NCBI GenBank assembly: GCA_030524635.1
Contig: JAUNGG010000003.1
Span: 1 to 64,000 of the forward strand
Reading direction: 5' to 3'
DNA: 64,000 bases
From: Lachnospiraceae bacterium
GTDB lineage: Bacteria > Bacillota > Clostridia > Lachnospirales > Lachnospiraceae
Position 1 is the stretch's first letter; every line of letters begins with the position of its first letter. The notes under the pieces are model-generated. The model was not told the origin of the DNA and made no database searches. It was given only the letters and a program-made list of their open reading frames with translations. Made by a program: the position numbers and the translations under genes. Below are positions 1 through 64,000 of this stretch, piece after piece.

Positions 1-15
1 GTGGTGTGAGAGGTC

Positions 16-41
16 GGAATTTCTCTATTAAGAGAAATTCC
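16..41. repeat. Perfect 10-bp inverted repeat (hairpin)
   Basis: GGAATTTCTC at 16-25 and GAGAAATTCC at 32-41 form a perfect stem around a 6-nt loop, downstream of the DUF4317 gene. No T tract follows on either strand, so a terminator role is only possible. Confidence 0.5.
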
Positions 42-105
42 TCCTACTCGATTCTTTTGCGGGCTTTCCGTCTGCTTATTGGGCAGTAGGTTATTTCGTA
101 GCAGC

Positions 106-1320
106 TTATTGGCCAGCAGGGCCATCGTAAAAGATTTTAGCGGCGGCCGCTTCCGATTCAGCTGCCTCAGCAGAAGACGGTTCCATTCCGGCCTTTTCGG
201 TAGCCGCCACAGAGATTCCGTTGACGGTTACATTGTCATCGATCCCGATCACCAGGCAGCGCCGCCCGTCAATGATCCTGGTCTCCACCAGATCGGCGCA
301 GTCCGGGTCCACCTGGATGGTGATAACTGGGGTTTTGATCTCAAATTTTCTGGTATTTGCCACATTGGAGACCAGGAGAGAGGCTTTGGCTCCTGCCACC
401 TCATCAAAGTTGTGGTCGAAGGCTTCCATCTTCTCATCATCCGCTCCACTGGCTTCCAGAAGGGTGCGTACCTCATGCTTGTCCAGGGACAATGGCTCCG
501 GGTCATCCTTCTTCTCCTCGATCATGGCAGTAAGCTGTTCATGGATGTTCCGAACCAGCTCATAATCACAGGTTTCTCCAAGGGTTTCTTCCACCAGCAT
601 ATTGAAGGTTTCCTTCTGATCCCCTGCTGTCATAGGCATGGGACAGCCGGACAGCGTTTCCACAAAGGCCTCATGTAAATCTTCGCCGTTTTTGGAATAA
701 TAGAGAAAGCTGTGGATATCAGAGCTTCGCTCGTTAAAGGCTGGGAACAGAAAGCCGCGGTCCGGCATTTCCACGATCCAGTCACGGGTGCGGTTGCGGA
801 AGCAGTTCTCTTCCGAATCATAGGAGAGACCTGCCTTGGACAGCTTCACCGGACAGATGGAGCACAGGATGTAGTCATAGACCTCATCGGAGGCGTCAAA
901 CATTTCCAGATTATCAGAGGATTTTCCAGGAATGTCATAGAGGGCATGGATCAGCAGGATCAGATAATTTTCTCCGTAATCGTAGGTTTCAATGATCTTA
1001 TCGTAAAACTGCTCCAGAAGTTGGGGATCTTCTAAATGGCTGGTGCGCAGCTTTAAAAAGAAATGCTGGCCTCCGCCCGGCATCTCAGAATCCAGAGGAA
1101 AATCCATATTCAGAAGATTTTTCCCCAGGGTGCCGGACAGTGTCTTTCGGAAGATCTCAAAATATTTGAACCGTTCCTCCTCCGGCAGGGAGAGAAAGGC
1201 ATCTACCATTTCCGTCTTTTTATTTTTCTCACCATCCACATAGCATCCGCAGATGCGGGTGATGGCGCAGTTATCTGGAGTAAACTGTTTTTTGATTTCA
1301 GATATTTCTTTTTTATTCAT
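106..1320 (-). CDS. DUF4317 domain-containing protein
   Basis: This 404-aa protein starts MNKKEISEIKKQFTPDNC and matches my memory of the DUF4317 family of Clostridia, whose function is unknown. It has no signal peptide or membrane segment and is acidic and soluble, with an Ala/Glu-rich tail in the last 30 residues. It is transcribed leftwards, divergent from the small gene at 1558, and is probably monocistronic. Family assignment is by recall of the N-terminal motif; no catalytic residues can be named. Confidence 0.82.
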   Translation of the reverse strand: MNKKEISEIKKQFTPDNCAITRICGCYVDGEKNKKTEMVDAFLSLPEEERFKYFEIFRKTLSGTLGKNLLNMDFPLDSEMPGGGQHFFLKLRTSHLEDPQLLEQFYDKIIETYDYGENYLILLIHALYDIPGKSSDNLEMFDASDEVYDYILCSICPVKLSKAGLSYDSEENCFRNRTRDWIVEMPDRGFLFPAFNERSSDIHSFLYYSKNGEDLHEAFVETLSGCPMPMTAGDQKETFNMLVEETLGETCDYELVRNIHEQLTAMIEEKKDDPEPLSLDKHEVRTLLEASGADDEKMEAFDHNFDEVAGAKASLLVSNVANTRKFEIKTPVITIQVDPDCADLVETRIIDGRRCLVIGIDDNVTVNGISVAATEKAGMEPSSAEAAESEAAAAKIFYDGPAGQ

Positions 1321-1353
1321 GCTATGTAACCACCTTTACTTGTTTCACTGTGT

Positions 1354-1400
1354 CGTAACCATTCAGATGCCGGGTGCATAGACCTGCCTGAATGGTAACG
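1354..1400. repeat. 13-bp imperfect inverted repeat in divergent intergenic region
   Basis: Arms at 1354-1366 and 1388-1400 (core ACCATTCAG / CTGAATGGT) match at 12 of 13 positions around a 21-nt loop, between two divergent genes. It could be an operator or a leader hairpin for the DUF4317 gene. No T run follows. Confidence 0.5.
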
Positions 1401-1472
1401 CCGTATCCCATTATAGCCCAAATATTCAGAAAAAGCAATTTGACAGATTATGCTGTTAAATTTCCCGCTGTA

Positions 1473-1481
1473 TGGTATACT
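1473..1481 (+). promoter_or_regulatory. Extended -10 promoter for the gene at 1558
   Basis: TGGTATACT is an extended -10 (TG at 1473-1474, TATACT at 1476-1481). A clear -35 is lacking, as is common for extended -10 promoters. Confidence 0.5.
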
Positions 1482-1557
1482 CGTTGTAACAGTTCCGTAT
1501 TCGGACCGTTGCGAATAAAAATTGAGCAAAAAACCAAGATCAGGAGAACATGAAATA

Positions 1558-1887
1558 GTGGATAATAACGATGAGATGCGTCCGATCCAGTCGGCTGATG
1601 AATTATGGAAGATTTTGGAGTCCTGCCAGGGACAGACCTTTTATACCATGAAGAAGCTTCCCTTTACGTATGTGATCAAAGGCGGGGAGATGTTTGTAGA
1701 CCGGAAAAAGAAGTCTATTACAAAGGCCACCTGTTCGGCGGCCTGGGAAAAAGTCCAGGCGGATCAGGAACAGGTGATCACCGGACCGAAAAAGCTGAAT
1801 TGCTTTGGGGCGCCGTATCTGTGGGCGCTGTTTCTGGCATTGAATGTGGTAAGCCCGGCAAAAACAACCACAGCGCTGGAAGGATAA
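1558..1887 (+). CDS. Conserved hypothetical protein, about 109 aa
   Basis: I do not recognise a named domain. The protein reads as a small soluble alpha/beta domain with an ELWKILESCQGQTFYT segment, then KGGEMFVDRK and ITGPKKLNCFG, and ends in a hydrophobic stretch (YLWALFLALNVV). The GTG start at 1558 is preferred because AGGAGA lies about 11 nt upstream; a TTG at 1522 in frame would add 12 residues but has no ribosome site, and ATG 1576 is a third option. The stop lies immediately before a Fur-like palindrome. Confidence 0.65.
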   Translation: MDNNDEMRPIQSADELWKILESCQGQTFYTMKKLPFTYVIKGGEMFVDRKKKSITKATCSAAWEKVQADQEQVITGPKKLNCFGAPYLWALFLALNVVSPAKTTTALEG

Positions 1888-1904
1888 TTGAGAATGATTC
1901 TCAA
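1888..1904. promoter_or_regulatory. Fur-box-like palindrome
   Basis: TTGAGAATGATTCTCAA is a perfect 8-1-8 inverted repeat. Its inner 15 bases match the 7-1-7 Fur consensus TGATAATNATTATCA at all but two symmetric positions. It lies just upstream of the promoter at 1915-1942 that should drive the DUF2325 gene. Binding by Fur is inference. Confidence 0.6.
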
Positions 1905-1914
1905 GTGGCAGGAT

Positions 1915-1942
1915 TGCGAAGAAGGAAGTAATATGGTATGAT
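1915..1942 (+). promoter_or_regulatory. Promoter of the DUF2325 gene
   Basis: TTGCGA (1915-1920) and TATGAT (1937-1942) are separated by 16 bp, giving a predicted start near 1949. A Fur-like box lies upstream and a DtxR-type box lies over the transcription start. Confidence 0.6.
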
Positions 1943-1952
1943 TTACGCATGA

Positions 1953-1978
1953 GTTAGCGTATACTAACTAAAGTTAGT
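1953..1978. promoter_or_regulatory. Tandem DtxR/MntR-type operator (GTTAG/CTAAC half-sites)
   Basis: Three half-sites alternate in orientation: GTTAG (1953-1957), ACTAAC (1963-1968) and GTTAGT (1973-1978). The last two form a perfect 6-4-6 inverted repeat. DtxR/IdeR/MntR-family boxes are built from TTAG...CTAA elements. Its place just after the predicted start site suits repression. Confidence 0.55.
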
Positions 1979-2067
1979 CAAAACAAATCAGGAACGGTCC
2001 AATCCAGATCGATCCGGAACCATAAAACATGAACTTCCAATCATGAATGCATAAGGAGGAAACTGGA

Positions 2068-2358
2068 ATGAGTGTAGTGATTATTGGCGGACATGACCGG
2101 ATGGTATGTCAGTATGAGAAAATTTGTAAAGGATTTTGCTGTTCTGCAAAAGTGTTTACCCAGATGAGTGCAAATCTGTCCAAGCAGATCGGACAGCCGG
2201 ATTTGATGGTGTTATTTACCAATACCGTATCCCACAAGATGGTCCGCTGTGCACTGGAAGAGGCCAAGCGCACCAATGCCAGAGTAGTAAGATGCCATAC
2301 CAGCAGCAAGTCTGCACTGACTGAGATCTTAGAGCGGGAGATGGCAGCTGTAGGTTAG
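2068..2358 (+). CDS. DUF2325 domain-containing protein
   Basis: This 96-aa protein begins MSVVIIGGHDRM and has the short Rossmann-like fold of DUF2325: a GGH motif, a central LMVLFTN strand, and a TSHKMV-like stretch (TVSHKM) before a helix. The ATG at 2068 is chosen because AAGGAGG lies 8 nt upstream; an ATG at 2047 has no site. DUF2325 proteins occur near ferrous-iron transport genes in Clostridia (recall), which fits the Fur-like and DtxR-like sites upstream, but no feo gene is in the window. The gene appears monocistronic. Confidence 0.85.
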   Translation: MSVVIIGGHDRMVCQYEKICKGFCCSAKVFTQMSANLSKQIGQPDLMVLFTNTVSHKMVRCALEEAKRTNARVVRCHTSSKSALTEILEREMAAVG

Positions 2359-2501
2359 TTTCCGTCCAGATTCTTTCAAGATCATCTTTCCCAGGCGCTG
2401 CATTTGTGCTACAATCTCTTTGTATTTATTTGGAGGATTTTCAGAAAATCATGATCTTGTCCTTTTTTGAGAATGCTCCAGGCGAGAAGAGGAGGAGCAA
2501 G

Positions 2502-3443
2502 ATGATTACCATATCAAAGGAATATGTAGTAGATATTTTAAAGGGCGGCCAGGAGCCAGCTGCGTACTGCGAAAGCGGTGATACAGCAGTATTTGAGACA
2601 AAGGATTGCTATGATGATGACGATATTACAGAGGAGAATCCTTATGGAAATCACCCGGATGGTCTGGAAAATCCAGCTACCGGTCCCCTGTATGTGCAGG
2701 GAGCGGAGCCTGGCGATGTGCTGAAGGTGGAGATTGGAAAGATCCGGCTGAGAGGGTACGGAATCATGCGGACCTCGGTCACAGACGGCGCCTTCCATTA
2801 TTTATATCAGGAAAAGACTGCCAGAAGATTTTATTTTGAAACCAATCCAGATACCGGAAGAGAAGGCTTCTGGTTTGATGAGAAGCTGTGGCTGGATTGT
2901 GATACTATGATCGGTGTGATCGGGACAGCCGCAGAGGGAGATGGTGTGCTGACCATAACTCCAGGTGTTCACGGCGGAAATATGGACTGCAATCGGATCA
3001 CGGAAGGGTCCGTTTTGTATCTTCCGGTTCATGTCCCAGGGGCGCTGCTCTCCATGGGAGACCTTCATGCCAGAATGGGAGATGGCGAGGTGATGATCTG
3101 CGGGCTGGAGACAGGAGGAACCGTGGAGGTCCGTGTGACGGTGTTAAAGGGCGGTGAGCCGGCGGAAGCAGGCGTGCTCTGGGAAGCACTGCCTCTGCTG
3201 GTATCTGGTAAGCAGGTAATGACGATCCAGTCGGCAGAAAGCCTGGATGAAGCGGCTGCAATGGCGGCTCAGAAGATGCAGCGTCTGACTGCAAAGCTGA
3301 CCAGGCTGGATGATGTGAATTCCGGAATGCTGATGTCCCTTTTAGGGAATCTGGTGATCTGCCAGATCGTCAATCCATTAAAGACGGTGCGGTGTGAATT
3401 CCCATTGGATGTGCTTGCAGCGTACGGCGGGCAGCTTCCGTAA
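2502..3443 (+). CDS. Acetamidase/formamidase family protein
   Basis: This 313-aa protein belongs to the FmdA/AmdA family, zinc hydrolases that release ammonia from short amides. Family hallmarks seen are the GPLYVQGAEPGDVLKVEI segment near residues 65-85, GVHGGNMDCN near 160, and LHARMGDGEV near 190. The ATG at 2502 follows GGAGGA at 2491-2496; an upstream ATG at 2406 would add a non-family extension. The substrate cannot be read from sequence. A strong terminator follows, so it ends its transcript here. Confidence 0.88.
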   Translation: MITISKEYVVDILKGGQEPAAYCESGDTAVFETKDCYDDDDITEENPYGNHPDGLENPATGPLYVQGAEPGDVLKVEIGKIRLRGYGIMRTSVTDGAFHYLYQEKTARRFYFETNPDTGREGFWFDEKLWLDCDTMIGVIGTAAEGDGVLTITPGVHGGNMDCNRITEGSVLYLPVHVPGALLSMGDLHARMGDGEVMICGLETGGTVEVRVTVLKGGEPAEAGVLWEALPLLVSGKQVMTIQSAESLDEAAAMAAQKMQRLTAKLTRLDDVNSGMLMSLLGNLVICQIVNPLKTVRCEFPLDVLAAYGGQLP

Positions 3444-3511
3444 GGAGGGCCATGGTCAAATGCGTTTTGACTCTATAATAATAGAAGACGGAGCCCAAGG
3501 GCTTAAAAGAA

Positions 3512-3536
3512 GGCGCTGTGACCTGGTCACAGCGCC
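3512..3536. terminator. Bidirectional intrinsic terminator
   Basis: A perfect 12-bp GC-rich stem (3512-3523 with 3525-3536) is flanked by GTTTCTGTT on the right and by an A-rich tract on the left. It can therefore end transcription from both the acetamidase gene and the convergent CBS gene. Confidence 0.85.
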
Positions 3537-3550
3537 GTTTCTGTTCCTTG

Positions 3551-3967
3551 TTATTTCTTATCCATAATCTGATTGAAGTGATTCATAAAAAAGCTGATCA
3601 CCTGTTTTCTGGTGACGATGCCGATGAACATATTCCGGTCATCCACCACAGGGACAAAGTTTTGATTCAGAGCTTCAGAAAAAAGCTGAGCTAAATCTAC
3701 ATCGATCTTCACCGCCGGATTCCGGTCGGTCCGCACGATCGTCTGCAGCGTCATGGCCTGCCCCTTGGCATCTTCGTCCTTTCCGTCCAGGAAGGCCCAA
3801 AGGAAATCTCCCTCGCTGACCGTCCCTGCGTAGGTTCCATCCTCCCGGATAACGGGAACGGCAGTATATCCGCTGGCACGGAGCTGATCCATAGCCGTGG
3901 ATACGGTTATATTTTCTTCCAGATACATGGTCTCATTTTTCGTCAGTAATAATTGAAAAACATTCAT
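3551..3967 (-). CDS. CBS domain-containing protein
   Basis: This 138-aa protein is a tandem CBS pair (Bateman module) with little else. The first repeat covers about residues 15-60 (VSTAMDQLRASGYTAVPVI) and the second about residues 85-130 (FVPVVDDRNMFIGIVTRKQVISFF). Such modules bind adenine nucleotides or c-di-AMP and usually act as sensors; no catalytic domain is fused. A c-di-AMP cyclase is present at 53 kb, so nucleotide sensing is possible, but that is inference. It converges on the acetamidase gene across a shared terminator. Confidence 0.88.
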   Translation of the reverse strand: MNVFQLLLTKNETMYLEENITVSTAMDQLRASGYTAVPVIREDGTYAGTVSEGDFLWAFLDGKDEDAKGQAMTLQTIVRTDRNPAVKIDVDLAQLFSEALNQNFVPVVDDRNMFIGIVTRKQVISFFMNHFNQIMDKK

Positions 3968-4166
3968 CGTTTGGTAAATCCCCCATTTGTAAGTTGGAAT
4001 GTAACTGTTCAGTCCACCACGATTATAACAGATATTGAAGGAAAGAAAATGGTTTTCAAAATAATTTCACAGAAAATTCATGGCTTGTTTACAAATTTCG
4101 GCAAATCCCTGCAGATGGCTTTGAGCCTTTGCTATGAAAGTCTGCTGCTGGGCGCACGAAGGCTTG

Positions 4167-4450
4167 CTATGGGGTGATTTTCTGGGCTGCTGTTTTCGAA
4201 AATTCGGTGGTTACCAGATCCTCATAGGGAACCTGGGCGGAAAGCTCCCCGCCTTCCTCCAGGATATTTTCCAGGAGAAGAAAGCTTTCTTCTTCAAAGA
4301 TGGTATCTGCTTTCCAGGTGTTCTGGGATTGGTACCGTTCTACGATTCTGATCAGAGACTGGAGGTCAGTTTCTTTAAATTGAGGCTGAATGGTTTTGGC
4401 AATCTCCTCAGGAGTGTGAGAATTTACGTAGTTCAGGCCTTTTTGGATGG
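4167..4450 (-). pseudogene. ABC substrate-binding protein, C-terminal fragment (split by the island)
   Basis: The minus-strand reading encodes the last 91 residues of a COG0715-type substrate-binding protein, from IQKGLNYVNSHTPEEIAK to the stop. Its missing N-terminal part is at 15798-16543, about 11 kb away on the same strand. Joining both at the TGGATGG repeat keeps frame (TNAIQ followed by KGLNY) and gives about 340 aa, the normal family length. The reading continues upstream into island DNA to an ATG at 4511, but those first residues are not family-like. It is very probably not expressed as a functional protein. Confidence 0.85.
4431..4450. repeat. Left attachment site of the island
   Basis: GTTCAGGCCTTTTTGGATGG matches the right junction at 15785-15804 in 16 of 20 positions, including an identical TGGATGG (4444-4450). 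This heptamer is the likely crossover core. Confidence 0.7.
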
Positions 4451-4500
4451 GATGGAACGAAAGATACCAGAGGCATGTCAATAAGCCATGGTCTGCCTGT

Positions 4501-5730
4501 TTAATTAACATGGATTTTTATACGATACTCCTTTGGGGTCATTCCCTGATACTTCTTAAATACTCTGGTAAAATAATTAGCATCTGGAAAGCCACAATGG
4601 AGGGCAATGCTTTGAATGGAATTATGAGTAGTATTTAAAAGGATCAAAGCCTGACGAATCCGTGTTGTATTAATATAATTGGTGATTGTCATTCCTACCT
4701 CCTTTTTAAACAGGGCAGACAGGTAGCTGTTTGTAACAGAATGCATTTGCGCCATGCTGTCTAAAGACAGGTCTTCCTGATAATGGAAGTCAATATAGTC
4801 CAGACAATTCTGCACAATATAGGTGTAGCTCTGCCGTGAATAATTTTTGACCAGCAGGCAGTATTTGCGGATCATAGTGGTAGAGAGGATCTGAAGCTGA
4901 TGCATGCTGGTAGAATTCTCAATTTGTATGGCAAGCTGGGTGGAAATATGGTCAATGTGCAGAGGGTGTACATAGCCTGCCTGAGCGGCTTTCCGCAATA
5001 ATGTATTTTGCACAAAGAGCAGATTTTTCATATTTCTGATTGGATCAGCATTTCGAGGAGCTATTTTAAACTGACTCCATTTCATATGGATTGCCAGAGC
5101 CTCATCGGTATTTCCAAGTGTCACTGCATTCATTAAATCCGCTTCTGCCTGATAGCGTGCTTCCAGAGCCGAGATGGAAACGGAAGGAAGCTGGCGGATC
5201 GGATAATCTCTGTAATTAGGGAGGAAGGTACCTGCCGCTGCAGTGTCTGCCATCAAAAATTTTGTCTGTTTTCCTAAAAGTTCCGCAATAAAATAATGTA
5301 ACGTAGAGCGCCACACATATATGGAGGAGATCAAAGGAATCCGGTTGAAAAATTCCTGGACATCCTGGTGAAGCTCAGGAGGGACCTGATATTTCTGTAT
5401 AAATTCCTGAAAAACGGAAATCGTGACTTCCTGGAAGACAACAGGACCAATGATGCAGTAATGGTATGGGTAATCTGCCTGGAGCTCCTTTGGAAATGCA
5501 AATATCGTATAGTGTAAGCAGCCCAAATCTTCAAAATCAAAAACGATGTAGGGCTGAACGTTTGACTCGATGTGATGGATTAAATGCTCATAGCTGTATT
5601 GCCCGGAAATTTGTTGGCGGAATCCATAATCAACTTCTGCCATATTGGCATAAGGCGGTGTAAGCAGGATTGTCTGGACACCGTAGGTCTGAAAAAGAGA
5701 AATCATAGTATTTAATAAATCCACCTGCAT
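4501..5730 (-). CDS. AraC family transcriptional regulator (island)
   Basis: This 409-aa protein carries a C-terminal AraC double helix-turn-helix over about the last 100 residues. Helix 1 is seen in LSLDSMAQMHSVTNSYLSAL and the second in IQSIALHCGFPDANYFTRVF, ending GMTPKEYR. The long N-terminal region (about 300 aa) is a ligand-sensing part without a clear cupin. It is divergent from the HAD-GH3-transporter run at 5900 and is therefore its probable activator, responding to a sugar (inference). Its 3' end lies 50 bp from the island boundary. Confidence 0.9.
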   Translation of the reverse strand: MQVDLLNTMISLFQTYGVQTILLTPPYANMAEVDYGFRQQISGQYSYEHLIHHIESNVQPYIVFDFEDLGCLHYTIFAFPKELQADYPYHYCIIGPVVFQEVTISVFQEFIQKYQVPPELHQDVQEFFNRIPLISSIYVWRSTLHYFIAELLGKQTKFLMADTAAAGTFLPNYRDYPIRQLPSVSISALEARYQAEADLMNAVTLGNTDEALAIHMKWSQFKIAPRNADPIRNMKNLLFVQNTLLRKAAQAGYVHPLHIDHISTQLAIQIENSTSMHQLQILSTTMIRKYCLLVKNYSRQSYTYIVQNCLDYIDFHYQEDLSLDSMAQMHSVTNSYLSALFKKEVGMTITNYINTTRIRQALILLNTTHNSIQSIALHCGFPDANYFTRVFKKYQGMTPKEYRIKIHVN

Positions 5731-5899
5731 ATTTTACGCTCCTGTATCTGTTTTTATCATTATATCATAAAATTCAGCAATAATAGCATATTTTTGCTCT
5801 AAAAATAATGCAAGCACAAAAACATGCTACTTTTGCAAAATTCTGTTTGTGTTTTATCGTGAGCATTTCCTTTATAGTGAAGAAAAAGGAGGGAGCACA

Positions 5900-6622
5900 A
5901 TGGCAATATTAACAAATTACAAAAAAAAGAAAGAGTATCTGATCTGTATTGATTCCGATGGATGTGCAATGGATACCATGGACATCAAGCATATCCAATG
6001 TTTTGGACCATGCATGATTTCTGAGTGGAATCTGGAGCCATGGCGGGAGCAGGCTTTGCGCAAATGGAATGAGGTGAATCTTTATAGTATGACCAGAGGC
6101 ATGAACCGGTTTAAAACGCTTGCAATGGTTCTGCAATGGGTCGATGACACTTGCTGCAGGATAGAGGATATCAATAGTCTTGCAGATTGGGTGAACTATG
6201 CAGATGAATTATCCAATGCTTCCCTGAAACGGGAGCTTGAAAGAACAGGATGTCTGATATTTCAGAAAGCGTTTGACTGGTCTGTTGCGGTAAATCAATC
6301 CATCACCCTGCTGCCGGATGAGTTCAAAAAGCCCTTTGGGGGAGTAAAAGAAGCAATTGAAGCGGCACATCAGATTGCCGATATCGCAATTGTTTCTTCC
6401 GCCAATCGGGAGGCTGTAGTGGAAGAATGGGAAAAGTATGGATTGATGCAGTTTGTGGATGTGGTGCTGACGCAGGATATGGGAAGCAAAGCATACTGTA
6501 TCCGCGAAATGAAAAATTATGGGTATGAAGCAGACCATATTCTTATGGTAGGGGATGCTCCAGGCGACCGTGAGGCGGCAGAAAGAAATCAGGTGTATTA
6601 TTACCCGATTCTGGTAAGGTGA
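5900..6622 (+). CDS. HAD family hydrolase, probably truncated by an in-frame TGA
   Basis: The 240-aa product has the HAD motifs in order: motif I DSDGCAMDT near residue 18, motif II Ser in IVSSAN, motif III Lys in GSKAYC, and motif IV GDAPGD near residue 225. It is likely a phosphatase for a small sugar phosphate. ATG 5900 follows AAAGGAGGG. The TGA at 6620-6622 sits in an otherwise open frame that continues 38 codons (see 6623-6739) with protein-like sequence, so the C-terminus has probably been lost by a nonsense mutation. Core motifs remain, so activity may persist. It is first in the run leading to the GH3 and transporter genes. Confidence 0.82.
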   Translation: MAILTNYKKKKEYLICIDSDGCAMDTMDIKHIQCFGPCMISEWNLEPWREQALRKWNEVNLYSMTRGMNRFKTLAMVLQWVDDTCCRIEDINSLADWVNYADELSNASLKRELERTGCLIFQKAFDWSVAVNQSITLLPDEFKKPFGGVKEAIEAAHQIADIAIVSSANREAVVEEWEKYGLMQFVDVVLTQDMGSKAYCIREMKNYGYEADHILMVGDAPGDREAAERNQVYYYPILVR

Positions 6623-6739
6623 GAGGATGATTCCTGGAAGCGATTCTTGACGGATGCTCTTGGAAAATTTGAACGAGGCGGTTTTGGCGGCAGTTATCAG
6701 GATAAGCTGCTGCAGGAGTTTGAGGATAATTTATCTTAA
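6623..6739 (+). pseudogene. In-frame C-terminal extension of the HAD gene after TGA
   Basis: The same frame resumes after the TGA and encodes 38 residues starting EDDSWKRFLTDALGKF and ending with TAA at 6737-6739. The composition (aromatic, charged, amphipathic) looks like a genuine HAD C-terminal helix, and there is no start codon with a ribosome site for it alone. Confidence 0.65.
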
Positions 6740-6788
6740 ATATTAAGGAACAGAAGTTTGTTAAAAACAAGAATGCAGAGGAAAAAGC

Positions 6789-7169
6789 ATGTTATCAAAG
6801 AATGTGAAAAATGTGGAATCAGAAGAATCGGTGGATATCAGACAGATGATCGTTCTTGAAGAGGAGCTGAAAGATCTGAAACAGCAGTATGGATTAGAAG
6901 ATAAAAACAAGTGGTGGATACGACTTGGAGATAGGATTGCCAGAGGGACAGATCGGAAAGGAAAAAGGGTAAAACGGAAAACCTATATCCGGCTGGCATT
7001 GACCAGTGGCTGGCTGTGCGGAAGTCATCGTTTTTACAGCGGCCAGAAGCTTCTTGGAAGTTTGTATGCATTATTCTGCTGGACTGGAATTCCATTTGCT
7101 ATGACTTTGATTGACTTAATGATTGTTCTTCCGATGCAGTCCGATGAGTATGGCATGATTGAAGTGTGA
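6789..7169 (+). CDS. TM2 domain-containing protein
   Basis: This 126-aa protein has a charged, partly coiled N-terminal half (EEELKDLKQQYGLEDK) and a C-terminal TM2 domain over residues 65-120. The signature is seen in ALTSGWLCGSHRFYSGQKLLG, followed by a second hydrophobic helix. TM2 proteins are small membrane proteins of unclear function. A GAGGAAAAAGC site precedes the ATG. Its place between the HAD and GH3 genes suggests co-transcription; a link to sugar uptake is inference only. Confidence 0.85.
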   Translation: MLSKNVKNVESEESVDIRQMIVLEEELKDLKQQYGLEDKNKWWIRLGDRIARGTDRKGKRVKRKTYIRLALTSGWLCGSHRFYSGQKLLGSLYALFCWTGIPFAMTLIDLMIVLPMQSDEYGMIEV

Positions 7170-7224
7170 ATCCAGTCGGATATGGATCGCAAAATCCGAT
7201 TGAAATAAAGAAAAGGAGAAGCGT

Positions 7225-8961
7225 ATGGTAGATTTAAAAAAAGCACCATTTTGTTTGAATGAGGAAGGGATCCAGTGGGTAGAGGATACGATTGCGTCCA
7301 TGAGCCTGAATGAAAAGATCGGTCAGCTATTTGTGCTGATGAGAAAGAGTCTGGAGCCAGAGGATATCAAGAATACATTGGATGCCTATCATCAGGGGGG
7401 ACTTCGGTGGCAGGGCGGAGACCGGAATCTGGTATATAATCAGAATAAAACGTACCAGGAGCATTCAAAGATACCGCTGCTGATTGCGTGCAACTGTGAT
7501 AATGGGACGGATACCGTTATCAGTGACGGGACCTATGTTGCGACTCCGGCAGCAGCCGGAGCAGGACAGACCGAAGAGACCTCTTATCATATGGGGCTGA
7601 TAACCGGGCGGGAGGCAACCAGTGTAGGATGCAACTGGGCGTTTAATCCGGTGGTGGATATTTACATGAATTGGAGAAACACGATTGTAAACACGAGAAG
7701 CTTTGGCAGTGATCCCGATGAGGTGATCAAACATGCAAAAGCTTATATCCGCGGTGTCCATGAAAGCAATATGGCCTGCTGCTGCAAACATTTCCCAGGC
7801 GATGGTGTAGAAGAGCGGGATCAGCATCTGGTGCTTGGAGTGAATGATTTAAGTGTAGAAGAGTGGGACAACAGCTTCCGCAGAGTGTATCAGGCCATGA
7901 TTGATGACGGACTGGAAAGTATTATGGTCGGGCATATCGCTTTGCCGGAAATGAGCCGAAAACTCCGCCCTGGCATTAAGGATGAGGAAATTATGCCAGC
8001 TACCTTATCACCGGAGCTTTTAACAGACCTGCTTCGAGGGGAAATGGGATTCAATGGTTTGATTATCACGGATGCTTCCCATATGGGCGGTATTGCATGT
8101 ATGGAGAAACGGGAGATTGCCGTGCCGAAGGCAATCGCTTCCGGCTGTGATATGTTCCTCTTTTCCAATGATGCAGAAGAGGATTTCAATTACATGAAGG
8201 CTGGAATCGAAAATGGGATGATCTCCCCGGAGCGTCTGGACGATGCACTGCACCGCATCCTTGGATTAAAGGCAAAACTTAAGCTGTATCAACCAGAGAT
8301 GTGTGTGCCGGATCCAGAAAAGAAGGAACAGTATATCGGATGCCGGGAGCATAAGGAACTGGTAGCGAAGGCTGCCGATCAATGCGTGACACTGGTGAAG
8401 GATACCAGACATAACCTGCCGGTTGATCCTGAAATTCAGAAGCATGCCAGACTGGTTTATATCCAGTCCACACCAAACAGCAGAGTTTACAAAGGTGATC
8501 CGGTGAAGCAGGTGATTATTGAGGAGCTGGAGCGTGCTGGTTTTTGTGTGGATGCGGCACCGAATTTTTATGATCTGGAGGTGGAAAACGGCCCATCTGC
8601 TGAGAATATGATGCGGATGATGGATTTTGGAAGCATGGAAGAATTTTCAGCAAAGTATGATGTGGTTTTTCTGTTTGTGAATGTCCGCGGATATGCACAG
8701 GAAAATTGTCCGCGGATCCGCTTAAGCTGCAGCCATTCCAGTGAAATGCCATGGTATGCAGCAGAGGTGCCGACCATAGGAATCAGTTTAAACTATACGA
8801 CTCATTTGTTTGATCTGCCCCAGGTGCATACCTTTGTAAATGCTTACGGGTGCAACCGTGAATCCATACGGGCAGCAATAGAAAAAGTCTGTGGTCGGAG
8901 CCAGTTCAAGGGTGTGGCAGAAGAAACCGTATTCTGCGGAAAATGGGATACCAGATTGTAA
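7225..8961 (+). CDS. Glycoside hydrolase family 3 protein
   Basis: This 578-aa protein has a GH3 N-terminal barrel. KHFPGDG is at residues 188-194 followed by a D-Q-H dyad, as in NagZ-type enzymes, and the likely nucleophile is Asp283 in IITDASHMGG. A second alpha/beta domain occupies residues 390-570. No signal peptide is seen, so it acts in the cytoplasm on sugars imported by the adjacent GPH symporter. Beta-N-acetylglucosaminidase or beta-glucosidase are both possible; the D-x-H dyad favours the former type. AAAGGAGAAGC precedes the ATG. Confidence 0.9.
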   Translation: MVDLKKAPFCLNEEGIQWVEDTIASMSLNEKIGQLFVLMRKSLEPEDIKNTLDAYHQGGLRWQGGDRNLVYNQNKTYQEHSKIPLLIACNCDNGTDTVISDGTYVATPAAAGAGQTEETSYHMGLITGREATSVGCNWAFNPVVDIYMNWRNTIVNTRSFGSDPDEVIKHAKAYIRGVHESNMACCCKHFPGDGVEERDQHLVLGVNDLSVEEWDNSFRRVYQAMIDDGLESIMVGHIALPEMSRKLRPGIKDEEIMPATLSPELLTDLLRGEMGFNGLIITDASHMGGIACMEKREIAVPKAIASGCDMFLFSNDAEEDFNYMKAGIENGMISPERLDDALHRILGLKAKLKLYQPEMCVPDPEKKEQYIGCREHKELVAKAADQCVTLVKDTRHNLPVDPEIQKHARLVYIQSTPNSRVYKGDPVKQVIIEELERAGFCVDAAPNFYDLEVENGPSAENMMRMMDFGSMEEFSAKYDVVFLFVNVRGYAQENCPRIRLSCSHSSEMPWYAAEVPTIGISLNYTTHLFDLPQVHTFVNAYGCNRESIRAAIEKVCGRSQFKGVAEETVFCGKWDTRL

Positions 8962-9040
8962 AGCATGGGCAACCGTGAGGGTACGGAACCGTTACAGATA
9001 GATAACGGATGTGCAGCAAAATAGGAAAGGGGAAAAGGAA

Positions 9041-10516
9041 ATGTCTGCAAAAGAACAAAAAGCAGGAATACATCAGGCTAAAATATGGCAGATCGGAGGA
9101 TTTGCGTTTAATAATACTGCCACCAATCTGTATGCAATGTTGATGAATTTTATTGCGTATTATCTGACTGGTTTTGTTGGGGTAAGTGTAGTGATTGCGT
9201 CTACCTTAATTACGACCATGCGTATTTGGGATGGGGTGACGGACCCGTTTATCGGCTATGCAGTCGATAAAACAAATACAAAATTCGGGAAAAATCGTCC
9301 TTTTATGGTAATCGGAAATGCGATCATGCTGATTGCTTCCGGCATCATGCTCCATGTTACACACCGGCTGCCTCAGGGGGCAAGATTCATCTTTTTTATT
9401 GTAACCTACATGATTTATATTGTTGGGTATACGTTTCAATGTGTAGTAACAAAATCAGCACAGACCTGTCTGACCAATGATCCGAAGCAGAGGCCGCTGT
9501 TTGCTATTTTTGATGGTATTTACAATACCGTTGTTTTTGCATTGATACCGATTATGGTTTCCACTTATCTTGTTCCGAAGCATGGCGGTTTCACAGAAAG
9601 CTTTTTCCATGAGGCATGGCTTGATGTAGCGGTTGCTTCTGTTGTGTTGACCTGCATTGCCATATTCTGTATTTCCAGCAAAGACCGTGTGGAATACTTT
9701 GGAATTGGAAAGGTAGTAAAAGTCGGTTTTAAGGATTACTGGGAAGTATTAAAGGGAAACCGTGCGATCCAGATGCTGGTTGTTTCCGCTTCTACGGATA
9801 AGCTGGCATCTACTACAATGACGAATGCTACCACAGGTATTTTGATTTATGCGATCATTTGTGGAAATTATGCTTTATCCGGTGCGGTAGCCGGCTATAC
9901 TTCCATTCCCAATATGCTGTTTCTGATGTTTGGTGCGGGCTGGATCGCTACCCGCCTGGGACAGAAGAAGGCAATGATGGTTGGCACATGGGGAGGAATT
10001 ATTGCAGTAACATTGAATATTCTGTTATTTACGTTTGCGGACCCAACCACCTTATGTTTTCCAGGAATGGAAAGATTTCATGGATGGACCTTTTTTACCG
10101 TTGCGTTTTTGGGACTTTATATTTGCTCCAATGGGTTTTCCAGAATTGCGGGAAGCATTGTAATTCCAATGACAGCAGACTGTGCAGACTATGAAGTATA
10201 TCGTTCCGGAAAGTATGTTCCAGGATTGATGGGAACGCTGTTCAGCTTTGTGGATAAGCTGATCTCTTCTTTGTCCACAACGATCATAGGCCTTGCCTGT
10301 GCAGCAATCGGATTTAAGGATCAGCTTCCTACCGTCGATACACCGTTTAGCTCTGATTTAAAATTTGTAGGCTTGTTCTGTTTCTTCGGATTGACTTTGA
10401 TCGGTCTGATCTGCAATGTGGTAGCCATGAAATTTTATCCTCTGACAAAGGAAAAAATGGAAGAAATCCAGGATAAGATTGCAGAGATCAAGGCGCAGGC
10501 CAGGGCTGAAGTATAA
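9041..10516 (+). CDS. MFS transporter, GPH (glycoside-pentoside-hexuronide):cation symporter
   Basis: This 491-aa integral membrane protein has about 12 hydrophobic helices and the GPH-family features: a WDGVTDPFIGYAVDKTNTKFGKNRP loop after helix 2 (rough residues 65-90) and a related C-terminal half. It would import glycosides with Na+ or H+ for the neighbouring GH3 enzyme. The start at 9041 (MSAKEQK) follows a GGAAAAGG site; an in-frame ATG at 9011 is less likely. It lies 79 bp after GH3 and 21 bp before the MATE gene, consistent with one operon. Confidence 0.92.
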   Translation: MSAKEQKAGIHQAKIWQIGGFAFNNTATNLYAMLMNFIAYYLTGFVGVSVVIASTLITTMRIWDGVTDPFIGYAVDKTNTKFGKNRPFMVIGNAIMLIASGIMLHVTHRLPQGARFIFFIVTYMIYIVGYTFQCVVTKSAQTCLTNDPKQRPLFAIFDGIYNTVVFALIPIMVSTYLVPKHGGFTESFFHEAWLDVAVASVVLTCIAIFCISSKDRVEYFGIGKVVKVGFKDYWEVLKGNRAIQMLVVSASTDKLASTTMTNATTGILIYAIICGNYALSGAVAGYTSIPNMLFLMFGAGWIATRLGQKKAMMVGTWGGIIAVTLNILLFTFADPTTLCFPGMERFHGWTFFTVAFLGLYICSNGFSRIAGSIVIPMTADCADYEVYRSGKYVPGLMGTLFSFVDKLISSLSTTIIGLACAAIGFKDQLPTVDTPFSSDLKFVGLFCFFGLTLIGLICNVVAMKFYPLTKEKMEEIQDKIAEIKAQARAEV

Positions 10517-10537
10517 TTTTTAAGGAGGTTATTTCAG

Positions 10538-11902
10538 ATGGCGGACAACCAGAAAACGGCTCTTTTTGAGCAGATGCCGGTTCCCAGCGCAGTTGCAAAG
10601 CTGGCACTTCCAACCATTCTCAGTTCACTGGTGATGGTGATTTATAATCTTGCTGATACATATTTTGTAGGTATGCTGAATAATCCGGTTGAGAATGCTG
10701 CCGTGACTCTGGCTGCTCCGGTCTTGCTGGCGTTTAACGCAGTCAACAATCTGTTCGGCGTGGGCAGTTCCAGTATGATGAGCAGAGCGCTGGGGATGAA
10801 AGATTATGATACCGTATCCCGCAGTTCCGCATTTGGCTTTTATTGTTCGATCATAAGCGGTATTTTGTTTTCGCTGCTGTGTGTACTGTTTTTTAATCCG
10901 CTTCTGTCCTTATTGGGAGCGGATGCAGGAACTGCTGCAGCAACCGGAAATTACCTGAAATGGGTGGCGATGCTGGGAGCAACACCTGCAATTTTAAATG
11001 TAGTCATGGCATATATGGTGCGTTCGGAAGGAGCGGCGCTTCACGCCAGCATCGGAACCATGAGCGGCTGTATCTTAAATATTATTTTAGATCCTATTTT
11101 TATTCTGCCATGGGGCTTCAATATGGGAGCGGAAGGAGCCGGTCTGGCTACCTTCCTCTCCAATTGTGTGGCATGCCTATATTTTTTCGGATTTCTTTTT
11201 GTGAAACGGAAAGAAACATATATCTGTATCCGCCCCGATAAGGTCAAGATGGAGAAAGCCATTATAATTGGGATCTGTGGTGTAGGAATTCCTGCATCGA
11301 TCCAAAATCTGCTGAACGTAACAGGAATGACAATCCTAAATAATTTTACAGCCGTATATGGAGCAGATGCAGTGGCTGCCATGGGGATTACACAGAAGAT
11401 CAATATGATCCCCACCTATATTGTGCTTGGACTTTCTCAGGGAATCATGCCTTTGATCAGCTATAATTTTTCAAGTGGAAACAGCCGGAGGATGAAAGAA
11501 ACCTATTTGTTTTCTCTGAAAGTGCTGCTTGCCTTTATTCTTGTGTTGGTGGCTGCAGACTATACCTTTGCAGAGCAGCTGACTGGATTTTTTATGAAAA
11601 ATCCATCGATCATTGAATATGGAAGCCGGTTTCTGCGAGGATTCTGCCTGTCGCTTCCCTTTATATGTGTTGAGTTTTTGTCTGTGGGTGTATTTCAGGC
11701 AACCGGAATGGGAAAAGAGGCATTGGTGTTTGCAATCATGCGCAAACTGATTTTGGAGATACCGGCGCTTTTTGTGTTAAACCGGATATATCCGTTATAT
11801 GGACTGGCTTATGCACAGTTGGTAGCGGAGGCGGTTTTGGCTGCTGCAGCTGTGTTGGTACTTACTAAGGTATTTAAAAAATTACCAGCAGGAAACCGTT
11901 AA
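10538..11902 (+). CDS. MATE family efflux transporter
   Basis: This 454-aa protein has about 12 membrane segments and typical MATE features: LPTILSSLVMVIYNLADTYFVG in helix 1-2 and a duplicated architecture (GVGIPASIQNLLNVTGMTILNNF near residue 250). MATE pumps export drugs or metabolites with Na+/H+. AAGGAGG precedes the ATG at good spacing. As the last gene of the sugar run on the island, it could export a by-product or the toxic aglycone of a plant glycoside, which is inference. Confidence 0.92.
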   Translation: MADNQKTALFEQMPVPSAVAKLALPTILSSLVMVIYNLADTYFVGMLNNPVENAAVTLAAPVLLAFNAVNNLFGVGSSSMMSRALGMKDYDTVSRSSAFGFYCSIISGILFSLLCVLFFNPLLSLLGADAGTAAATGNYLKWVAMLGATPAILNVVMAYMVRSEGAALHASIGTMSGCILNIILDPIFILPWGFNMGAEGAGLATFLSNCVACLYFFGFLFVKRKETYICIRPDKVKMEKAIIIGICGVGIPASIQNLLNVTGMTILNNFTAVYGADAVAAMGITQKINMIPTYIVLGLSQGIMPLISYNFSSGNSRRMKETYLFSLKVLLAFILVLVAADYTFAEQLTGFFMKNPSIIEYGSRFLRGFCLSLPFICVEFLSVGVFQATGMGKEALVFAIMRKLILEIPALFVLNRIYPLYGLAYAQLVAEAVLAAAAVLVLTKVFKKLPAGNR

Positions 11903-11941
11903 GTAACCAGTGTTTTTTCATGATAATCAAATCAATTATTG

Positions 11942-11973
11942 CAGATAGGGCAGGGTGAAACCTGCCCTATCTG
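11942..11973. terminator. Strong hairpin after the MATE gene
   Basis: A perfect 13-bp stem (11942-11954 with 11961-11973) with a 6-nt GTGAAA loop follows the MATE stop codon. There is no T tract on the + strand, so termination may be weak or Rho-dependent; the hairpin still marks the operon end. Confidence 0.6.
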
Positions 11974-12075
11974 TATGAAAAACAGTTTGCCACAACTAAC
12001 AGGGCAAATTCCAGGTAGTAGGACAAAATACCGATCAATATATATGGTAAAAACTGATATCGGCGGTGAAGAAGC

Positions 12076-12180
12076 ATGCCTGTAAGAAAAGGAGTTGCTC
12101 TGGTTATTCAAGCAGCGTATAAGAGCGGTGTGATCAATTTCGAAACATACTGCCAGATCAAAAGGAAGTATCATATCTGA
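12076..12180 (+). CDS. Small ORF (34 aa) coupled to the recombinase
   Basis: ATG 12076 opens a 34-aa reading (MPVRKGVALVIQAAYKSGVI, then NFETYCQIKRKYHI) whose TGA overlaps the recombinase ATG (A of TGA shared). This arrangement suggests translational coupling. I do not recognise the peptide; it is basic and helical. An in-frame stop at 12067-12069 excludes a longer upstream start. The ribosome site is weak (GGTGAAGAAG). Confidence 0.55.
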   Translation: MPVRKGVALVIQAAYKSGVINFETYCQIKRKYHI

Positions 12181-13952
12181 TGGAAAAAAAGAGAGTCGTT
12201 TTTTACGGAAGGGTAAGCACCCAGAGCGATGAGCAGCTATCCGCTCTGGGGAATCAGATGACATGGTACGATCAGCTTCTTATGCAGCATCCGGAGTGGA
12301 CCGTGGTGGATAAGTACGAGGATGCTGGTGTGACCGGCACAAGTGTCTGCAAACGAAGAGGATTCCAGCAAATGCTGGAGGATGGTATCAAGCGGCATAA
12401 GTATGATTTGATTGTCACAAGAGAAACCAGGCGATTTGCCCGTAACACCGTAGATGCCTTGTCCTATGTGCGGCTTTTAAAGCAGAATGGGATTGAGGTT
12501 TATTTCGTCAATGATGGGATTCGTACCATATCGGACAATGACGGCGAGCTGCGGCTCAGCATTATGGCAACCATTGCTCAGGAAGAAAGCAGAAAGACTT
12601 CTGAAAATGTACGGGCCGGGCAGCGGATTTCCCGGCAGAAGGGAGTATTAAGAGGCAGCGGAAATATTTTAGGCTACAAACGAGTGGGAAAGAATCAATA
12701 TGAGATTGACCCGGAGCAGGCTCTGATCGTCAGAAAGATTTATGATTGGTATGTGAATGGGGACGGAATGCGGGTGATTCAACGAAGGCTGGAGGGGCAG
12801 GGATACCAGACCGCTACCGGTAAAAGCCATTGGCAGCTGCAGGTGATAGCGGATATTTTGAGCAATCCCTTTTATACCGGCAGGCAAAGGCAGTTATGCA
12901 GGGTTTCGGATGGATACCTTACGCAGAAGCGGGTAAAAAACGATCCGGACAAAATGGAATATATCAGAGGAAATTATGAGCCTCTTATTTCGGAGGAACT
13001 GTTTGAGGAAGTAAAGCACATTCGGGAGAGGCGTTATAATAAAAGGAACAGCAGGGGAAAGAGGGAGAGCAAAAGTGTCTGGTGCGGAAAAACCTTATGC
13101 GGCTGCGGCTGTGGAACGGTGCGGAGGATTGCCAGCGGAGAGGAATTTATTTTCATCTGTCATTCCCAGCATACCCGGGGGATCAGGAAGAAAACGGAGA
13201 CAGGAGAAACGGATCGGGGCAAAACGGGCAGCAGGGAATCAGAAGAAGCCTGTACACGGAGAACAATCCTGGAATGGAAGCTTGACATGATCGCCCACTA
13301 TGTAATCAATGATGTATGGAAAAACAGCAGAGAGGATATCAGCCGGGCTCTTGAAATCATCGCAGAATGTTATAAGGAAAAAGATACCCTTAGCCAGTTG
13401 GAGAGTGACACCATAAAAAATAAGCTGGAAAAATTGGAGAAGAGGAAGCGGGGATTAATGGATATGAGGGCAGATGGAGAAATCACAAAAGAGGAGTACG
13501 CTGTGAAAAAGCAGGAGTGTGACATCGAGATTTGTAATCTAAAGGTTTTGATTGCAAAAGCAGATACAGATCGAAGTGATTCCAAAGATTTTGATGAGAG
13601 GATCAGCAGCATTCAGTCAGCGATGAAAAGTATATTTGATCTGTCAAAGCCGAAATTGAACAAGAATGTAGTTGATGGCTTTATCTGGAAGCTTGTTCAT
13701 ATTTCAGATAATGAATTTGATCTCTATTTGAGCATGGGAAGTGACAGCTTTGGCAGTGCTGGAACAGAGGAAAAGGTGATTCGCTATAAGGTGTTTGAAT
13801 ATCCTAACCCAGAGAGAGCGGAGAGAATAAAATGCACGAAATTAAAAACCATGCGGTTGACCTATGAGGATGCAGTCAGATACCGGGCAATGAGCGGCAG
13901 AAAGGTGATGAAAAATAAGTGGGAGGACCTTTTGGTTAATATTTATATTTAG
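12180..13952 (+). CDS. Large serine recombinase (island integrase)
   Basis: This 590-aa protein has a resolvase N-terminal catalytic domain with YGRVSTQ (catalytic Ser13) and the RETRRFARNTVDAL helix. A recombinase domain (about residues 150-260, ILGYKRVGKNQYEIDPEQA) follows. A Cys-rich zinc ribbon region lies around 300 (CGKTLCGCGCG), then a long coiled coil at 385-470 typical of large serine integrases. It should cut and rejoin att sites with a 2-bp core, fitting the short TGGATGG repeat at the island ends. The ATG overlaps the stop of the 34-aa ORF. Confidence 0.93.
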   Translation: MEKKRVVFYGRVSTQSDEQLSALGNQMTWYDQLLMQHPEWTVVDKYEDAGVTGTSVCKRRGFQQMLEDGIKRHKYDLIVTRETRRFARNTVDALSYVRLLKQNGIEVYFVNDGIRTISDNDGELRLSIMATIAQEESRKTSENVRAGQRISRQKGVLRGSGNILGYKRVGKNQYEIDPEQALIVRKIYDWYVNGDGMRVIQRRLEGQGYQTATGKSHWQLQVIADILSNPFYTGRQRQLCRVSDGYLTQKRVKNDPDKMEYIRGNYEPLISEELFEEVKHIRERRYNKRNSRGKRESKSVWCGKTLCGCGCGTVRRIASGEEFIFICHSQHTRGIRKKTETGETDRGKTGSRESEEACTRRTILEWKLDMIAHYVINDVWKNSREDISRALEIIAECYKEKDTLSQLESDTIKNKLEKLEKRKRGLMDMRADGEITKEEYAVKKQECDIEICNLKVLIAKADTDRSDSKDFDERISSIQSAMKSIFDLSKPKLNKNVVDGFIWKLVHISDNEFDLYLSMGSDSFGSAGTEEKVIRYKVFEYPNPERAERIKCTKLKTMRLTYEDAVRYRAMSGRKVMKNKWEDLLVNIYI

Positions 13953-13967
13953 CGGAACGGTTTATCA

Positions 13968-13997
13968 TTGCTTTCAAGGGAATGCATGATATATAAT
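13968..13997 (+). promoter_or_regulatory. Promoter of the AAA/PD-(D/E)XK gene
   Basis: TTGCTT (13968-13973) and TATAAT (13992-13997) are spaced by 18 bp. The 36-nt stretch 13966-14001 is nearly repeated at 16669-16704 upstream of the MoxR gene. Confidence 0.55.
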
Positions 13998-14056
13998 GAT
14001 AGTACGTTAAGGATAGACTGTGATTGATAGAAAGTGCGAGAGAAGGGTGGGTTTGC

Positions 14057-15739
14057 ATGAGTGACTTAAAAATTCCTGTAGGGGTTTCTGATTTTGGAAA
14101 AATCCGCGAAAATGGATACTATTATATTGATAAAAGCGGACTGATTCCAGAACTGCTTAAGACGGAATCCACGGAGGCAACCTTGATCACTCGCCCCCGT
14201 CGTTTTGGCAAGACGCTTGGAATGAGTATGCTGGCTCATTTCTTTGATATCCGCGAGGACAGCAGGGCATTATTTGAAGGCTTGGAGGTATCAAAGAATC
14301 AAAGGATCTGTACGGAATGGATGAATCAGTACCCAACGCTGTTTGTCACATTTAAAGATGTTGATGGACTGACTTTCACCAGTGCATATGGACGTCTTCA
14401 GGGGCAGATTGCAGATTTATGCAAAAAATATGTTTATCTGACGGAGAGCAGTGCAGTTGATGAAGATGATAAGAAGATATTCTTTCGGCTGAAGGCCGAA
14501 GAGGCCAGCGAAGCGCAGGTGAGCCGTTCTCTGAGTGTTTTGCTGAGAATGATGCATGCTTATTACGGGAAACCGGCTATTTTACTCCTGGATGAATACG
14601 ACGTTCCGGTGGTGAAGGCAAGCAGCAATGGTTATTATGACAAGATGCTGGAAGTGATCAAAACGATTATGAGCACGGCGCTCAAGGATAACGATTCCCT
14701 TCGCTTTGCAGTTGTTACAGGCTGTCTGCGAATTACGAAAGAAAGTATCTTTACAGGAACCAATAACTTTACAACGAATACGATTTCCGATAACCGCTAT
14801 AATGAATTTTTTGGATTTACTCATGAAGAAGTGAAAAAGTTTTTGCGTGATGCTGATTGTGAAGAACGTTTGGAGAACGTTCAAGCCTGGTATGACGGAT
14901 ATCATTTTGGGGATTTGAATGTTTACTGTCCCTGGGATGTGCTGAATTATGTGAAAAAACTGATCACGGAGGGAGTGGGAACGCCGGAAAACTTTTGGGA
15001 GCATACCAGTGACAATGGGATTATTGTCTCATTTCTGGAGCGCACCGATTTTGCTGTGGGAGAGAAGTTTGAAATTTTGCTGAAGGGTGATTATATCAAA
15101 GAGGTTGTTATGGAAAACCTGACCTATGATTTTTTAACCGCAACAGAGGAAAATCTGTGGAGCCTTTTGTATTTGACAGGATATTTGACCCATGTCAGAA
15201 CGGAAGAGCTGGAGGCGGGGGATCGGCTGGAAGGTAAGCAGGTTGCTCTGAAAATTCCGAATGCAGAGGTCATGGATATTTTTCGAAAAAGTGTTGTAGA
15301 ATGGTTCAACAAAAAAGCGGTACGAAGTGACAGGCACGAATTATTTCATGGGATATGGAACGGAGAAGCAGAAAAACTGACAGAGCTTCTGTCTAACCTG
15401 CTGTTTGATACGATCAGCTTTCATGATTATGCGGAAAGCTTTTATCATGCTTTTATCACAGGATTGTTGTCTGGTGCCGGGTATGTAGTGGAGTCAAATC
15501 ACGAAAATGGTCTTGGCAGGCCGGATATTGTAATCAAGGACAGAAGCAAACGCCGTGCCGTTGTGATTGAAATAAAAATTGCAGATTCGGAGCAGCATTT
15601 GAAACAGAGATGTAAAGAAGCGTTGAAGCAGATTGAACAGAAGAAATATGCAAAACGGATCGAAGGAAGCGGTTTTAAAACGGTGATCCGCTTTGGGATT
15701 GCTTTTTATCAGAAGAGCTGCCTGGTTGAAAAGGGGTAA
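14057..15739 (+). CDS. AAA-ATPase with C-terminal PD-(D/E)XK nuclease domain (DUF1703 type)
   Basis: This 560-aa protein starts MSDLKIPVGVSDFGKIRENG, typical of the AAA-ATPase-like/DUF1703 family. A Walker A variant RPRRFGKT lies near residue 50, a Walker B-like LLLDEYD near 180, and a C-terminal nuclease core G-RPDIVI...VVIEIK near 500-520. ATG 14057 follows GAAGGGTGGG; a TTG at 14024 is an alternative. Such genes are multicopy in gut Clostridia and Bacteroidetes and of unknown role; a defence or mobile function is often suspected. It is the last island gene, ending about 60 bp before the right boundary. Confidence 0.88.
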   Translation: MSDLKIPVGVSDFGKIRENGYYYIDKSGLIPELLKTESTEATLITRPRRFGKTLGMSMLAHFFDIREDSRALFEGLEVSKNQRICTEWMNQYPTLFVTFKDVDGLTFTSAYGRLQGQIADLCKKYVYLTESSAVDEDDKKIFFRLKAEEASEAQVSRSLSVLLRMMHAYYGKPAILLLDEYDVPVVKASSNGYYDKMLEVIKTIMSTALKDNDSLRFAVVTGCLRITKESIFTGTNNFTTNTISDNRYNEFFGFTHEEVKKFLRDADCEERLENVQAWYDGYHFGDLNVYCPWDVLNYVKKLITEGVGTPENFWEHTSDNGIIVSFLERTDFAVGEKFEILLKGDYIKEVVMENLTYDFLTATEENLWSLLYLTGYLTHVRTEELEAGDRLEGKQVALKIPNAEVMDIFRKSVVEWFNKKAVRSDRHELFHGIWNGEAEKLTELLSNLLFDTISFHDYAESFYHAFITGLLSGAGYVVESNHENGLGRPDIVIKDRSKRRAVVIEIKIADSEQHLKQRCKEALKQIEQKKYAKRIEGSGFKTVIRFGIAFYQKSCLVEKG

Positions 15740-15784
15740 GCCTGCTGATCAAAAAGTAAAGGGGCTGCGGCAGTGGCGTCTTTT

Positions 15785-15804
15785 GTTCAGTGCTATCTGG
15801 ATGG
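15785..15804. repeat. Right attachment site of the island
   Basis: GTTCAGTGCTATCTGGATGG pairs with the left site at 4431-4450 (16 of 20 identical, TGGATGG shared at 15798-15804). Chromosomal coding sequence resumes to the right. Confidence 0.7.
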
Positions 15805-16543
15805 CATTGGTAAACTTCTGGATCACATCCGGATGGGCCTCCAGGTAGCTTTTTTTTGCGCTGTAGGCCGTGTAGGGAACGTAGCCGGACTCTTCTCCCA
15901 GGGACGCCACTACAAATCCGGTATTCTCATGTTCCAGAGTGGTAGCAAAGGGTTCGAATTCTACCGTGTAATCTGCGTCTGATGATGGGAAGGCAGCAGC
16001 CGTCAGGCCGAAATTAATGCTCTGGTCGATGGTAAGGTCAGAAGCAGGGTCCAGGCCATGCTTTTTCAGGATATACTCAAACACCAGTTGAGGCATCCCG
16101 CCTTTTCGTCCCCCCAACACCTTTTTTCCAGCTAAACTTTCCCAGGAAAAATTAGCTTCCGGCTGCCGACCCACCAGGAAATTTCCAGCCCGCTGGGTCA
16201 GCTGGGCGAAGTTGACGGCGTAATCCTTGGATCCGTTGGCGTACGTGTAGATGCTGGCCTCCGATCCCATAAAACCGATATCGGCATCGCCGGATACCAG
16301 GGCGGTCATCACCTTATCTGCACCGGCTCCATTGACCAGAGTCAGGTCGATGCCCTCCTCTTTAAAATAGCCCAGTTCGATGGCGGCATATTGAGGGGCA
16401 TAGAAGATAGAATGGGCCACCTCATTTAGTGTGACCGGAGTCAGGCTGCTGTGTGAAACAGCCCCGGACCGGCAGCCTGACAAGGTTAAGGATGCAGCAA
16501 GCAGGCCGGCCAGAAGACAGGAAAACCTCTTTTTCATTTTCAT
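15798..16543 (-). pseudogene. ABC substrate-binding lipoprotein, N-terminal part (split by the island)
   Basis: The first 249 residues of a COG0715/NMT1-like substrate-binding lipoprotein are intact: a signal peptide with lipobox LSGC (Cys24), then NEVAHSIFYAPQYAAIELGYFKEEGIDL and GGRKGGMPQLVFEYIL. After AIQ the frame runs into island DNA and stops at 15749 with 15 foreign residues. AGGAGG precedes the ATG at 16543. The missing 91 residues are at 4167-4450. The truncated product lacks the C-terminal helices and is probably non-functional. No permease or ATPase partner lies nearby. Confidence 0.88.
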
Positions 16544-16670
16544 AAAATCCTCCTAAAACAAAGCTTAAATAATTACTTTAATACTACATGTTATTAGGAA
16601 AGGAAGGGAGGGGTGACTGTAACCTGATGAAAATATTGCTTATGATTGCAATGATAATGTTAAATGAGCA

Positions 16671-16700
16671 TTGTTTTCAGCGGATTGTATGATATATAAT
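16671..16700 (+). promoter_or_regulatory. Promoter of the MoxR-DUF58-DUF4129 operon
   Basis: TTGTTT (16671-16676) and TATAAT (16695-16700) are spaced by 18 bp, about 40 bp upstream of the MoxR start. It is nearly identical to the promoter at 13968-13997. Confidence 0.6.
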
Positions 16701-16739
16701 GATAACAGGTTGTAAATAAACGGCAATCATGGAGGTATT

Positions 16740-17717
16740 ATGAAAATCGAAGAGTTAAAATCTGCCATCGGCACGGTGATTGTAGGGAGGCAGGATGCAG
16801 TGGAGCTTTTGCTGGCGGCAGTGATTGCCGGGGGACATGTTCTCCTGGAGGATCTTCCGGGGACGGGAAAAACGCTGCTTGCCAAGACCCTGGCGAGAGT
16901 GATGGGATTGGAATTCGGCAGAGTGCAGTTTACGCCGGATCTGATGCCCTCCGATGTGACCGGAATTAATTATTATAACCAGAAGGCGGGGGAATTTATC
17001 TATCGGAAGGGACCCGTGTTTGCCAATATCCTTCTGGCGGATGAGATCAACCGGGCCACGCCGCGGACCCAGTCCAGTCTGTTGGAGGCGATGGAGGAGC
17101 GTCAGGTGACTGTGGATGGGGAGACCAGAAAGCTGCCGGACCCCTTTTTTGTGATTGCAACCCAGAATCCGGTGGAGAGCGCCGGAACCTTTCCGCTGCC
17201 GGAGGCACAGATGGATCGCTTTCTGATGAAACTTTCTCTGGGACTTCCTGGAAAAGATGAGGAGAAACAGATCCTGCGGCGGTTTGAGCGAATGGAGGAG
17301 AATCCCTATGACAATTTGTGTCCGGTGTGCAGCAGACAGGAGCTGATGGCCCTTCAAAGAGAGGGGGAGGCGGTTTATATCCATCCCCAGCTTTTGGATT
17401 ATCTGGTGGAGGTGGTGCAGGCCACCCGTGGAACTTGGGCAAAAGAGCAGGGAGCTTTTGCTGGTGTCAGCCCAAGAGGCAGTCTGGCCTTTTTAAAGGC
17501 AGCGAAGGCCTATGCCCTGGTACAGGGAAGACAGTATGTTGTGCCGGAGGATATCAAGAAGCTGGCAGTTCCTGTCCTGGCCCATCGCCTGGTGCTGGGT
17601 GCGTCCTATGGCTATGGAAGCGTATCCTATGATGAAGGTCAGGTGGGAAGAGGCGAGGCGCTGATCCTGCATATTCTGGATACGGTTCCGGTGCCTACAG
17701 AAGAGTGGAGAGGGTGA
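16740..17717 (+). CDS. MoxR family AAA+ ATPase
   Basis: This 325-aa chaperone-like ATPase has Walker A EDLPGTGKT at residues 37-45, Walker B ILLADEINRA near 100, and the conserved ATQNPVESAGTFPLPEAQMDRF segment. MoxR proteins remodel partner proteins and are typically encoded with DUF58 proteins, as here. GGAGG lies just before the ATG. The next gene starts 1 bp after the stop codon, indicating a tight operon. Confidence 0.95.
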   Translation: MKIEELKSAIGTVIVGRQDAVELLLAAVIAGGHVLLEDLPGTGKTLLAKTLARVMGLEFGRVQFTPDLMPSDVTGINYYNQKAGEFIYRKGPVFANILLADEINRATPRTQSSLLEAMEERQVTVDGETRKLPDPFFVIATQNPVESAGTFPLPEAQMDRFLMKLSLGLPGKDEEKQILRRFERMEENPYDNLCPVCSRQELMALQREGEAVYIHPQLLDYLVEVVQATRGTWAKEQGAFAGVSPRGSLAFLKAAKAYALVQGRQYVVPEDIKKLAVPVLAHRLVLGASYGYGSVSYDEGQVGRGEALILHILDTVPVPTEEWRG

Positions 17718-17718
17718 G

Positions 17719-18912
17719 ATGGGATTTTTGTGGATAGGCGCGGCGGCGTTTCTCATGTTTCTGATCCAGGGGATCGTTTACAGCAGATACTGGGACAGAG
17801 GATTGCAGGCACGGCTTTGGTTTGCACAGCCTGCCCTCCGGGAAGGGGAGCGGGGAGAATTAAAGGAAGTGGTGGAAAATCGAAAGAGGATGCCCCTTCC
17901 GGTGCTTCATGTGAATCTGCAGATCAATCGGTCTCTTGTGTTTGCCAGTCAGGAGAATACAGCCGTGTCGGATCAGGCTTACCGCCGGGATGTGTTTTCG
18001 GTCCTTCCTTACCAGCAGATCACCAGAACCCTGCCGTTTACTGCGGCAAAGCGGGGATATTATCCCTGCAGGGAGGTGGAGCTGGTGGGGAGAACGCTGT
18101 TTTTTCAGGGGCCTTTTGTGAAAAAAATTCCCCAGCAGACGTCCCTTTATGTGTATCCAAAAGCGATCTCCATGGAACCAGTGAAAGCAGCCTGTCAGGA
18201 GATGCTGGGAGAGTATTTATGGAAAAAGCGATTGTTTGAAGATCCATTTTCCTTCCAGGGAATCCGGGATTATGAACCACATGACAGCTTTCGGCAGGTA
18301 AACTGGAAGGCTTATGGGAGAACGGGACAGCTGAAGGTGAACGTGTTCGAGCACACGGCCATGGCGAAGGCAGAGATCCTGTTAAATCTCAAAGGAGATT
18401 CCATCTGGACAGAGGAGCTCCTTCTGGAAGGGGTGATCCGTGTGGGGGCAGCGCTGGCAGAGCAGTGGATCGCCCTGGGGGTGCCGGTAGGGCTGCAGAC
18501 CAACGGGCGGGATCTGGAAAGCGGCGGCCTGGTGACGGTACGCTCCGGTGCAGGAGCTGCTCATGCCAGAACGATCCTCCAGGCATTAAGCCGGATCGAT
18601 CTGAGCAAAACGGATTTCAGGCAATCGGATGAAGCCTGCAGCCAGGGCTGGACTGCAGGGGGCATGATTCTCTATGTATCCTGCAGTGAGAGGGAAGAGG
18701 ATGTAAGGCAGATAGAAGCCATGCGCCAAAGAGGGGCGCAGATTTTGTGGATCCGTCCCGTGATTTCCAGGATGGCTGAGGACAGGAAGCGGGCATTTTG
18801 GTGCCAAGATGGATCCCAAGGGATCATAACGGGAGCCGGCACCGTGAAAAACCGGCAGCAGAGGCTTTGCATCTACAAAGGGTCTGTTATGGAATGGAGG
18901 GTGGAGGAATGA
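17719..18912 (+). CDS. DUF58 domain-containing protein
   Basis: This 397-aa protein has an N-terminal hydrophobic helix (residues 2-20) and the DUF58 signature near residues 175-205 (FSFQGIRDYEPHDSFRQVNWKA), followed by a VWA-like fold. DUF58 proteins are partners of MoxR ATPases and are thought to act in envelope processes. The start is 1 bp after the MoxR stop, and the stop overlaps the next start (ATGA). Confidence 0.93.
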   Translation: MGFLWIGAAAFLMFLIQGIVYSRYWDRGLQARLWFAQPALREGERGELKEVVENRKRMPLPVLHVNLQINRSLVFASQENTAVSDQAYRRDVFSVLPYQQITRTLPFTAAKRGYYPCREVELVGRTLFFQGPFVKKIPQQTSLYVYPKAISMEPVKAACQEMLGEYLWKKRLFEDPFSFQGIRDYEPHDSFRQVNWKAYGRTGQLKVNVFEHTAMAKAEILLNLKGDSIWTEELLLEGVIRVGAALAEQWIALGVPVGLQTNGRDLESGGLVTVRSGAGAAHARTILQALSRIDLSKTDFRQSDEACSQGWTAGGMILYVSCSEREEDVRQIEAMRQRGAQILWIRPVISRMAEDRKRAFWCQDGSQGIITGAGTVKNRQQRLCIYKGSVMEWRVEE

Positions 18913-19940
18913 CCAGATTTCCTATGGTCAACTGGTGGATATCCAGAAAAATGGATCAGCTGCATTTGATTCTGGCAATCTGCGGCAGCCTGGTATGCCT
19001 GCTGGGAGTGTTTGGAAATTTCCTAGCTCTTTCTGTTTGGGGAACCAGATCGTTAACTGTCCTGGCTGTGATCCATCTGGTGCATTACCATCTGCACTGC
19101 TTCTGGCGGTACCTGCAGGATTATCAGGAGTGTGACCGCCTTCCGGTGCAGCAGATGAAGCAGAGCAATGCCTTTTTAATGGGAGTATTTCTTCTGGCCT
19201 TTTGCATTTGCCTGGTGATCGGATGGCATTTACCATGGAAGGCTGTCAGCAGCTTTCTGGGAAGCCTGATTCTTAACGGAATCCGATGGCTTGTCCGGCT
19301 GTTTCCCCATTCAGAGAACGAACTGGTCCCGGAAGTTTCTCAAGGAGCCAGTTCCTTTGGAATGCCGGATCTTCCTGCCTCCGCCACTTCTCCCATTGCG
19401 CTGATTTTGGAACGTGTGCTTTCTGTCATTCTGCTGGCAGCAGCCGTTTTGTTGTTCCTGCGGCTTTTTCTTCGTGGACTTCAAAAGCTGGTGGAATCTA
19501 TGGGAAGGGTACATTTCGCGGAGGATGAGATGGTGTTTTTAAAGCCGGAATCCATCCGGGAGAAGATGAAGGATAAGGAAAAGAAATTCTTCTGGAACCG
19601 GTATTTCCCCAGATTTGACCACACCAGGGAAGGCCGGATCCGACGGATGTACTGGCAGTGCATTCAGGAGCGGATGGATCAAAGGTCGAAAGGTCAGATG
19701 CCAGCGGGACGGCAGAAGAAGGCGGATCAAACCCAAAGGAGCATAAGCCCTCCTATGTCCAGCATGACCCCATATCAATTAGAGCAGGCAGCCGGACTCC
19801 GGAACGCAGAAGAACCAATGGCCCACAGCCGGTTTCACCATCTTTACGAAAAAGCCAGATACAGCCAGGAAGGATGCAGCAAAGAGGAAGAGCAGCAGAT
19901 GAAAGAAAGCAGTTGCATTTTCGCCAAAAACCGCTTATAA
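18909..19940 (+). CDS. Membrane protein with DUF4129-like C-terminus
   Basis: This 343-aa protein has four hydrophobic segments (about residues 18-40, 45-60, 95-120 and 160-200). A soluble C-terminal part ends in FHHLYEKARYS, which resembles the DUF4129 C-terminal motif. The ATG at 18909 overlaps the DUF58 stop by 4 bp and follows GGAGG. MoxR-DUF58-DUF4129 operons normally add a transglutaminase; none is seen here, and a terminator follows directly. Family call is moderate because only the tail motif is recognised. Confidence 0.75.
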   Translation: MTRFPMVNWWISRKMDQLHLILAICGSLVCLLGVFGNFLALSVWGTRSLTVLAVIHLVHYHLHCFWRYLQDYQECDRLPVQQMKQSNAFLMGVFLLAFCICLVIGWHLPWKAVSSFLGSLILNGIRWLVRLFPHSENELVPEVSQGASSFGMPDLPASATSPIALILERVLSVILLAAAVLLFLRLFLRGLQKLVESMGRVHFAEDEMVFLKPESIREKMKDKEKKFFWNRYFPRFDHTREGRIRRMYWQCIQERMDQRSKGQMPAGRQKKADQTQRSISPPMSSMTPYQLEQAAGLRNAEEPMAHSRFHHLYEKARYSQEGCSKEEEQQMKESSCIFAKNRL

Positions 19941-19984
19941 TCTTTTTTAACCTAACTTTTTAGGAAATGCAAATGTAAATAATC

Positions 19985-20023
19985 AAAAGGCAGCCTGGCA
20001 AATGCGCCACTGGCTGTCTTTTG
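19985..20023 (+). terminator. Intrinsic terminator of the MoxR operon
   Basis: AAAGGCAGCC (19986-19995) pairs with GGCTGTCTTT (20012-20021, one G-U) around a loop with its own TGGC/GCCA pairing, and ends in TTTTG. Confidence 0.7.
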
Positions 20024-20047
20024 TGTAAAATCAGGAGGAAAGCAGAT

Positions 20048-22345
20048 ATGGTATCATTGTATGACGGCGGCGTCTATCTGATAAACGGTTCTGAGATCGT
20101 ACCGGAAGCAGAAGCCGCAAAAGTAACCGCATTAACAGGAAAAGAAGCTGTAAAGGATGAAGCCAGAAAAGGCACGATCGCATATTCCATCTTGGAAAAA
20201 CATAACGTCTCCGGCAATATGGAGCATCTGAAGCTGAAATTTGACGCCATGGCATCTCACGATATTACATTCGTAGGCATTGTACAGACTGCAAAGGCTT
20301 CTGGAATGGAGAAATTTCCGATTCCCTATGTGCTGACTAACTGCCACAACACCCTGTGTGCAGTAGGCGGCACCATCAATGAGGACGACCACATGTTCGG
20401 ACTTTCCGCAGCAAAGAAATACGGCGGAATCTACGTTCCTCCTCATATTGCAGTGATCCATCAGTACATGAGAGAGATGATGGCCGGCTGTGGCAAGATG
20501 ATCCTGGGCTCTGACAGCCACACCCGCTACGGCGCACTGGGAACCATGGCTGTGGGCGAAGGCGGCGGCGAGCTGGTAAAGCAGCTCCTTCAGGACACCT
20601 ATGATGTGGCATATCCAGGCGTGGTTGCCATCTATTTGGACGGCAGGCCAATGCCGGGCGTAGGACCTCAGGATATCGCCCTTGCCATCATCGGCGCTGT
20701 CTTTAAGAATGGATATGTAAAGAATAAGGTAATGGAATTCGTAGGTCCGGGCGTGGCATCCATGAGCACCGATTACCGGAACGGCGTGGATGTTATGACC
20801 ACGGAAACCACCTGCCTGTCCTCCATTTGGCGCACCGATGAGGATACGGAAAGCTTCCTGGCTCTCCACGGCAGAGGAGAGGATTATCAGAAGCTGGATC
20901 CGGCTGACATTGCTTACTATGACGGCTGCGTCTATGTGGACTTAAGCACAGTAAAGCCCATGATCGCCCTTCCCTTCCATCCAAGCAATACCTATGAGAT
21001 CGATGAGTTAAATGCAAACCTGGGAGATATCTTAAGAAGCGTGGAGAAGGAAGCCCAGAAGGTAAGCGGCGGAAAGGCTGACTTTACCCTGACCGATAAG
21101 ATCGTAGACGGAAAGCTTCTGGTTCAGCAGGGAATCATTGCCGGATGTGCAGGCGGCAACTATACCAATGTGATCGAGGCCGCTCACGCATTAAAGGGCA
21201 AGAGCTGCGGCTTCGATGAGTTCTCTCTGGCAGTTTATCCTTCCTCCCAGCCGGTATTTATGGATCTGGTGAAGAAGGGAGCCGTGTCTGACCTGATGGA
21301 GGCAGGTGCTGTCATCCGGACGGCATTCTGCGGTCCATGCTTCGGTGCAGGCGATACCCCATGCAACAACGGCTTAAGCATCCGTCATACCACCAGAAAC
21401 TTCCCCAACCGGGAAGGCTCCAAGCCGGGTAATGGACAGATGGCAGCAGTAGCGCTGATGGATGCCCGGTCCATCGCAGCCACAGCAGCAAACGGCGGTA
21501 TCCTGACCTCCGCTCTGGAGCTGGATTGCTGGGATGATGTACCTGCCTACGAGTTTGACCGTACTTCTTACGACCGGAGAGTTTACCAGGGCTTTGGAAA
21601 AGGCAACAGCGAGAAGGAACTGATCTATGGACCAAATATCAAGGACTGGCCGGAGATGAGCCCGCTGGCAGATAACATTGTCTTAAAGGTCTGCTCCAAG
21701 ATCATGGATGCTGTGACCACCACCGATGAGCTGATCCCGTCTGGTGAGACCTCCTCCTACCGTTCCAATCCGCTGGGGCTGGCTGAGTTTACCTTATCCA
21801 GAAGAGATCCGGAGTATGTGGGACGGACCAAGGAAGTGGATAAGCTGGAGAAGGCCCGTGTGAAGGGGCAGGATCCGGCTGAACTGGATGCTGAGCTGAC
21901 TGCTGTGTTTGATCAGATCCGCACCATTCCAGGACAGGAGCAGGTGGCGATCCTGGATACCGAGATCGGAAGCATGGTCTATGCAGTGAAGCCAGGTGAC
22001 GGCTCTGCCCGTGAGCAGGCGGCAAGCTGCCAGCGTGTAATCGGCGGTCTGGCGAATATCACGAAAGAGTATGCCACCAAGCGTTACCGCTCCAATGTAA
22101 TGAACTGGGGTATGCTTCCCTTCCAGATGGAGGCAGAGCCGGAGTTTGAGGTAGGCGACTACATCTATGTTCCAGGCATCCGCCGGATCCTGGACGGTGA
22201 TTTAACGAATATCAAGGCATATGTACTGGGGGATAGGGTGAAGGAGATCACTCTGTATATTGCCGATATGACCCCGGAGGAGAGAGAGATCGTGAAGGCC
22301 GGCTGCCTGATCAACTTCAACCGGAACCGGAATCAAAATAAGTAG
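20048..22345 (+). CDS. Aconitase-family hydratase (YbhJ-like)
   Basis: This 765-aa protein has aconitase-type [4Fe-4S] ligands Cys367, Cys428 and Cys431 (C-x60-C-x2-C, with FCGPCFGAG). It also has aconitase substrate motifs such as [23 protein letters not shown] near residue 160. Length and start ([16 protein letters not shown]) match the E. coli YbhJ group rather than AcnA/AcnB or LeuC. It probably hydrates or dehydrates an unsaturated carboxylic acid; the substrate is unknown. ATG 20048 follows AGGAGGAAAG. A YerC-like regulator gene follows about 100 bp later. Confidence 0.88.
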
Positions 22346-22449
22346 ACTTTCAGACTTTAGTGTGGTAATATAGTAGAAGAGGCGCGGCTGTGAAGGACCA
22401 GGCATTGAACAGCTGCAAAAGATTGATGAATACCGGAGGGAACTGCGTG

Positions 22450-22815
22450 ATGAATAAAAAAATTAAAACGGAAGCAGTGGACCATCTCTTCCAGGCTATA
22501 TTGACCCTGAAAAGTTCGGAAGAGTGCTATCTGTTTTTCGAAGATGTATGTACGATCAATGAACTGCTTTCTCTGTCACAGAGATATGAGGTGGCAAAGA
22601 TGCTTCGGGAAGGCAGAACCTACTTAGAGATCGCGGAGCAGACCGGCGCATCCACCGCTACCATCAGCCGCGTCAACCGTTCACTGAATTATGGAAATGA
22701 CGGTTATGATATGGTTTTTCAGCGCTTAAAGCCAGCGCAGGATGAGGCAGGAGATGCTTCTGAAGTGCCTGAAGCGGAAAAAGAAGCTGCCGGGGAGAGC
22801 AAGGAATCAATCTGA
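22450..22815 (+). CDS. YerC/YecD family TrpR-related protein
   Basis: This 121-aa protein has the TrpR-like helix-turn-helix fold seen in YerC: LLSLSQRYEVAKMLREGRTYLEIAEQTGASTATISRVNRSLNYG across residues 40-85. The last 30 residues are an acidic, Ala/Glu-rich tail. It is presumably a DNA-binding regulator whose targets are unknown. GGAGGG is followed by GTG at 22447 and ATG at 22450 in the same frame; ATG is chosen. A strong bidirectional terminator follows. Confidence 0.9.
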   Translation: MNKKIKTEAVDHLFQAILTLKSSEECYLFFEDVCTINELLSLSQRYEVAKMLREGRTYLEIAEQTGASTATISRVNRSLNYGNDGYDMVFQRLKPAQDEAGDASEVPEAEKEAAGESKESI

Positions 22816-22850
22816 CCCAGCCATCGAAGGAAAACAAAAGAGAATCCCAT

Positions 22851-22898
22851 AAAATCAGCAGCAGTCCCTGTTTTCAGGGGGCTGCTGCTGTTGATTTT
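22851..22898. terminator. Bidirectional terminator between yerC-like and DUF1836 genes
   Basis: AAAATCAGCAGCAG..CCCTG pairs with CAGGGG..CTGCTGCTGTTGATTTT around TTTT, with A-rich and T-rich flanks, so it serves both convergent genes. Confidence 0.85.
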
Positions 22899-22913
22899 CA
22901 GAAGTTGTTTGGT

Positions 22914-23549
22914 TTACTTCCTGCGCTTATCGGTTCCTGGAGGTTCCTCGCTGCGGAGCTGGTCGGTAAGGGATTCGATCATCTGGGTTTTCAGATACAC
23001 ATCAAAGGAAAGCTGGCAGATAAATGCAAAGAGGCGGAGATATTCCTGATCCTCTGTTGCTGCATCGCAGTCCTGGAAGGTATTTTTCGCCATTTGGAAC
23101 TTAGCGGTAACATCCTGCTTCAGGTTTTCCATCTGCGCTTTTTCCAGGGAAAATACTTCCCGGTAAATATCCTCCAGCGTATACGAAGAAGCTTCCGATG
23201 GATTCTCTGTAAAATACTGGCTGGTAATCGGCTTGAATATCTGCTGGATGTCATTGAAAGAAAGTACATTCTTAAAATAGTAGATAAAGATCAGCATCAG
23301 CATGTGCTCTTTGGAGTACTTCTTTTTAATGGGTGCGGGCAGCAGATTATTTTTAGCGTAATTGTTGATCATGGTCTTGGTCAGGACCTTGTCTTCCGGG
23401 TAGCGCTTCGTGTGACTTAAATGGGCTTCCATAAAGGTGGTGACCTGATCCATGTACAGCTGAATGTTAGGGATTTCCTCCGGCTTGATATACGTTAAAT
23501 CGTCTAGCTTCGACAGCAGGGCCTTCAGTCTTTCTTCATTGGTTTTCAT
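22914..23549 (-). CDS. DUF1836 domain-containing protein
   Basis: This 211-aa protein has a MerR-like winged-helix start (LTKTMINNYAKNNLLPAPIKKKYSKEHMLMLIFIYYFK, residues 55-95) that marks DUF1836. DUF1836 is widespread in Firmicutes and presumed regulatory. It is divergent from pcrA, about 170 bp apart, and converges on the YerC-like gene. The 3' end is charged and disordered (EEPPGTDKRRK). Confidence 0.9.
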   Translation of the reverse strand: MKTNEERLKALLSKLDDLTYIKPEEIPNIQLYMDQVTTFMEAHLSHTKRYPEDKVLTKTMINNYAKNNLLPAPIKKKYSKEHMLMLIFIYYFKNVLSFNDIQQIFKPITSQYFTENPSEASSYTLEDIYREVFSLEKAQMENLKQDVTAKFQMAKNTFQDCDAATEDQEYLRLFAFICQLSFDVYLKTQMIESLTDQLRSEEPPGTDKRRK

Positions 23550-23717
23550 AGCTTGCCTCCTTATGCCTGATGCGAATATGGTGGCATATCCTCATATCTG
23601 TATTATATAGTAATGAATACTAGATGGCAAGTGATAAATTTCTTCTTAAAACATTTTGACGTTACTATTTTCCTATAGTACAATGGTACCGTTATTGAAA
23701 AAAAGGTGGTTAAACGC

Positions 23718-26168
23718 ATGAACATATATGAAGCATTAAATGACAGACAGCAGGAAGCAGTAACCTGCACAGAGGGTCCTCTTCTGGTTCTGGCAGGGGC
23801 CGGCTCCGGCAAGACCAGAGTGCTGACCCACCGGATCGCATATCTGATCGAAGAGAAGCAGGTGAACCCATGGAATATCCTGGCGATCACTTTTACCAAT
23901 AAGGCAGCTGGGGAGATGAAGGAGCGGGTGGAGCGGACCGTCAGCTTTGGAGCAGACAGCATATGGGTCAGCACCTTTCATTCTGCCTGTGTCAGGATCT
24001 TAAGAAGGCATTGCGAGAATCTGGGCTACAGCACCAGCTTTTCCATCTATGACGCAGATGACCAGAAGACCTTGATGCGCCACGTACTGAAAAAACTGGA
24101 TGTGGATACCAAGCTTTACAAAGACAGGGCCATGTTAAATTACATATCAGAGGCAAAGGACAAGCTGATCAATCCTGCAGATTTTGAATTGAATGCCGCT
24201 GATTTCCGTCAGAAGAAGGTGGCTCTGATCTATAAGACCTATCAGGAGGAGCTGCTCCGGAACAATGCCATGGATTTTGACGATTTGATCGTAAAGACGG
24301 TGGAGCTTTTCCGCAATTGTCCGGATATCCTGGATTATTATCAGGAGCGGTTTCGGTATATCATGGTGGACGAGTATCAGGATACCAACTACGCCCAGTT
24401 TAAGCTGGTGGAGCTTCTGGCTTCCAAGTACCGGAATCTGTGCGTGGTAGGGGATGACGATCAGTCCATCTACAAGTTCCGGGGAGCAGATGTGGGCAAT
24501 ATCCTGAACTTCGAGTCCTCCTTCCCCGGCGCCCATGTGGTCAAGCTGGAGCAGAATTACCGTTCTACCGGAAATATTCTGACGGCTGCCAATGAGGTGA
24601 TCCGTCACAATTGGGGGCGGAAGGAGAAGACCTTATGGACAGCCAATGAGGAAGGAAGTCTGGCTCAGTACCGCCAGTTTGAGACTGGTGAGGAGGAAGC
24701 GGACTTTATTGTCAGAAGCTTAAGGGAGCGCCACGAGGCAGAAAACGGAAGAGATTGGAAGGATATGGCTGTGCTGTACCGGACCAATGCCCAGTCCAGA
24801 CTTTTGGAGGAATTCTGTATTAAGCAGAATGTGCCCTATCTTCTGGTAGGCGGTGTAAATTTCTATCAGCGGAAGGAGATCAAGGATATCCTGGCCTATT
24901 TAAAGACCATCGCCAACGGCGTGGATGACCTGGCAGTGACCCGCATCATTAATGTGCCGAAGCGGGGGATTGGTGCCGCAACCATTGGAAAGATCACCGC
25001 ATTTGCCTCGGAGCATGGGATGCATTTTTATGATGCTGTGAAAGAGGTGCAGCAGGTGCCGGGAATCGGCAAGGCGGCACAGAGAGTCCGGGCATTTTCT
25101 GAACAGATCCAACTTCTGCGGGGGATCGCAGAGGAGGAAGAGAACTCGATCAGCGATCTGATTGAGGCGGTTCTTACCAACACTGGGTATCAGAAGGAGC
25201 TGGAGGAAGAGGACGAAGTAGAAGCAGAAAGCCGGATGGAGAACATCCAGGAGCTGATCAATAAGGCGGTCAGCTATACAGAGGATGCAGAGCATCCAAC
25301 CCTGGATGAGTTTTTAGAGCAGGTGGCCCTGGTGGCGGATGTGGACCGGATGGATGAATCAGAGAGCCGGGTCACCTTGATGACCCTTCACAGCGCCAAG
25401 GGCCTGGAATTTCCAGTGGTGTTCCTTGCAGGCATGGAGGATGGCCTGTTTCCCAGCGCCATGGCAGTTTCCTCCGATGACCGGGATGCTGTGGAGGAGG
25501 AACGGCGGCTTTGCTACGTGGGCATTACCAGAGCCAGGGAGGAGCTGGTGATGACCGGAGCCAGACTGCGGATGATCAATGGAGAGACCCGGTATTCCAA
25601 GGTCAGCCGGTTTATTGATGAGATCCCTCAGGATTATCTGGAGGTGAAGAAGCTGGGAACAGCAGCTTCCAGGTGGGCGGCCTCCCAGACCGCAGTCGGT
25701 AGGGATGAGATCGACGGGATGGATGATTCTGGTCTTCCATGGGGAACGACTGCCAGAAAGGGAAGCGTCAGCTCCTTCGGACCGGGAAATGATTCCTACC
25801 GCAGCCCTTATGCATCCAGCACAGCCGCTATGGATGGGATCTTTGACCGAAAACCTTCCGGACGGCAGGCTGTGGAGGGAGCTGGATTTGGAAGCTCGGG
25901 GCTGTCCTCTGAAGGATCCGGAAGCAGCAAAGCAGGTTCTCGTTTTGGAATGGGCAAGCCGGTTGACTTTGGAAAGGCGTTTACCGTGGCGAAGGCAGAA
26001 AAGCTGGATTATCGTGTAGGCGACCGGGTCCGTCATGTGAAATTCGGAGACGGCGTGGTCAATGAAATTCAGGATGGAGCCAAGGATTATGAGGTCACTG
26101 TCTGCTTTGACCGGGCAGGGGTGAAGAAAATGTTTGCATCCTTTGCAAAGCTTCAGAGGATTGAGTGA
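23718..26168 (+). CDS. pcrA: ATP-dependent DNA helicase PcrA/UvrD
   Basis: This 816-aa superfamily 1A helicase has motif I GAGSGKT near residue 28, motif II VDEYQDT near 220, YRST, and motifs V/VI with TLHSAKGLEFPVV and ITRAREEL. After a Gly/Ser-rich linker (about 660-750), the C-terminus has the Tudor-like RNA-polymerase-binding domain (YRVGDRVRHVKFGDGVV). It acts in DNA repair and in removing stalled RNA polymerase. ATG 23718 follows AAGGTGG; the GTG at 23706 is less likely. Confidence 0.97.
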   Translation: MNIYEALNDRQQEAVTCTEGPLLVLAGAGSGKTRVLTHRIAYLIEEKQVNPWNILAITFTNKAAGEMKERVERTVSFGADSIWVSTFHSACVRILRRHCENLGYSTSFSIYDADDQKTLMRHVLKKLDVDTKLYKDRAMLNYISEAKDKLINPADFELNAADFRQKKVALIYKTYQEELLRNNAMDFDDLIVKTVELFRNCPDILDYYQERFRYIMVDEYQDTNYAQFKLVELLASKYRNLCVVGDDDQSIYKFRGADVGNILNFESSFPGAHVVKLEQNYRSTGNILTAANEVIRHNWGRKEKTLWTANEEGSLAQYRQFETGEEEADFIVRSLRERHEAENGRDWKDMAVLYRTNAQSRLLEEFCIKQNVPYLLVGGVNFYQRKEIKDILAYLKTIANGVDDLAVTRIINVPKRGIGAATIGKITAFASEHGMHFYDAVKEVQQVPGIGKAAQRVRAFSEQIQLLRGIAEEEENSISDLIEAVLTNTGYQKELEEEDEVEAESRMENIQELINKAVSYTEDAEHPTLDEFLEQVALVADVDRMDESESRVTLMTLHSAKGLEFPVVFLAGMEDGLFPSAMAVSSDDRDAVEEERRLCYVGITRAREELVMTGARLRMINGETRYSKVSRFIDEIPQDYLEVKKLGTAASRWAASQTAVGRDEIDGMDDSGLPWGTTARKGSVSSFGPGNDSYRSPYASSTAAMDGIFDRKPSGRQAVEGAGFGSSGLSSEGSGSSKAGSRFGMGKPVDFGKAFTVAKAEKLDYRVGDRVRHVKFGDGVVNEIQDGAKDYEVTVCFDRAGVKKMFASFAKLQRIE

Positions 26169-26207
26169 TCATTCTGCTGCGGGCTCCAGTAAGATGATAT
26201 TGGCGAT

Positions 26208-26250
26208 GGAACAGGCAGGTGCTGTTTGGGCATTTGCCTGTTCCATTTTC
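26208..26250 (+). terminator. Intrinsic terminator of pcrA
   Basis: GGAACAGGCA (26208-26217) pairs with TGCCTGTTCC (26235-26244), followed by ATTTTC. It sits between the convergent pcrA and AraC genes. Confidence 0.75.
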
Positions 26251-26259
26251 GGATTTTCG

Positions 26260-27105
26260 TTACAGATTCTTTTTATATTCCGACGGCGCTACCCCGGTCT
26301 GCTTCTTAAACAGCCGGCTGAAATACAGCGGATTATCATACCCAACGATGGCAGCCACCTCTGTCACATTATATTGGGTTGGCTCCAGGAGACGCCGGGC
26401 ATTGGAAATCCTGACGGAGATAATATACTGCATCGGTGTGATTCCGGTATACTGCTTAAAGCTTCGGATAAACCACACGGTACTCCGGTGCATGCCGGCG
26501 GCGTACTCATCGATCACGATCTCTTCATTGTAGTGCTCCGTAAAATACCTGATAGCCGCCTCCATTTCATTTTGCACATGGATGGCCAGCTTGGGGCCGC
26601 CGCTTAGCTGGCGGCTGATCAGGATGAACAGCTGCCGCAGCAGGATCTCCAGTAATTCCTGGTAATGAGGGCGGCACAGCTGCAGTTCCTGGATCATTTC
26701 CTGGAACAGCTTCTGATATCCAGGGGATTTTCCTGTGTAGAATACATAGCCGGTCAGCGGAATATTGCAGCTTTTTAAGATCTTTTTTACCTCTTTTCCT
26801 GTGAAATGGACCCAGAATACTTCTGTCTGGTCTGATCCATAATAGACATACCGCTGCATCTGTTTGGGCTGGTACAGCACCATATGGCCTGCCGTTACCG
26901 TCACATCCTTTCCGTCCAGGAAAAAATGCGCTTTTCCCGCAGCAATATACAAAAGCTGGTAATCGATACGGCCCTTAGGCCGGTAGGTTGGAAGTTTGGG
27001 CCGGGAATACAGCCGGTAGGTCCCGCAGCTTCCCACCACCAAAGGCTTACTCTTATCCATAAAATCCACCAGTGAATGATGCAGATATCCAGAATTTGCA
27101 TACAT
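26260..27105 (-). CDS. AraC family transcriptional regulator (cupin sensor)
   Basis: This 281-aa protein has an N-terminal cupin-like sensor (residues 15-150, with YQLLYIAAGKAHFFLDGK and AGHMVLYQP) and a C-terminal AraC domain (VIDEYAAGMHRSTVWFIRSFKQYTGITPMQYI and VTEVAAIVGYDNPLYFSRLFKK, ending GVAPSEYKK). It is divergent from the sugar ABC operon at 27560, and both promoters share a dyad (27145-27212). It is therefore the likely sugar-responsive regulator of that operon. Confidence 0.93.
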   Translation of the reverse strand: MYANSGYLHHSLVDFMDKSKPLVVGSCGTYRLYSRPKLPTYRPKGRIDYQLLYIAAGKAHFFLDGKDVTVTAGHMVLYQPKQMQRYVYYGSDQTEVFWVHFTGKEVKKILKSCNIPLTGYVFYTGKSPGYQKLFQEMIQELQLCRPHYQELLEILLRQLFILISRQLSGGPKLAIHVQNEMEAAIRYFTEHYNEEIVIDEYAAGMHRSTVWFIRSFKQYTGITPMQYIISVRISNARRLLEPTQYNVTEVAAIVGYDNPLYFSRLFKKQTGVAPSEYKKNL

Positions 27106-27144
27106 TGGATCATTCCCCCCTTTTCAATCGGTATTCTAACCAAA

Positions 27145-27212
27145 ATTATATCATTTTGTGCATGCTTTGTCCAATACAGTTTATGGACACTGAGGCACAA
27201 ATTCCTTATAAT
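27145..27212. promoter_or_regulatory. Divergent promoters sharing one operator dyad
   Basis: Rightward: TGGACA (27184-27189), 17 bp, TATAAT (27207-27212). Leftward: TTGGAC (complement of 27169-27174), 18 bp, TATAAT (complement of 27145-27150). The two -35 boxes lie in the inverted repeat TGTCCA (27168-27173) / TGGACA (27184-27189), itself nested in TTGTGC (27156-27161) / GCACAA (27195-27200). Confidence 0.7.
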
Positions 27213-27218
27213 ATCTAC

Positions 27219-27559
27219 AAGAAAACAGTGTAAGGGGATTCTTGAGGTGATGATTCCGCGATATGATAAAAATTTAAAAAAAGTACATGTAAACACGATG
27301 CCGTATGTGCCTTATGATAATCCCTGCGGGGCTTATATCTGCCAGGTTTAGATAAGCGGACTGCAGCCAAACAGCAGCTTTCAGACATGGTAAGCATGCA
27401 GATTCCGGAATTCCAATGTCTGTAGACTGATAGATCGCTGTGGCCAGGCGACGGCTTTCCCGCAGTGTGAATGTAACTGTTAATGCAGCGGCTCCTGAGG
27501 GCCGCTGTCTCTCCGCAGGCATATTTGCCTGCGAATATTGAAAAGAAAGGAAGGCCGTA
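27219..27559 (+). other. Long 5' leader of the sugar ABC operon
   Basis: About 340 nt separate the predicted start from the permease ATG. I see no established gene in it. It contains a possible 33-codon reading (27250-27351, poor ribosome spacing) and two hairpins near 27484-27506 (CAGCGGC/GCCGCTG) and 27513-27534 (CGCAGGCA/TGCCTGCG). No known riboswitch motif was recognised. Confidence 0.45.
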
Positions 27560-28498
27560 ATGAAAAAAAATAATGCAGTTGTAAAAGGGAATTTAAGAAA
27601 AGAGCTAAAAAAATATTTTCCGTTTTACATGTTTCTGCTCCCATCCCTTCTTCTTGTGTTCCTATTTTGCTACATGCCCATGGAAGGTTTAACCATTGCA
27701 TTTAAGGATTACAAGATGGCAAGGGGAATCGCAGGCAGCGATTGGGTTGGCCTCAAGCACTTCCAGGCATTGTTTACTGATCCTAACTTTTACCGGGTAT
27801 TGGGTAATACGCTGAAGATCAGTATTTTAACGCTGATTACCACATTCCCTGTCACCATCCTGTTTACGCTGCTGGTAAATGAGATCGCAAACCAGAAATT
27901 CAAAAGTGTGATACAGACCATTACATACATGCCTCATTTTCTCTCCTGGGTTGTTGTAGGTACCTTTGTATATCAGCTGTTATCACCTACCGGCGGTGTG
28001 GTAAATGCGATTCTGGTGAAGCTGGGAGTCCTGGAAAATCCGATTTATTTTATGGCTCAGAAGAACATGTTCGTTCCCATCTACCTGATCACAAACCTGT
28101 GGAAGACTACCGGTTACAGCATTGTGATCTATCTGGCTACCATTTCCGGCATCAACACAGCGCTGTATGATGCGGCATCGATTGACGGAGCCAATCGGTT
28201 CCAGCGGATCCTGTACATTACATTACCTGCCATGTTTCCTACCATGTGCACCATGCTGATCCTGAACATCGGAAGCCTGGTGAGCGTTGGCTTTGACCCC
28301 ATCTTTAACTTGTATAATGACGCTACCTATCAGACGGCAGACGTGATCTCCACCTATGTATACCGCAAAGGTATGGTAGAAAGCCGGTATGATTTTTCTA
28401 CTGCGATCGGCCTGTTCCAGAATATCGTCAGTCTGGCGCTGGTTATGATTGCCAACTGGTTTGCACGTAAGGCGAATCCGGAGTACAAGATCATTTAA
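27560..28498 (+). CDS. Sugar ABC transporter permease (LplB type)
   Basis: This 312-aa inner-membrane permease has six hydrophobic helices and the binding-protein-dependent EAA loop (ALYDAASIDGANRFQRILYITLPAM) near residue 215, which contacts the ATPase. The Lpl/YteP type is recognised by LLPSLLLVFLFCYMPMEGL near the N-terminus. AAGGAAGG lies before the ATG. It forms an operon with the next permease, a sialidase-like gene and a lipoprotein. No ATPase gene is present, as is common for this group that uses a shared MsmX-type ATPase. Confidence 0.94.
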   Translation: MKKNNAVVKGNLRKELKKYFPFYMFLLPSLLLVFLFCYMPMEGLTIAFKDYKMARGIAGSDWVGLKHFQALFTDPNFYRVLGNTLKISILTLITTFPVTILFTLLVNEIANQKFKSVIQTITYMPHFLSWVVVGTFVYQLLSPTGGVVNAILVKLGVLENPIYFMAQKNMFVPIYLITNLWKTTGYSIVIYLATISGINTALYDAASIDGANRFQRILYITLPAMFPTMCTMLILNIGSLVSVGFDPIFNLYNDATYQTADVISTYVYRKGMVESRYDFSTAIGLFQNIVSLALVMIANWFARKANPEYKII

Positions 28499-28530
28499 TA
28501 AGACAGTTATGTTTAAGAGGAGGAGGAAGT

Positions 28531-29457
28531 ATGGCACGTAAACCAAAGGAAGAAGTTCCGAGAATGAAAATGAAACAGTCTGCGGGAAGCCGCATCTTTG
28601 ATATCTGCAATGCAGTGCTGATGGTTCTGTTCTGCATTACCGTGATTATTCCCTTCTGGGATGTAGTGGTTCGCTCGTTTTCCAGAGCACAGGATATCTC
28701 CTACATGCACATTAACTTTTTGCCCAAGGTGTGGACACTGGATGCTTACAAATACTGCTTCCAGGATAATGAGATCATCACCGCGTTTCTGATCTCTGTG
28801 TTAAGGACCATCACCGGCACCGTAGTTCATGTGATCGTGTGCTGCATGGCGGCCTACGCTTTGACAAGAACTGAGATGCCCTTTCGAAAGGCGATCACTG
28901 CGATCCTTTTGATCCCCATGTTTTTCTCAGCAGGTATGATCCCGGCCTACCTGAACATGAAGCGGCTGGGCCTGCTGAATAATTTCCTGGTATACATCCT
29001 GCCGTCAGGCTTTTCCATCTACAATACCATTATTATCCGAAACTATTTCTTTTCCATCGATAAGGGAATGGAGGAAGCAGCCAGCATTGACGGGGCATCC
29101 CAGGTGAAGATCTTCACCTCTATCATCATGCCTCTTTCCAAGCCGGTAATCGCCACCGTTGCCTTGTGGCAGATGGTAGGACAGTGGAATGCCTGGTTTG
29201 ACAATATGATCTACTGCCGGCGCAGCGCCAGCTTAACCACCTTACAGTATTTGCTTCGGAGAATGTTGGACAGCCTGACTGCGTCCACCTCTTCCACCGC
29301 ATCCGGCATAGAGGCCATCGGCGCACTGGTGGATACCAATCCGGACACCATCAAGGCGGCGACAACCATCCTTGTGGTGCTGCCCATCGTAGCAGTGTAC
29401 CCGTTCCTGCAGAAATACTTTGTAAAGGGTATTATGGTAGGTGCAGTGAAGGGCTAA
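28531..29457 (+). CDS. Carbohydrate ABC transporter permease (YtcP/LplC type)
   Basis: This 308-aa second permease has six membrane segments and the EAA loop GMEEAASIDGASQVKIFTSIIMPLS near residue 180. It pairs with the LplB-type permease to form the channel. GGAGGAGG lies directly upstream of the ATG. Like its partners, it likely takes up a complex oligosaccharide. Confidence 0.94.
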   Translation: MARKPKEEVPRMKMKQSAGSRIFDICNAVLMVLFCITVIIPFWDVVVRSFSRAQDISYMHINFLPKVWTLDAYKYCFQDNEIITAFLISVLRTITGTVVHVIVCCMAAYALTRTEMPFRKAITAILLIPMFFSAGMIPAYLNMKRLGLLNNFLVYILPSGFSIYNTIIIRNYFFSIDKGMEEAASIDGASQVKIFTSIIMPLSKPVIATVALWQMVGQWNAWFDNMIYCRRSASLTTLQYLLRRMLDSLTASTSSTASGIEAIGALVDTNPDTIKAATTILVVLPIVAVYPFLQKYFVKGIMVGAVKG

Positions 29458-29515
29458 AGAGAAGAACAGATCAAGGGGTGAAGGAGAGAGCAGCAAAAAA
29501 TGGATGGAGGACAAT

Positions 29516-30325
29516 ATGAACAGGGTGGAATTGGGAACCATTGCGGCAGAATTTCCGCCGATACTGGAAGCGAAGAATCCGAGAAACAGCGAGGGAGCGT
29601 TTCTCATGCTGCAGGATGGCAGAATCATCTTTGTATATGGAAGGTTTAAGGGAGAAAGCTGGGCGGACCATGCACCTGCCGATATCTGCCTGGTAACATC
29701 AGAGGATGGAGGCCGTTCCTTTGGAAATGGAAGGATCGTGCTGACTTGTGAGGAGGAGAAGGCAGTAAATATTATGTCTCTTTCCCTGATGAAGATGTCA
29801 AACGGCGATATCGGACTGTTTTATCTGGTGCGGGTCACCTACACCTTGATGCAGCTGTACCTGCGGCGCTCGTCGGACGGAGGGCAAACCTGGAGTGAAC
29901 GGGTATTGTGTACGCCCCAGGAGGGATTTTTCGTGGTCAACAATGACCGGGTGACACGGCTTTCTGACGGAAGGATTCTGATTCCGGCAGCATGCCACAG
30001 AACCGGTGACAGCTTTTTTGACAGCCGTTCTGAGGTGGTGTTCTTTTACTCCGATGATGACGGAGCTACCTGGAACTGCTCGGAGGGCTTTACCGGAGGG
30101 CGGACTCCCTATGTGATGGCGGTCAGCCGGGATAACGGGAAAAGCTTTTCAGAGCCTGCAGCATTTGAAACGGATGAGAACAGCGGATACTGCTACTGTG
30201 CCATTCTTTTCACGGAGGAAGCCATGCTGCTTGGATACAATGCAGGCGGCCCGGAGGATGGAAGCTGTCTTGCCAGGACCAGGATCCGCTGGATTCCCCT
30301 TGCTCAGCTTGAGAAAATTGAATGA
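29516..30325 (+). CDS. Sialidase-like (BNR) protein with an internal deletion
   Basis: This 269-aa protein has BNR/Asp-box motifs (TSEDGGRSF, SSDGGQTW, SDDDGATW, SRDNGKSF) of the six-bladed sialidase family and no signal peptide. From memory, family members run about 340-360 aa; here TWNCSEGFTG joins directly to GRTPYVMAV, removing the blade that holds the EPG-ELxDGR region. CGGAGGGC occurs at 30081-30088 and 30094-30101 at the join, suggesting deletion between short repeats. ATG 29516 is 5 nt after GGAGG. Activity is doubtful. It lies in the sugar ABC operon, perhaps trimming the imported glycan. Confidence 0.78.
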   Translation: MNRVELGTIAAEFPPILEAKNPRNSEGAFLMLQDGRIIFVYGRFKGESWADHAPADICLVTSEDGGRSFGNGRIVLTCEEEKAVNIMSLSLMKMSNGDIGLFYLVRVTYTLMQLYLRRSSDGGQTWSERVLCTPQEGFFVVNNDRVTRLSDGRILIPAACHRTGDSFFDSRSEVVFFYSDDDGATWNCSEGFTGGRTPYVMAVSRDNGKSFSEPAAFETDENSGYCYCAILFTEEAMLLGYNAGGPEDGSCLARTRIRWIPLAQLEKIE

Positions 30326-30397
30326 CAGGAAGAGAGAAGAAAAGGGTTGCTGTGAAGCATACACAGAATGGAAAGAATGAAAAAGGAGAGCGAAGCG

Positions 30398-32062
30398 ATG
30401 AGAAAAAGAATAACAAAGTTAACGGCATTGACCGTATGTGGAGCGATGGTATTAGCAGGCTGTTCCGGTTCTGGCGGTGATTCCGGAAGCAGCGGCGGCG
30501 TGATGGCAGAGCCGGATCCCAATAAGACCTATGATATCAGCTATACCGGACAATGGTGCTTTTCCGATTATGAGGATGGCTCCTATGTGGAGAAGATGAT
30601 CGAGGACGCACTGAATATCAATATCACAGTGGAAAAGGCGGAGACCAGCGATACCATCGATCTGCTGCTGGCTTCCGGTGAGATGCCGGACTGTATGTGG
30701 ACCGAGACCAAGACGCCAAGCTGGATGATGGAGCAGGAGCTGATCCGGACCATTCCCAAGGATATGGTGGAGAAATACTGCCCCAAGCTGATCCAGTACT
30801 ATGAGAAGTATCCGCTGATCTACAAGCAGGTGTTAAATCCTCAGAATGAGGAGGAGTTTAATTATCTGGCCGGCCTTACCTTCCAGTTTGTGGATTACTA
30901 TCTGCCAAGTGATTTTTACCGGTATGACTGGATCGAGAATCTGGGCATCGACCTAGGTGTGAATGTGGAGCAGGTTGCAGACCGTATTTATGTGGCAGAT
31001 GACGGCATTGAGCTGAGCAAGTTTACTGAGATCATGGACGGCTTTGTAAACGGGGATCCTAATAAGAGCGGCAAGCAGGATACTCTGGGCGCTACCGGAG
31101 GTTCCTCTCTTCCAAGCCTTGCCCAGGGGCCGTTCTTCTCTGCTTACGGCTTCTCCACCGATATCAACGATGTAAACGGAAGAGCCGAGTGGTACTATGC
31201 AACCGACCAGTACAAGGAATTTTTAAAGGGCTTCGGCAAGCTGTATGCAAAGAATCTGATCGACCCGGAGATTATCGGAAATGACCGTACCGTGTTCTGG
31301 GATAAGGTAAATACCGGTGTTGTAGGCTACTGGATCACCTCTACCAACGCATTAAACAGCTGGGCGATCGACCGTCCTCCGCTGACTCTTCTGGAGCGGG
31401 ATCCTAACGCAAAGATCCTGGTAACACCAGGCATCAAGCCGGACGGCGGTGAGGTGCGGGCAACCACCAATCCATCTCCGGCATATGGAAAGTTTTATGT
31501 CAATGCCAATGTAAGTGATGAGAAGCTGGCGAAGATTTTACAGTTCTTAAGCTTCAGCTTATTTGGGGATGAGAATGATAAGGACACAACTGCTTCTCTG
31601 TTCTTTGGAGAAAAAGGTGTTGACTGGGAGTGGGATGAGACAGGCGAGATGCCGGTGAAGCTGAATAAGCTGAATTCCGGGGACAAGGGAACCTGGACCT
31701 TCAGCCAGTTTGGCCAGACTGAGCAGGTGACCAAGTGGGTAGGAGAAGAGGCGCTGTTCCAGGCCGGAGGAAAGTACTGGTCCAAGGGCGATAACGGCAC
31801 ATGGCTGAAATGGCAGCACCGTCCCTATAAGGCAGATCTGGCCAACGAGACCGAGTACGAGAATATTTTCCAGGAGATCAAGAGCGACCTGGATGCCTAC
31901 GTATCCAACTACCGGACCCAGGCCATCTTGGGACAGATCGATGTGGACAGCACCTGGAATGAATACCTGGCAGAGCTGGACCGTCTGGGCTACAACCGGA
32001 TGATGGATGAGCTGGAGAAGGTGGAACCAATCGAAGACATTATTGCAGGCTACGACAACTAA
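30398..32062 (+). CDS. Extracellular sugar-binding lipoprotein (LplA type)
   Basis: This 554-aa lipoprotein has a signal peptide ending in the lipobox LAGC (Cys22) and a Gly/Ser linker. The long solute-binding fold is typical of LplA/YtcQ proteins that pair with LplB/YtcP permeases. ATG 30398 (MRKRITKL) follows AAGGAGAG. It binds an oligosaccharide outside the membrane; the exact sugar is unknown. A strong terminator ends the operon just after it. Confidence 0.93.
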   Translation: MRKRITKLTALTVCGAMVLAGCSGSGGDSGSSGGVMAEPDPNKTYDISYTGQWCFSDYEDGSYVEKMIEDALNINITVEKAETSDTIDLLLASGEMPDCMWTETKTPSWMMEQELIRTIPKDMVEKYCPKLIQYYEKYPLIYKQVLNPQNEEEFNYLAGLTFQFVDYYLPSDFYRYDWIENLGIDLGVNVEQVADRIYVADDGIELSKFTEIMDGFVNGDPNKSGKQDTLGATGGSSLPSLAQGPFFSAYGFSTDINDVNGRAEWYYATDQYKEFLKGFGKLYAKNLIDPEIIGNDRTVFWDKVNTGVVGYWITSTNALNSWAIDRPPLTLLERDPNAKILVTPGIKPDGGEVRATTNPSPAYGKFYVNANVSDEKLAKILQFLSFSLFGDENDKDTTASLFFGEKGVDWEWDETGEMPVKLNKLNSGDKGTWTFSQFGQTEQVTKWVGEEALFQAGGKYWSKGDNGTWLKWQHRPYKADLANETEYENIFQEIKSDLDAYVSNYRTQAILGQIDVDSTWNEYLAELDRLGYNRMMDELEKVEPIEDIIAGYDN

Positions 32063-32090
32063 AGGAAAACAGATTTAAGGAACGGCCAGG

Positions 32091-32124
32091 ATCGGGCAGA
32101 TGCAGAAGCATCTGCCCGATTTTT
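32091..32124 (+). terminator. Intrinsic terminator of the sugar ABC operon
   Basis: ATCGGGCAGATGC and GCATCTGCCCGAT form a perfect 13-bp stem with a 4-nt loop followed by TTTTTC. Confidence 0.92.
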
Positions 32125-32232
32125 CATGGTGTTTTCATCATATTCTCATCAAATACCCATTGAAAAGGTGGGAAGATAATGATAGAATAATATTGCTTTG
32201 TTGATTTAAAGTAGAAAAGAAAGAGGATATTG

Positions 32233-33066
32233 ATGAAGGAGAAACAGCAGAATATCATGTATACAAATAAATGCGATACTCACACCCATACCCTTTACTC
32301 CCGCCATGCCTTTTCCACTATTGAGGAAAATGTGAGGGCAGCGGCCCAGCAGGGAATGGAGCTTTTGGCTACCACCGATCATTTCAGCGATATGCTCTAT
32401 CCGGAAGTAACGATCAAGCATTACCAGTATCTGTTCAATCAGACTATGCTGCCCAGAACCTGGCACGGAGTTACCCTGCTGCGGGGCGTTGAGGCAGATA
32501 TCATCGATCTGGAAGGCCGCCTGTTCGGCCATGGCTTTGCTGTGGACCGCAACATTGTGGGAATGCCCTTTAAGACGATTCGGGATCTGGATGAATTCGT
32601 GGCATCGAAACAGGATTATGTGATCGCAAGCGTCCATGGAAGGCGGAATCTGGAAGGCGCCACTGTGGGGCAGCTGACCGATATGTATGTGAAGGCACTG
32701 GAAAATCAAAAGGTGCTGATCCTGGGGCATATCGGACGAAGCGGACTTTCCATTGATGTGGATGCGCTGCTTTCGGCGGCAAAGTCTATGAATAAATTGA
32801 TTGAGCTGAATGAGCACAGCTTTGACAATGGCGGGGAGGCCGGAGTGAAGCGGTGCCGCAGGATCGCAGAGCGGTGTGCCGAGCTGGGAGTCATGGTTTC
32901 CCTGGGAACGGATGCCCATGTGTCCTGCTTTATTGGAAAATTTGACCGGACGCTTCAGCTGCTGGAGGAGATCCATTTCCCTGAGGAACTGATTGCCAGC
33001 CGCAGCCGGGAAAGCTTTCTGGAAGCGCTGAAACGAAGCGGAGTCAGTGATCTGAGTCTGGCGTAA
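32233..33066 (+). CDS. PHP domain phosphatase/phosphoesterase (YcdX-like)
   Basis: This 277-aa PHP hydrolase shows metal-binding motifs in the expected order: CDTHTHTLYS(R)H near residue 16, TTDH near 47, GVEAD near 83, SVHGRR near 130, LGHIGR near 164 and GTDAH near 225. It is a trinuclear metal phosphoesterase of unknown substrate. ATG 32233 follows AGAGGA; a TTG lies one codon earlier. It is followed closely by hydE. Confidence 0.9.
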   Translation: MKEKQQNIMYTNKCDTHTHTLYSRHAFSTIEENVRAAAQQGMELLATTDHFSDMLYPEVTIKHYQYLFNQTMLPRTWHGVTLLRGVEADIIDLEGRLFGHGFAVDRNIVGMPFKTIRDLDEFVASKQDYVIASVHGRRNLEGATVGQLTDMYVKALENQKVLILGHIGRSGLSIDVDALLSAAKSMNKLIELNEHSFDNGGEAGVKRCRRIAERCAELGVMVSLGTDAHVSCFIGKFDRTLQLLEEIHFPEELIASRSRESFLEALKRSGVSDLSLA

Positions 33067-33123
33067 GGATGTTCTATGATTCCAAATGCCGGCCACGGTC
33101 CGCATGAAGGTTTAGGAGTGAAA

Positions 33124-34164
33124 ATGAAGGATATCGTTGAAACGTTTATAAAAGAGCGCCAGCTTACCAGGGAAGAGTATGTGGAGCTGCTGGGCTGCTG
33201 GAATGACCCTTCCGCAGCAGAGCGCCTGGCTGCAGAGGCTGTGAAGATACGGAAACAGTACTACGGCACTAAGGTTTACACCCGAGGTTTGATTGAATTT
33301 ACCAATTACTGTAAAAATAATTGCTATTACTGCGGCATCCGCCATGGAAATCACAATGCCAAGCGGTACCGGCTGACGAAGGAGGAGATCCTGGAATGCT
33401 GCGTGAGCGGCTATGAACTGGGATTTCGTACCTTTGTACTGCAGGGCGGAGAGGATCCCTACTATACCGATGACCGGATGGCGGATATCGTCCGCTCCAT
33501 CAAGGACCGGTATCCCAACTGCGCTGTGACCCTTTCCCTGGGGGAGAGGAGTTACGAAAGCTACAAGCGGCTTCGGGAGGCAGGGGCTGACCGGTATCTG
33601 CTGCGCCATGAGACTGCCAATGAGGAGCATTATGGAAGGCTTCACCCGGCTGAAATGAGCCTGAAGACCAGAAAGGAATGTCTGTATTTCCTGAAGGAGC
33701 TTGGCTATCAGGTAGGCGCCGGTTTTATGGTGGGCTCTCCGGGGCAGCGGCTCCGTGATCTGGCGGAGGATCTGGTGTTTTTAAAGGAGCTGGAGCCTCA
33801 GATGGTAGGAATCGGTCCGTTTATCCCCCATCATGACACGAAATTTGCATCGGAACCGGCAGGCAGTGTGGAATTGACGCTGTATCTGCTGTCCATCATC
33901 CGGATCCTGCTTCCTAAGGTCCTGCTTCCCGCCACCACAGCGCTGGGAACCATGGATCCTAAGGGGCGGGAGAAAGGACTGGCAGTGGGTGCCAATGTGG
34001 TAATGCCCAACCTGTCTCCGGTGAAGAACCGGAAACAGTACGATCTGTATGATAATAAGATCTGTACCGGCGAGGAGGCCGCCGAATGCCGGGGCTGCCT
34101 GGCGCGGCGGGTAGAGTCTGTGGGATATCAGTTAGTCAATGAGCGGGGAGATGCGGTGTCTTGA
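33124..34164 (+). CDS. hydE: [FeFe] hydrogenase maturase HydE (radical SAM)
   Basis: This 346-aa radical SAM enzyme has the cluster motif CKNNCYYC (Cys63, 67, 70) and a second Cys set near residues 313-325 (C-x7-C-x2-C in KICTGEEAAECRGC), which matches the auxiliary cluster of HydE. It builds the dithiolate bridge of the hydrogenase H cluster together with HydF and HydG. ATG 33124 follows AGGAG at 5-nt spacing; ATG 33076 would add 16 residues. No hydF, hydG or hydrogenase gene lies in the window. Confidence 0.93.
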   Translation: MKDIVETFIKERQLTREEYVELLGCWNDPSAAERLAAEAVKIRKQYYGTKVYTRGLIEFTNYCKNNCYYCGIRHGNHNAKRYRLTKEEILECCVSGYELGFRTFVLQGGEDPYYTDDRMADIVRSIKDRYPNCAVTLSLGERSYESYKRLREAGADRYLLRHETANEEHYGRLHPAEMSLKTRKECLYFLKELGYQVGAGFMVGSPGQRLRDLAEDLVFLKELEPQMVGIGPFIPHHDTKFASEPAGSVELTLYLLSIIRILLPKVLLPATTALGTMDPKGREKGLAVGANVVMPNLSPVKNRKQYDLYDNKICTGEEAAECRGCLARRVESVGYQLVNERGDAVS

Positions 34165-34266
34165 TATTTATGCATCTTTGTGGTATAGTACAGAAAGCAA
34201 AAAGCAGGAAGCTTGATCTGTTTTTTGCGGCAATACCACGAGAAACAGGAGGATGCAGAGGATATT

Positions 34267-35034
34267 ATGGTAGAGAAATGGGAAATTACCATACCGGAAT
34301 TGACAGGTGAGGAGGTTCGCCGTGCCTATATTTACCTGCCGGAATCCTATGAATATGAGCCGGACAAACGGTACCCGGTATTATATATGTTTGACGGACA
34401 CAATGTATTTTTTGATGAGGATGCCACCTATGGGAAGAGCTGGGGAATGAAGGAATACATGGATTTCACAGAGACCCAGGTGATCGTCGCAGCAGTAGAG
34501 TGCAATCACAGCCCAGACCATGGGCGTTTGAAGGAGTATTCTCCATTTTCCTTCCAGGATCCTTATTTCGGAAAGATAACAGGCCGTGGGAAAAAGACCA
34601 TGGACTGGATGGTGAATACCTTTAAGAAGGAGATCGACAGCAATTACCGCACCCTGCCTGACCGGAAGCATACCTGGATTGCAGGCAGCTCCATGGGAGG
34701 CCTGATGAGCGTATATGCCCTGATCAAGTACAACCGGGTGTTTTCTAAGGCGGCGGCATTGTCCCCGTCCTTGTGGACAGCGGCAGATAAGATCGAGGAT
34801 ATGATCCTTCGGACCAGGATCCGGAAAAACACTGTTTTATACATGGATTACGGTCAGAAGGAGATGAACAATCATCCTCAGATGATGAAGAGCTTCGGCA
34901 GAACGGCTGCACAGCTGATGGAGCGGGGCGTGCTGCTGGACTGCCGGATCATCCCAGGCGGTACCCACAGCGAGGCAAGCTGGGAGAAGCAGATCCCCTT
35001 CTTTATGAATACACTGCTGTATGAAGAAAGCTGA
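34267..35034 (+). CDS. Alpha/beta-hydrolase esterase (Fes/esterase-D type)
   Basis: This 255-aa alpha/beta hydrolase has the nucleophile elbow GSSMGG (Ser near residue 139), a conserved YMFDGHNVFFDE oxyanion region near 40, and a late His in PGGTHSEASWE. It has no signal peptide. ATG 34267 (MVEKWEI) follows AGAGGA; a TTG at 34213 is less likely. It is followed by a second, unrelated-looking esterase and an ATP-grasp gene, suggesting joint action on one metabolite. The substrate is unknown. Confidence 0.88.
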   Translation: MVEKWEITIPELTGEEVRRAYIYLPESYEYEPDKRYPVLYMFDGHNVFFDEDATYGKSWGMKEYMDFTETQVIVAAVECNHSPDHGRLKEYSPFSFQDPYFGKITGRGKKTMDWMVNTFKKEIDSNYRTLPDRKHTWIAGSSMGGLMSVYALIKYNRVFSKAAALSPSLWTAADKIEDMILRTRIRKNTVLYMDYGQKEMNNHPQMMKSFGRTAAQLMERGVLLDCRIIPGGTHSEASWEKQIPFFMNTLLYEES

Positions 35035-35123
35035 TACAAATAGATACAGGCATTTGCAGAATTATGCATAAGAATATGCCAAAAACATCGCGGCTGCAGT
35101 CGATGACGGAATGGAGGAGTATT

Positions 35124-35879
35124 ATGGAAGTACAATATTTTAAGGATTACAGTTCGGCATTGAACCGTGACATGGAATGCAAGGTTTACGGACATGCGGG
35201 ACGGCCGGTGTTATTTATCCCCTGTCAGGATGGCCGGTTTTATGATTTTGAAAATTATAAGATGACCGATGCCTGGGGGAAGTGGATCGAGTCCGGCCAG
35301 GTGATGGTATTCGCCATCGACACCATCGATGCAGAAACCTGGTCCAATAAAAATGGAGATCCGGGCTGGCGGATCTGGCGCTATGAGCAGTGGATCCAGT
35401 ACATTACCGATGAGATGGTTCCATTTATCCGCTCTATGGTCAATGAGCGGAACGGAGGGGAGGGAGATACCGGCATCATTACGTTCGGATGCAGCCTGGG
35501 GGCAACCCATGCAGCCAATCTGTTCTTCCGCCGCCCTGACTTATTTAACGGAGTACTGGCGCTGAGCGGCATTTATACAGCAGAATACGGCTTCGGCTCC
35601 TTTATGAATGATCTGGTTTACAATAATTCCCCAGTGCATTATCTGGCAAACATGCCAACGGATCATCCATATATTGAGATGTATAACCAGAGAAAGGCGA
35701 TCATCTGTGTTGGACAGGGTCCATGGGAGATCCCGGATTCTACCAGACAGCTTCAGGGCATCCTTCAGAGCAAGGGAATTGAGGCATGGGTAGATTTCTG
35801 GGGCTACGACTGTGCTCATGACTGGCCATGGTGGTATAAGCAGGTAGATTACTTTGTACCTCACTTTCTGGAATCGTAA
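35124..35879 (+). CDS. Esterase family protein (second alpha/beta hydrolase)
   Basis: This 251-aa protein has a nucleophile elbow GCSLGA (Ser near residue 120), and a His in the last 20 residues (AHDWPWW). It begins MEVQYFKDYSSALNRDMECKVYGH. It shares no obvious sequence with the esterase at 34267. ATG 35124 follows GGAGGAG. Between the first esterase and the ATP-grasp ligase, it probably processes the same compound. It has no signal peptide. Confidence 0.87.
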   Translation: MEVQYFKDYSSALNRDMECKVYGHAGRPVLFIPCQDGRFYDFENYKMTDAWGKWIESGQVMVFAIDTIDAETWSNKNGDPGWRIWRYEQWIQYITDEMVPFIRSMVNERNGGEGDTGIITFGCSLGATHAANLFFRRPDLFNGVLALSGIYTAEYGFGSFMNDLVYNNSPVHYLANMPTDHPYIEMYNQRKAIICVGQGPWEIPDSTRQLQGILQSKGIEAWVDFWGYDCAHDWPWWYKQVDYFVPHFLES

Positions 35880-35967
35880 ATAAAACAAAACCGTCACACG
35901 AAAGAATACGGATAGAAACACAAACAAGCAAGTAATAAGAAAATTTAAATGATAAAGAGGATGAGCT

Positions 35968-37164
35968 ATGAAAAACGTAATCTTTATTTCCCCCAACTTT
36001 CCTACCAACTACTGGCAGTTCTGCCGTCAGCTGAAGAACAATGGAATGAATGTTCTCGGCATCGGTGACCAGCCGTACGATGAGCTGACCCAGGAGTTAA
36101 AGGACAGCTTAAACGAGTACTACAAGGTCAGCAATCTGGAAAATGATGACGAGGTTTACCGCGCCATTGCATTCCTGGCCTTTAAGCATGGCCGCATTGA
36201 CTGGCTGGAGTCCAACAACGAATACTGGCTGGAGCGGGATGCCAGATTCCGCACCGATTTCCATATCACCAGCGGCTTCCAGGAGGAGGATATTCCGCGG
36301 ATCAAGTTTAAATCCAAGATGAAGGAATTCTACACCAAGGCCGGCATCCCGGTAGCACGTTATCATATCGTAGATGACTTGGAGGGCTGCGCCGCATTTA
36401 TCAAGGAAGTGGGCTATCCGGTGATCGTAAAGCCGGACAACGGCGTTGGGGCCTCTCATACATACAAGATCAGCAATGAAGATCAGTTAAAGAGCTTCTT
36501 AGGCGAGAAGGAGCCGGAGGTTTCCTATATCATGGAGGAGTTTATCGATGCAGAGGTAAATTCCTACGATGCCATCATCGATTCCAAGGGCGAGCCTATG
36601 TTTGAGACCGGCAATGTAACGCCAAACTCCATTATGGATATCGTAAACAATGCAGATAACTCCATCTACTATATCGTAAAGGATCTGCCGGAGGACACCC
36701 GCAAGGCAGGACGTGCTACGGTAAAGAGCTTCGGCGTTAAGAGCCGCTTCGTACATTTTGAGTTCTTCCGCCTGTTAAGCGACCAGCACATCGGCAAGAA
36801 GGGTGATGTAGTGGCCCTGGAAGTGAACATGCGTCCATGCGGCGGATTTTCTCCGGATATGATGAATTTTGCCAACAGCACCGATGTTTATAAGATCTGG
36901 GCTGATATGATCGCATTTGACCGTTCCACCAAGCCGGACGGAGAGCATGGCTACTGTGCATTTGCCGGACTTCGGGACGGAAAGAATTTTGTGATGAGCC
37001 ATGAGGACATTATTGAGAAGTACGGCGCTCAGCTTAAGATGGATGAGCGTATCCCGGATGTGCTGTCCGGCGCTATGGGCAATCAGATGTATGTAGGCGT
37101 GTTCAAGACGAAGGAAGAGATGGATGCCTTCTATCAGGATGTGCTTGCAGTAAAGGAAGATTAA
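35968..37164 (+). CDS. ATP-grasp domain-containing protein
   Basis: This 398-aa ligase-like protein has a pre-ATP-grasp Rossmann part (residues 1-100, MKNVIFISPNFPTNYWQF) and an ATP-grasp core. YPVIVKPDNGVGASHTYKI near 150 is the ATP-binding lysine and glycine loop, and VALEVNMRPCGGF near 285 is the Mg-binding Glu-Asn motif. It would ligate a carboxylate to an amine or thiol; the substrate is unknown. AAAGAGGATGAGCT precedes the ATG. It overlaps the MarR gene by 1 bp and follows the two esterases. Confidence 0.9.
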   Translation: MKNVIFISPNFPTNYWQFCRQLKNNGMNVLGIGDQPYDELTQELKDSLNEYYKVSNLENDDEVYRAIAFLAFKHGRIDWLESNNEYWLERDARFRTDFHITSGFQEEDIPRIKFKSKMKEFYTKAGIPVARYHIVDDLEGCAAFIKEVGYPVIVKPDNGVGASHTYKISNEDQLKSFLGEKEPEVSYIMEEFIDAEVNSYDAIIDSKGEPMFETGNVTPNSIMDIVNNADNSIYYIVKDLPEDTRKAGRATVKSFGVKSRFVHFEFFRLLSDQHIGKKGDVVALEVNMRPCGGFSPDMMNFANSTDVYKIWADMIAFDRSTKPDGEHGYCAFAGLRDGKNFVMSHEDIIEKYGAQLKMDERIPDVLSGAMGNQMYVGVFKTKEEMDAFYQDVLAVKED

Positions 37165-37619
37165 TGGATAAATATGAAGCATTATCAAAGCCGGTGGCCC
37201 GGTGTATCAGCAAGCTTTCCAATCAGATCCGGCGCAGGATCGATGCGCTGGCATCCAAGGATGAATTCAGCGGTGCACAGGGCAGAGTGCTGCATTTTAT
37301 CCTGTCCCAGCCGGAGGAATTATTTCAGCGGGATGTGGAGGAGGAGTTTGGCCTTCGCCCGCCTACTGCAACGGAAATTCTGAAAAAGATGGAACAGAAC
37401 GGCCTGATCCGCCGTGAGCCTACAGCCTACGATGCCCGCCTGAAGCAGATCATCGTCAGTGAAAAGGCGATGCAGTACCAGAAGCCGGTGATGGACGGTT
37501 TAATGCAGCTGGAGGAGGATCTGACAGAAGGAATCTCCAAGGAGGAGCTGGCAGTTTTTCTGCAGGTGGTGGAGAAGATGACAGAAAATATGGCGCGGGC
37601 AGGGATGCAGCAGCCGTAG
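37164..37619 (+). CDS. MarR family transcriptional regulator
   Basis: This 151-aa winged-helix regulator has the MarR core at residues 40-100, with QGRVLHFILSQPEELFQRDVEEEFGLRPPTATEILKKMEQNGLIRREP and a wing TAYDARLKQI. The ATG overlaps the ATP-grasp stop (TAATG), so the two are co-translated and it probably controls its own cluster. A terminator ends the run. Confidence 0.93.
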   Translation: MDKYEALSKPVARCISKLSNQIRRRIDALASKDEFSGAQGRVLHFILSQPEELFQRDVEEEFGLRPPTATEILKKMEQNGLIRREPTAYDARLKQIIVSEKAMQYQKPVMDGLMQLEEDLTEGISKEELAVFLQVVEKMTENMARAGMQQP

Positions 37620-37690
37620 GTTCCAAGATAGAAAAGCTGTGGATTCCAAGGTGCAGCAGCCGTGGGCTCTGAGATATAGCAGAAAAGATT

Positions 37691-37718
37691 AAAACCGGGG
37701 ATACCGATCCCCGGTTTT
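37691..37718. terminator. Bidirectional terminator between MarR and flotillin genes
   Basis: AAAACCGGGGAT and ATCCCCGGTTTT form a perfect stem with a 4-nt ACCG loop, flanked by A and T runs. Confidence 0.9.
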
Positions 37719-37735
37719 GTGCTGCCTTATGAAAA

Positions 37736-39241
37736 CTATTCTTCCTCAGGCCGGTCGCCAAGGACGATGTCCGGCGCACCGGTGAGATTTACGTTCCGGG
37801 TCACCTTGGCATCGTAGGTCTCCGCCTTCATAATCTCCGCCAGATCCACTCCGGTGGCTTCTTTTACCGATTCAAACAGCTTTGCCATTACCACAGGAAC
37901 GTTCCCTGCTACGGTACCAACGCCATTATCTCCGTTGCTTCCGCCGCCTCCGATGATGGTGATCTTGTCAATCTGGGACAGCGGCTCTGCGATCTTTCCG
38001 GCGATCTCCGGAAGAACCTTGATCATCATTTCCGCCATGGCTGCCTTATTGTACTTCTGGTAAGCCTGTGCCTTTTTCTCCATACCTTCCGCCTCTGCCA
38101 GCGCCTTGGCCTGGATCGCGGCAGCCTCCGCCTCACCCTTGGCGCGGATACCCTCTGCCTCCTGGAGCATGGCGTACTTGTGAGCCTCTGCCTGTGCCTT
38201 TCTGGCGGCGGCTTCCTTTTCCTGCTCATACTGCTTTGCCTCGGCCTCCCGCTGGCGTCTGGTCAGCTCTGCGGCGGCCGCCTGCTCGATGGCATATCGG
38301 TCTGCATCTGCCTTCTTGTTAATTTCTGCCTCCAATGCCTGCTGCTGTACGGCAACTTCCTGCTTCCGCAGCTCTGCCTCTCGTTCTGCCTTGGCAATCT
38401 GGGCATTTACCGTCGCTGTCTGGATGGTCTTCTGCTGTTCCTGCTTCTGGATCTCGTAAGCAGCATCAGCTTCTGCCTTCTTGGTATCGGAAGCCTTCTG
38501 AAGCTCCGCCTTCTTGATGGCCAGCTCGTTGTTTTTCTGAGCGATCTCCGTCTCGGCAAGAACTCTTGCGTCATTGGACGCCTTGTCTGCAGCAGCCTGG
38601 GCGATGGCGATATCTCGTTCTGCCTCCGCCTTGGCGATCGAGGCGTCCTTGCGGATCTTGGAAGTGTTATCCATACCAAGGTCCTGAATCAGGCCATGCT
38701 CATCGGTAACATTCTGGATATTGCAGGACAGGATATCGATACCCAGCTTCTCCATATCCTTCGATGCCTTGGCCATCACCTGGTCGGAGAAGGAATCCCG
38801 GTCGGTATTGATGGCCCGGAGCGTCAGGGTGCCGATGATCTCACGCATATTGCCCTGGAGAGAATCCTGCAGATCGGATGCGATCTTGGCAGGCTCTTTA
38901 TTCAGGAAGTTCCGCATCGCCAGCTTCATCTGAGATGGCTCGTCAGCTACCCGCACCTTGGCTACGGCATCGACCATCACATTGATAAAGTCATTGGTGG
39001 GGATGTATTCGTCTGTTTTAATGTCCACAGTGATTTGCCCAAGGTACAGCTTATCTAACTGTTCAAAGAAGGGAATCTTGAATCCGGCACGGCCGATCAG
39101 CACCCGCGGTTCCCTGCGCAGGCCGGATATGATGTAGGCGTGATCCGGCGGAGCCTTCACATAGCCCTGGGTCAGGACGATAATAAGAAGGATTAGGATC
39201 AAAACGGCTGGAATAAGGTAAGGTAATAAAGATTGCAGCAT
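37736..39241 (-). CDS. Flotillin family (SPFH) membrane scaffold protein
   Basis: This 501-aa protein has one N-terminal membrane helix (residues 7-25, LIPAVLILILLIIVLTQGY). An SPFH domain to about 200 follows, then a very long Ala/Glu/Lys-rich coiled coil at 210-400 with EAEA-type repeats, and a Gly-rich C-terminal end. This is the architecture of YqiK/FloT flotillins that organise membrane microdomains. It is alone on the minus strand, converging with the MarR gene and divergent from mobA. No NfeD partner is next to it. Confidence 0.94.
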   Translation of the reverse strand: MLQSLLPYLIPAVLILILLIIVLTQGYVKAPPDHAYIISGLRREPRVLIGRAGFKIPFFEQLDKLYLGQITVDIKTDEYIPTNDFINVMVDAVAKVRVADEPSQMKLAMRNFLNKEPAKIASDLQDSLQGNMREIIGTLTLRAINTDRDSFSDQVMAKASKDMEKLGIDILSCNIQNVTDEHGLIQDLGMDNTSKIRKDASIAKAEAERDIAIAQAAADKASNDARVLAETEIAQKNNELAIKKAELQKASDTKKAEADAAYEIQKQEQQKTIQTATVNAQIAKAEREAELRKQEVAVQQQALEAEINKKADADRYAIEQAAAAELTRRQREAEAKQYEQEKEAAARKAQAEAHKYAMLQEAEGIRAKGEAEAAAIQAKALAEAEGMEKKAQAYQKYNKAAMAEMMIKVLPEIAGKIAEPLSQIDKITIIGGGGSNGDNGVGTVAGNVPVVMAKLFESVKEATGVDLAEIMKAETYDAKVTRNVNLTGAPDIVLGDRPEEE

Positions 39242-39461
39242 AGAAGCTCCTTTCTGGCTTGAAAACCTTGGTTTTTCGTTGAAATTATTGTATCATATAT
39301 AGGAATAGAAAGAAATATGTGTTATGAATTCGACAGAATATGACAGATAAAAAACAAATAATCGTAAGAAAATTATAAAAATTTAGAAAATAGATGGAAA
39401 ATACGCTTTGATGTTAGAAAACATTGTGAAAGAGCAAAGCAAACGAGGTGACAGAAGGAAG

Positions 39462-40130
39462 ATGGACGGATTAATTCTGGCAGGCGGCAAAAGCAGCCGC
39501 ATGGGCGGAAGCCATAAAGGCGATTTGATCTATCAGAAGGAGACATTTCTGGAACGGATCATTCATGAGTTCCAAAAGGAAGCGGAAATGATCTGGATCT
39601 CCTATGGAGCAGAGATCCGGAGAGAATATCCAGGCTGTCAGGCGGTGCAGGATCAGTATCTGGAATGCGGTCCCTTGGGAGGGCTTCAGGCCGGTTTGAA
39701 TCGGTGCAGCAGCCAGCTGGTCATGGCGGCTGCCTGTGATATGCCCTTTCTGGAGATGGGGATGTACCGGTATCTGCGGGAACAGCTTATGGAGGCAGAG
39801 CGCACCCATCCTGAGCTGTCGTATGCCGGGGCAGTGCCGATGGTGGATGGACGGATCCATCCTCTGGCAGCTATTTACCGAAAGCAGGCAGCAGATTGTT
39901 TTGAAACTCAGATTCAAAAAGGAAATTACCGGCTTCGGGATGCGCTGCAGTGCTTGCATATCCTGTATGTGGATTTCAGCGGTCAGCAGGCATTTCGGCA
40001 GATGCTGAGGAATATCAATACCATCCAGGAATATGCGGTGATTGCAGAGAGCACAGAAGAAAACGCCGAAGCCATGGAAAGGATAGAGCACGATGGGAAA
40101 GAAAAAGGCAATTGTAATCTGCGGCATTAA
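39462..40130 (+). CDS. mobA: Molybdenum cofactor guanylyltransferase MobA
   Basis: This 222-aa nucleotidyltransferase has the signature LAGGKSSRMGG at residues 5-15, CGPLGGLQAGL near 68-78, and AAACDMPFL near 90. It transfers GMP to molybdopterin to make MGD. ATG 39462 (MDGLILAGG) follows AAGGAAG; an ATG at 39411 would add 17 residues. It overlaps mobB by 38 bp in another frame, so both are co-transcribed. The cofactor could serve the molybdenum hydroxylase at 62.8 kb. Confidence 0.94.
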   Translation: MDGLILAGGKSSRMGGSHKGDLIYQKETFLERIIHEFQKEAEMIWISYGAEIRREYPGCQAVQDQYLECGPLGGLQAGLNRCSSQLVMAAACDMPFLEMGMYRYLREQLMEAERTHPELSYAGAVPMVDGRIHPLAAIYRKQAADCFETQIQKGNYRLRDALQCLHILYVDFSGQQAFRQMLRNINTIQEYAVIAESTEENAEAMERIEHDGKEKGNCNLRH

Positions 40131-40587
40131 AAATTCAGGAAAGACTACCTTGTTAGTCCGGCTGGTCCAGGCATTTTCTGAGAAGGGTCTTCGGGTTGCC
40201 GTGATCAAGCATGACGGTCATGATTTTACCTGCGACATCCCCGGCACGGACAGCTACCGGTTTCAGGAGGCAGGGGCTTATGGAACTGCTGTTTTCTCTA
40301 AAAACCGAATATTTATTCATAAACTGGAAGAAACGGATCCGGAAGAACTGATGAAACAATTCCCGGAAGCAGATCTCCTTTTCATTGAAGGGATGAAGGA
40401 AAGTCCTTACCCGAAAATCGAGGTGATCCGAAAAGCCATATCAGATGCCCCGGTTTCTAATCCGGAGGGGCGGTTTCTGATTGTAACTGACTGGGAAAGG
40501 GAGCGGTTTGCTGAGCCGGCAGTTGGCTTTGAGGAGCTGGAAAAGATAATGGAAGAGATTGGGAAGAGCGCACTTGCTTATTTTTGA
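40093..40587 (+). CDS. mobB: Molybdopterin-guanine dinucleotide biosynthesis protein MobB
   Basis: This 164-aa P-loop protein has the Walker A variant GIKNSGKTTLLVRL near residue 10 and the MobB segment KHDGHDFTCDIPGTDSYRFQEAGA near 37-60. It supports MobA, perhaps by GTP binding. The ATG lies inside the 3' end of mobA. Confidence 0.94.
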   Translation: MGKKKAIVICGIKNSGKTTLLVRLVQAFSEKGLRVAVIKHDGHDFTCDIPGTDSYRFQEAGAYGTAVFSKNRIFIHKLEETDPEELMKQFPEADLLFIEGMKESPYPKIEVIRKAISDAPVSNPEGRFLIVTDWERERFAEPAVGFEELEKIMEEIGKSALAYF

Positions 40588-40690
40588 CATTCATGATATA
40601 ATTCAGGCTCGACAAGATTGGAATGCAGAATCAGCAGTCCCATCCATGTTGGCAGATGGCTGCATGAATCGAGGAAAGGCGGAATTTAAA

Positions 40691-41668
40691 ATGAGCAAGA
40701 TGCAGGAAGGACGGATCCAGCTGGCAGATCAAGGCTTGCTGTGCCAGGAGAATCCGTATTTGTTGGATACAGCAGAATATCACAGGATCACATTGGCGGA
40801 CCGGGAGTGGATGAATCCGTTGATCACGGCAGAGAACGGGCTTGCTACCGATAACTGTTTCGGCACCTATTATCTGTGGGGAGATGCCTTCGGCCTGCAG
40901 GTTTCCTCCTTTGGAGGGCGGCTGGCGGCATACTGCGGAAAGGGCGAAGAGCTGCGGTTTTTCTATCCTCACGGCAGAGGACCGCTTAAGCCAGTTATCT
41001 GCGAGATGGAACGGATTGCCAGGGAGCAGGGCGCCATGCTGGTGATCAATGGGGTGACGCAAACACAGAAGGAGGAGCTGGAGCAGACAATGCCTGGATA
41101 TTTCACCTTCCAGGAAAAACGTGACCGGGCAGACTATATTTACAGTGCAGAGAAGCTGGCCTCGCTGTCCGGAAAGAAGCTGCACAGCAAGAAAAATCAC
41201 TGCAATCGATTTGAGCGGGATTATCCGGACTGGCACAGTGAGATCCTGGGAGCGGAGCAGGTTTCGGACTGCCTGGCCCTCCTTTCGGACTGGGAGGACG
41301 GGCACCAGGAGGCGGCAGATGAAATGCAGGATGCCGAACAGACTGCAGTGAAAAAGGCATTCCGCCATTATCAGGAGCTTAAGATGGAAGGAATTGCCCT
41401 GTACGCCGGAGAGCAGCTGATCGGCTTTTCCTTTGGGGAGATGCTGGGGGAGAATGGCTTTGACGTTCACTTTGAGAAGGCCTATGCCCATATTAACGGC
41501 GCATACGCCATGGTCAACCGCCAGATGGTGCGGATGCTTTTAGAGCGCCATCCGGGGCTTGCCTATATTAACCGGGAAGAGGATATGGGACATGAAAACC
41601 TGCGGAAAGCCAAGGAATCCTATAAACCGGTATTTCTGATTGAAAAATATGCGGCATACCATGAATAA
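40691..41668 (+). CDS. DUF2156 domain-containing protein
   Basis: This 325-aa protein has the GNAT-like double fold of DUF2156: YLLDTAEYHRITLADREWMNPL near the N-terminus, LSGKKLHSKKNHCNRFERDYP near 160-180, and AYINREEDMGHENLRKAKESYKP at the C-terminus. The family is related to the aminoacyl-phosphatidylglycerol synthase domain of MprF but lacks its membrane part. ATG 40691 follows AAGGCGG. It is about 100 bp after mobB; a functional link to molybdenum is not evident. Confidence 0.88.
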   Translation: MSKMQEGRIQLADQGLLCQENPYLLDTAEYHRITLADREWMNPLITAENGLATDNCFGTYYLWGDAFGLQVSSFGGRLAAYCGKGEELRFFYPHGRGPLKPVICEMERIAREQGAMLVINGVTQTQKEELEQTMPGYFTFQEKRDRADYIYSAEKLASLSGKKLHSKKNHCNRFERDYPDWHSEILGAEQVSDCLALLSDWEDGHQEAADEMQDAEQTAVKKAFRHYQELKMEGIALYAGEQLIGFSFGEMLGENGFDVHFEKAYAHINGAYAMVNRQMVRMLLERHPGLAYINREEDMGHENLRKAKESYKPVFLIEKYAAYHE

Positions 41669-41695
41669 GTTCCCTATTTTTCCCCAATGTTCTCC

Positions 41696-41742
41696 TTGCA
41701 GGAATAAAATCATCATGCTACAATATTTACAAATCGATTGCA
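41696..41742 (+). promoter_or_regulatory. lacI-type promoter with autoregulatory operator
   Basis: TTGCAG (41696-41701), 17 bp, TACAAT (41719-41724). The predicted start near 41731 is covered by an ATCGAT-centred operator at 41729-41742 (right half GATTGCA), so the LacI-type repressor probably represses its own gene. Confidence 0.7.
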
Positions 41743-41856
41743 TGTAAATATTATTCTCTTTACTGTAAAACAAGCGGAGGATGAGAGGAATGTGAAAGTC
41801 CCGGACGGCAGCGGCTGCTGTGGGGGCATGAAGGTTTAGAAAGGGGAGTTGGCGGG

Positions 41857-42846
41857 ATGACGATCTATGATATTGCAAAGCTTGCAGGGGTTTCAGCCAG
41901 CACCGTGTCAAGGGTGGCAAATAACAAGCCAGGCATTAAGGAGGAGACCAGAAAGCAGATTCAGGCTCTTTTAGATCAGTATGATTACCGGCCAAATGAG
42001 ACGGCCAGAGGCCTGGTGAACCAGTCCAGCAGGATGATTGGGATTTTGATTACCGATATCCGGTATGCACACCATGTGGATATCGCTTACTATATTGAAA
42101 AGGAAATGGAAAAGCAGGGCTACTGCAGCCTGATCGTCAATACCGGCCTGTCCGATGAGAAAAAGGTGCAGGCGATCAAGATGCTTTCTCAGCGCCGGGT
42201 GGATGGTGTGATCCTGGTTGGTTCTACCTTCCAGTGTGATGCGGTGAAGGATGCACTGGCATCCTGCTTTCCGAAAGAGCCTGTGGTCATTACCAATGGC
42301 TATGTGAACCTTCCGAATGTAAAAGGAGTATTGGTAGATGAGAAGGACGGCCTGGAGGCCTGCGTGGAGCTGATGGTGAGAAAAGGCCATAAAAAGCTGG
42401 CGTTTGTGCTTCCGAACCAGACTCCCAGCAACCTGTCGAAACAGAAGGGCTTTGTGGCAGGGATGGAGAGTCTGGGCTGGAAACGGGAGGAATTGTGGAT
42501 CTATACAGCCCCCACCACCCTGGAGGATGGAAAGCGGGTTACGGAGCAGATCCTGGAGGAGCACCCGGACATTGAAGGAATCATCTTTGGGGAAGATCTG
42601 TCGGCAGTCAGCGGGATCCGGGTACTGCTGGACCGCAAGATTGCTGTGCCGGATCAGGTTGCGGTGATCGGCGTTGATAATTCCCGGTACTGTGATATCT
42701 GTTATCCAAAGCTGACTTCCCTAAACAATAAGATGGTGGAGATGAGCTTTGAGGCAGCCAGGATCCTTTTGGATGATCTGGAGGGAAGGAAGAATCCGGA
42801 GAAGATCATGCTTTTTTCCAATATTGTAGAGCGTGAGAGCACATGA
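41857..42846 (+). CDS. LacI family transcriptional regulator
   Basis: This 329-aa repressor has the LacI helix-turn-helix at residues 2-25 (TIYDIAKLAGVSASTVSRVANN) and a periplasmic-binding-like ligand domain (IGILITDIRYAHHVDIAYYIEKEMEKQGY through the C-terminus). It should bind the ATCGATTGCA operators at 41.7, 43.0, 43.2 and 43.8 kb and be released by an effector such as a keto-gulonate type sugar acid (inference). AAGGGGAGTTGGCGGG lies before the ATG. A large cruciform terminator follows. Confidence 0.95.
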   Translation: MTIYDIAKLAGVSASTVSRVANNKPGIKEETRKQIQALLDQYDYRPNETARGLVNQSSRMIGILITDIRYAHHVDIAYYIEKEMEKQGYCSLIVNTGLSDEKKVQAIKMLSQRRVDGVILVGSTFQCDAVKDALASCFPKEPVVITNGYVNLPNVKGVLVDEKDGLEACVELMVRKGHKKLAFVLPNQTPSNLSKQKGFVAGMESLGWKREELWIYTAPTTLEDGKRVTEQILEEHPDIEGIIFGEDLSAVSGIRVLLDRKIAVPDQVAVIGVDNSRYCDICYPKLTSLNNKMVEMSFEAARILLDDLEGRKNPEKIMLFSNIVEREST

Positions 42847-42854
42847 TAAAATAG

Positions 42855-42927
42855 GGCGGATGCATTCCGTACAGCTGTTTGGGGTACCTGACAGCAAAGT
42901 ACGGAATGCATTCGCCGTTTTATTTTT
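42855..42927 (+). terminator. Cruciform-type terminator of the lacI gene
   Basis: Arms at 42855-42872 and 42899-42916 pair over 18 bp (one G-U-type mismatch), with an inner GCTGT/ACAGC hairpin, followed by GTTTTATTTTTT. Confidence 0.9.
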
Positions 42928-43003
42928 TGCCCCATAGGCTTTCTTTTATGATACCAGGGGAAAAAGGTGGGAAATCCGATGCAAGCTTGCTTGCAAGAGA
43001 GAA

Positions 43004-43017
43004 AATAATCGATTGCA
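43004..43017. promoter_or_regulatory. LacI-type operator (distal)
   Basis: AATAATCGATTGCA contains the palindromic core ATCGAT with a GATTGCA half-site, as at 41729, 43180 and 43781. It is about 120 bp upstream of the promoter at 43138 and could support repressor looping. Confidence 0.6.
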
Positions 43018-43137
43018 AAATAAAAAGAGAAAATAATCAGGCAAATGAAATGTGATGCAAGGGGACAAACAAGAAATTTGTAATAAATGCATAAAAATAT
43101 AACGCAAAAACAGTGGAAAATGACGTGAAAATAGTAG

Positions 43138-43193
43138 TTGATAAATCGAAAATAATGTGCTATTATAAAGATACAGAAAAACAATCGATTGCA
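43138..43193 (+). promoter_or_regulatory. Promoter and operator of the yia-like operon
   Basis: TTGATA (43138-43143), 17 bp, TATTAT (43161-43166). The operator ACAATCGATTGCA at 43180-43193 lies just after the predicted start near 43173, so binding would block the polymerase. The stretch 42928-43290 otherwise holds no gene; GCAAGCTTGC at 42981-42990 is a further short palindrome. Confidence 0.7.
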
Positions 43194-43290
43194 AAGCAAA
43201 GAGGAACACAAAGCTGACAAGGAAGAAAGCTGCAGTCGAAAAAGAAATAAAAATAGAAAAGGGATTGCAACAGCGAAAGGGGGAAGGCCT

Positions 43291-43764
43291 ATGATTTATG
43301 GTCATATCGATGCTTCATCAGGCAGCCGGGTTTATCCGGAACCAATTGAAAGAGCCATTGCTTACTGCCGGGAAGCAGAGATCCGTGACTGGAAGGAAGG
43401 GCGCTATGAACTGGATGGGGACCGATGGATCGCTCAGGTGTTCAGCCGTGAGACAGGACCGAAGGAGGAGAAGCTTCCGGAGGTACACAGACGGTATATC
43501 GAGCTTCAGTTTATGGCAGAAGGAAAGGAATACATTGGATATTATCCAGACCGCGGCGGAAGCCGGATCCGGGAAGACCGGCTGGAGGAGAAAGATACCT
43601 TATATTACGAGGAGGATCCGAAGGCTTTGGAGATCATGCTTCCCATGGAAGCCGGGTGCTATGCCGTATTCTTTCCAGAAGATGTCCACCGGCCGTTTTG
43701 CCAGATGGGAGAAGCGCAGATGGTAAAGCGAATCGTGATAAAGATCGATGTGGACAGTGTATAA
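43291..43764 (+). CDS. yiaL: YhcH/YjgK/YiaL family protein
   Basis: This 157-aa protein has a cupin-like fold of the YiaL/EbgC group, with HRRYIELQFMAEGKEYIGYYP near residue 65-85 and FFPEDVHRPFCQMG near 130. It is a putative sugar-acid isomerase or anomer-handling enzyme. ATG 43291 follows AAGGGGGAAGG; the upstream reading to 43189 is basic and unlikely. It is the first gene of the yia-like regulon. Confidence 0.9.
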   Translation: MIYGHIDASSGSRVYPEPIERAIAYCREAEIRDWKEGRYELDGDRWIAQVFSRETGPKEEKLPEVHRRYIELQFMAEGKEYIGYYPDRGGSRIREDRLEEKDTLYYEEDPKALEIMLPMEAGCYAVFFPEDVHRPFCQMGEAQMVKRIVIKIDVDSV

Positions 43765-43780
43765 ATTTTTTTAAATAAAA

Positions 43781-43794
43781 AACAATCGATTGCA
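43781..43794. promoter_or_regulatory. LacI-type operator between yiaL and dlgD
   Basis: AACAATCGATTGCA lies in the 196-bp gap before the dehydrogenase gene. The gap is very A-rich and holds no gene. It is nearly identical to the operator at 43180-43193. Confidence 0.65.
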
Positions 43795-43960
43795 TACATG
43801 AGAGATGCAGATCAGACAAACCAGACAGAAGGAAAACAGAGCAGTATCCAATAAAACAATAAAAAGCAACGAAATAATAAAAACAATAAAAATAAAAGCA
43901 GTAAAAAAAGAAACGATGCGGAATCAAACAAAAAATCCGGTCGCATAGGAGGATAAGAAA

Positions 43961-44965
43961 ATGATGAGAGTTCCATACGAAACCATGGTAGGCGAGTTTA
44001 AGAGAGTATTGGTAAAGAAGGGCTTTACCGAGGAGCGGGCACAGGCAGCAGCAGAGATCTTTGCACAGAACAGTCTGGCAGGCGTATATTCTCACGGTTT
44101 AAACCGTTTTCCAAGATTAGTTGAGTATCTGGAAAAGGGAGAGGTTGATCCGGATAATGTGGCAACCTGTGAGCTGCAGTTAGGTGCCTTCGAGCGCTGG
44201 AACGGACACAGAGGCTTCGGCCCGTTAAACGCAAAGCTGGCTATGGACCGTGCCTGTGAGCTGGCGAAGAAATTCGGCATCGGTATCGTAGCTCTGGGCA
44301 ATAACAACCACTGGATGAGAGGCGGAAGCTACGGCTTCCAGGCAGCAGACCATGGCTGCATCGGCATCTGCTGGTCCAATACCTGCCCGAACATGCCGGC
44401 ATGGGGCGGCAAGGACAGAAAGATCGGAAACAACCCGATTATCTTTGCAGTTCCCAGAAGCAACGGACAGCATGTTGTGATCGACTGCGCAGTATCCCAG
44501 TTCTCCTATGGAAAGATCGAGGACTGCAAGCTGAAGGGAATCCAGCTTCCAGTTCCAGGCGGCTATGACACCAAGGGCAACTTAACCACCGATCCGGCTG
44601 AGATTGAGAAGACCTGGAGAGTGCTTCCTATGGGCTACTGGAAGGGCAGCGGTATTTCCATTGCACTGGATCTGATCGCAACCGTTCTGACAAATGGAAA
44701 TTCTGTACATACCATCGGCACCTTTGGCGATGAGGTGGGCTTAACTCAGATCATGATTGCCATCGATCCATCCAAGGCAAACAGCGTAGAGCTGACCGAT
44801 CAGATCGTAGATGACATTATCGCAGATATCAAGTCCTCTGAGCCGGTGCAGGAAGGCGGAAAGGTGCTGTACCCAGGTGAGCCGGAGAGCCTGACGATTC
44901 AGGATAACCTGGCAAACGGCATCCCGGTAATCGAGGAGAAGTGGAATCAGGTTCTGGCAATGTAA
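43961..44965 (+). CDS. dlgD: 3-dehydro-L-gulonate 2-dehydrogenase (YiaK-like)
   Basis: This 334-aa Ldh_2-family oxidoreductase reads closely on E. coli YiaK by recall: GVYSHGLNRFPRLVEYLEKG, ALGNNNHWMRGGSYGFQAADHGCIGICW, LPMGYWKGSGISIALDLIATVL. It uses NAD(P)H to reduce 2,3-diketo-L-gulonate. AGGAGGATAAG lies before the ATG. Adjacent YiaL and TRAP genes complete the E. coli-like yiaKLMNO set. Confidence 0.93.
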   Translation: MMRVPYETMVGEFKRVLVKKGFTEERAQAAAEIFAQNSLAGVYSHGLNRFPRLVEYLEKGEVDPDNVATCELQLGAFERWNGHRGFGPLNAKLAMDRACELAKKFGIGIVALGNNNHWMRGGSYGFQAADHGCIGICWSNTCPNMPAWGGKDRKIGNNPIIFAVPRSNGQHVVIDCAVSQFSYGKIEDCKLKGIQLPVPGGYDTKGNLTTDPAEIEKTWRVLPMGYWKGSGISIALDLIATVLTNGNSVHTIGTFGDEVGLTQIMIAIDPSKANSVELTDQIVDDIIADIKSSEPVQEGGKVLYPGEPESLTIQDNLANGIPVIEEKWNQVLAM

Positions 44966-45102
44966 TTCGTTCGTTCAGAAGAACAGCCTGGACGTGATGA
45001 ACGAAAGGCAACAGCTGGAAACAGTAAGGGAAGGCAATGGGGCTGGGAGGAACGAAGCCAGCCCCAGGCAAGGAGAAGACAGGAAAGGGAAGGTTTTCAA
45101 TC

Positions 45103-46155
45103 ATGAGAAAGAAGTTGGCATTATTATTAGCGGCTGTTATGACGGCAGTCAGCTTGGCAGGCTGCTCCTCATCCAAGCAGGCCGATGACGGCAAGCCGAA
45201 GCCGGAATTAAATATCATTTTAGCACACAATCAGACTTCTATGGAGAATCCATATACGAAGGCAGCGATCAAGTTTAAGGAGGCTCTGGAGGAGGTATCC
45301 GGCGGCCGGGCCACCGCGACGCTGCATCACGGTACCTTGGGAGAGAATGAGTCAGAGCTGGTAGAAAAGCTGGAGCTGGGAGCCATTCATCTGACGGTGG
45401 CTTCCCCAGGATTTATGACCTTGCTTGGTGTGAAGGAAATCGACATGTTTTCCCTGCTGTATCTGTTTGACAGCTTCGATCACTGGGAGGCCTGTGTAGA
45501 CGGCCAGTTCGGCCAGGATATGAGCAAGCTTCTGGCGGAAAAGACAGATGACCGGTTCCGCATTATGGGCTACTGGACTGCTTCCGTCCGTGATTATTAC
45601 GGAAAGAAGCCGGTGGTCAGACCAGAGGATATAAAGGGCATGACTATCCGTACCCAGAGCACGGCAGTCGTACAGGATTTCTGGAAGCAGTGCGGCGCTA
45701 TTCCCACCTCGGTAGCATGGGGCGAGCTTTATCAGGCATTGAGCCAGGGCGTGGTGGATTCTGCAGAGAATGATTACACCAGCTTCCGGTTAAAGGAGCA
45801 TCACAAGACAGACAACGGCAAATATATCAGTGAAACCCATCATGATTATACCACTCGATTATTCCTGACCACCGGACAGTTTTACAATGCATTGACCGAT
45901 GAGCAGAAGGAATGGTTTGACGAGGCCTGCCGTCTGGCTACCGAGGAGGACCGCAAGGTGACCTACGAGATGTTCGATGAGTCTAAGGCGAAGGTGATCG
46001 AGGACGGTGCAATCGTAACCGACTTTGCAGATGTGGATGTGGAGGCGTTCAAGGCAATCGCCATTCCGATCCAGGACGAATTCGCAGCGGAGAACGGTAT
46101 GGAGCAGTATCTGGATCTGATCCGTGCGGAGGGAGAAAAGCTGAAGCAGCAGTAA
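45103..46155 (+). CDS. TRAP transporter substrate-binding lipoprotein (DctP/YiaO-like)
   Basis: This 350-aa lipoprotein has the lipobox LAGC (Cys21) and the DctP fold with the conserved Arg-type motif TIRTQSTAVVQDFWKQCGAIPTSVAWGELYQALSQGVVDSAEN near 190. It captures a carboxylate (probably 2,3-diketo-L-gulonate) for the two TRAP membrane subunits downstream. ATG 45103 follows a GGGAAGG site. Confidence 0.94.
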   Translation: MRKKLALLLAAVMTAVSLAGCSSSKQADDGKPKPELNIILAHNQTSMENPYTKAAIKFKEALEEVSGGRATATLHHGTLGENESELVEKLELGAIHLTVASPGFMTLLGVKEIDMFSLLYLFDSFDHWEACVDGQFGQDMSKLLAEKTDDRFRIMGYWTASVRDYYGKKPVVRPEDIKGMTIRTQSTAVVQDFWKQCGAIPTSVAWGELYQALSQGVVDSAENDYTSFRLKEHHKTDNGKYISETHHDYTTRLFLTTGQFYNALTDEQKEWFDEACRLATEEDRKVTYEMFDESKAKVIEDGAIVTDFADVDVEAFKAIAIPIQDEFAAENGMEQYLDLIRAEGEKLKQQ

Positions 46156-46247
46156 AGCGGAACGTGTGAGAAGCTTGAAACAGCTGGAAGATGAAAAACC
46201 GTTACAAGCAGAATAACAGGATAAATTGAGAAAGCAGAGGGATTGCT

Positions 46248-46730
46248 ATGAAAAAAGCATTAGGTTATCTCCAGAAGCTGCAGATCGCAGCCGGCGGAAT
46301 CTTTTTAAGTATCTTTTTAGGCAGCGTAGTGATTCAGATGGGCTGCCGGTATGTGGGTATTGCAGCCATCTGGACCGAAGATGTATCCATGTATGCATTT
46401 ATCTGGGCAGCCTTTATGGGCGGAGCTGCCATGGTTTATGAACAGAGACATTTTGCATTTACCTCCATCAGCGACATGATGACGAATCAGACCTTAAAGC
46501 GTGTGCTGGCCCTGGGAATTTCCGTGGTGATGCTGGTATTTTCCATCTTGATGTTTTATTACGGATGCAAGATCACCAAGCAGTTCTGGAATTACCGCTG
46601 GGTAAGCCTTCCGGACTTCAAGAGAGGTCCCACCTGGCTGTGTATCCCGGTATGCGGCGCAACTTCTTCTCTTTATCTGATCGGTCAGATCGTGGAAGAC
46701 GTAAAAGCTCTTATGAATGGAGGTAAGTAG
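46248..46730 (+). CDS. TRAP transporter small permease (DctQ/YiaM-like)
   Basis: This 160-aa membrane protein has four hydrophobic helices and the DctQ motif WTEDVSMYAFIWAAFMGGAAMVYEQRHF near residue 40-65. It forms the small subunit of the TRAP permease. Its stop lies 1 bp before the DctM start. Confidence 0.94.
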   Translation: MKKALGYLQKLQIAAGGIFLSIFLGSVVIQMGCRYVGIAAIWTEDVSMYAFIWAAFMGGAAMVYEQRHFAFTSISDMMTNQTLKRVLALGISVVMLVFSILMFYYGCKITKQFWNYRWVSLPDFKRGPTWLCIPVCGATSSLYLIGQIVEDVKALMNGGK

Positions 46731-46731
46731 T

Positions 46732-48018
46732 ATGCAGATCTTATTAGTAGTAGTATTTATCGCGTTTGTTGCACTTGGCGTGCCGATCTCCTTTGCACTG
46801 GGCTTCGTATCCTTTGCCGGCATTGCAGCGCTCCCCATTATCCCAAACAGCGTTGTGTTTACAAAAATGTTTAACGGCTTAAACAGCTTTACTCTTCTGG
46901 CAGTGCCGCTGTTTATCCTGGCAGCCAACCTGATGAATGAAGGCTCCATCTCCGACCGTCTGATCGATGTCTGCACTGCCTGTGTAGGCCATGTGCGGGG
47001 CGGTCTGGCACATGCCAATATCTTAGTATCCATGATTTTCGCCGGTATTTCCGGTTCCTCCCAGGCAGACACCGCCGGTGTAGGTAAGATCCTGATTCCA
47101 GCAATGGAAAAGCAGGGCTATGATAAAGCAACTGCGGTTGGTGTCACCGCAGCCTCCTCTACACTTGGCTCCATCATTCCCCCAAGTATCACCATGGTAG
47201 TATATGCAGGTATTGCTAATGTTGGTACCGGAGCCTTATTCATGACTGGCCTGGTTCCCGGCATTATGCTGGGAGTGGCCATGATGCTGGTAGTTGTGTT
47301 CTACTCCAAGAGAAAGAACTTCCCCAAGGGTGAGCGTGTTCCAACCAAGGAGATCATGAAGCAGGTTTGGAGCTCTCTTCCCGCACTGTTAACCCCAATT
47401 ATCCTGATCGGCGGCATCGTAACCGGATGGTTTACCCCAACTGAGTCCGCAGCAGTAGCCTGTGTCTATGCGCTGATCATCGGCATCTTCTTCTACCACA
47501 CCATTCAGGTAAAGAACCTGCCGCGGATCCTGATCGAGACCATGAAGTTATCCTCCCTGTCCCTGTTTGCACTGGCAACAGCAAATGCACTGGGCGAGCT
47601 GTTAAGCTACTACCAGTTAAATGAGATGGTTCAGAGCTTCTTCGTAGGAATGCCTGGCGGAAAGATCGTATTCCTGATCGTGGTTGTATTCTTCTTCATG
47701 TTCGTGGGAACCTTTATGGATGCAGTTCCGGCTATGATCCTGTTCGTGCCCATCATCCTGCCCTCTGCAACTGCCCTTGGCATCAGCTCCATCATCCTGG
47801 GCCTGATCGTAGTTGTAACCCTGGCATTAGGTCTGGTAACGCCGCCTTACGGCTTGTGCCTGCTGCTGGCCGGTTCCATAAGCGGGATCAGTATTGAAGA
47901 TTCCTTTAAAGGCGTGCTTCCCTACTTCTTGTCCTCTGTAGCTGTGCTGGCGCTGATGATCCTGTTCTCGGATGTGTTCCTGGCCATCCCGGCAGCATTG
48001 TTCCCCAACCTGTTCTAA
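46732..48018 (+). CDS. TRAP transporter large permease (DctM/YiaN-like)
   Basis: This 428-aa membrane protein has about 12 helices, the DctM motif GISGSSQADTAGVGKILIPAMEKQGY near residue 105, and a matching second half (VGTFMDAVPAMILFVPIILP near 325). It is the Na+-coupled carrier. The GGAGG in the 3' end of the DctQ gene precedes the ATG. It ends the regulon; a strong terminator follows 110 bp later. Confidence 0.95.
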   Translation: MQILLVVVFIAFVALGVPISFALGFVSFAGIAALPIIPNSVVFTKMFNGLNSFTLLAVPLFILAANLMNEGSISDRLIDVCTACVGHVRGGLAHANILVSMIFAGISGSSQADTAGVGKILIPAMEKQGYDKATAVGVTAASSTLGSIIPPSITMVVYAGIANVGTGALFMTGLVPGIMLGVAMMLVVVFYSKRKNFPKGERVPTKEIMKQVWSSLPALLTPIILIGGIVTGWFTPTESAAVACVYALIIGIFFYHTIQVKNLPRILIETMKLSSLSLFALATANALGELLSYYQLNEMVQSFFVGMPGGKIVFLIVVVFFFMFVGTFMDAVPAMILFVPIILPSATALGISSIILGLIVVVTLALGLVTPPYGLCLLLAGSISGISIEDSFKGVLPYFLSSVAVLALMILFSDVFLAIPAALFPNLF

Positions 48019-48132
48019 GGGAAGGCGGATATCAGCATGTGAGATAACATACATGCAAAATGGAAGCAGAATAAAAGAGGATGTCACAAATATCAGCAGA
48101 ATATGAAAATATGAAAAAATTGAAGTAATCGG

Positions 48133-48170
48133 AAAACCTCCTTCGTTTTACAAAGCGAAGGAGGTTTTTT
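48133..48170 (+). terminator. Terminator whose 3' arm contains the next gene's ribosome site
   Basis: AAAACCTCCTTCG pairs with CGAAGGAGGTTTT followed by TTTT. The AAGGAGG at 48158-48164 is also the only good ribosome site for the HlyD gene at 48175. Confidence 0.9.
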
Positions 48171-48174
48171 ATGT

Positions 48175-49638
48175 ATGGAAAAACAGGATAAGAAACTTAA
48201 ATTACAGGAAACGATGTTGATAGAACCAGGAAATGAAAAGGATGCGGCAGCGAAGGGGCAGCCGGCAGCTGGAGAGGATTCGGATGCTGCCTTTGACCGG
48301 GAGCTGGAGCGTCTGATGCAGGCGGAGCCGGAGGGAAGGAACGGGAAGAAGGGAAAGAAAAAAGCGAAGAAAACAAATGCAATTGGCAGTCATTCAAAGC
48401 CCCGGCAGAAGAAGTGGAGCCGGAAACGGAAGGCTCTGACTGCAGCAGGCGTGGTGGTGATCCTGGCGGCAGCAGCAAGACTGGCACTGGGCGGCGGCAA
48501 AGAGCCGGCTCCGGCTGTGGCGGTCCAGACTCTGGAGAAGGGAGAAATCCAGAACCGGCTGACCGTCACCGGTCCAATATCCGGCACAGACAGTGTGGAT
48601 GTGGTATCCAATCTCCATGCAGAGGTTCTGGAGCTTAAGGTGAAGGAGGGCGACCGTGTGGAGAAGGATCAGCTTCTGGCAGTGATCGACAGCAAGGATC
48701 TGCAGAAAGAGGTGGAGATCGCCCAGAATGCCTACGATCTGGCTGTGGTGACCAAGCAGGAGAAGCAGAGGGAGGCAGAGCGGGGATATGCAAAGGCAAT
48801 GCAGGACTGTCAGACGGCAAAGGCAGCCCTGGAACGAACCGCAGTGATGGTGCAGTCCGGCGGCGAGCCTCCGGTCAATCTGGAAAACGCACAGAATACA
48901 TATGCAGATGCGCTGCGGGAGGCAAATTCCTACCGCCTGGTGGGCGGCAAGCCGGCAGCAGACGAATCCTACGATCTGCAGATCAAAAATGCAGAGTTTG
49001 AGCTGGAAAAAAAGAAGGAGGAGCTGGACAGCGCCCAGGTGACCAGCCCCATCTCCGGAACGGTGGTCCGGGTCAATACCAAGGTGGGCCAGTTTGCCGA
49101 TAAGCCGGAAGATGAGAAGCCGATGTTTATCATTGAAAATCTGGATCAGCTGGAGCTGGAGATCAAGATCAGCGAGTATTCCATCGGTAAGGTCCGCCAG
49201 GGGCAGCCGGTTACCATCCATGCAGATATCTTAAATGACGAGACGGTAAACGGCGTGGTGGCCTCCATCTCCCCCACTGGAGAGGAGAAGGGCGGCGGCT
49301 CCAGTGAACGGGTGATCCCCACCACCATTGAGATCACCGACCAGAACACGAAGCTGATCGCCGGGATCACGGCAAAGGCGGAGATCGTGCTGGAGGAGGC
49401 AAAGGATGTGCTGGTAGTTCCAGTCTCAGCCCTGTATCAGCAGGATGACGGCAGCCTTTGTGTGCAGAAGGTGGAGAATCAAACCATTCATCTGGTTTTG
49501 GTGAAAACTGGCGTGGAGAGCGATATTAATATAGAAGTAACACCTGTGGAGGAGGGCACGCTGCAGGCTGGAGATACCATCGTGACCAATGCATCCTCTG
49601 CATTGACAGAAGGAATGACCGTTACGGTGATGAATTAG
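48175..49638 (+). CDS. HlyD/MacA-like efflux adaptor (membrane fusion protein)
   Basis: This 487-aa protein has a charged, Lys-rich N-terminal tail, one membrane helix near residues 85-105, a biotinyl-lipoyl half-domain, and a helical hairpin near 180-290. A second half-domain and a beta-barrel (VTSPISGTVVRVNTKVGQF) complete the adaptor. It couples the ABC pair downstream, a MacAB-like exporter in a Gram-positive cell. It has no signal peptide beyond the helix. Confidence 0.92.
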   Translation: MEKQDKKLKLQETMLIEPGNEKDAAAKGQPAAGEDSDAAFDRELERLMQAEPEGRNGKKGKKKAKKTNAIGSHSKPRQKKWSRKRKALTAAGVVVILAAAARLALGGGKEPAPAVAVQTLEKGEIQNRLTVTGPISGTDSVDVVSNLHAEVLELKVKEGDRVEKDQLLAVIDSKDLQKEVEIAQNAYDLAVVTKQEKQREAERGYAKAMQDCQTAKAALERTAVMVQSGGEPPVNLENAQNTYADALREANSYRLVGGKPAADESYDLQIKNAEFELEKKKEELDSAQVTSPISGTVVRVNTKVGQFADKPEDEKPMFIIENLDQLELEIKISEYSIGKVRQGQPVTIHADILNDETVNGVVASISPTGEEKGGGSSERVIPTTIEITDQNTKLIAGITAKAEIVLEEAKDVLVVPVSALYQQDDGSLCVQKVENQTIHLVLVKTGVESDINIEVTPVEEGTLQAGDTIVTNASSALTEGMTVTVMN

Positions 49639-49653
49639 GAGAGCAGGAAATCT

Positions 49654-50460
49654 ATGAAAGACAGAAATCCTATAACGGATAAAATCGTATCACTGAAAAG
49701 GCAGCTGATTGGAAGAAAGGGAGAACTGCCGGCATATATGACCCAGAATATCAGCCAGGATCTGATCCGTCTGGAGAATCTGGTAAAGATCTATGATACC
49801 GGTGTCATCAAGGTGCTGGGCTTAAAAAAGATCAATCTGACCATTAAGCGGGGCGAGTTTGTGGCGATCATGGGACAGTCCGGCTCGGGAAAATCCACGC
49901 TGATGAATATCTTAGGCTGCCTGGATCGGCCAACCATGGGACACTATTACCTGGATGGGATCGATACGGCAGAGCTTACGTCCAATCAGCTCTCCGAGGT
50001 GCGGAACCGGAAGATCGGCTTCGTATTTCAGTCCTTCAACCTGATCCCCAGAACTTCCGCCTTAAAAAATGTGGAGCTGCCTATGACCTATGCCCATAAG
50101 CTGTCGAAATGGGAACGGCAGGAGCGGGCACTGGCGCTGTTGGAGCGGGTAGGTCTGGGAGCCAGATATGAGCACATGCCAAATGAAATGTCCGGCGGCC
50201 AGCGGCAGCGTGTGGCCATCGCCAGAGCCCTGGCCAATGAGCCGCCGCTGATCCTGGCAGATGAGCCTACCGGAAATCTGGATACCGCCTCCTCCATTGA
50301 GATCATGGAGCTGTTCAGCCGGCTTCATCAGGACGGAGCCACGGTGGTGGTGGTAACCCATGAGGAGGATATCGCTGCCTTTACCAACCGGATCATCCGG
50401 TTCCGGGACGGAGAAATCATCAGCGATGTAAGGAAGGGGGAAGAGACAAATGCTGATTGA
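49654..50460 (+). CDS. ABC transporter ATP-binding protein (MacB/LolD type)
   Basis: This 268-aa ATPase has Walker [10 protein letters not shown] near residue 76, Q-loop FVFQSFNL, signature [15 protein letters not shown] near 180 and Walker [12 protein letters not shown] near 200. It powers the permease at 50450, which overlaps it by 11 bp. The N-terminal 30 residues are a non-conserved basic tail. Confidence 0.96.
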
Positions 50461-51664
50461 AAATATGATGATGGCATTTTCCGCAATCCGGGCAAATAAG
50501 ATGCGGTCGATCCTGACCATGCTGGGCATTGTCATCGGTATCGGCTCCGTCATCTCCATCGTGTCCATCGGTGATACCATGCGGAACCTGTTTGCCGATC
50601 TTTATAAAGATATCGGTGTGACACAGGGGTACTGCCAGGTAAAAAGCTGGGTGGTAGATGACTGGCGGCAGAGCGACATGTTTACTCTGGATGAGATGGA
50701 GCGGGTGAAGGAGGTTTTTGGAGATGAGATTGCCTACATTGACAGCAGTGCATCCGCCGCAGGTGATGCCGTGTTTGGCCGGACCAAGGTAAAATTCAGC
50801 TTCTCCGGAATCGATTATAATTTTCAGAATGTACAGCCGGTGAATCTGGTGTACGGCCGATACTTAAATCAGGGGGATATCCTGGGCAGGCGGCAGAATG
50901 CTGTTATGGATGTGAAAAGCGCCGAGAAGCTGTTCGGCACAGAAAATGCGGTAGGAAAGACCTTCCGCACTACCATATACGGGGATGTGCAGGATTACAC
51001 CGTGGTAGGCGTGTACCGGAAGGATATCAGCCCCTTCCAGGCATTGATGATGGGAGACAGCCAGGACAGCGGTGAGGCCTACATCCCCTACACCATCCTC
51101 ACCTGGCCCAACGATTATTTTTCAGAGCTTCATATTTACGCATCGGAAGATGTAGATCTGAATGATTTTTATACTCGCTTTACCGACTATATCGCCAAGC
51201 TGAAGGACCGGACGCCGGACCAGATTTACATATACACGGCAGTAGAAGAGATGGGCTCCATCGATTCTATGATGGGCGGCCTGTCCCTTGCCGTAGGCGG
51301 AATCGCTGCCATCTCCCTGATCGTAGGCGGTATCGGCATCATGAACATTATGCTGGTTTCTGTCACTGAGCGCACCCGGGAAATCGGCATCCGAAAAGCT
51401 CTGGGAGCCAGGACCAGGGATGTGATGATTCAGTTCCTCACCGAATCCGCGATCCTGTCCGCCATGGGCGGCATCCTGGGCATTCTCATCGGAACCGGCC
51501 TGGTAGGCTTAGGCGGCCTGGCGCTTGGTGTTCCCGTAGTAGTAAAACCAGCAGTGGTCCTTCTGGCCGTAGGCTTCTCCGCCATGGTAGGGATCTTCTT
51601 CGGCCTTTACCCCGCCTCCAAGGCTGCGAAATCCGACCCCATCGATGCACTGCGCTACGAATAA
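50450..51664 (+). CDS. ABC transporter permease (MacB/FtsX type)
   Basis: This 404-aa membrane protein has one N-terminal helix, an extracellular MacB_PCD-type domain (residues 45-265), and three C-terminal helices with FtsX motif GIGIMNIMLVSVTERTREIGIRKALGARTRDV. Substrates of such pumps include antimicrobial peptides or lipids. It ends the exporter operon. Confidence 0.95.
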   Translation: MLIENMMMAFSAIRANKMRSILTMLGIVIGIGSVISIVSIGDTMRNLFADLYKDIGVTQGYCQVKSWVVDDWRQSDMFTLDEMERVKEVFGDEIAYIDSSASAAGDAVFGRTKVKFSFSGIDYNFQNVQPVNLVYGRYLNQGDILGRRQNAVMDVKSAEKLFGTENAVGKTFRTTIYGDVQDYTVVGVYRKDISPFQALMMGDSQDSGEAYIPYTILTWPNDYFSELHIYASEDVDLNDFYTRFTDYIAKLKDRTPDQIYIYTAVEEMGSIDSMMGGLSLAVGGIAAISLIVGGIGIMNIMLVSVTERTREIGIRKALGARTRDVMIQFLTESAILSAMGGILGILIGTGLVGLGGLALGVPVVVKPAVVLLAVGFSAMVGIFFGLYPASKAAKSDPIDALRYE

Positions 51665-51674
51665 TAAAACCATC

Positions 51675-51713
51675 AAAAAACTCTGTCTGTTTCTTTGCAG
51701 ATGGAGTTTTTTA
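51675..51713 (+). terminator. Intrinsic terminator of the ABC exporter operon
   Basis: AAAAACTC and GAGTTTTTT close a stem with inner TCTG/CAGA pairing, ending in a T run. Confidence 0.75.
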
Positions 51714-51807
51714 TTACAATTTTATAAAAAATAAGTATAACTACTCGCAAACCCAGAAATTATATGGTATACTTAATTGATATCGTAAGGTTAAAGGAGC
51801 TGGCAGT

Positions 51808-52254
51808 ATGCTGAATGAAGAGAAAATCAAGCTTATGACAGGCATCGCCATGTTTGAGAAGAAAGAAGGAAAACGGATCTTCCCATTAAACTGCTATTTT
51901 AAAAGCGATTACATCGGAAGACATCTGTTTGGCGCGTTTTTCGGATATACCCTGTGTTTTATCCTGGGAGCGGTTCTCTGGGTGCTGTATCACCTGGAAA
52001 TGCTTTTGGACAGTGCCAGTATGGACCTGTTCCTTTCTCTGGGCAGGCGGTTTGGCCTTATTTATCTGCTGGGTCTGATCTTTTATCTGCTGATCACAGC
52101 CATGGTCTGTTGGAAGCGGTATGATTATGCCAGCGGAGGCATGCGGGTCTATATAGCCAAATTAAAACGCCTTGAGAAACGGTATGAATACCAGAACAAG
52201 GTGAAGGAGATGTCAAAGGAGGGCGTTCGGCATGATGGGACTTCTGGTATTTAA
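51808..52254 (+). CDS. Membrane protein of unknown function (upstream of cdaA)
   Basis: This 148-aa protein has two or three hydrophobic helices (about residues 40-60, 65-75 and 80-100) and a basic C-terminal helix. I do not recognise a family. AAAGGAGC precedes the ATG, and an extended -10 (TGGTATACT) lies at 51765-51773. It overlaps the next membrane protein by 23 bp, indicating co-translation with it and with cdaA-cdaR. Confidence 0.72.
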   Translation: MLNEEKIKLMTGIAMFEKKEGKRIFPLNCYFKSDYIGRHLFGAFFGYTLCFILGAVLWVLYHLEMLLDSASMDLFLSLGRRFGLIYLLGLIFYLLITAMVCWKRYDYASGGMRVYIAKLKRLEKRYEYQNKVKEMSKEGVRHDGTSGI

Positions 52255-53176
52255 GGAGCATTTGAAGGCCTTCTATGGGAAGTACAGTTTTATATTGAAT
52301 TCATTGAAAAAATTTGGGCTGGCACTGCTGGTTTTTCTGATGCTGAATCAGAATGTGGGATTTATGACAGCCTTGAAGAATCCGGCAGTTCTGGTGGTGT
52401 TAAGCCTGCTGTGTGCATTTCTGCCCCTCAGCGTGCTGACCGGTCTGGCGGCAGTTTTTATGCTGATCCATCTGTACAGCCTGTCTCTTGAGCTGGCAGT
52501 GATCACAGGGATCCTGGTTTTAGCTGCGGCGATCCTTTACAGCAGCTTTCAGCCTGGAAATTCGATCCTGATGGTTTTGATCCCTCTTTTGTTTTTTATC
52601 AGGATCCCTTATGCGGCACCGCTGATCGTAGGGCTGTCCTATGGACTGTCTGCCATGATCCCCATGAGCTTTGGCGTGTTTCTCTATTTTCTTCTGATAT
52701 ATGCCAAGCAGAATGCCGGCGTGCTGGTGGGTACCGGGACCATCGATATTACACAGAAGTATATGCAGATATTAAAAAGTCTGTTTTCCAATGAGATGAT
52801 GCTGATCATGGTGATTGCTTTCCTGGCAGCAGCGATTGTGGTTTATCTGATCCGGAATCTGTCTTTGGATTATTCCTGGTCGATTGCAATTGCGGCAGGC
52901 ACTGTGGTGGAGTTGGCTGTGATCTTTATCGGGAACTCCAGAATGGATGTGAGCCTGTCCATCGGCTCCCTTGCAATCGGGGTTCTTGTGTCTGTTATTT
53001 TGGCATTTATCTTCCAGTTTTTTGTATTTGCGGTGGATTATTCCAGAACCGAGTTCCTGCAGTTTCAGGATGATGATTATTACTATTATGTAAAGGCGGT
53101 TCCCAAGGTAGCAGTGAGCACGCCGGATGTAAAGGTTCAGCGGATCAATAAGCGGAAAGAAGATAAAATGCAGTAA
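52232..53176 (+). CDS. Polytopic membrane protein of unknown function (upstream of cdaA)
   Basis: This 314-aa protein has about 8-10 hydrophobic segments over residues 20-275 and a polar, charged tail (RINKRKEDKMQ). I do not recognise a family. The ATG at 52232 or 52235 follows AGGAGGG. It is 66 bp before cdaA and probably belongs to the same operon, so a link to c-di-AMP or envelope control is inferred. Confidence 0.75.
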   Translation: MMGLLVFKEHLKAFYGKYSFILNSLKKFGLALLVFLMLNQNVGFMTALKNPAVLVVLSLLCAFLPLSVLTGLAAVFMLIHLYSLSLELAVITGILVLAAAILYSSFQPGNSILMVLIPLLFFIRIPYAAPLIVGLSYGLSAMIPMSFGVFLYFLLIYAKQNAGVLVGTGTIDITQKYMQILKSLFSNEMMLIMVIAFLAAAIVVYLIRNLSLDYSWSIAIAAGTVVELAVIFIGNSRMDVSLSIGSLAIGVLVSVILAFIFQFFVFAVDYSRTEFLQFQDDDYYYYVKAVPKVAVSTPDVKVQRINKRKEDKMQ

Positions 53177-53241
53177 CAAAATCATGAAAATTGATTCCCG
53201 GTTCTGGTGCGGAAGCGGGATGGAAGGGAGGACATGGCACC

Positions 53242-54117
53242 ATGGCGGAACTATGGGAAGGGCTTCGCTCCTGGCTGTCATTTGTACAGAGAATCAGCTT
53301 TTCCAATCTGGTGGAGATCATCATTATCTCCATCCTGATCTATGAGATCTTATACTGGATTAAAAATACACGTGCCTGGACATTACTAAAAGGGCTGATC
53401 GTTATTCTGGTATTTACGCTGTTTGCGGCGATCTTCGAGCTGCAGACTATCCTGTGGATACTGGAGAAGACAGCGGCGATCGCAGCCACTGCCCTCTTAG
53501 TCATCTTTCAGCCGGAGCTTCGGAAGGCACTGGAGCAGTTAGGAAGCAAGAACATCATTACCAATATTCTTTCCTTTGATGATGGAAAGGATGACAGCGG
53601 ATTTTCGGAAAAGACAGTGAATGAGCTGACCAGAGCTACCTTCGAGATGGCAAAGGTAAAGACTGGCGCCCTGATGGTGATCGAGCGGAATGATACCTTA
53701 AAGGAAATCGAGCGAACCGGCATTGAGATCAATGGTCTGGTCAGCAGCCAGCTTCTGATCAATATTTTTGAACACAATACGCCTCTTCATGACGGTGCCG
53801 TGGTGATCCGGGGAAACCGGGTAACGGCAGCCACCTGTTATCTGCCCCTGTCCGACAATATGACGATCAGCAAGGATCTGGGAACCAGACATCGTGCGGC
53901 AGTGGGTATCTCTGAATCCACGGACAGTCTGACCATCGTGGTGTCCGAGGAGACAGGACGGGTCACAGTAGCAGAGGGAGGCAAGCTTACCAGAATCAGC
54001 GACGGGGAATCCTTAAAGAGGATCCTGTTGAACAGTACGGAGATCAGCGTTGCTCCTGCCAACAAGTTTAAATTATGGAAGGGGAGGCTGAAGAATGAAA
54101 GAAATACTAACGCGTAA
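53242..54117 (+). CDS. cdaA: Diadenylate cyclase CdaA
   Basis: This 291-aa protein has two to three N-terminal membrane helices (about residues 20-90) and a DAC domain with the catalytic DGA motif in LHDGAVVIRGNRV near 190 and the RHR motif in GTRHRAAVG near 220. It makes c-di-AMP. ATG 53242 follows GGGAGG. The 3' end overlaps cdaR by 23 bp. Confidence 0.97.
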   Translation: MAELWEGLRSWLSFVQRISFSNLVEIIIISILIYEILYWIKNTRAWTLLKGLIVILVFTLFAAIFELQTILWILEKTAAIAATALLVIFQPELRKALEQLGSKNIITNILSFDDGKDDSGFSEKTVNELTRATFEMAKVKTGALMVIERNDTLKEIERTGIEINGLVSSQLLINIFEHNTPLHDGAVVIRGNRVTAATCYLPLSDNMTISKDLGTRHRAAVGISESTDSLTIVVSEETGRVTVAEGGKLTRISDGESLKRILLNSTEISVAPANKFKLWKGRLKNERNTNA

Positions 54118-55624
54118 TCTGAGTCTGAAGATTGTTTCTGTGGTAATTGCGTTTTTTGTGTGGATGGCGGTGGTATATGTATCCGATCCTCAGGTTACCG
54201 GCAGGCAGGAGATCACACTGGAGGTGGTCAATGACGATGTGCTGACCAAGGCCGGCCTGGCCTATGAGGTGGAAGGAAAGCGCACCACAGTTTCCTTAAG
54301 CTACCGGATTCATACCCGGGACCGGGTGAATGTGGCGGCTTCTGATTTCAGAGCTTATATCGATCTGGCGGATTACTATCCGGCCACCGGCACCGTGCCG
54401 GTCTATGTGGAGGTTCTGAATAATAAAAGTTATCTGCTGGAGTCTGTGACAGCACGTCCGGCGGTAGTGAGGATCAAGACCGAGCAGATCCAGAAGAAGG
54501 ATTTTGACCTGGAGATCCATCAGACCGGCAAGCAGGCGGATGAGTATGAAGTGGAACAGATTCTGTTGGATGAGGATATGGTGACGCTGGAAGGGCCGGA
54601 GTCTGTGATCGGCCGCATCAGCTCCGTGGGCGTGGAGATCCTGGTAGATGGTCTTTATGCTGATTTCAGTGGTGTGGCAGTTCCAAAATTTTATGATGCA
54701 AACGGCAACGAACTCAGCCTGGATCCTCGGGTGACCATCAATATTTCAGAGATTCACTATACGGTCAAGCTGATGAAGCGCAGGCAGATCCCTCTTGAAT
54801 TTGAGGTCAGCGGCCATGCCGCAGATGGATACCGGTATGTAGGCATGGAGAGCACCATTACGGAGGTAACGGTGCTGGGAGTCGATGCGGTAGTCTCTAT
54901 GGTGGATGCCATTAAGATCCCTGCCAGCGTTCTGAACCTGGATGATGCATCGGAGGATAAGGTCGTCACCATTGATGTGGAGGATTATCTTCCAGATAAG
55001 GCGAATATGAGCATTCCATGGAACAGCCAGGTTACGGTGACCTTAAAGGTTCGTCAGCTGTCCCGGCGGGAGCTTGAAATTTCCACAAACCGGATCATCC
55101 GGGAGGGAGAGCAGGACGAAAATTATTATGACTATGATGAGGATGTGATTACCGTGACCGTAGAAGGACTTCAGGAAGATCTGGACACGCTGGATGCATC
55201 GGATATTGTGATGGAGATGGACGTATCCAGGCTTGGCGTGGGAAATCACAGAGGAGTCCTGACCTTTGAGGGGCTGCGGGATGGCTTTGAGGTGGTAAAT
55301 TATTCGAATTTCAGAGTTCTGGTAAGCCCGAAGGAATATGGTCCGGGCGGCATTTCCTCAGAAGCGGAAAGCAGTCAGGAGGACAGCAGCAATTCCCAGC
55401 AGGGAGACGGCCGCCAGACGGCAGGAGCTTCCGGGGAGACGGCTGCTTTAGAGTCCTCCGGAGTCACAGTTCATGGAGAAAGCGTTTCAGGCGGATGGCC
55501 CCTGGAGGGAGGCCAGCTGGGAGCTGCTTCTGAGGCCGGCGCATTTTATAATGGGGCAGCAGAAGAATTTTTGACAGAACATAATACAGAAGGAATAGCG
55601 GAGACAGAAGGGAACAGTCAGTGA
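54095..55624 (+). CDS. cdaR: CdaA regulatory protein CdaR (YbbR domains)
   Basis: This 509-aa protein has an N-terminal membrane helix (IVSVVIAFFVWMAVVYV) and then four YbbR-type repeats, the first three near residues 45-120, 135-210 and 225-315. A Ser/Gln/Glu-rich low-complexity tail ends the protein. It regulates CdaA. The usual third gene glmM does not follow; ptsH does. Confidence 0.94.
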   Translation: MKEILTRNLSLKIVSVVIAFFVWMAVVYVSDPQVTGRQEITLEVVNDDVLTKAGLAYEVEGKRTTVSLSYRIHTRDRVNVAASDFRAYIDLADYYPATGTVPVYVEVLNNKSYLLESVTARPAVVRIKTEQIQKKDFDLEIHQTGKQADEYEVEQILLDEDMVTLEGPESVIGRISSVGVEILVDGLYADFSGVAVPKFYDANGNELSLDPRVTINISEIHYTVKLMKRRQIPLEFEVSGHAADGYRYVGMESTITEVTVLGVDAVVSMVDAIKIPASVLNLDDASEDKVVTIDVEDYLPDKANMSIPWNSQVTVTLKVRQLSRRELEISTNRIIREGEQDENYYDYDEDVITVTVEGLQEDLDTLDASDIVMEMDVSRLGVGNHRGVLTFEGLRDGFEVVNYSNFRVLVSPKEYGPGGISSEAESSQEDSSNSQQGDGRQTAGASGETAALESSGVTVHGESVSGGWPLEGGQLGAASEAGAFYNGAAEEFLTEHNTEGIAETEGNSQ

Positions 55625-55684
55625 ACCGTTCATAACAGGGCAGGCAGTGGACTGCAGCAACGGTTCCGTTAACGGAGGGATTAT

Positions 55685-55948
55685 ATGGTTAGTGAGAAAG
55701 TGGTAATCAAAAATCCAAGCGGCCTGCATCTTCGGCCGGCAGGGATTCTTTGTAAGGAAGCGATCAAGTATAAATCTTCCATTCATTTTCACTTTCACAG
55801 CACTACTGCAAATGCAAAGAGTGTATTAAGTGTTTTAGGTGCCTGCATCAAAAGCGGCAATGAATTAGAATTTGTCTGCGAGGGAGAAGATGAGAAGGAG
55901 GCACTGGCCGCCATCGTTAAGATCGTGCGGGACGGGTTAGGAGAATAA
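55685..55948 (+). CDS. ptsH: HPr phosphocarrier protein
   Basis: This 87-aa HPr has the active His15 in GLHLRPAG and the regulatory Ser46 in NAKSVLSV, both at canonical positions. It carries phosphate from enzyme I to sugar-specific EII proteins; Ser46 is the HPr kinase site used in carbon catabolite control. It sits 62 bp before ptsI. The gap from cdaR is short, so both could share a transcript. Confidence 0.96.
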   Translation: MVSEKVVIKNPSGLHLRPAGILCKEAIKYKSSIHFHFHSTTANAKSVLSVLGACIKSGNELEFVCEGEDEKEALAAIVKIVRDGLGE

Positions 55949-56010
55949 CCCATGATAATGATCACAGGCCTTGATGAGGCTTGGAGATAGATTAATGAGG
56001 AGGTAGTATC

Positions 56011-57723
56011 ATGTACAAGGGTACAAATGCTTCGGCAGGAATTGGAATTGGAAAAGTAGCAGTGGTTGAGGAAAAGGAATTGGTGATCAAGAGGGAGACG
56101 GTCACAGATTCTGCAGCGGAGGTTCAGCGTTTTAAGGGAGCGCTGGAGACCAGCATGAAGCAGACCGAGGAGCTGGCAGCTGACCTGGCTACCCGTGTAG
56201 GCGAGAAGGAGGCAGAGATCCTCAACGGCCACATTATGCTGTTGTCCGACCCGATGCTGACCGGAGAAATTGAGAACATGATCCAGAATGATCATGTAAA
56301 CAGTGAGTATGCCATCGAGAGCGTATGCACCATGTATGCCGATATGTTTGCATCCATGGGAGATGAGCTGATGCAGCAGAGAGCCACCGATATGCGGGAT
56401 ATCAAGACCAGAATGCAGAAGGTTCTGCTGGGAGTGGAGTCTGTAGACATCGCTTCCCTGCCTGCGGGAACGGTGATCCTGGCAAAGGATCTGACCCCAT
56501 CTATGACAGCAGGGATCAATCCGGCCAATGTAACCGGTATTGTAACCGAACTTGGCGGACGCACCTCTCACAGTGCGATCCTGGCAAGAGCGTTGGAGAT
56601 CCCGGCAGTGGTTGCGCTGACCGGCATCTTAGACCAGGTAAAGAATGGGGATACCATCGTCCTGGACGGCTCTGACGGAAGTGTTCTGGTAAATCCGGAG
56701 GAGGCTGTTCTTGCCGGCTACCAGGAAAAGCGTGAGGTATTCTTAAAAGAGAAGAAGGAGCTGGAGAAATACATCGGCATGCCATCTGTGACCAAGGACG
56801 GTGTTCATGTGGAGCTGGTTGCCAACATCGGCAAGCCGGAGGATGTGGACAAAGTGCTTCAGTATGACGGCGAAGGCGTGGGCCTGTTCCGTACCGAGTT
56901 CCTGTTTATGGACCGGAATGCTATGCCTACCGAGGAGGAGCAGTTTGAGGCATACCGGAAGGTGGCAGTTGCCTTAGACGGCAAGCCGGTTATCATCCGT
57001 ACCCTGGATATCGGCGGAGACAAGGAGATCCCTTACATGGGTCTGGAGAAGGATGAGAATCCATTCTTAGGCTACCGTGCTGTCCGTTTCTGCTTAGACC
57101 GGAAGGATGACGTATACCGTCCGCAGCTTCGTGCTCTGCTTCGCGCAAGTGCATTCGGCAATATCAAGATCATGATTCCTTTAGTGACCTGCATCGACGA
57201 GTACCGTGCTGTAAAGGCGCTGGTTGAGGAGATCAAGAAGGAGCTGGATGAGAAGGGCATCGCTTACAATAAGGACATTCAGTTAGGTATCATGGTGGAG
57301 ACGGCTGCGGCTTCCCTGATTGCAGATATCTTTGCCAAGGAGGTTGACTTCTTCAGCATCGGCACCAACGACCTGACCCAGTATACCATGTCGGTTGACC
57401 GTGGAAATGATAAGATCTCTTATCTGTACTCTACCTTTAACCCGGCTGTGCTTCGGAGCATTAAGCGGATCATCACCTGTGCAAGAGAGGCCGGCATTAT
57501 GGTAGGCATGTGCGGCGAGGCTGCCAGCGATCCGATGATGATCCCGCTGCTGCTGGCATTTGGCTTAAACGAGTTCAGTATGAGTCCTTCTGCTATCTTA
57601 AGAGCAAGAAAGATGATCACCGGATACAGCACAGAGGAGCTTCAGGCAGTTGCAGATAAGGCGATGAGCTTTGCAACCACTGCTGAAGTAGAAAACTACA
57701 TGAGAGAGTTTGTAAATGCATGA
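56011..57723 (+). CDS. ptsI: Phosphoenolpyruvate-protein phosphotransferase (PTS enzyme I)
   Basis: This 570-aa enzyme has the phosphohistidine motif GGRTSHSAILAR near residue 185, the PEP-binding segment LFRTEFLFMDR near 290, and the C-terminal GICGE-like GMCGEAASDP near 500. It phosphorylates HPr. AGGAGGT lies before the ATG. The stop overlaps the next start (ATGA). Confidence 0.97.
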   Translation: MYKGTNASAGIGIGKVAVVEEKELVIKRETVTDSAAEVQRFKGALETSMKQTEELAADLATRVGEKEAEILNGHIMLLSDPMLTGEIENMIQNDHVNSEYAIESVCTMYADMFASMGDELMQQRATDMRDIKTRMQKVLLGVESVDIASLPAGTVILAKDLTPSMTAGINPANVTGIVTELGGRTSHSAILARALEIPAVVALTGILDQVKNGDTIVLDGSDGSVLVNPEEAVLAGYQEKREVFLKEKKELEKYIGMPSVTKDGVHVELVANIGKPEDVDKVLQYDGEGVGLFRTEFLFMDRNAMPTEEEQFEAYRKVAVALDGKPVIIRTLDIGGDKEIPYMGLEKDENPFLGYRAVRFCLDRKDDVYRPQLRALLRASAFGNIKIMIPLVTCIDEYRAVKALVEEIKKELDEKGIAYNKDIQLGIMVETAAASLIADIFAKEVDFFSIGTNDLTQYTMSVDRGNDKISYLYSTFNPAVLRSIKRIITCAREAGIMVGMCGEAASDPMMIPLLLAFGLNEFSMSPSAILRARKMITGYSTEELQAVADKAMSFATTAEVENYMREFVNA

Positions 57724-59039
57724 TAGGTTATCTGATTAGTTATATTCTTTGCTTTTTATTTGTCAGGCTCGGATGGTTTCTGCCATCCGGCCTGGTTCTT
57801 ATGCTTGGGGGCTTATTTTTATACTGGAAGGATTACCGGGCCTCCGGAAATCTAATTCATTTAAGAGGCTTATTCTGCCTCTTTTTTGCTGGCGGGCAGG
57901 GACTGTCCTGTATGAAGCTGAGCCGCCTGCAGGGGCAGTGGAGCCTGATGACCTGGGCCTGCTTTCTGCTGGCTGTGGTGTCCTTTTACGGGGCGTTTGA
58001 GGCGGCGGAGCGGAAGCTGGGGCCGGTGAGAGAGACCCATTGGATGAAGAAGCAGGCCAGGGGAAGGGGCAGCGTTCTTCCCTGGGAGAACCGGATGGAG
58101 TTCAGGAAATTTGAGCGGTCTCTGTTTTGGGGCATCGCAGTGGTGACCTGCCTGTCTGCGGCGGCGTTTATCCTGGAAGCGGCGGTCCTTGGCTTTATCC
58201 CATTCTTTCTGCGGGGAGTTCCCCATGCCTATTCCTATTTTCACATCAGCGGCGTTCATTATGTTACAGTGTCCTGTGTGCTGGTGCCTTCCCTGTATGT
58301 CCTTTATTTTATGGCAAAGGATGAGCGGAAGAAGGTGCAGAACCGGGCGGCGCTTTTCTTTACAGCTGTCAGTATCCTGATTCCGGTGCTCTGTGTGTCC
58401 CGGTTCCAGCTGATTCTGGCAGTGGGAATGGCTGCCTTTACCGCGATCGCAGTAAACCGGCGGATGCGCCTGATCCATGGTCTGGCCCTTGTGTGCGCCA
58501 TGATCCCGGCTTACGTGATCCTATCCATTGCAAGAAGCCATGATGTGGCCTATTTAAACGGCATTTTTGAGATGAAGAACAGCCAGATGCCCATCTTTAT
58601 CACACAGCCCTATATGTATATTGCCAACAACTACGATAATTTCAACTGTCTGGTGGAGGAGCTGCCCAGGCACAGCTTTGGAATGCGGATGCTGTTTCCG
58701 CTGTGGGCGCTGACTGGCCTTAAATTTCTGGTTCCCAGCCTGGTAAATTTCCCGATCTATGTGAACAAGGAAGAGCTGACTACCCTGACCCTGATCTATG
58801 ATGCCTATTATGATTTCGGGATCCTGGGTGTGATCCTGTTCTGCGCCTTATTAGGGGCCGTGTGCAGTGCGCTGGTGAGAGGGCTGGCCCGGCTGCAGAA
58901 TCCGGTAGGTTATATTTTTTATGCACAGATTGCCATGTATATGGTCCTGTCTTTCTTCACCACCTGGTTTTCGAATCCGGCTACCTGGTTTTATCTGGTC
59001 ATAACCGGATTTGTGTATTTGTATGTGGAATACCGGTGA
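57720..59039 (+). CDS. Wzy-like oligosaccharide repeat unit polymerase
   Basis: This 439-aa protein has about 12 hydrophobic helices with a large central loop (around residues 290-360) and resembles O-antigen polymerases that join lipid-linked repeat units outside the membrane. The ATG overlaps the ptsI stop by 4 bp, so the two are translationally coupled, which is unusual. A capsule or cell-wall polysaccharide role is inferred. No other glycan genes are near. Confidence 0.78.
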   Translation: MIGYLISYILCFLFVRLGWFLPSGLVLMLGGLFLYWKDYRASGNLIHLRGLFCLFFAGGQGLSCMKLSRLQGQWSLMTWACFLLAVVSFYGAFEAAERKLGPVRETHWMKKQARGRGSVLPWENRMEFRKFERSLFWGIAVVTCLSAAAFILEAAVLGFIPFFLRGVPHAYSYFHISGVHYVTVSCVLVPSLYVLYFMAKDERKKVQNRAALFFTAVSILIPVLCVSRFQLILAVGMAAFTAIAVNRRMRLIHGLALVCAMIPAYVILSIARSHDVAYLNGIFEMKNSQMPIFITQPYMYIANNYDNFNCLVEELPRHSFGMRMLFPLWALTGLKFLVPSLVNFPIYVNKEELTTLTLIYDAYYDFGILGVILFCALLGAVCSALVRGLARLQNPVGYIFYAQIAMYMVLSFFTTWFSNPATWFYLVITGFVYLYVEYR

Positions 59040-59095
59040 TCCTGTAAGGGAGCAGGACGGTACGCCAATTGATAAAGTATTTCAAAAACTTATAA

Positions 59096-59113
59096 TTGAT
59101 AATTGTTTCACAA
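59096..59113. promoter_or_regulatory. Rex-like operator upstream of pflB
   Basis: TTGATAATTGTTTCACAA resembles the Rex consensus TTGTTAANNNNTTAACAA with one mismatch in each half. It lies just upstream of the pflB promoter. A weaker TTGATAA...TTTCAAA occurs at 59069-59086. Rex (NADH sensing) binding is inference. Confidence 0.5.
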
Positions 59114-59131
59114 TAAATCCAAGGGTATCAC

Positions 59132-59160
59132 TTGACTTATTCATAAAGTACTGGTATAGT
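59132..59160 (+). promoter_or_regulatory. Strong pflB promoter
   Basis: TTGACT (59132-59137), 17 bp, TATAGT (59155-59160). The 80-nt leader contains GCGCTT (59168-59173) and AAGCGC (near 59200) that can pair and precede TTTTG, a possible attenuator. Confidence 0.75.
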
Positions 59161-59243
59161 GTTATATGCGCTTAGCAATCTAGATATAGAGGTATCAAGC
59201 GCTTTTGACACTATAAATTGTATTTTCACAGGAGGAAAAAATC

Positions 59244-61496
59244 ATGGTGCAAAAGGAACAATGGGCCGGATTTAAAGGAAGGATCTGGAGAGAAGAGGTA
59301 AATACCCGGGATTTCATCCAGAACAATTACACTCCATATGATGGAGATGCATCTTTCCTGGAGGAACCAACAGAAGCAACAAACACCCTCTGGGGGATTT
59401 TACAGGGCTTGCAGAAGGAAGAGCGGGCAAAGGGCGGTGTCCTGGATATGGATACCCATATTGTGTCCAGCCTGACCTCTCATAAGCCTGGATATATCAG
59501 CGAAGAAACCAAAGAACTGGAAAAGGTAGTGGGCCTGCAGACGGATAAGCCCTTAAAGCGTGCATTTATGCCATTCGGCGGCATTAAGATGGCAGAGGAG
59601 GCCTGCACCACTCATGGCTATGAGCCGGATCCGGCATTCCATAAGATTTTTACTGAGTACCATAAGACACATAACCAGGGCGTATTCGATGCGTATACTC
59701 CTGAGATGAGAAAGGCACGTCACAACAAGATTATTACCGGACTTCCGGATACCTACGGAAGAGGCCGTATTGTAGGCGATTACCGGAGAGTAGCACTTTA
59801 CGGGATCGACTATCTGATGGAAAAGAAGAAAGAGGACTTTGACAACTGCGGCGACGGTACCATGCTGGATGATGTGATCCGTCAGCGGGAGGAGATCTCC
59901 ATGCAGTACCGTGCCTTAAATGATATGAAAAAGATGGCAGCTTCCTACGGCTATGATATCTCCCAGCCAGCGAAGGATGCCAGAGAGGCAGTACAGTGGA
60001 CCTACTTCGGTTACCTGGCTGCAATTAAAACGCAGAACGGCGCAGCCATGAGCGTTGGACGTGTATCCACCTTCTTAGATATTTATATCCAGAGAGACTT
60101 AAAGAACGGCGTAATTACAGAGAAGGAGGCACAGGAGCTGATCGACCACTTCGTGATGAAGTGCCGTATGGTAAAGTTTGCCAGAATTCCTTCCTACACC
60201 CAGCTGTTTTCCGGCGATCCGGTATGGGCGACCCTGGAGGTAGGCGGATTGGGGCAGGACGGCCGTTCCATGGTTACCAAGACCGACTATCGTTTCCTGC
60301 ACACCTTAGAGAATATGGGACCAAGCCCGGAGCCGAACATGACAGTGCTTTACTCCTCCAGACTTCCGGAGAATTTCAAGTCCTATGCGGCTTATATCTC
60401 CATCAAGACCAGCTCTGTGCAGTATGAGAATGACGATGTGATGCGTCCGTACTGGGGTGATGACTACTCCATCTGCTGCTGTGTATCCGCGACTCAGACC
60501 GGTAAGGAGATGCAGTTCTTCGGTGCCCGTGCAAACCTGGCCAAGTGCCTTCTGTATGCCATCAACGGCGGTGTGGATGAGAAGAGCAAGGTTCAGGTAG
60601 GACCGGCCTACAAGCCGATTACCTCCGAATATCTGGATTACGATGAAGTGATCGAAAAGTATGACCAGATGATGGACTGGCTGGCAGGATTATATGTGAA
60701 TACCCTGAATGTGATTCAGTACATGCATGATAAGTACTACTACGAGGCAGCCGAGATGGCTCTGATCGATACCGATGTGAGACGTACCTTTGCAACCGGT
60801 ATTGCAGGCTTCTCCCATGTGATCGACTCCTTAAGTGCCATCAAGTACGCCAAGGTAAAGGTGATCCGGGGCGAGGACGGCCTGGCTGAGGATTACCAGG
60901 TTCAGGGCGATTTCCCAAGATATGGAAACGATGACGACCGGGCAGATGAGATCGGCGTATGGCTGTTAAAGACCTTCTTAGATAAGATCAAGAAGCACCA
61001 CACCTACCGGAATTCCGAACCAACCACCTCCATCCTGACCATCACTTCCAACGTAGTGTACGGCAAGGCTACGGGAGCACTGCCGGATGGAAGAAAGGCT
61101 GGAGAACCATTATCCCCAGGTGCAAACCCAAGCTACGGCGCAGAAAAGAACGGTCTGCTGGCTTCCTTGAACTCGGTAGCCAAGCTGCCTTACGAGTGGG
61201 CACTGGACGGTATTTCCAACACCCAGACCATCAATCCAGGCGCGCTTGGACATAACGAGGAAGAGCGGATTGAGAATCTGGTGCACGTTATGGACGGCTA
61301 TTTTGACCAGGGCGCACACCATCTGAATGTTAATGTGTTCGGCGTAGAGAAGCTGATCGATGCCATGGAGCATCCGGAGAAGGAAGAATATGCAAACTTC
61401 ACGATCCGTGTATCCGGCTACGCTGTGAAATTCATCGACCTGACCAGAGAACAGCAGTTAGATGTAATCGCAAGAAGCGCACATGAGAGGATGTAA
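59244..61496 (+). CDS. pflB: Formate acetyltransferase (pyruvate formate-lyase)
   Basis: This 750-aa glycyl-radical enzyme has the active-site Cys cluster ICCCVSAT (Cys411-413) and the glycyl radical Gly725 in RVSGYAVKF. It converts pyruvate and CoA to acetyl-CoA and formate in anaerobic fermentation. AGGAGG lies before the ATG. The activating enzyme gene pflA follows. Confidence 0.98.
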
Positions 61497-61548
61497 GAGA
61501 GCAATGAGCCTCTTTTAAACTGACTTTTTTCATAGGGCGAAGCCCGGC

Positions 61549-61577
61549 AGCCAGGTTCCGTTTCTCGGAGCCTGGCT
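61549..61577 (+). other. Hairpin between pflB and pflA
   Basis: AGCCAGG and CCTGGCT pair with an inner TTCCG/CGGAG helix. No T run follows directly, so it may be an RNA stability hairpin or weak terminator. Confidence 0.5.
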
Positions 61578-61636
61578 AAACGCTGCTTTTAGACCTGTCA
61601 ATGTCAATACAAACCAATAAGGATCCAGGTGATAGT

Positions 61637-62455
61637 ATGAACCGTGAATTTAATAATCAATCAGAAAAAACGCAAGTGCAGCCTGCTCCATTCAGACAGA
61701 AAAGTACCACCGGCTTCATCCATTCCGTTGAAACCTTCGGTTCTGTAGATGGTCCAGGCATCCGTTTTGTCATCTTTGTCCAGGGCTGTAAGCTTCGCTG
61801 TCAATTCTGCCACAATCCAGATACCTGGAACCGGCGGGGCGGGGAGCCGGTAACCGCTGAGCAGATGCTGGACCAGGCGATGAAGTATAAGACCTACTGG
61901 GGCAAAAAAGGGGGCATCACAGTCAGCGGCGGGGAGCCCCTTCTTCAGATGGACTTTTTGATCGAGCTGTTTACCAGAGCCAAAGAAGAGGGCATCCACA
62001 CCTGCATTGACACGGCCGGACAGCCTTTCAGCCGTCATGAACCATTCTTTAGCAAATTTAACAAGCTGATGAAGGTCACCGACCTCCTTCTTCTGGATAT
62101 TAAGCATATGGATCAGGAACAGCATAAGCGGCTGACCGGATGTCCCAACGACAATATCCTGGACATGGCACGGTATCTGTCAGATATGGGCAAGCCAGTT
62201 TGGATCCGCCATGTGCTGGTGCCGGAGCGGAGCGATTATGATGAATATTTAAAGCGGCTGGATGAATTTGTCCGCTCGCTGAAGAATGTGCGGCGTTTTG
62301 AAGTCCTTCCTTACCACACGCTGGGAATCTTTAAATGGGAAGAGCTGCGGATTCCCTATCCATTGGCAGGAATTGACCCTCCGGCCAAGGAGCGGGTGGC
62401 TTATGTGAATGAACTGCTTCATACGGCGGATTATCGGGGGTATTTGGAGGATTGA
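61637..62455 (+). CDS. pflA: Pyruvate formate-lyase activating enzyme
   Basis: This 272-aa radical SAM enzyme has the cluster motif CKLRCQFC (Cys51, 55, 58), with HNPDTW next to it, and GGEPLLQ near 105. It abstracts H from Gly725 of PflB. ATG 61637 follows AGGTGATAGT; an ATG at 61601 has no site. The N-terminal 25 residues are a non-conserved polar extension. Confidence 0.97.
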   Translation: MNREFNNQSEKTQVQPAPFRQKSTTGFIHSVETFGSVDGPGIRFVIFVQGCKLRCQFCHNPDTWNRRGGEPVTAEQMLDQAMKYKTYWGKKGGITVSGGEPLLQMDFLIELFTRAKEEGIHTCIDTAGQPFSRHEPFFSKFNKLMKVTDLLLLDIKHMDQEQHKRLTGCPNDNILDMARYLSDMGKPVWIRHVLVPERSDYDEYLKRLDEFVRSLKNVRRFEVLPYHTLGIFKWEELRIPYPLAGIDPPAKERVAYVNELLHTADYRGYLED

Positions 62456-62479
62456 TTTTTATTATTTGGCGAAGGGTCC

Positions 62480-62618
62480 GCATCGGGCGGGGACAGCTCC
62501 CTGTTCAGCGCGCTCTCGCTCTGTTCAGCGCGCAGCGGTACATAAGGCGCGTGGGAGACCGCGCCTAAGTGCCGGCGGGCTGAAAAGGCATTCACAGGGA
62601 GCTCTCCCCGCCCGATGC
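62480..62618. repeat. 139-bp composite palindromic element
   Basis: 25-bp arms at 62480-62504 and 62594-62618 pair at 24 of 25 positions. Inside are a 13-bp direct repeat CTGTTCAGCGCGC (62501 and 62521) and a GGCGCG/CGCGCC hairpin. TGTTTTATT follows the right arm, so it can also act as terminator for pflA. The stretch 62456-62843 holds no gene. Confidence 0.7.
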
Positions 62619-62710
62619 TGTTTTATTGGCGGAAGATGGGGGCTTGTTGAGGCTGTTTTGCTGGCAGAGGATAGCGCTTTGGGGGATGTTATGATTGGAA
62701 TGGAATGTAG

Positions 62711-62756
62711 AAGGTGACTTTGCATTGTTAAAAAACAGACAAAGTTGCCTTTTTTC
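62711..62756 (+). terminator. Hairpin terminator before the molybdenum hydroxylase
   Basis: AAGGTGACTTTG pairs with CAAAGTTGCCTT (two wobble pairs), followed by a T run. Confidence 0.7.
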
Positions 62757-62785
62757 TTGTGCAGCGAAAGGGATTCGCGTATAAT
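62757..62785 (+). promoter_or_regulatory. Promoter of the molybdenum hydroxylase gene
   Basis: TTGTGC (62757-62762), 17 bp, TATAAT (62780-62785). The gene starts about 50 bp beyond the predicted start of transcription. Confidence 0.7.
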
Positions 62786-62843
62786 CATAGGGCAGAATAT
62801 GGTAAAACAGACATGAGATAAGGGATATGGCGAGGAAAGAGGC

Positions 62844-64000
62844 ATGAATCAGGTTCATTTTATTTTAAATGGAACACAGCATACGGCGGAGTTTGAGGAT
62901 GGGGAAACGTTGCTGAAATATTTAAGGAATACAGTTTGCCTGAAAGGGACGAAGGAGAGCTGCGGGATTGGACAGTGCGGTGCCTGCAGTGTGCTGATCG
63001 ATGGAAAGCTGCGGCGTTCCTGCGTGACCTTGATGAAAACGCTGGAGGGAAAGCAGGTAGAAACGATAGAGGGGATCGGGATCAATGGGGCGCTTACTGT
63101 GATTCAGCGTTCCTTTTTGGATATGGGAGCGGTGCAGTGCGGTTATTGCATTCCTGGAATGGTGATTGCGGCCAAAGCTCTCCTTCTGGAGCATCCGGAG
63201 CCTACGGATGAGGAGATCAAGGAGGGATTAAAGCATAATTACTGCCGCTGTACTGGATATGTGAAGATTATTGAGGCGGTGAAGCTGGCAGCAGCCCGGA
63301 TGAAGGCTGGGGAAGGAAAGCAGGCCGGGGAAGGGAAGCTGGCTGGAGAGCAGAAGCAGACCGGGAAGCAGGCGAGGGAGAAAAAGCAGATGGAGAGGGA
63401 GGATCTTCTGGAACAGGAGGAGATCGACCGGTTCCGTTCCGGCGAGCATACCACCATCACGGCGGGAAGCGGGGAGAAGGTTCCCAAGCTTCGGGGCAAT
63501 GCTCTGGGAAAATCCATTTGGGATGTGGATGGCCCGGCGAAGGTGACCGGATCTTTGAAGTTCTGTGATGATTTTGAAGCAGATGAATTTGGCGAAACAG
63601 AAATGCTCCACGGTGCCTTTGTCTGGGCGCCGGCGCCGAAGGCAAGGATCCTTAAGCTGGATCTGACTGCGGCAAAGCAGGCGCCGGGAGTGCGGCGCAT
63701 TATCACCTGGAAGGATGTGCCGGGAGATGGATTGGTTGGAACCTGGACGCCGGAACAGCCGGTATTTTGTAAGGATCAGGTGAATTTCCTGGGGGATGTG
63801 CTGGCTCTTGTGGTGGCGGACACGGAAAAGCAGGCCAGAGCGGCGGCTTTGCTTGCCCGGATCGAATATGAGGAACTGGAGGGCGTCTACACCATCCCGG
63901 AGGGCTATGCCAGGAAAAGCTTTCTTCTGCATACCGGGCGGAATGCAGGCAATGTGGAACGGGCAAAGGAGAAGCCGGATGTGGTCAAGGTAAAGGTGTC
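62844..64000 (+). CDS. Fused [2Fe-2S]/molybdopterin hydroxylase, xanthine dehydrogenase type (3' partial)
   Basis: The reading opens at ATG 62844 and runs open to the window end (385 codons seen). Residues 1-155 are a [2Fe-2S] module with ligands Cys40, 45, 48, 60 and Cys99, 102, 134, 136. A Lys/Glu/Gly/Gln-rich repetitive linker covers about 155-190, and an aldehyde oxidase/xanthine dehydrogenase N-terminal (a/b hammerhead) part starts near 220. This order matches selenium-dependent xanthine dehydrogenases of Clostridia. The molybdenum-binding part lies beyond the window. GAGGAAAGAGGC lies before the ATG. Confidence 0.88.
   Translation, partial: MNQVHFILNGTQHTAEFEDGETLLKYLRNTVCLKGTKESCGIGQCGACSVLIDGKLRRSCVTLMKTLEGKQVETIEGIGINGALTVIQRSFLDMGAVQCGYCIPGMVIAAKALLLEHPEPTDEEIKEGLKHNYCRCTGYVKIIEAVKLAAARMKAGEGKQAGEGKLAGEQKQTGKQAREKKQMEREDLLEQEEIDRFRSGEHTTITAGSGEKVPKLRGNALGKSIWDVDGPAKVTGSLKFCDDFEADEFGETEMLHGAFVWAPAPKARILKLDLTAAKQAPGVRRIITWKDVPGDGLVGTWTPEQPVFCKDQVNFLGDVLALVVADTEKQARAAALLARIEYEELEGVYTIPEGYARKSFLLHTGRNAGNVERAKEKPDVVKVKV

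Follow-up and report, generated by a model that had tools for sequence, protein, structure and literature searches.

An island that carries one large serine recombinase (LSR), and in which no transfer genes were found, has very probably integrated site-specifically into codons 247–249 of a conserved NMT1/THI5-like gene, as one case of a wider pattern in which multiple LSRs use this gene for landing. The island lies in the window (the whole stretch of 64,000 nucleotides analyzed here, from the genome of a Lachnospiraceae gut bacterium, labeled G000). For the window island, we observed the empty site, both junctions, a linked LSR and the reuse of the core by relatives with other cargo.

The split gene and the island junctions

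The first-pass annotation had described two halves of one lipoprotein gene, on one strand and 11 kb apart, that rejoin in frame at TGGATGG (TNAIQ joined to KGLNY, about 340 aa) around an island of 11.35 kb. This description is exact to the base: joined by script at the 7-bp core, the halves give a single open frame of 340 aa, and the distance from core to core is 11,354 bp. ORF calling had prolonged the N-terminal part to 15749 and the C-terminal part to 4511 by island-derived codons. The gene is intact (339 aa) in the closest relative found, a Lachnospiraceae MAG of the same genus (G005), and both halves match this one protein (97 and 95% identity). The corresponding locus (L028) is contiguous, with window positions 4168–4453 aligning to 10571–10286 and positions 15785–18646 to 10308–7447, each at ~95% nucleotide identity. 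The flanking neighbors are the same as in the window (a MoxR-like protein, 97%, and a CBS-domain protein, 100% identical). The uninterrupted gene that had been expected in related genomes was indeed found: both halves are contiguous in one gene at 17 out of 19 related loci. The other two loci, in the congeners G009 and G003, are split at the same core, which is followed by an arm nearly identical to that of the window (GGATGGGATGGAACAAAG).

The two island ends are identical at 16 of 20 positions when aligned (GTTCAGGCCTTTTTGGATGG versus GTTCAGTGCTATCTGGATGG), exactly as initially reported. This similarity represents the likeness of the host half-site to the element’s own arm, since the host sequence of G005 also reads TAGTTCAGGCCTTTTTGGATGG. 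The inferred attP is an imperfect palindrome centered on the TG within the core, with 12 of 18 pairs matching and 10 of 2000 shuffles being as good. The proposal that attB, attL, and attR can be defined to a few bases is thus supported by the G005 empty site, two further islands with identical junctions and the palindrome of the inferred attP. The boundaries also fit an LSR inside the island, as had been suggested, with one island ORF encoding an LSR with Resolvase and Recombinase domains. The remark that the target gene is unusual compared with tRNA sites did not hold, because protein-coding targets are common for serine recombinases, which often integrate inside conserved or dispensable genes according to passages in two papers (PMC10083194, PMC5704250).

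The LSR most likely pairs the attP of a circular form of the island (TTTTGTTC...TG...GAACGAAAG) with attB in the gene. A cut at the central TG of TGGATGG, where we infer the crossover, and a strand swap would then yield attL, attR and the two gene halves. The island may be excised as a circle, and its transfer would probably depend on a helper. All features are listed in Table 1.

Table 1. Features of the split gene and the inserted island in the window (attL and attR cores, gene parts and island ORFs).
Feature	Position	Strand	Evidence
C-terminal part of NMT1/THI5-like substrate-binding lipoprotein, ~residues 248–340	4167..4450	-	95% identity to residues 246–339 of intact G005 protein; adjoins N part in G005
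Core TGGATGG of attL, flanked by host DNA (low side) and island arm GATGGAACGAAAG (high side)	4444..4450	+	Core common to attL of G009 and G003 islands and G005 empty site
Inserted island	4451..15797	+	Absent from G005; 8 ORFs cover 10,482 of 11,347 bases; GC 0.439 versus 0.503 in rest of window
AraC-family regulator (cargo)	4501..5730	-	Pfam HTH_AraC 6.4e-20
HAD-superfamily hydrolase (cargo)	5849..6622	+	Pfam HAD_2 2.1e-11
TM2-domain membrane protein (cargo)	6789..7169	+	Pfam TM2 2.9e-9
Glycoside hydrolase family 3 (cargo)	7225..8961	+	Pfam PF00933 3.5e-64
GPH/MFS_2 sugar symporter (cargo)	9011..10516	+	Pfam MFS_2 1.3e-39
MATE-family transporter (cargo)	10538..11902	+	Pfam MatE 1.3e-41
LSR, 590 aa, likely integrase	12180..13952	+	Pfam Resolvase (PF00239) 4.9e-27 and Recombinase (PF07508) 2.7e-22, both above cut-off; PHROG 95 integrase 7.9e-99; same-site relatives 56–75% identical
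AAA-ATPase_like + PD-(D/E)XK_9 protein, 571 aa	14024..15739	+	Pfam PF09820 5.1e-43, PF08011 1.2e-19
Core TGGATGG of attR, flanked by island arm TTTTGTTCAGTGCTATC (low side) and host CATTGG (high side)	15798..15804	+	Same junction in G009 and G003; arm-plus-core pattern once in window, 0.02 expected
N-terminal part of same NMT1/THI5-like gene, lipobox LSGC, ~residues 1–248	15798..16543	-	97% identity to residues 1–255 of intact G005 protein; Pfam NMT1 2.4e-18

Island content and cargo of same-site islands

Starting from the C half, the island encodes the AraC regulator, the HAD hydrolase, the TM2 protein, the GH3 enzyme, the GPH symporter, the MATE transporter, the LSR and the AAA-ATPase/PD-(D/E)XK protein. 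Judged by the family names, the cargo likely serves the sensing, import and hydrolysis of a glycoside. Neither relaxase nor mobilization or conjugation genes were found among the eight island ORFs with Pfam and PHROGs. Likewise, no PHROG named as a phage structural or packaging function matches these ORFs, some of the PHROG matches being of unknown function, and PADLOC gave no match for the eight proteins. A composite or tandem island with an internal att site was considered and rejected: att patterns are located at 4444 and 15781 only and nowhere else inside the island, with the gap between the MATE and LSR genes read by eye.

The window LSR has no match to DUF4368 at an E-value of 0.001. This domain is present in the LSR of G469 and, according to a passage in PMC10083194, is common in the TndX-like multi-targeting LSR clade. 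All phage and plasmid records share less than 60% identity with the window LSR, and the listed matches covering at least 80% of it are 27–39% identical in phages and 26–36% in plasmids. Viral contigs gave no match to the window LSR patterns.

The islands of G009 and G003 have only the LSR in common with the window island (58.5 and 56.3% identical, respectively). The G009 island is ~17 kb long (L026:3265–17351), and seven of its 14 listed ORFs were scanned. They correspond to a phosphomannomutase, a mannose-1-P guanylyltransferase/isomerase, a glycosyltransferase, a flippase, a tyrosine recombinase, a weak AAA match and one blank. This island resembles an exopolysaccharide cluster accompanied by a tyrosine recombinase, i.e., surface-sugar genes on a mobile island. 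The G003 island is ~6.6 kb long, and the ORFs listed for it encode the LSR and a YDG-domain protein of 1157 aa. The gene is also split at the window site in G286, G165, and G261 (in the latter two over two contigs), while G002 has the C-terminal piece alone, near a contig end. In G009 and G003, the LSR is found by the C-half end, but it lies toward the N-half end in the other four cases (the window, G165, G286, and G261), so that the cargo can be on either side of it.

AAA-ATPase_like/PD-(D/E)XK_9 genes occur in both the window (14024–15739) and the G286 islands of the window LSR clade. In addition, an AAA_14/DUF4143 gene that matches the candidate defense model PDC-S01 adjoins the G286 LSR. 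Besides the window ORF, the loci concerned are L168:82–1824 and L064:15319–16536.

Insertion positions across genomes and their LSR clades

With the intact G005 protein as query, an ortholog was identified in 214 of 397 family genomes, the remaining 183 giving no match at 1e-18. Genomes without a listed near-full-length row were searched further before being scored as split or intact. The 214 genomes comprise 150 listed ones (only the window genome split), 29 with seven splits, 32 with 29 splits (intact in G116, G093, and G279), and G165, G261, and G286 (all split). The ortholog is split in 40 of the 214 genomes and intact in 174, many of these genomes being fragmented drafts. The pieces are located on one contig in 22 split genomes and on different contigs in 14, while four (G287, G196, G393, and G412) have one piece only, which ends at site C. 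We found 45 breaks, which fall at five positions in G005 residue numbers: A at ~74 (nine breaks), B at ~95 (one), C at ~147–150 (22), D at ~193 (nine) and E, the window site, at ~248 (four). Insertions are stacked in one gene in four genomes, with two in G286, G261, and G306 and three in G289. One-contig inserts measure between 1.9 kb (G289) and 48 kb (G080), the latter carrying phage replication genes. Where both ends are comparable, cores and arms vary by site: site D in G286 has the core ATACGGTTGAAT with the arms GGGCAGTATT...AATACTGCCC, and the cores at site C include CAGGTGG (G297) and GGCGGT (G295). This statement is limited to these examples, as the script detected no core or a chance one at several loci.

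An apparent four-piece split with short duplicated ends in G279 (L311, G279:C44) was rejected as a scaffolding effect, since its gaps are runs of N (1071 N), and the gene was scored as intact. We should note that the best 80 of 242 loci in named genomes have most of the gene in one piece, but these loci head a ranked list and are uninformative on the split rate. At G049:C3:53632–57952, two neighboring same-strand matches to the binding-protein gene were found, one near full length and one partial.

As a control, another binding-protein gene of the window genome (G000:C22, 378 aa) was searched in 250 genomes. It matched in 103, six of which were dropped as paralogs (28–33% identity), leaving 97. 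None of these 97 is split by insertion, with two doubtful genomes scored as not split (G119, abutting frameshifted pieces; G207, contig edge). Comparing 40/214 with 0/97 gives a Fisher p-value of 1.6e-7, where the target had an extra follow-up at a laxer limit and the control a single search. The p-values are 6.4e-5 for 36/214 versus 2/97 and 2.3e-4 for 22/214 versus 0/97. Under the strictest count, with one-contig splits only and the doubtful controls taken as split (22/214 versus 2/97), p is 0.011. With a single control gene, the comparison is thin.

Beyond the family, an order-wide sample contains an ortholog in 143 of 295 genomes, and its partial rows add more breaks. At least seven partial rows point to a new position at ~112, with an LSR beside the junction in all four regions fetched (G448, G517, G661, and G658). 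A further one at ~212 is represented by G487, with the pieces on two contigs and an LSR beside one of them. The number of positions thus probably rises from five to seven. Six of the seven lie in well-conserved seven-residue stretches (71st–91st percentile), the exception being ~212 (7th percentile). The intact gene is strongly conserved and its lipobox cysteine invariant. A PDB sequence search returned distant NMT1/THI5-like matches only (best 3qsl, 2.7e-12), and no Rfam match reached the gathering score within 125 kb of sequence surrounding six intact genes. No ABC partner was seen next door at six loci inspected by eye, and no ABC permease or ATPase is present among eight neighbor proteins from five loci.

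In the regions fetched first, an LSR ORF lies at most ~2.1 kb from the junction in 25 of the 26 insertions whose junction was covered, mostly abutting it; for the D insertion of G289, no LSR was found within the 1.8 kb examined. A second set of 20 regions has an LSR beside the junction in 12 cases and 2.3–2.4 kb away in two (G570 and G557), with none seen in six. These six are the false split (L311), three regions concerning the other end or a contig end (L313, L317, and L321) and two for which ~3.5 kb of the insert side was examined (L322 and L327). For G329 and G479, no LSR was seen in the examined stretch of what appear to be site-A insertions.

Because the LSRs had first been found via the gene, LSR-first searches were also run, in which the binding-protein gene was sought within the 1.5-kb flanks of each LSR. 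The clade-C query matched in 16 of 250 genomes: all eight matches of at least 43% identity (own genome included) are located at site C, and the other eight (at most 35%) are not near the gene. With the clade-D query, 14 places in 13 of 250 genomes were found. All four at 46% or above are located at site D, the eight at 33–38% are divided equally between site A and places not near the gene, and the two at 28–29% are not near it. The window LSR (clade E) has matches of at least 54% in five of 397 genomes (window included), four of them in the gene. The fifth, G008:C68 (L067:15282–17045; 54%), is sister to the window clade and lies elsewhere, in a genome with an intact gene; its target was not found.

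Insertion positions largely go with LSR clades. In a tree of 39 rows, the site labels need six changes, which is the minimum (shuffled mean 22.2), and in a tree of 69 rows they need ten versus a minimum of eight (shuffled mean 39.6). The E and F LSRs form one clade each, and so do the C LSRs except that of G469. One larger clade, whose target may have shifted within the gene, contains the B and D LSRs and six of the eight A rows, along with LSRs not near the gene. Exceptions occur in three genomes: the site-C LSR of G469 and the site-A LSRs of G570 and G557 belong to other clades. The LSR of G212 groups beside the site-A LSRs, with no part of the gene within its 1.5-kb flanks.

Origin of the pattern and relation to known systems

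We propose that Lachnospiraceae and neighboring families share this landing gene, in which several LSR lineages would have settled on different attB sites. A probable reason is that the gene is dispensable, strongly conserved and mostly present in a single copy: recognizing it would open a wide range of hosts to an element at little cost. A broader version, which we put forward tentatively and regard as possible rather than probable, is that of an order-wide docking gene with at least seven attB sites in one ORF. Most sites would be held by their own LSR lineage, serving elements of 2–5 kb, cargo islands of ~7–18 kb and inserts of ~37–48 kb (at least one phage-like), and loss of the gene would be neutral or even useful in the gut.

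The joined gene differs from that of G005 by 41 synonymous and seven non-synonymous changes (dN/dS 0.047), with values for three neighbor genes of 0.08 (moxR), 0 (CBS) and 0.19 (amidase-like). Purifying selection thus acted on the lipoprotein gene during most of the period since the window and G005 genomes diverged, and the insertion is recent or often reversed. A programmed rearrangement, in which a skin/gin-like switch is excised in some cell state and restores the lipoprotein, would agree with the exact in-frame rejoining and with the absence of decay in both halves (dN/dS 0.038 and 0.07). Moreover, there are known cases of an LSR element restoring the gene that it interrupts, such as gin in gerE as described in a passage of PMC5595907. 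However, a young insertion accounts equally for the absent decay, and any element of this kind restores its target as a by-product when it is excised precisely. The interrupted gene is not among the known sporulation genes, and the stacked insertions in G286, G261, G306, and G289 would hardly be tolerable for a switch. We therefore consider a switch very unlikely.

It is likewise very unlikely that loss of the lipoprotein, for instance as a phage receptor, was itself selected and that gene-breaking elements spread for that reason. The protein does look like a lipoprotein, given the invariant lipobox cysteine, and at least one insert is phage-like (that of G080), but the strong conservation of the intact gene argues against such selection. 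Second and third insertions in a broken gene add no further loss and thus point to recombinase site preference. A contig-building error that places the halves 11 kb apart can practically be dismissed: G000 is a draft in 100 contigs and runs of N caused the false split in G279, but the sequence is unbroken around both window junctions and the same core is present at the junctions in the separate assemblies of G009 and G003.

Site-specific integration into a landing gene has published counterparts, and both the presence of LSRs in conserved genes and the convergence of unrelated LSRs on one gene are already described in passages of PMC10083194. In this paper, Durrant et al. (2022) report distantly related LSRs converging on one gene, with Mg-chelatase/ATP-dependent protease as the target of 12.4% of predicted site-specific integrases, and also one prolyl-isomerase site. 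The elements described here are similar in having a short att core in a conserved coding gene and distant LSRs converging on it. They differ from the targets given in those passages in that the gene encodes an NMT1/THI5-like lipoprotein, has five, probably seven, positions in one ORF and carries stacked insertions in single genomes. The terms ‘NMT1’ and ‘substrate-binding’ have no occurrences in the main text of PMC10083194. A literature search, covering few subscription papers and supplements, found no report of this NMT1/THI5-like gene, with its several attB sites in one ORF, as an LSR target.

The organization is also analogous to that of SCC/ECC as outlined in part of PMC6222049, with LSR-borne islands, one fixed site and exchangeable cargo. 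Among NCBIfam models, CcrB fits the window LSR best (9.7e-37), but the scores are far below the cut-offs (CcrB 126.8 bits versus 900, CcrC 87.1 versus 900, CcrA 80.3 versus 700). In addition, the island has one LSR instead of a ccrAB pair, targets an NMT1-like gene rather than the rlmH 3′ region and uses the core TGGATGG, not TATCATAA. Like skin, gin, and SP-beta in the account given in part of PMC5595907, the element splits a coding gene that rejoins in frame at a short core, but here the target is an NMT1/THI5-like lipoprotein and not a known sporulation gene. Finally, serine-recombinase IMEs (IME_Rho_tet in MAFF2 ORFs; rumA IMEs) share the Bacillota host, the serine recombinase and a spareable ORF, according to passages in PMC12904643 and PMC5704250, while no relaxase or mobilization gene was found among the eight ORFs of the window island.

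A natural set of LSRs whose attB sites are all located in one gene, itself found in 214 of 397 family genomes, offers a ready comparison for the change of LSR target specificity and, for bacteria that resist engineering, a candidate family of integration tools. A further question is which role a strongly conserved binding lipoprotein without an adjoining ABC partner has, if so many lineages can lose its gene.

At site C, the LSR frame of G402, G295, and G181 continues across the junction into the C-terminal portion of the binding protein, and the resulting ORFs are 863, 811, and 813 aa long, respectively (L152:13626–16217, L156:605–3040, and L165:621–3062). The G295 ORF contains the Pfam domains Resolvase, Recombinase, and NMT1 and is thus a predicted fusion.
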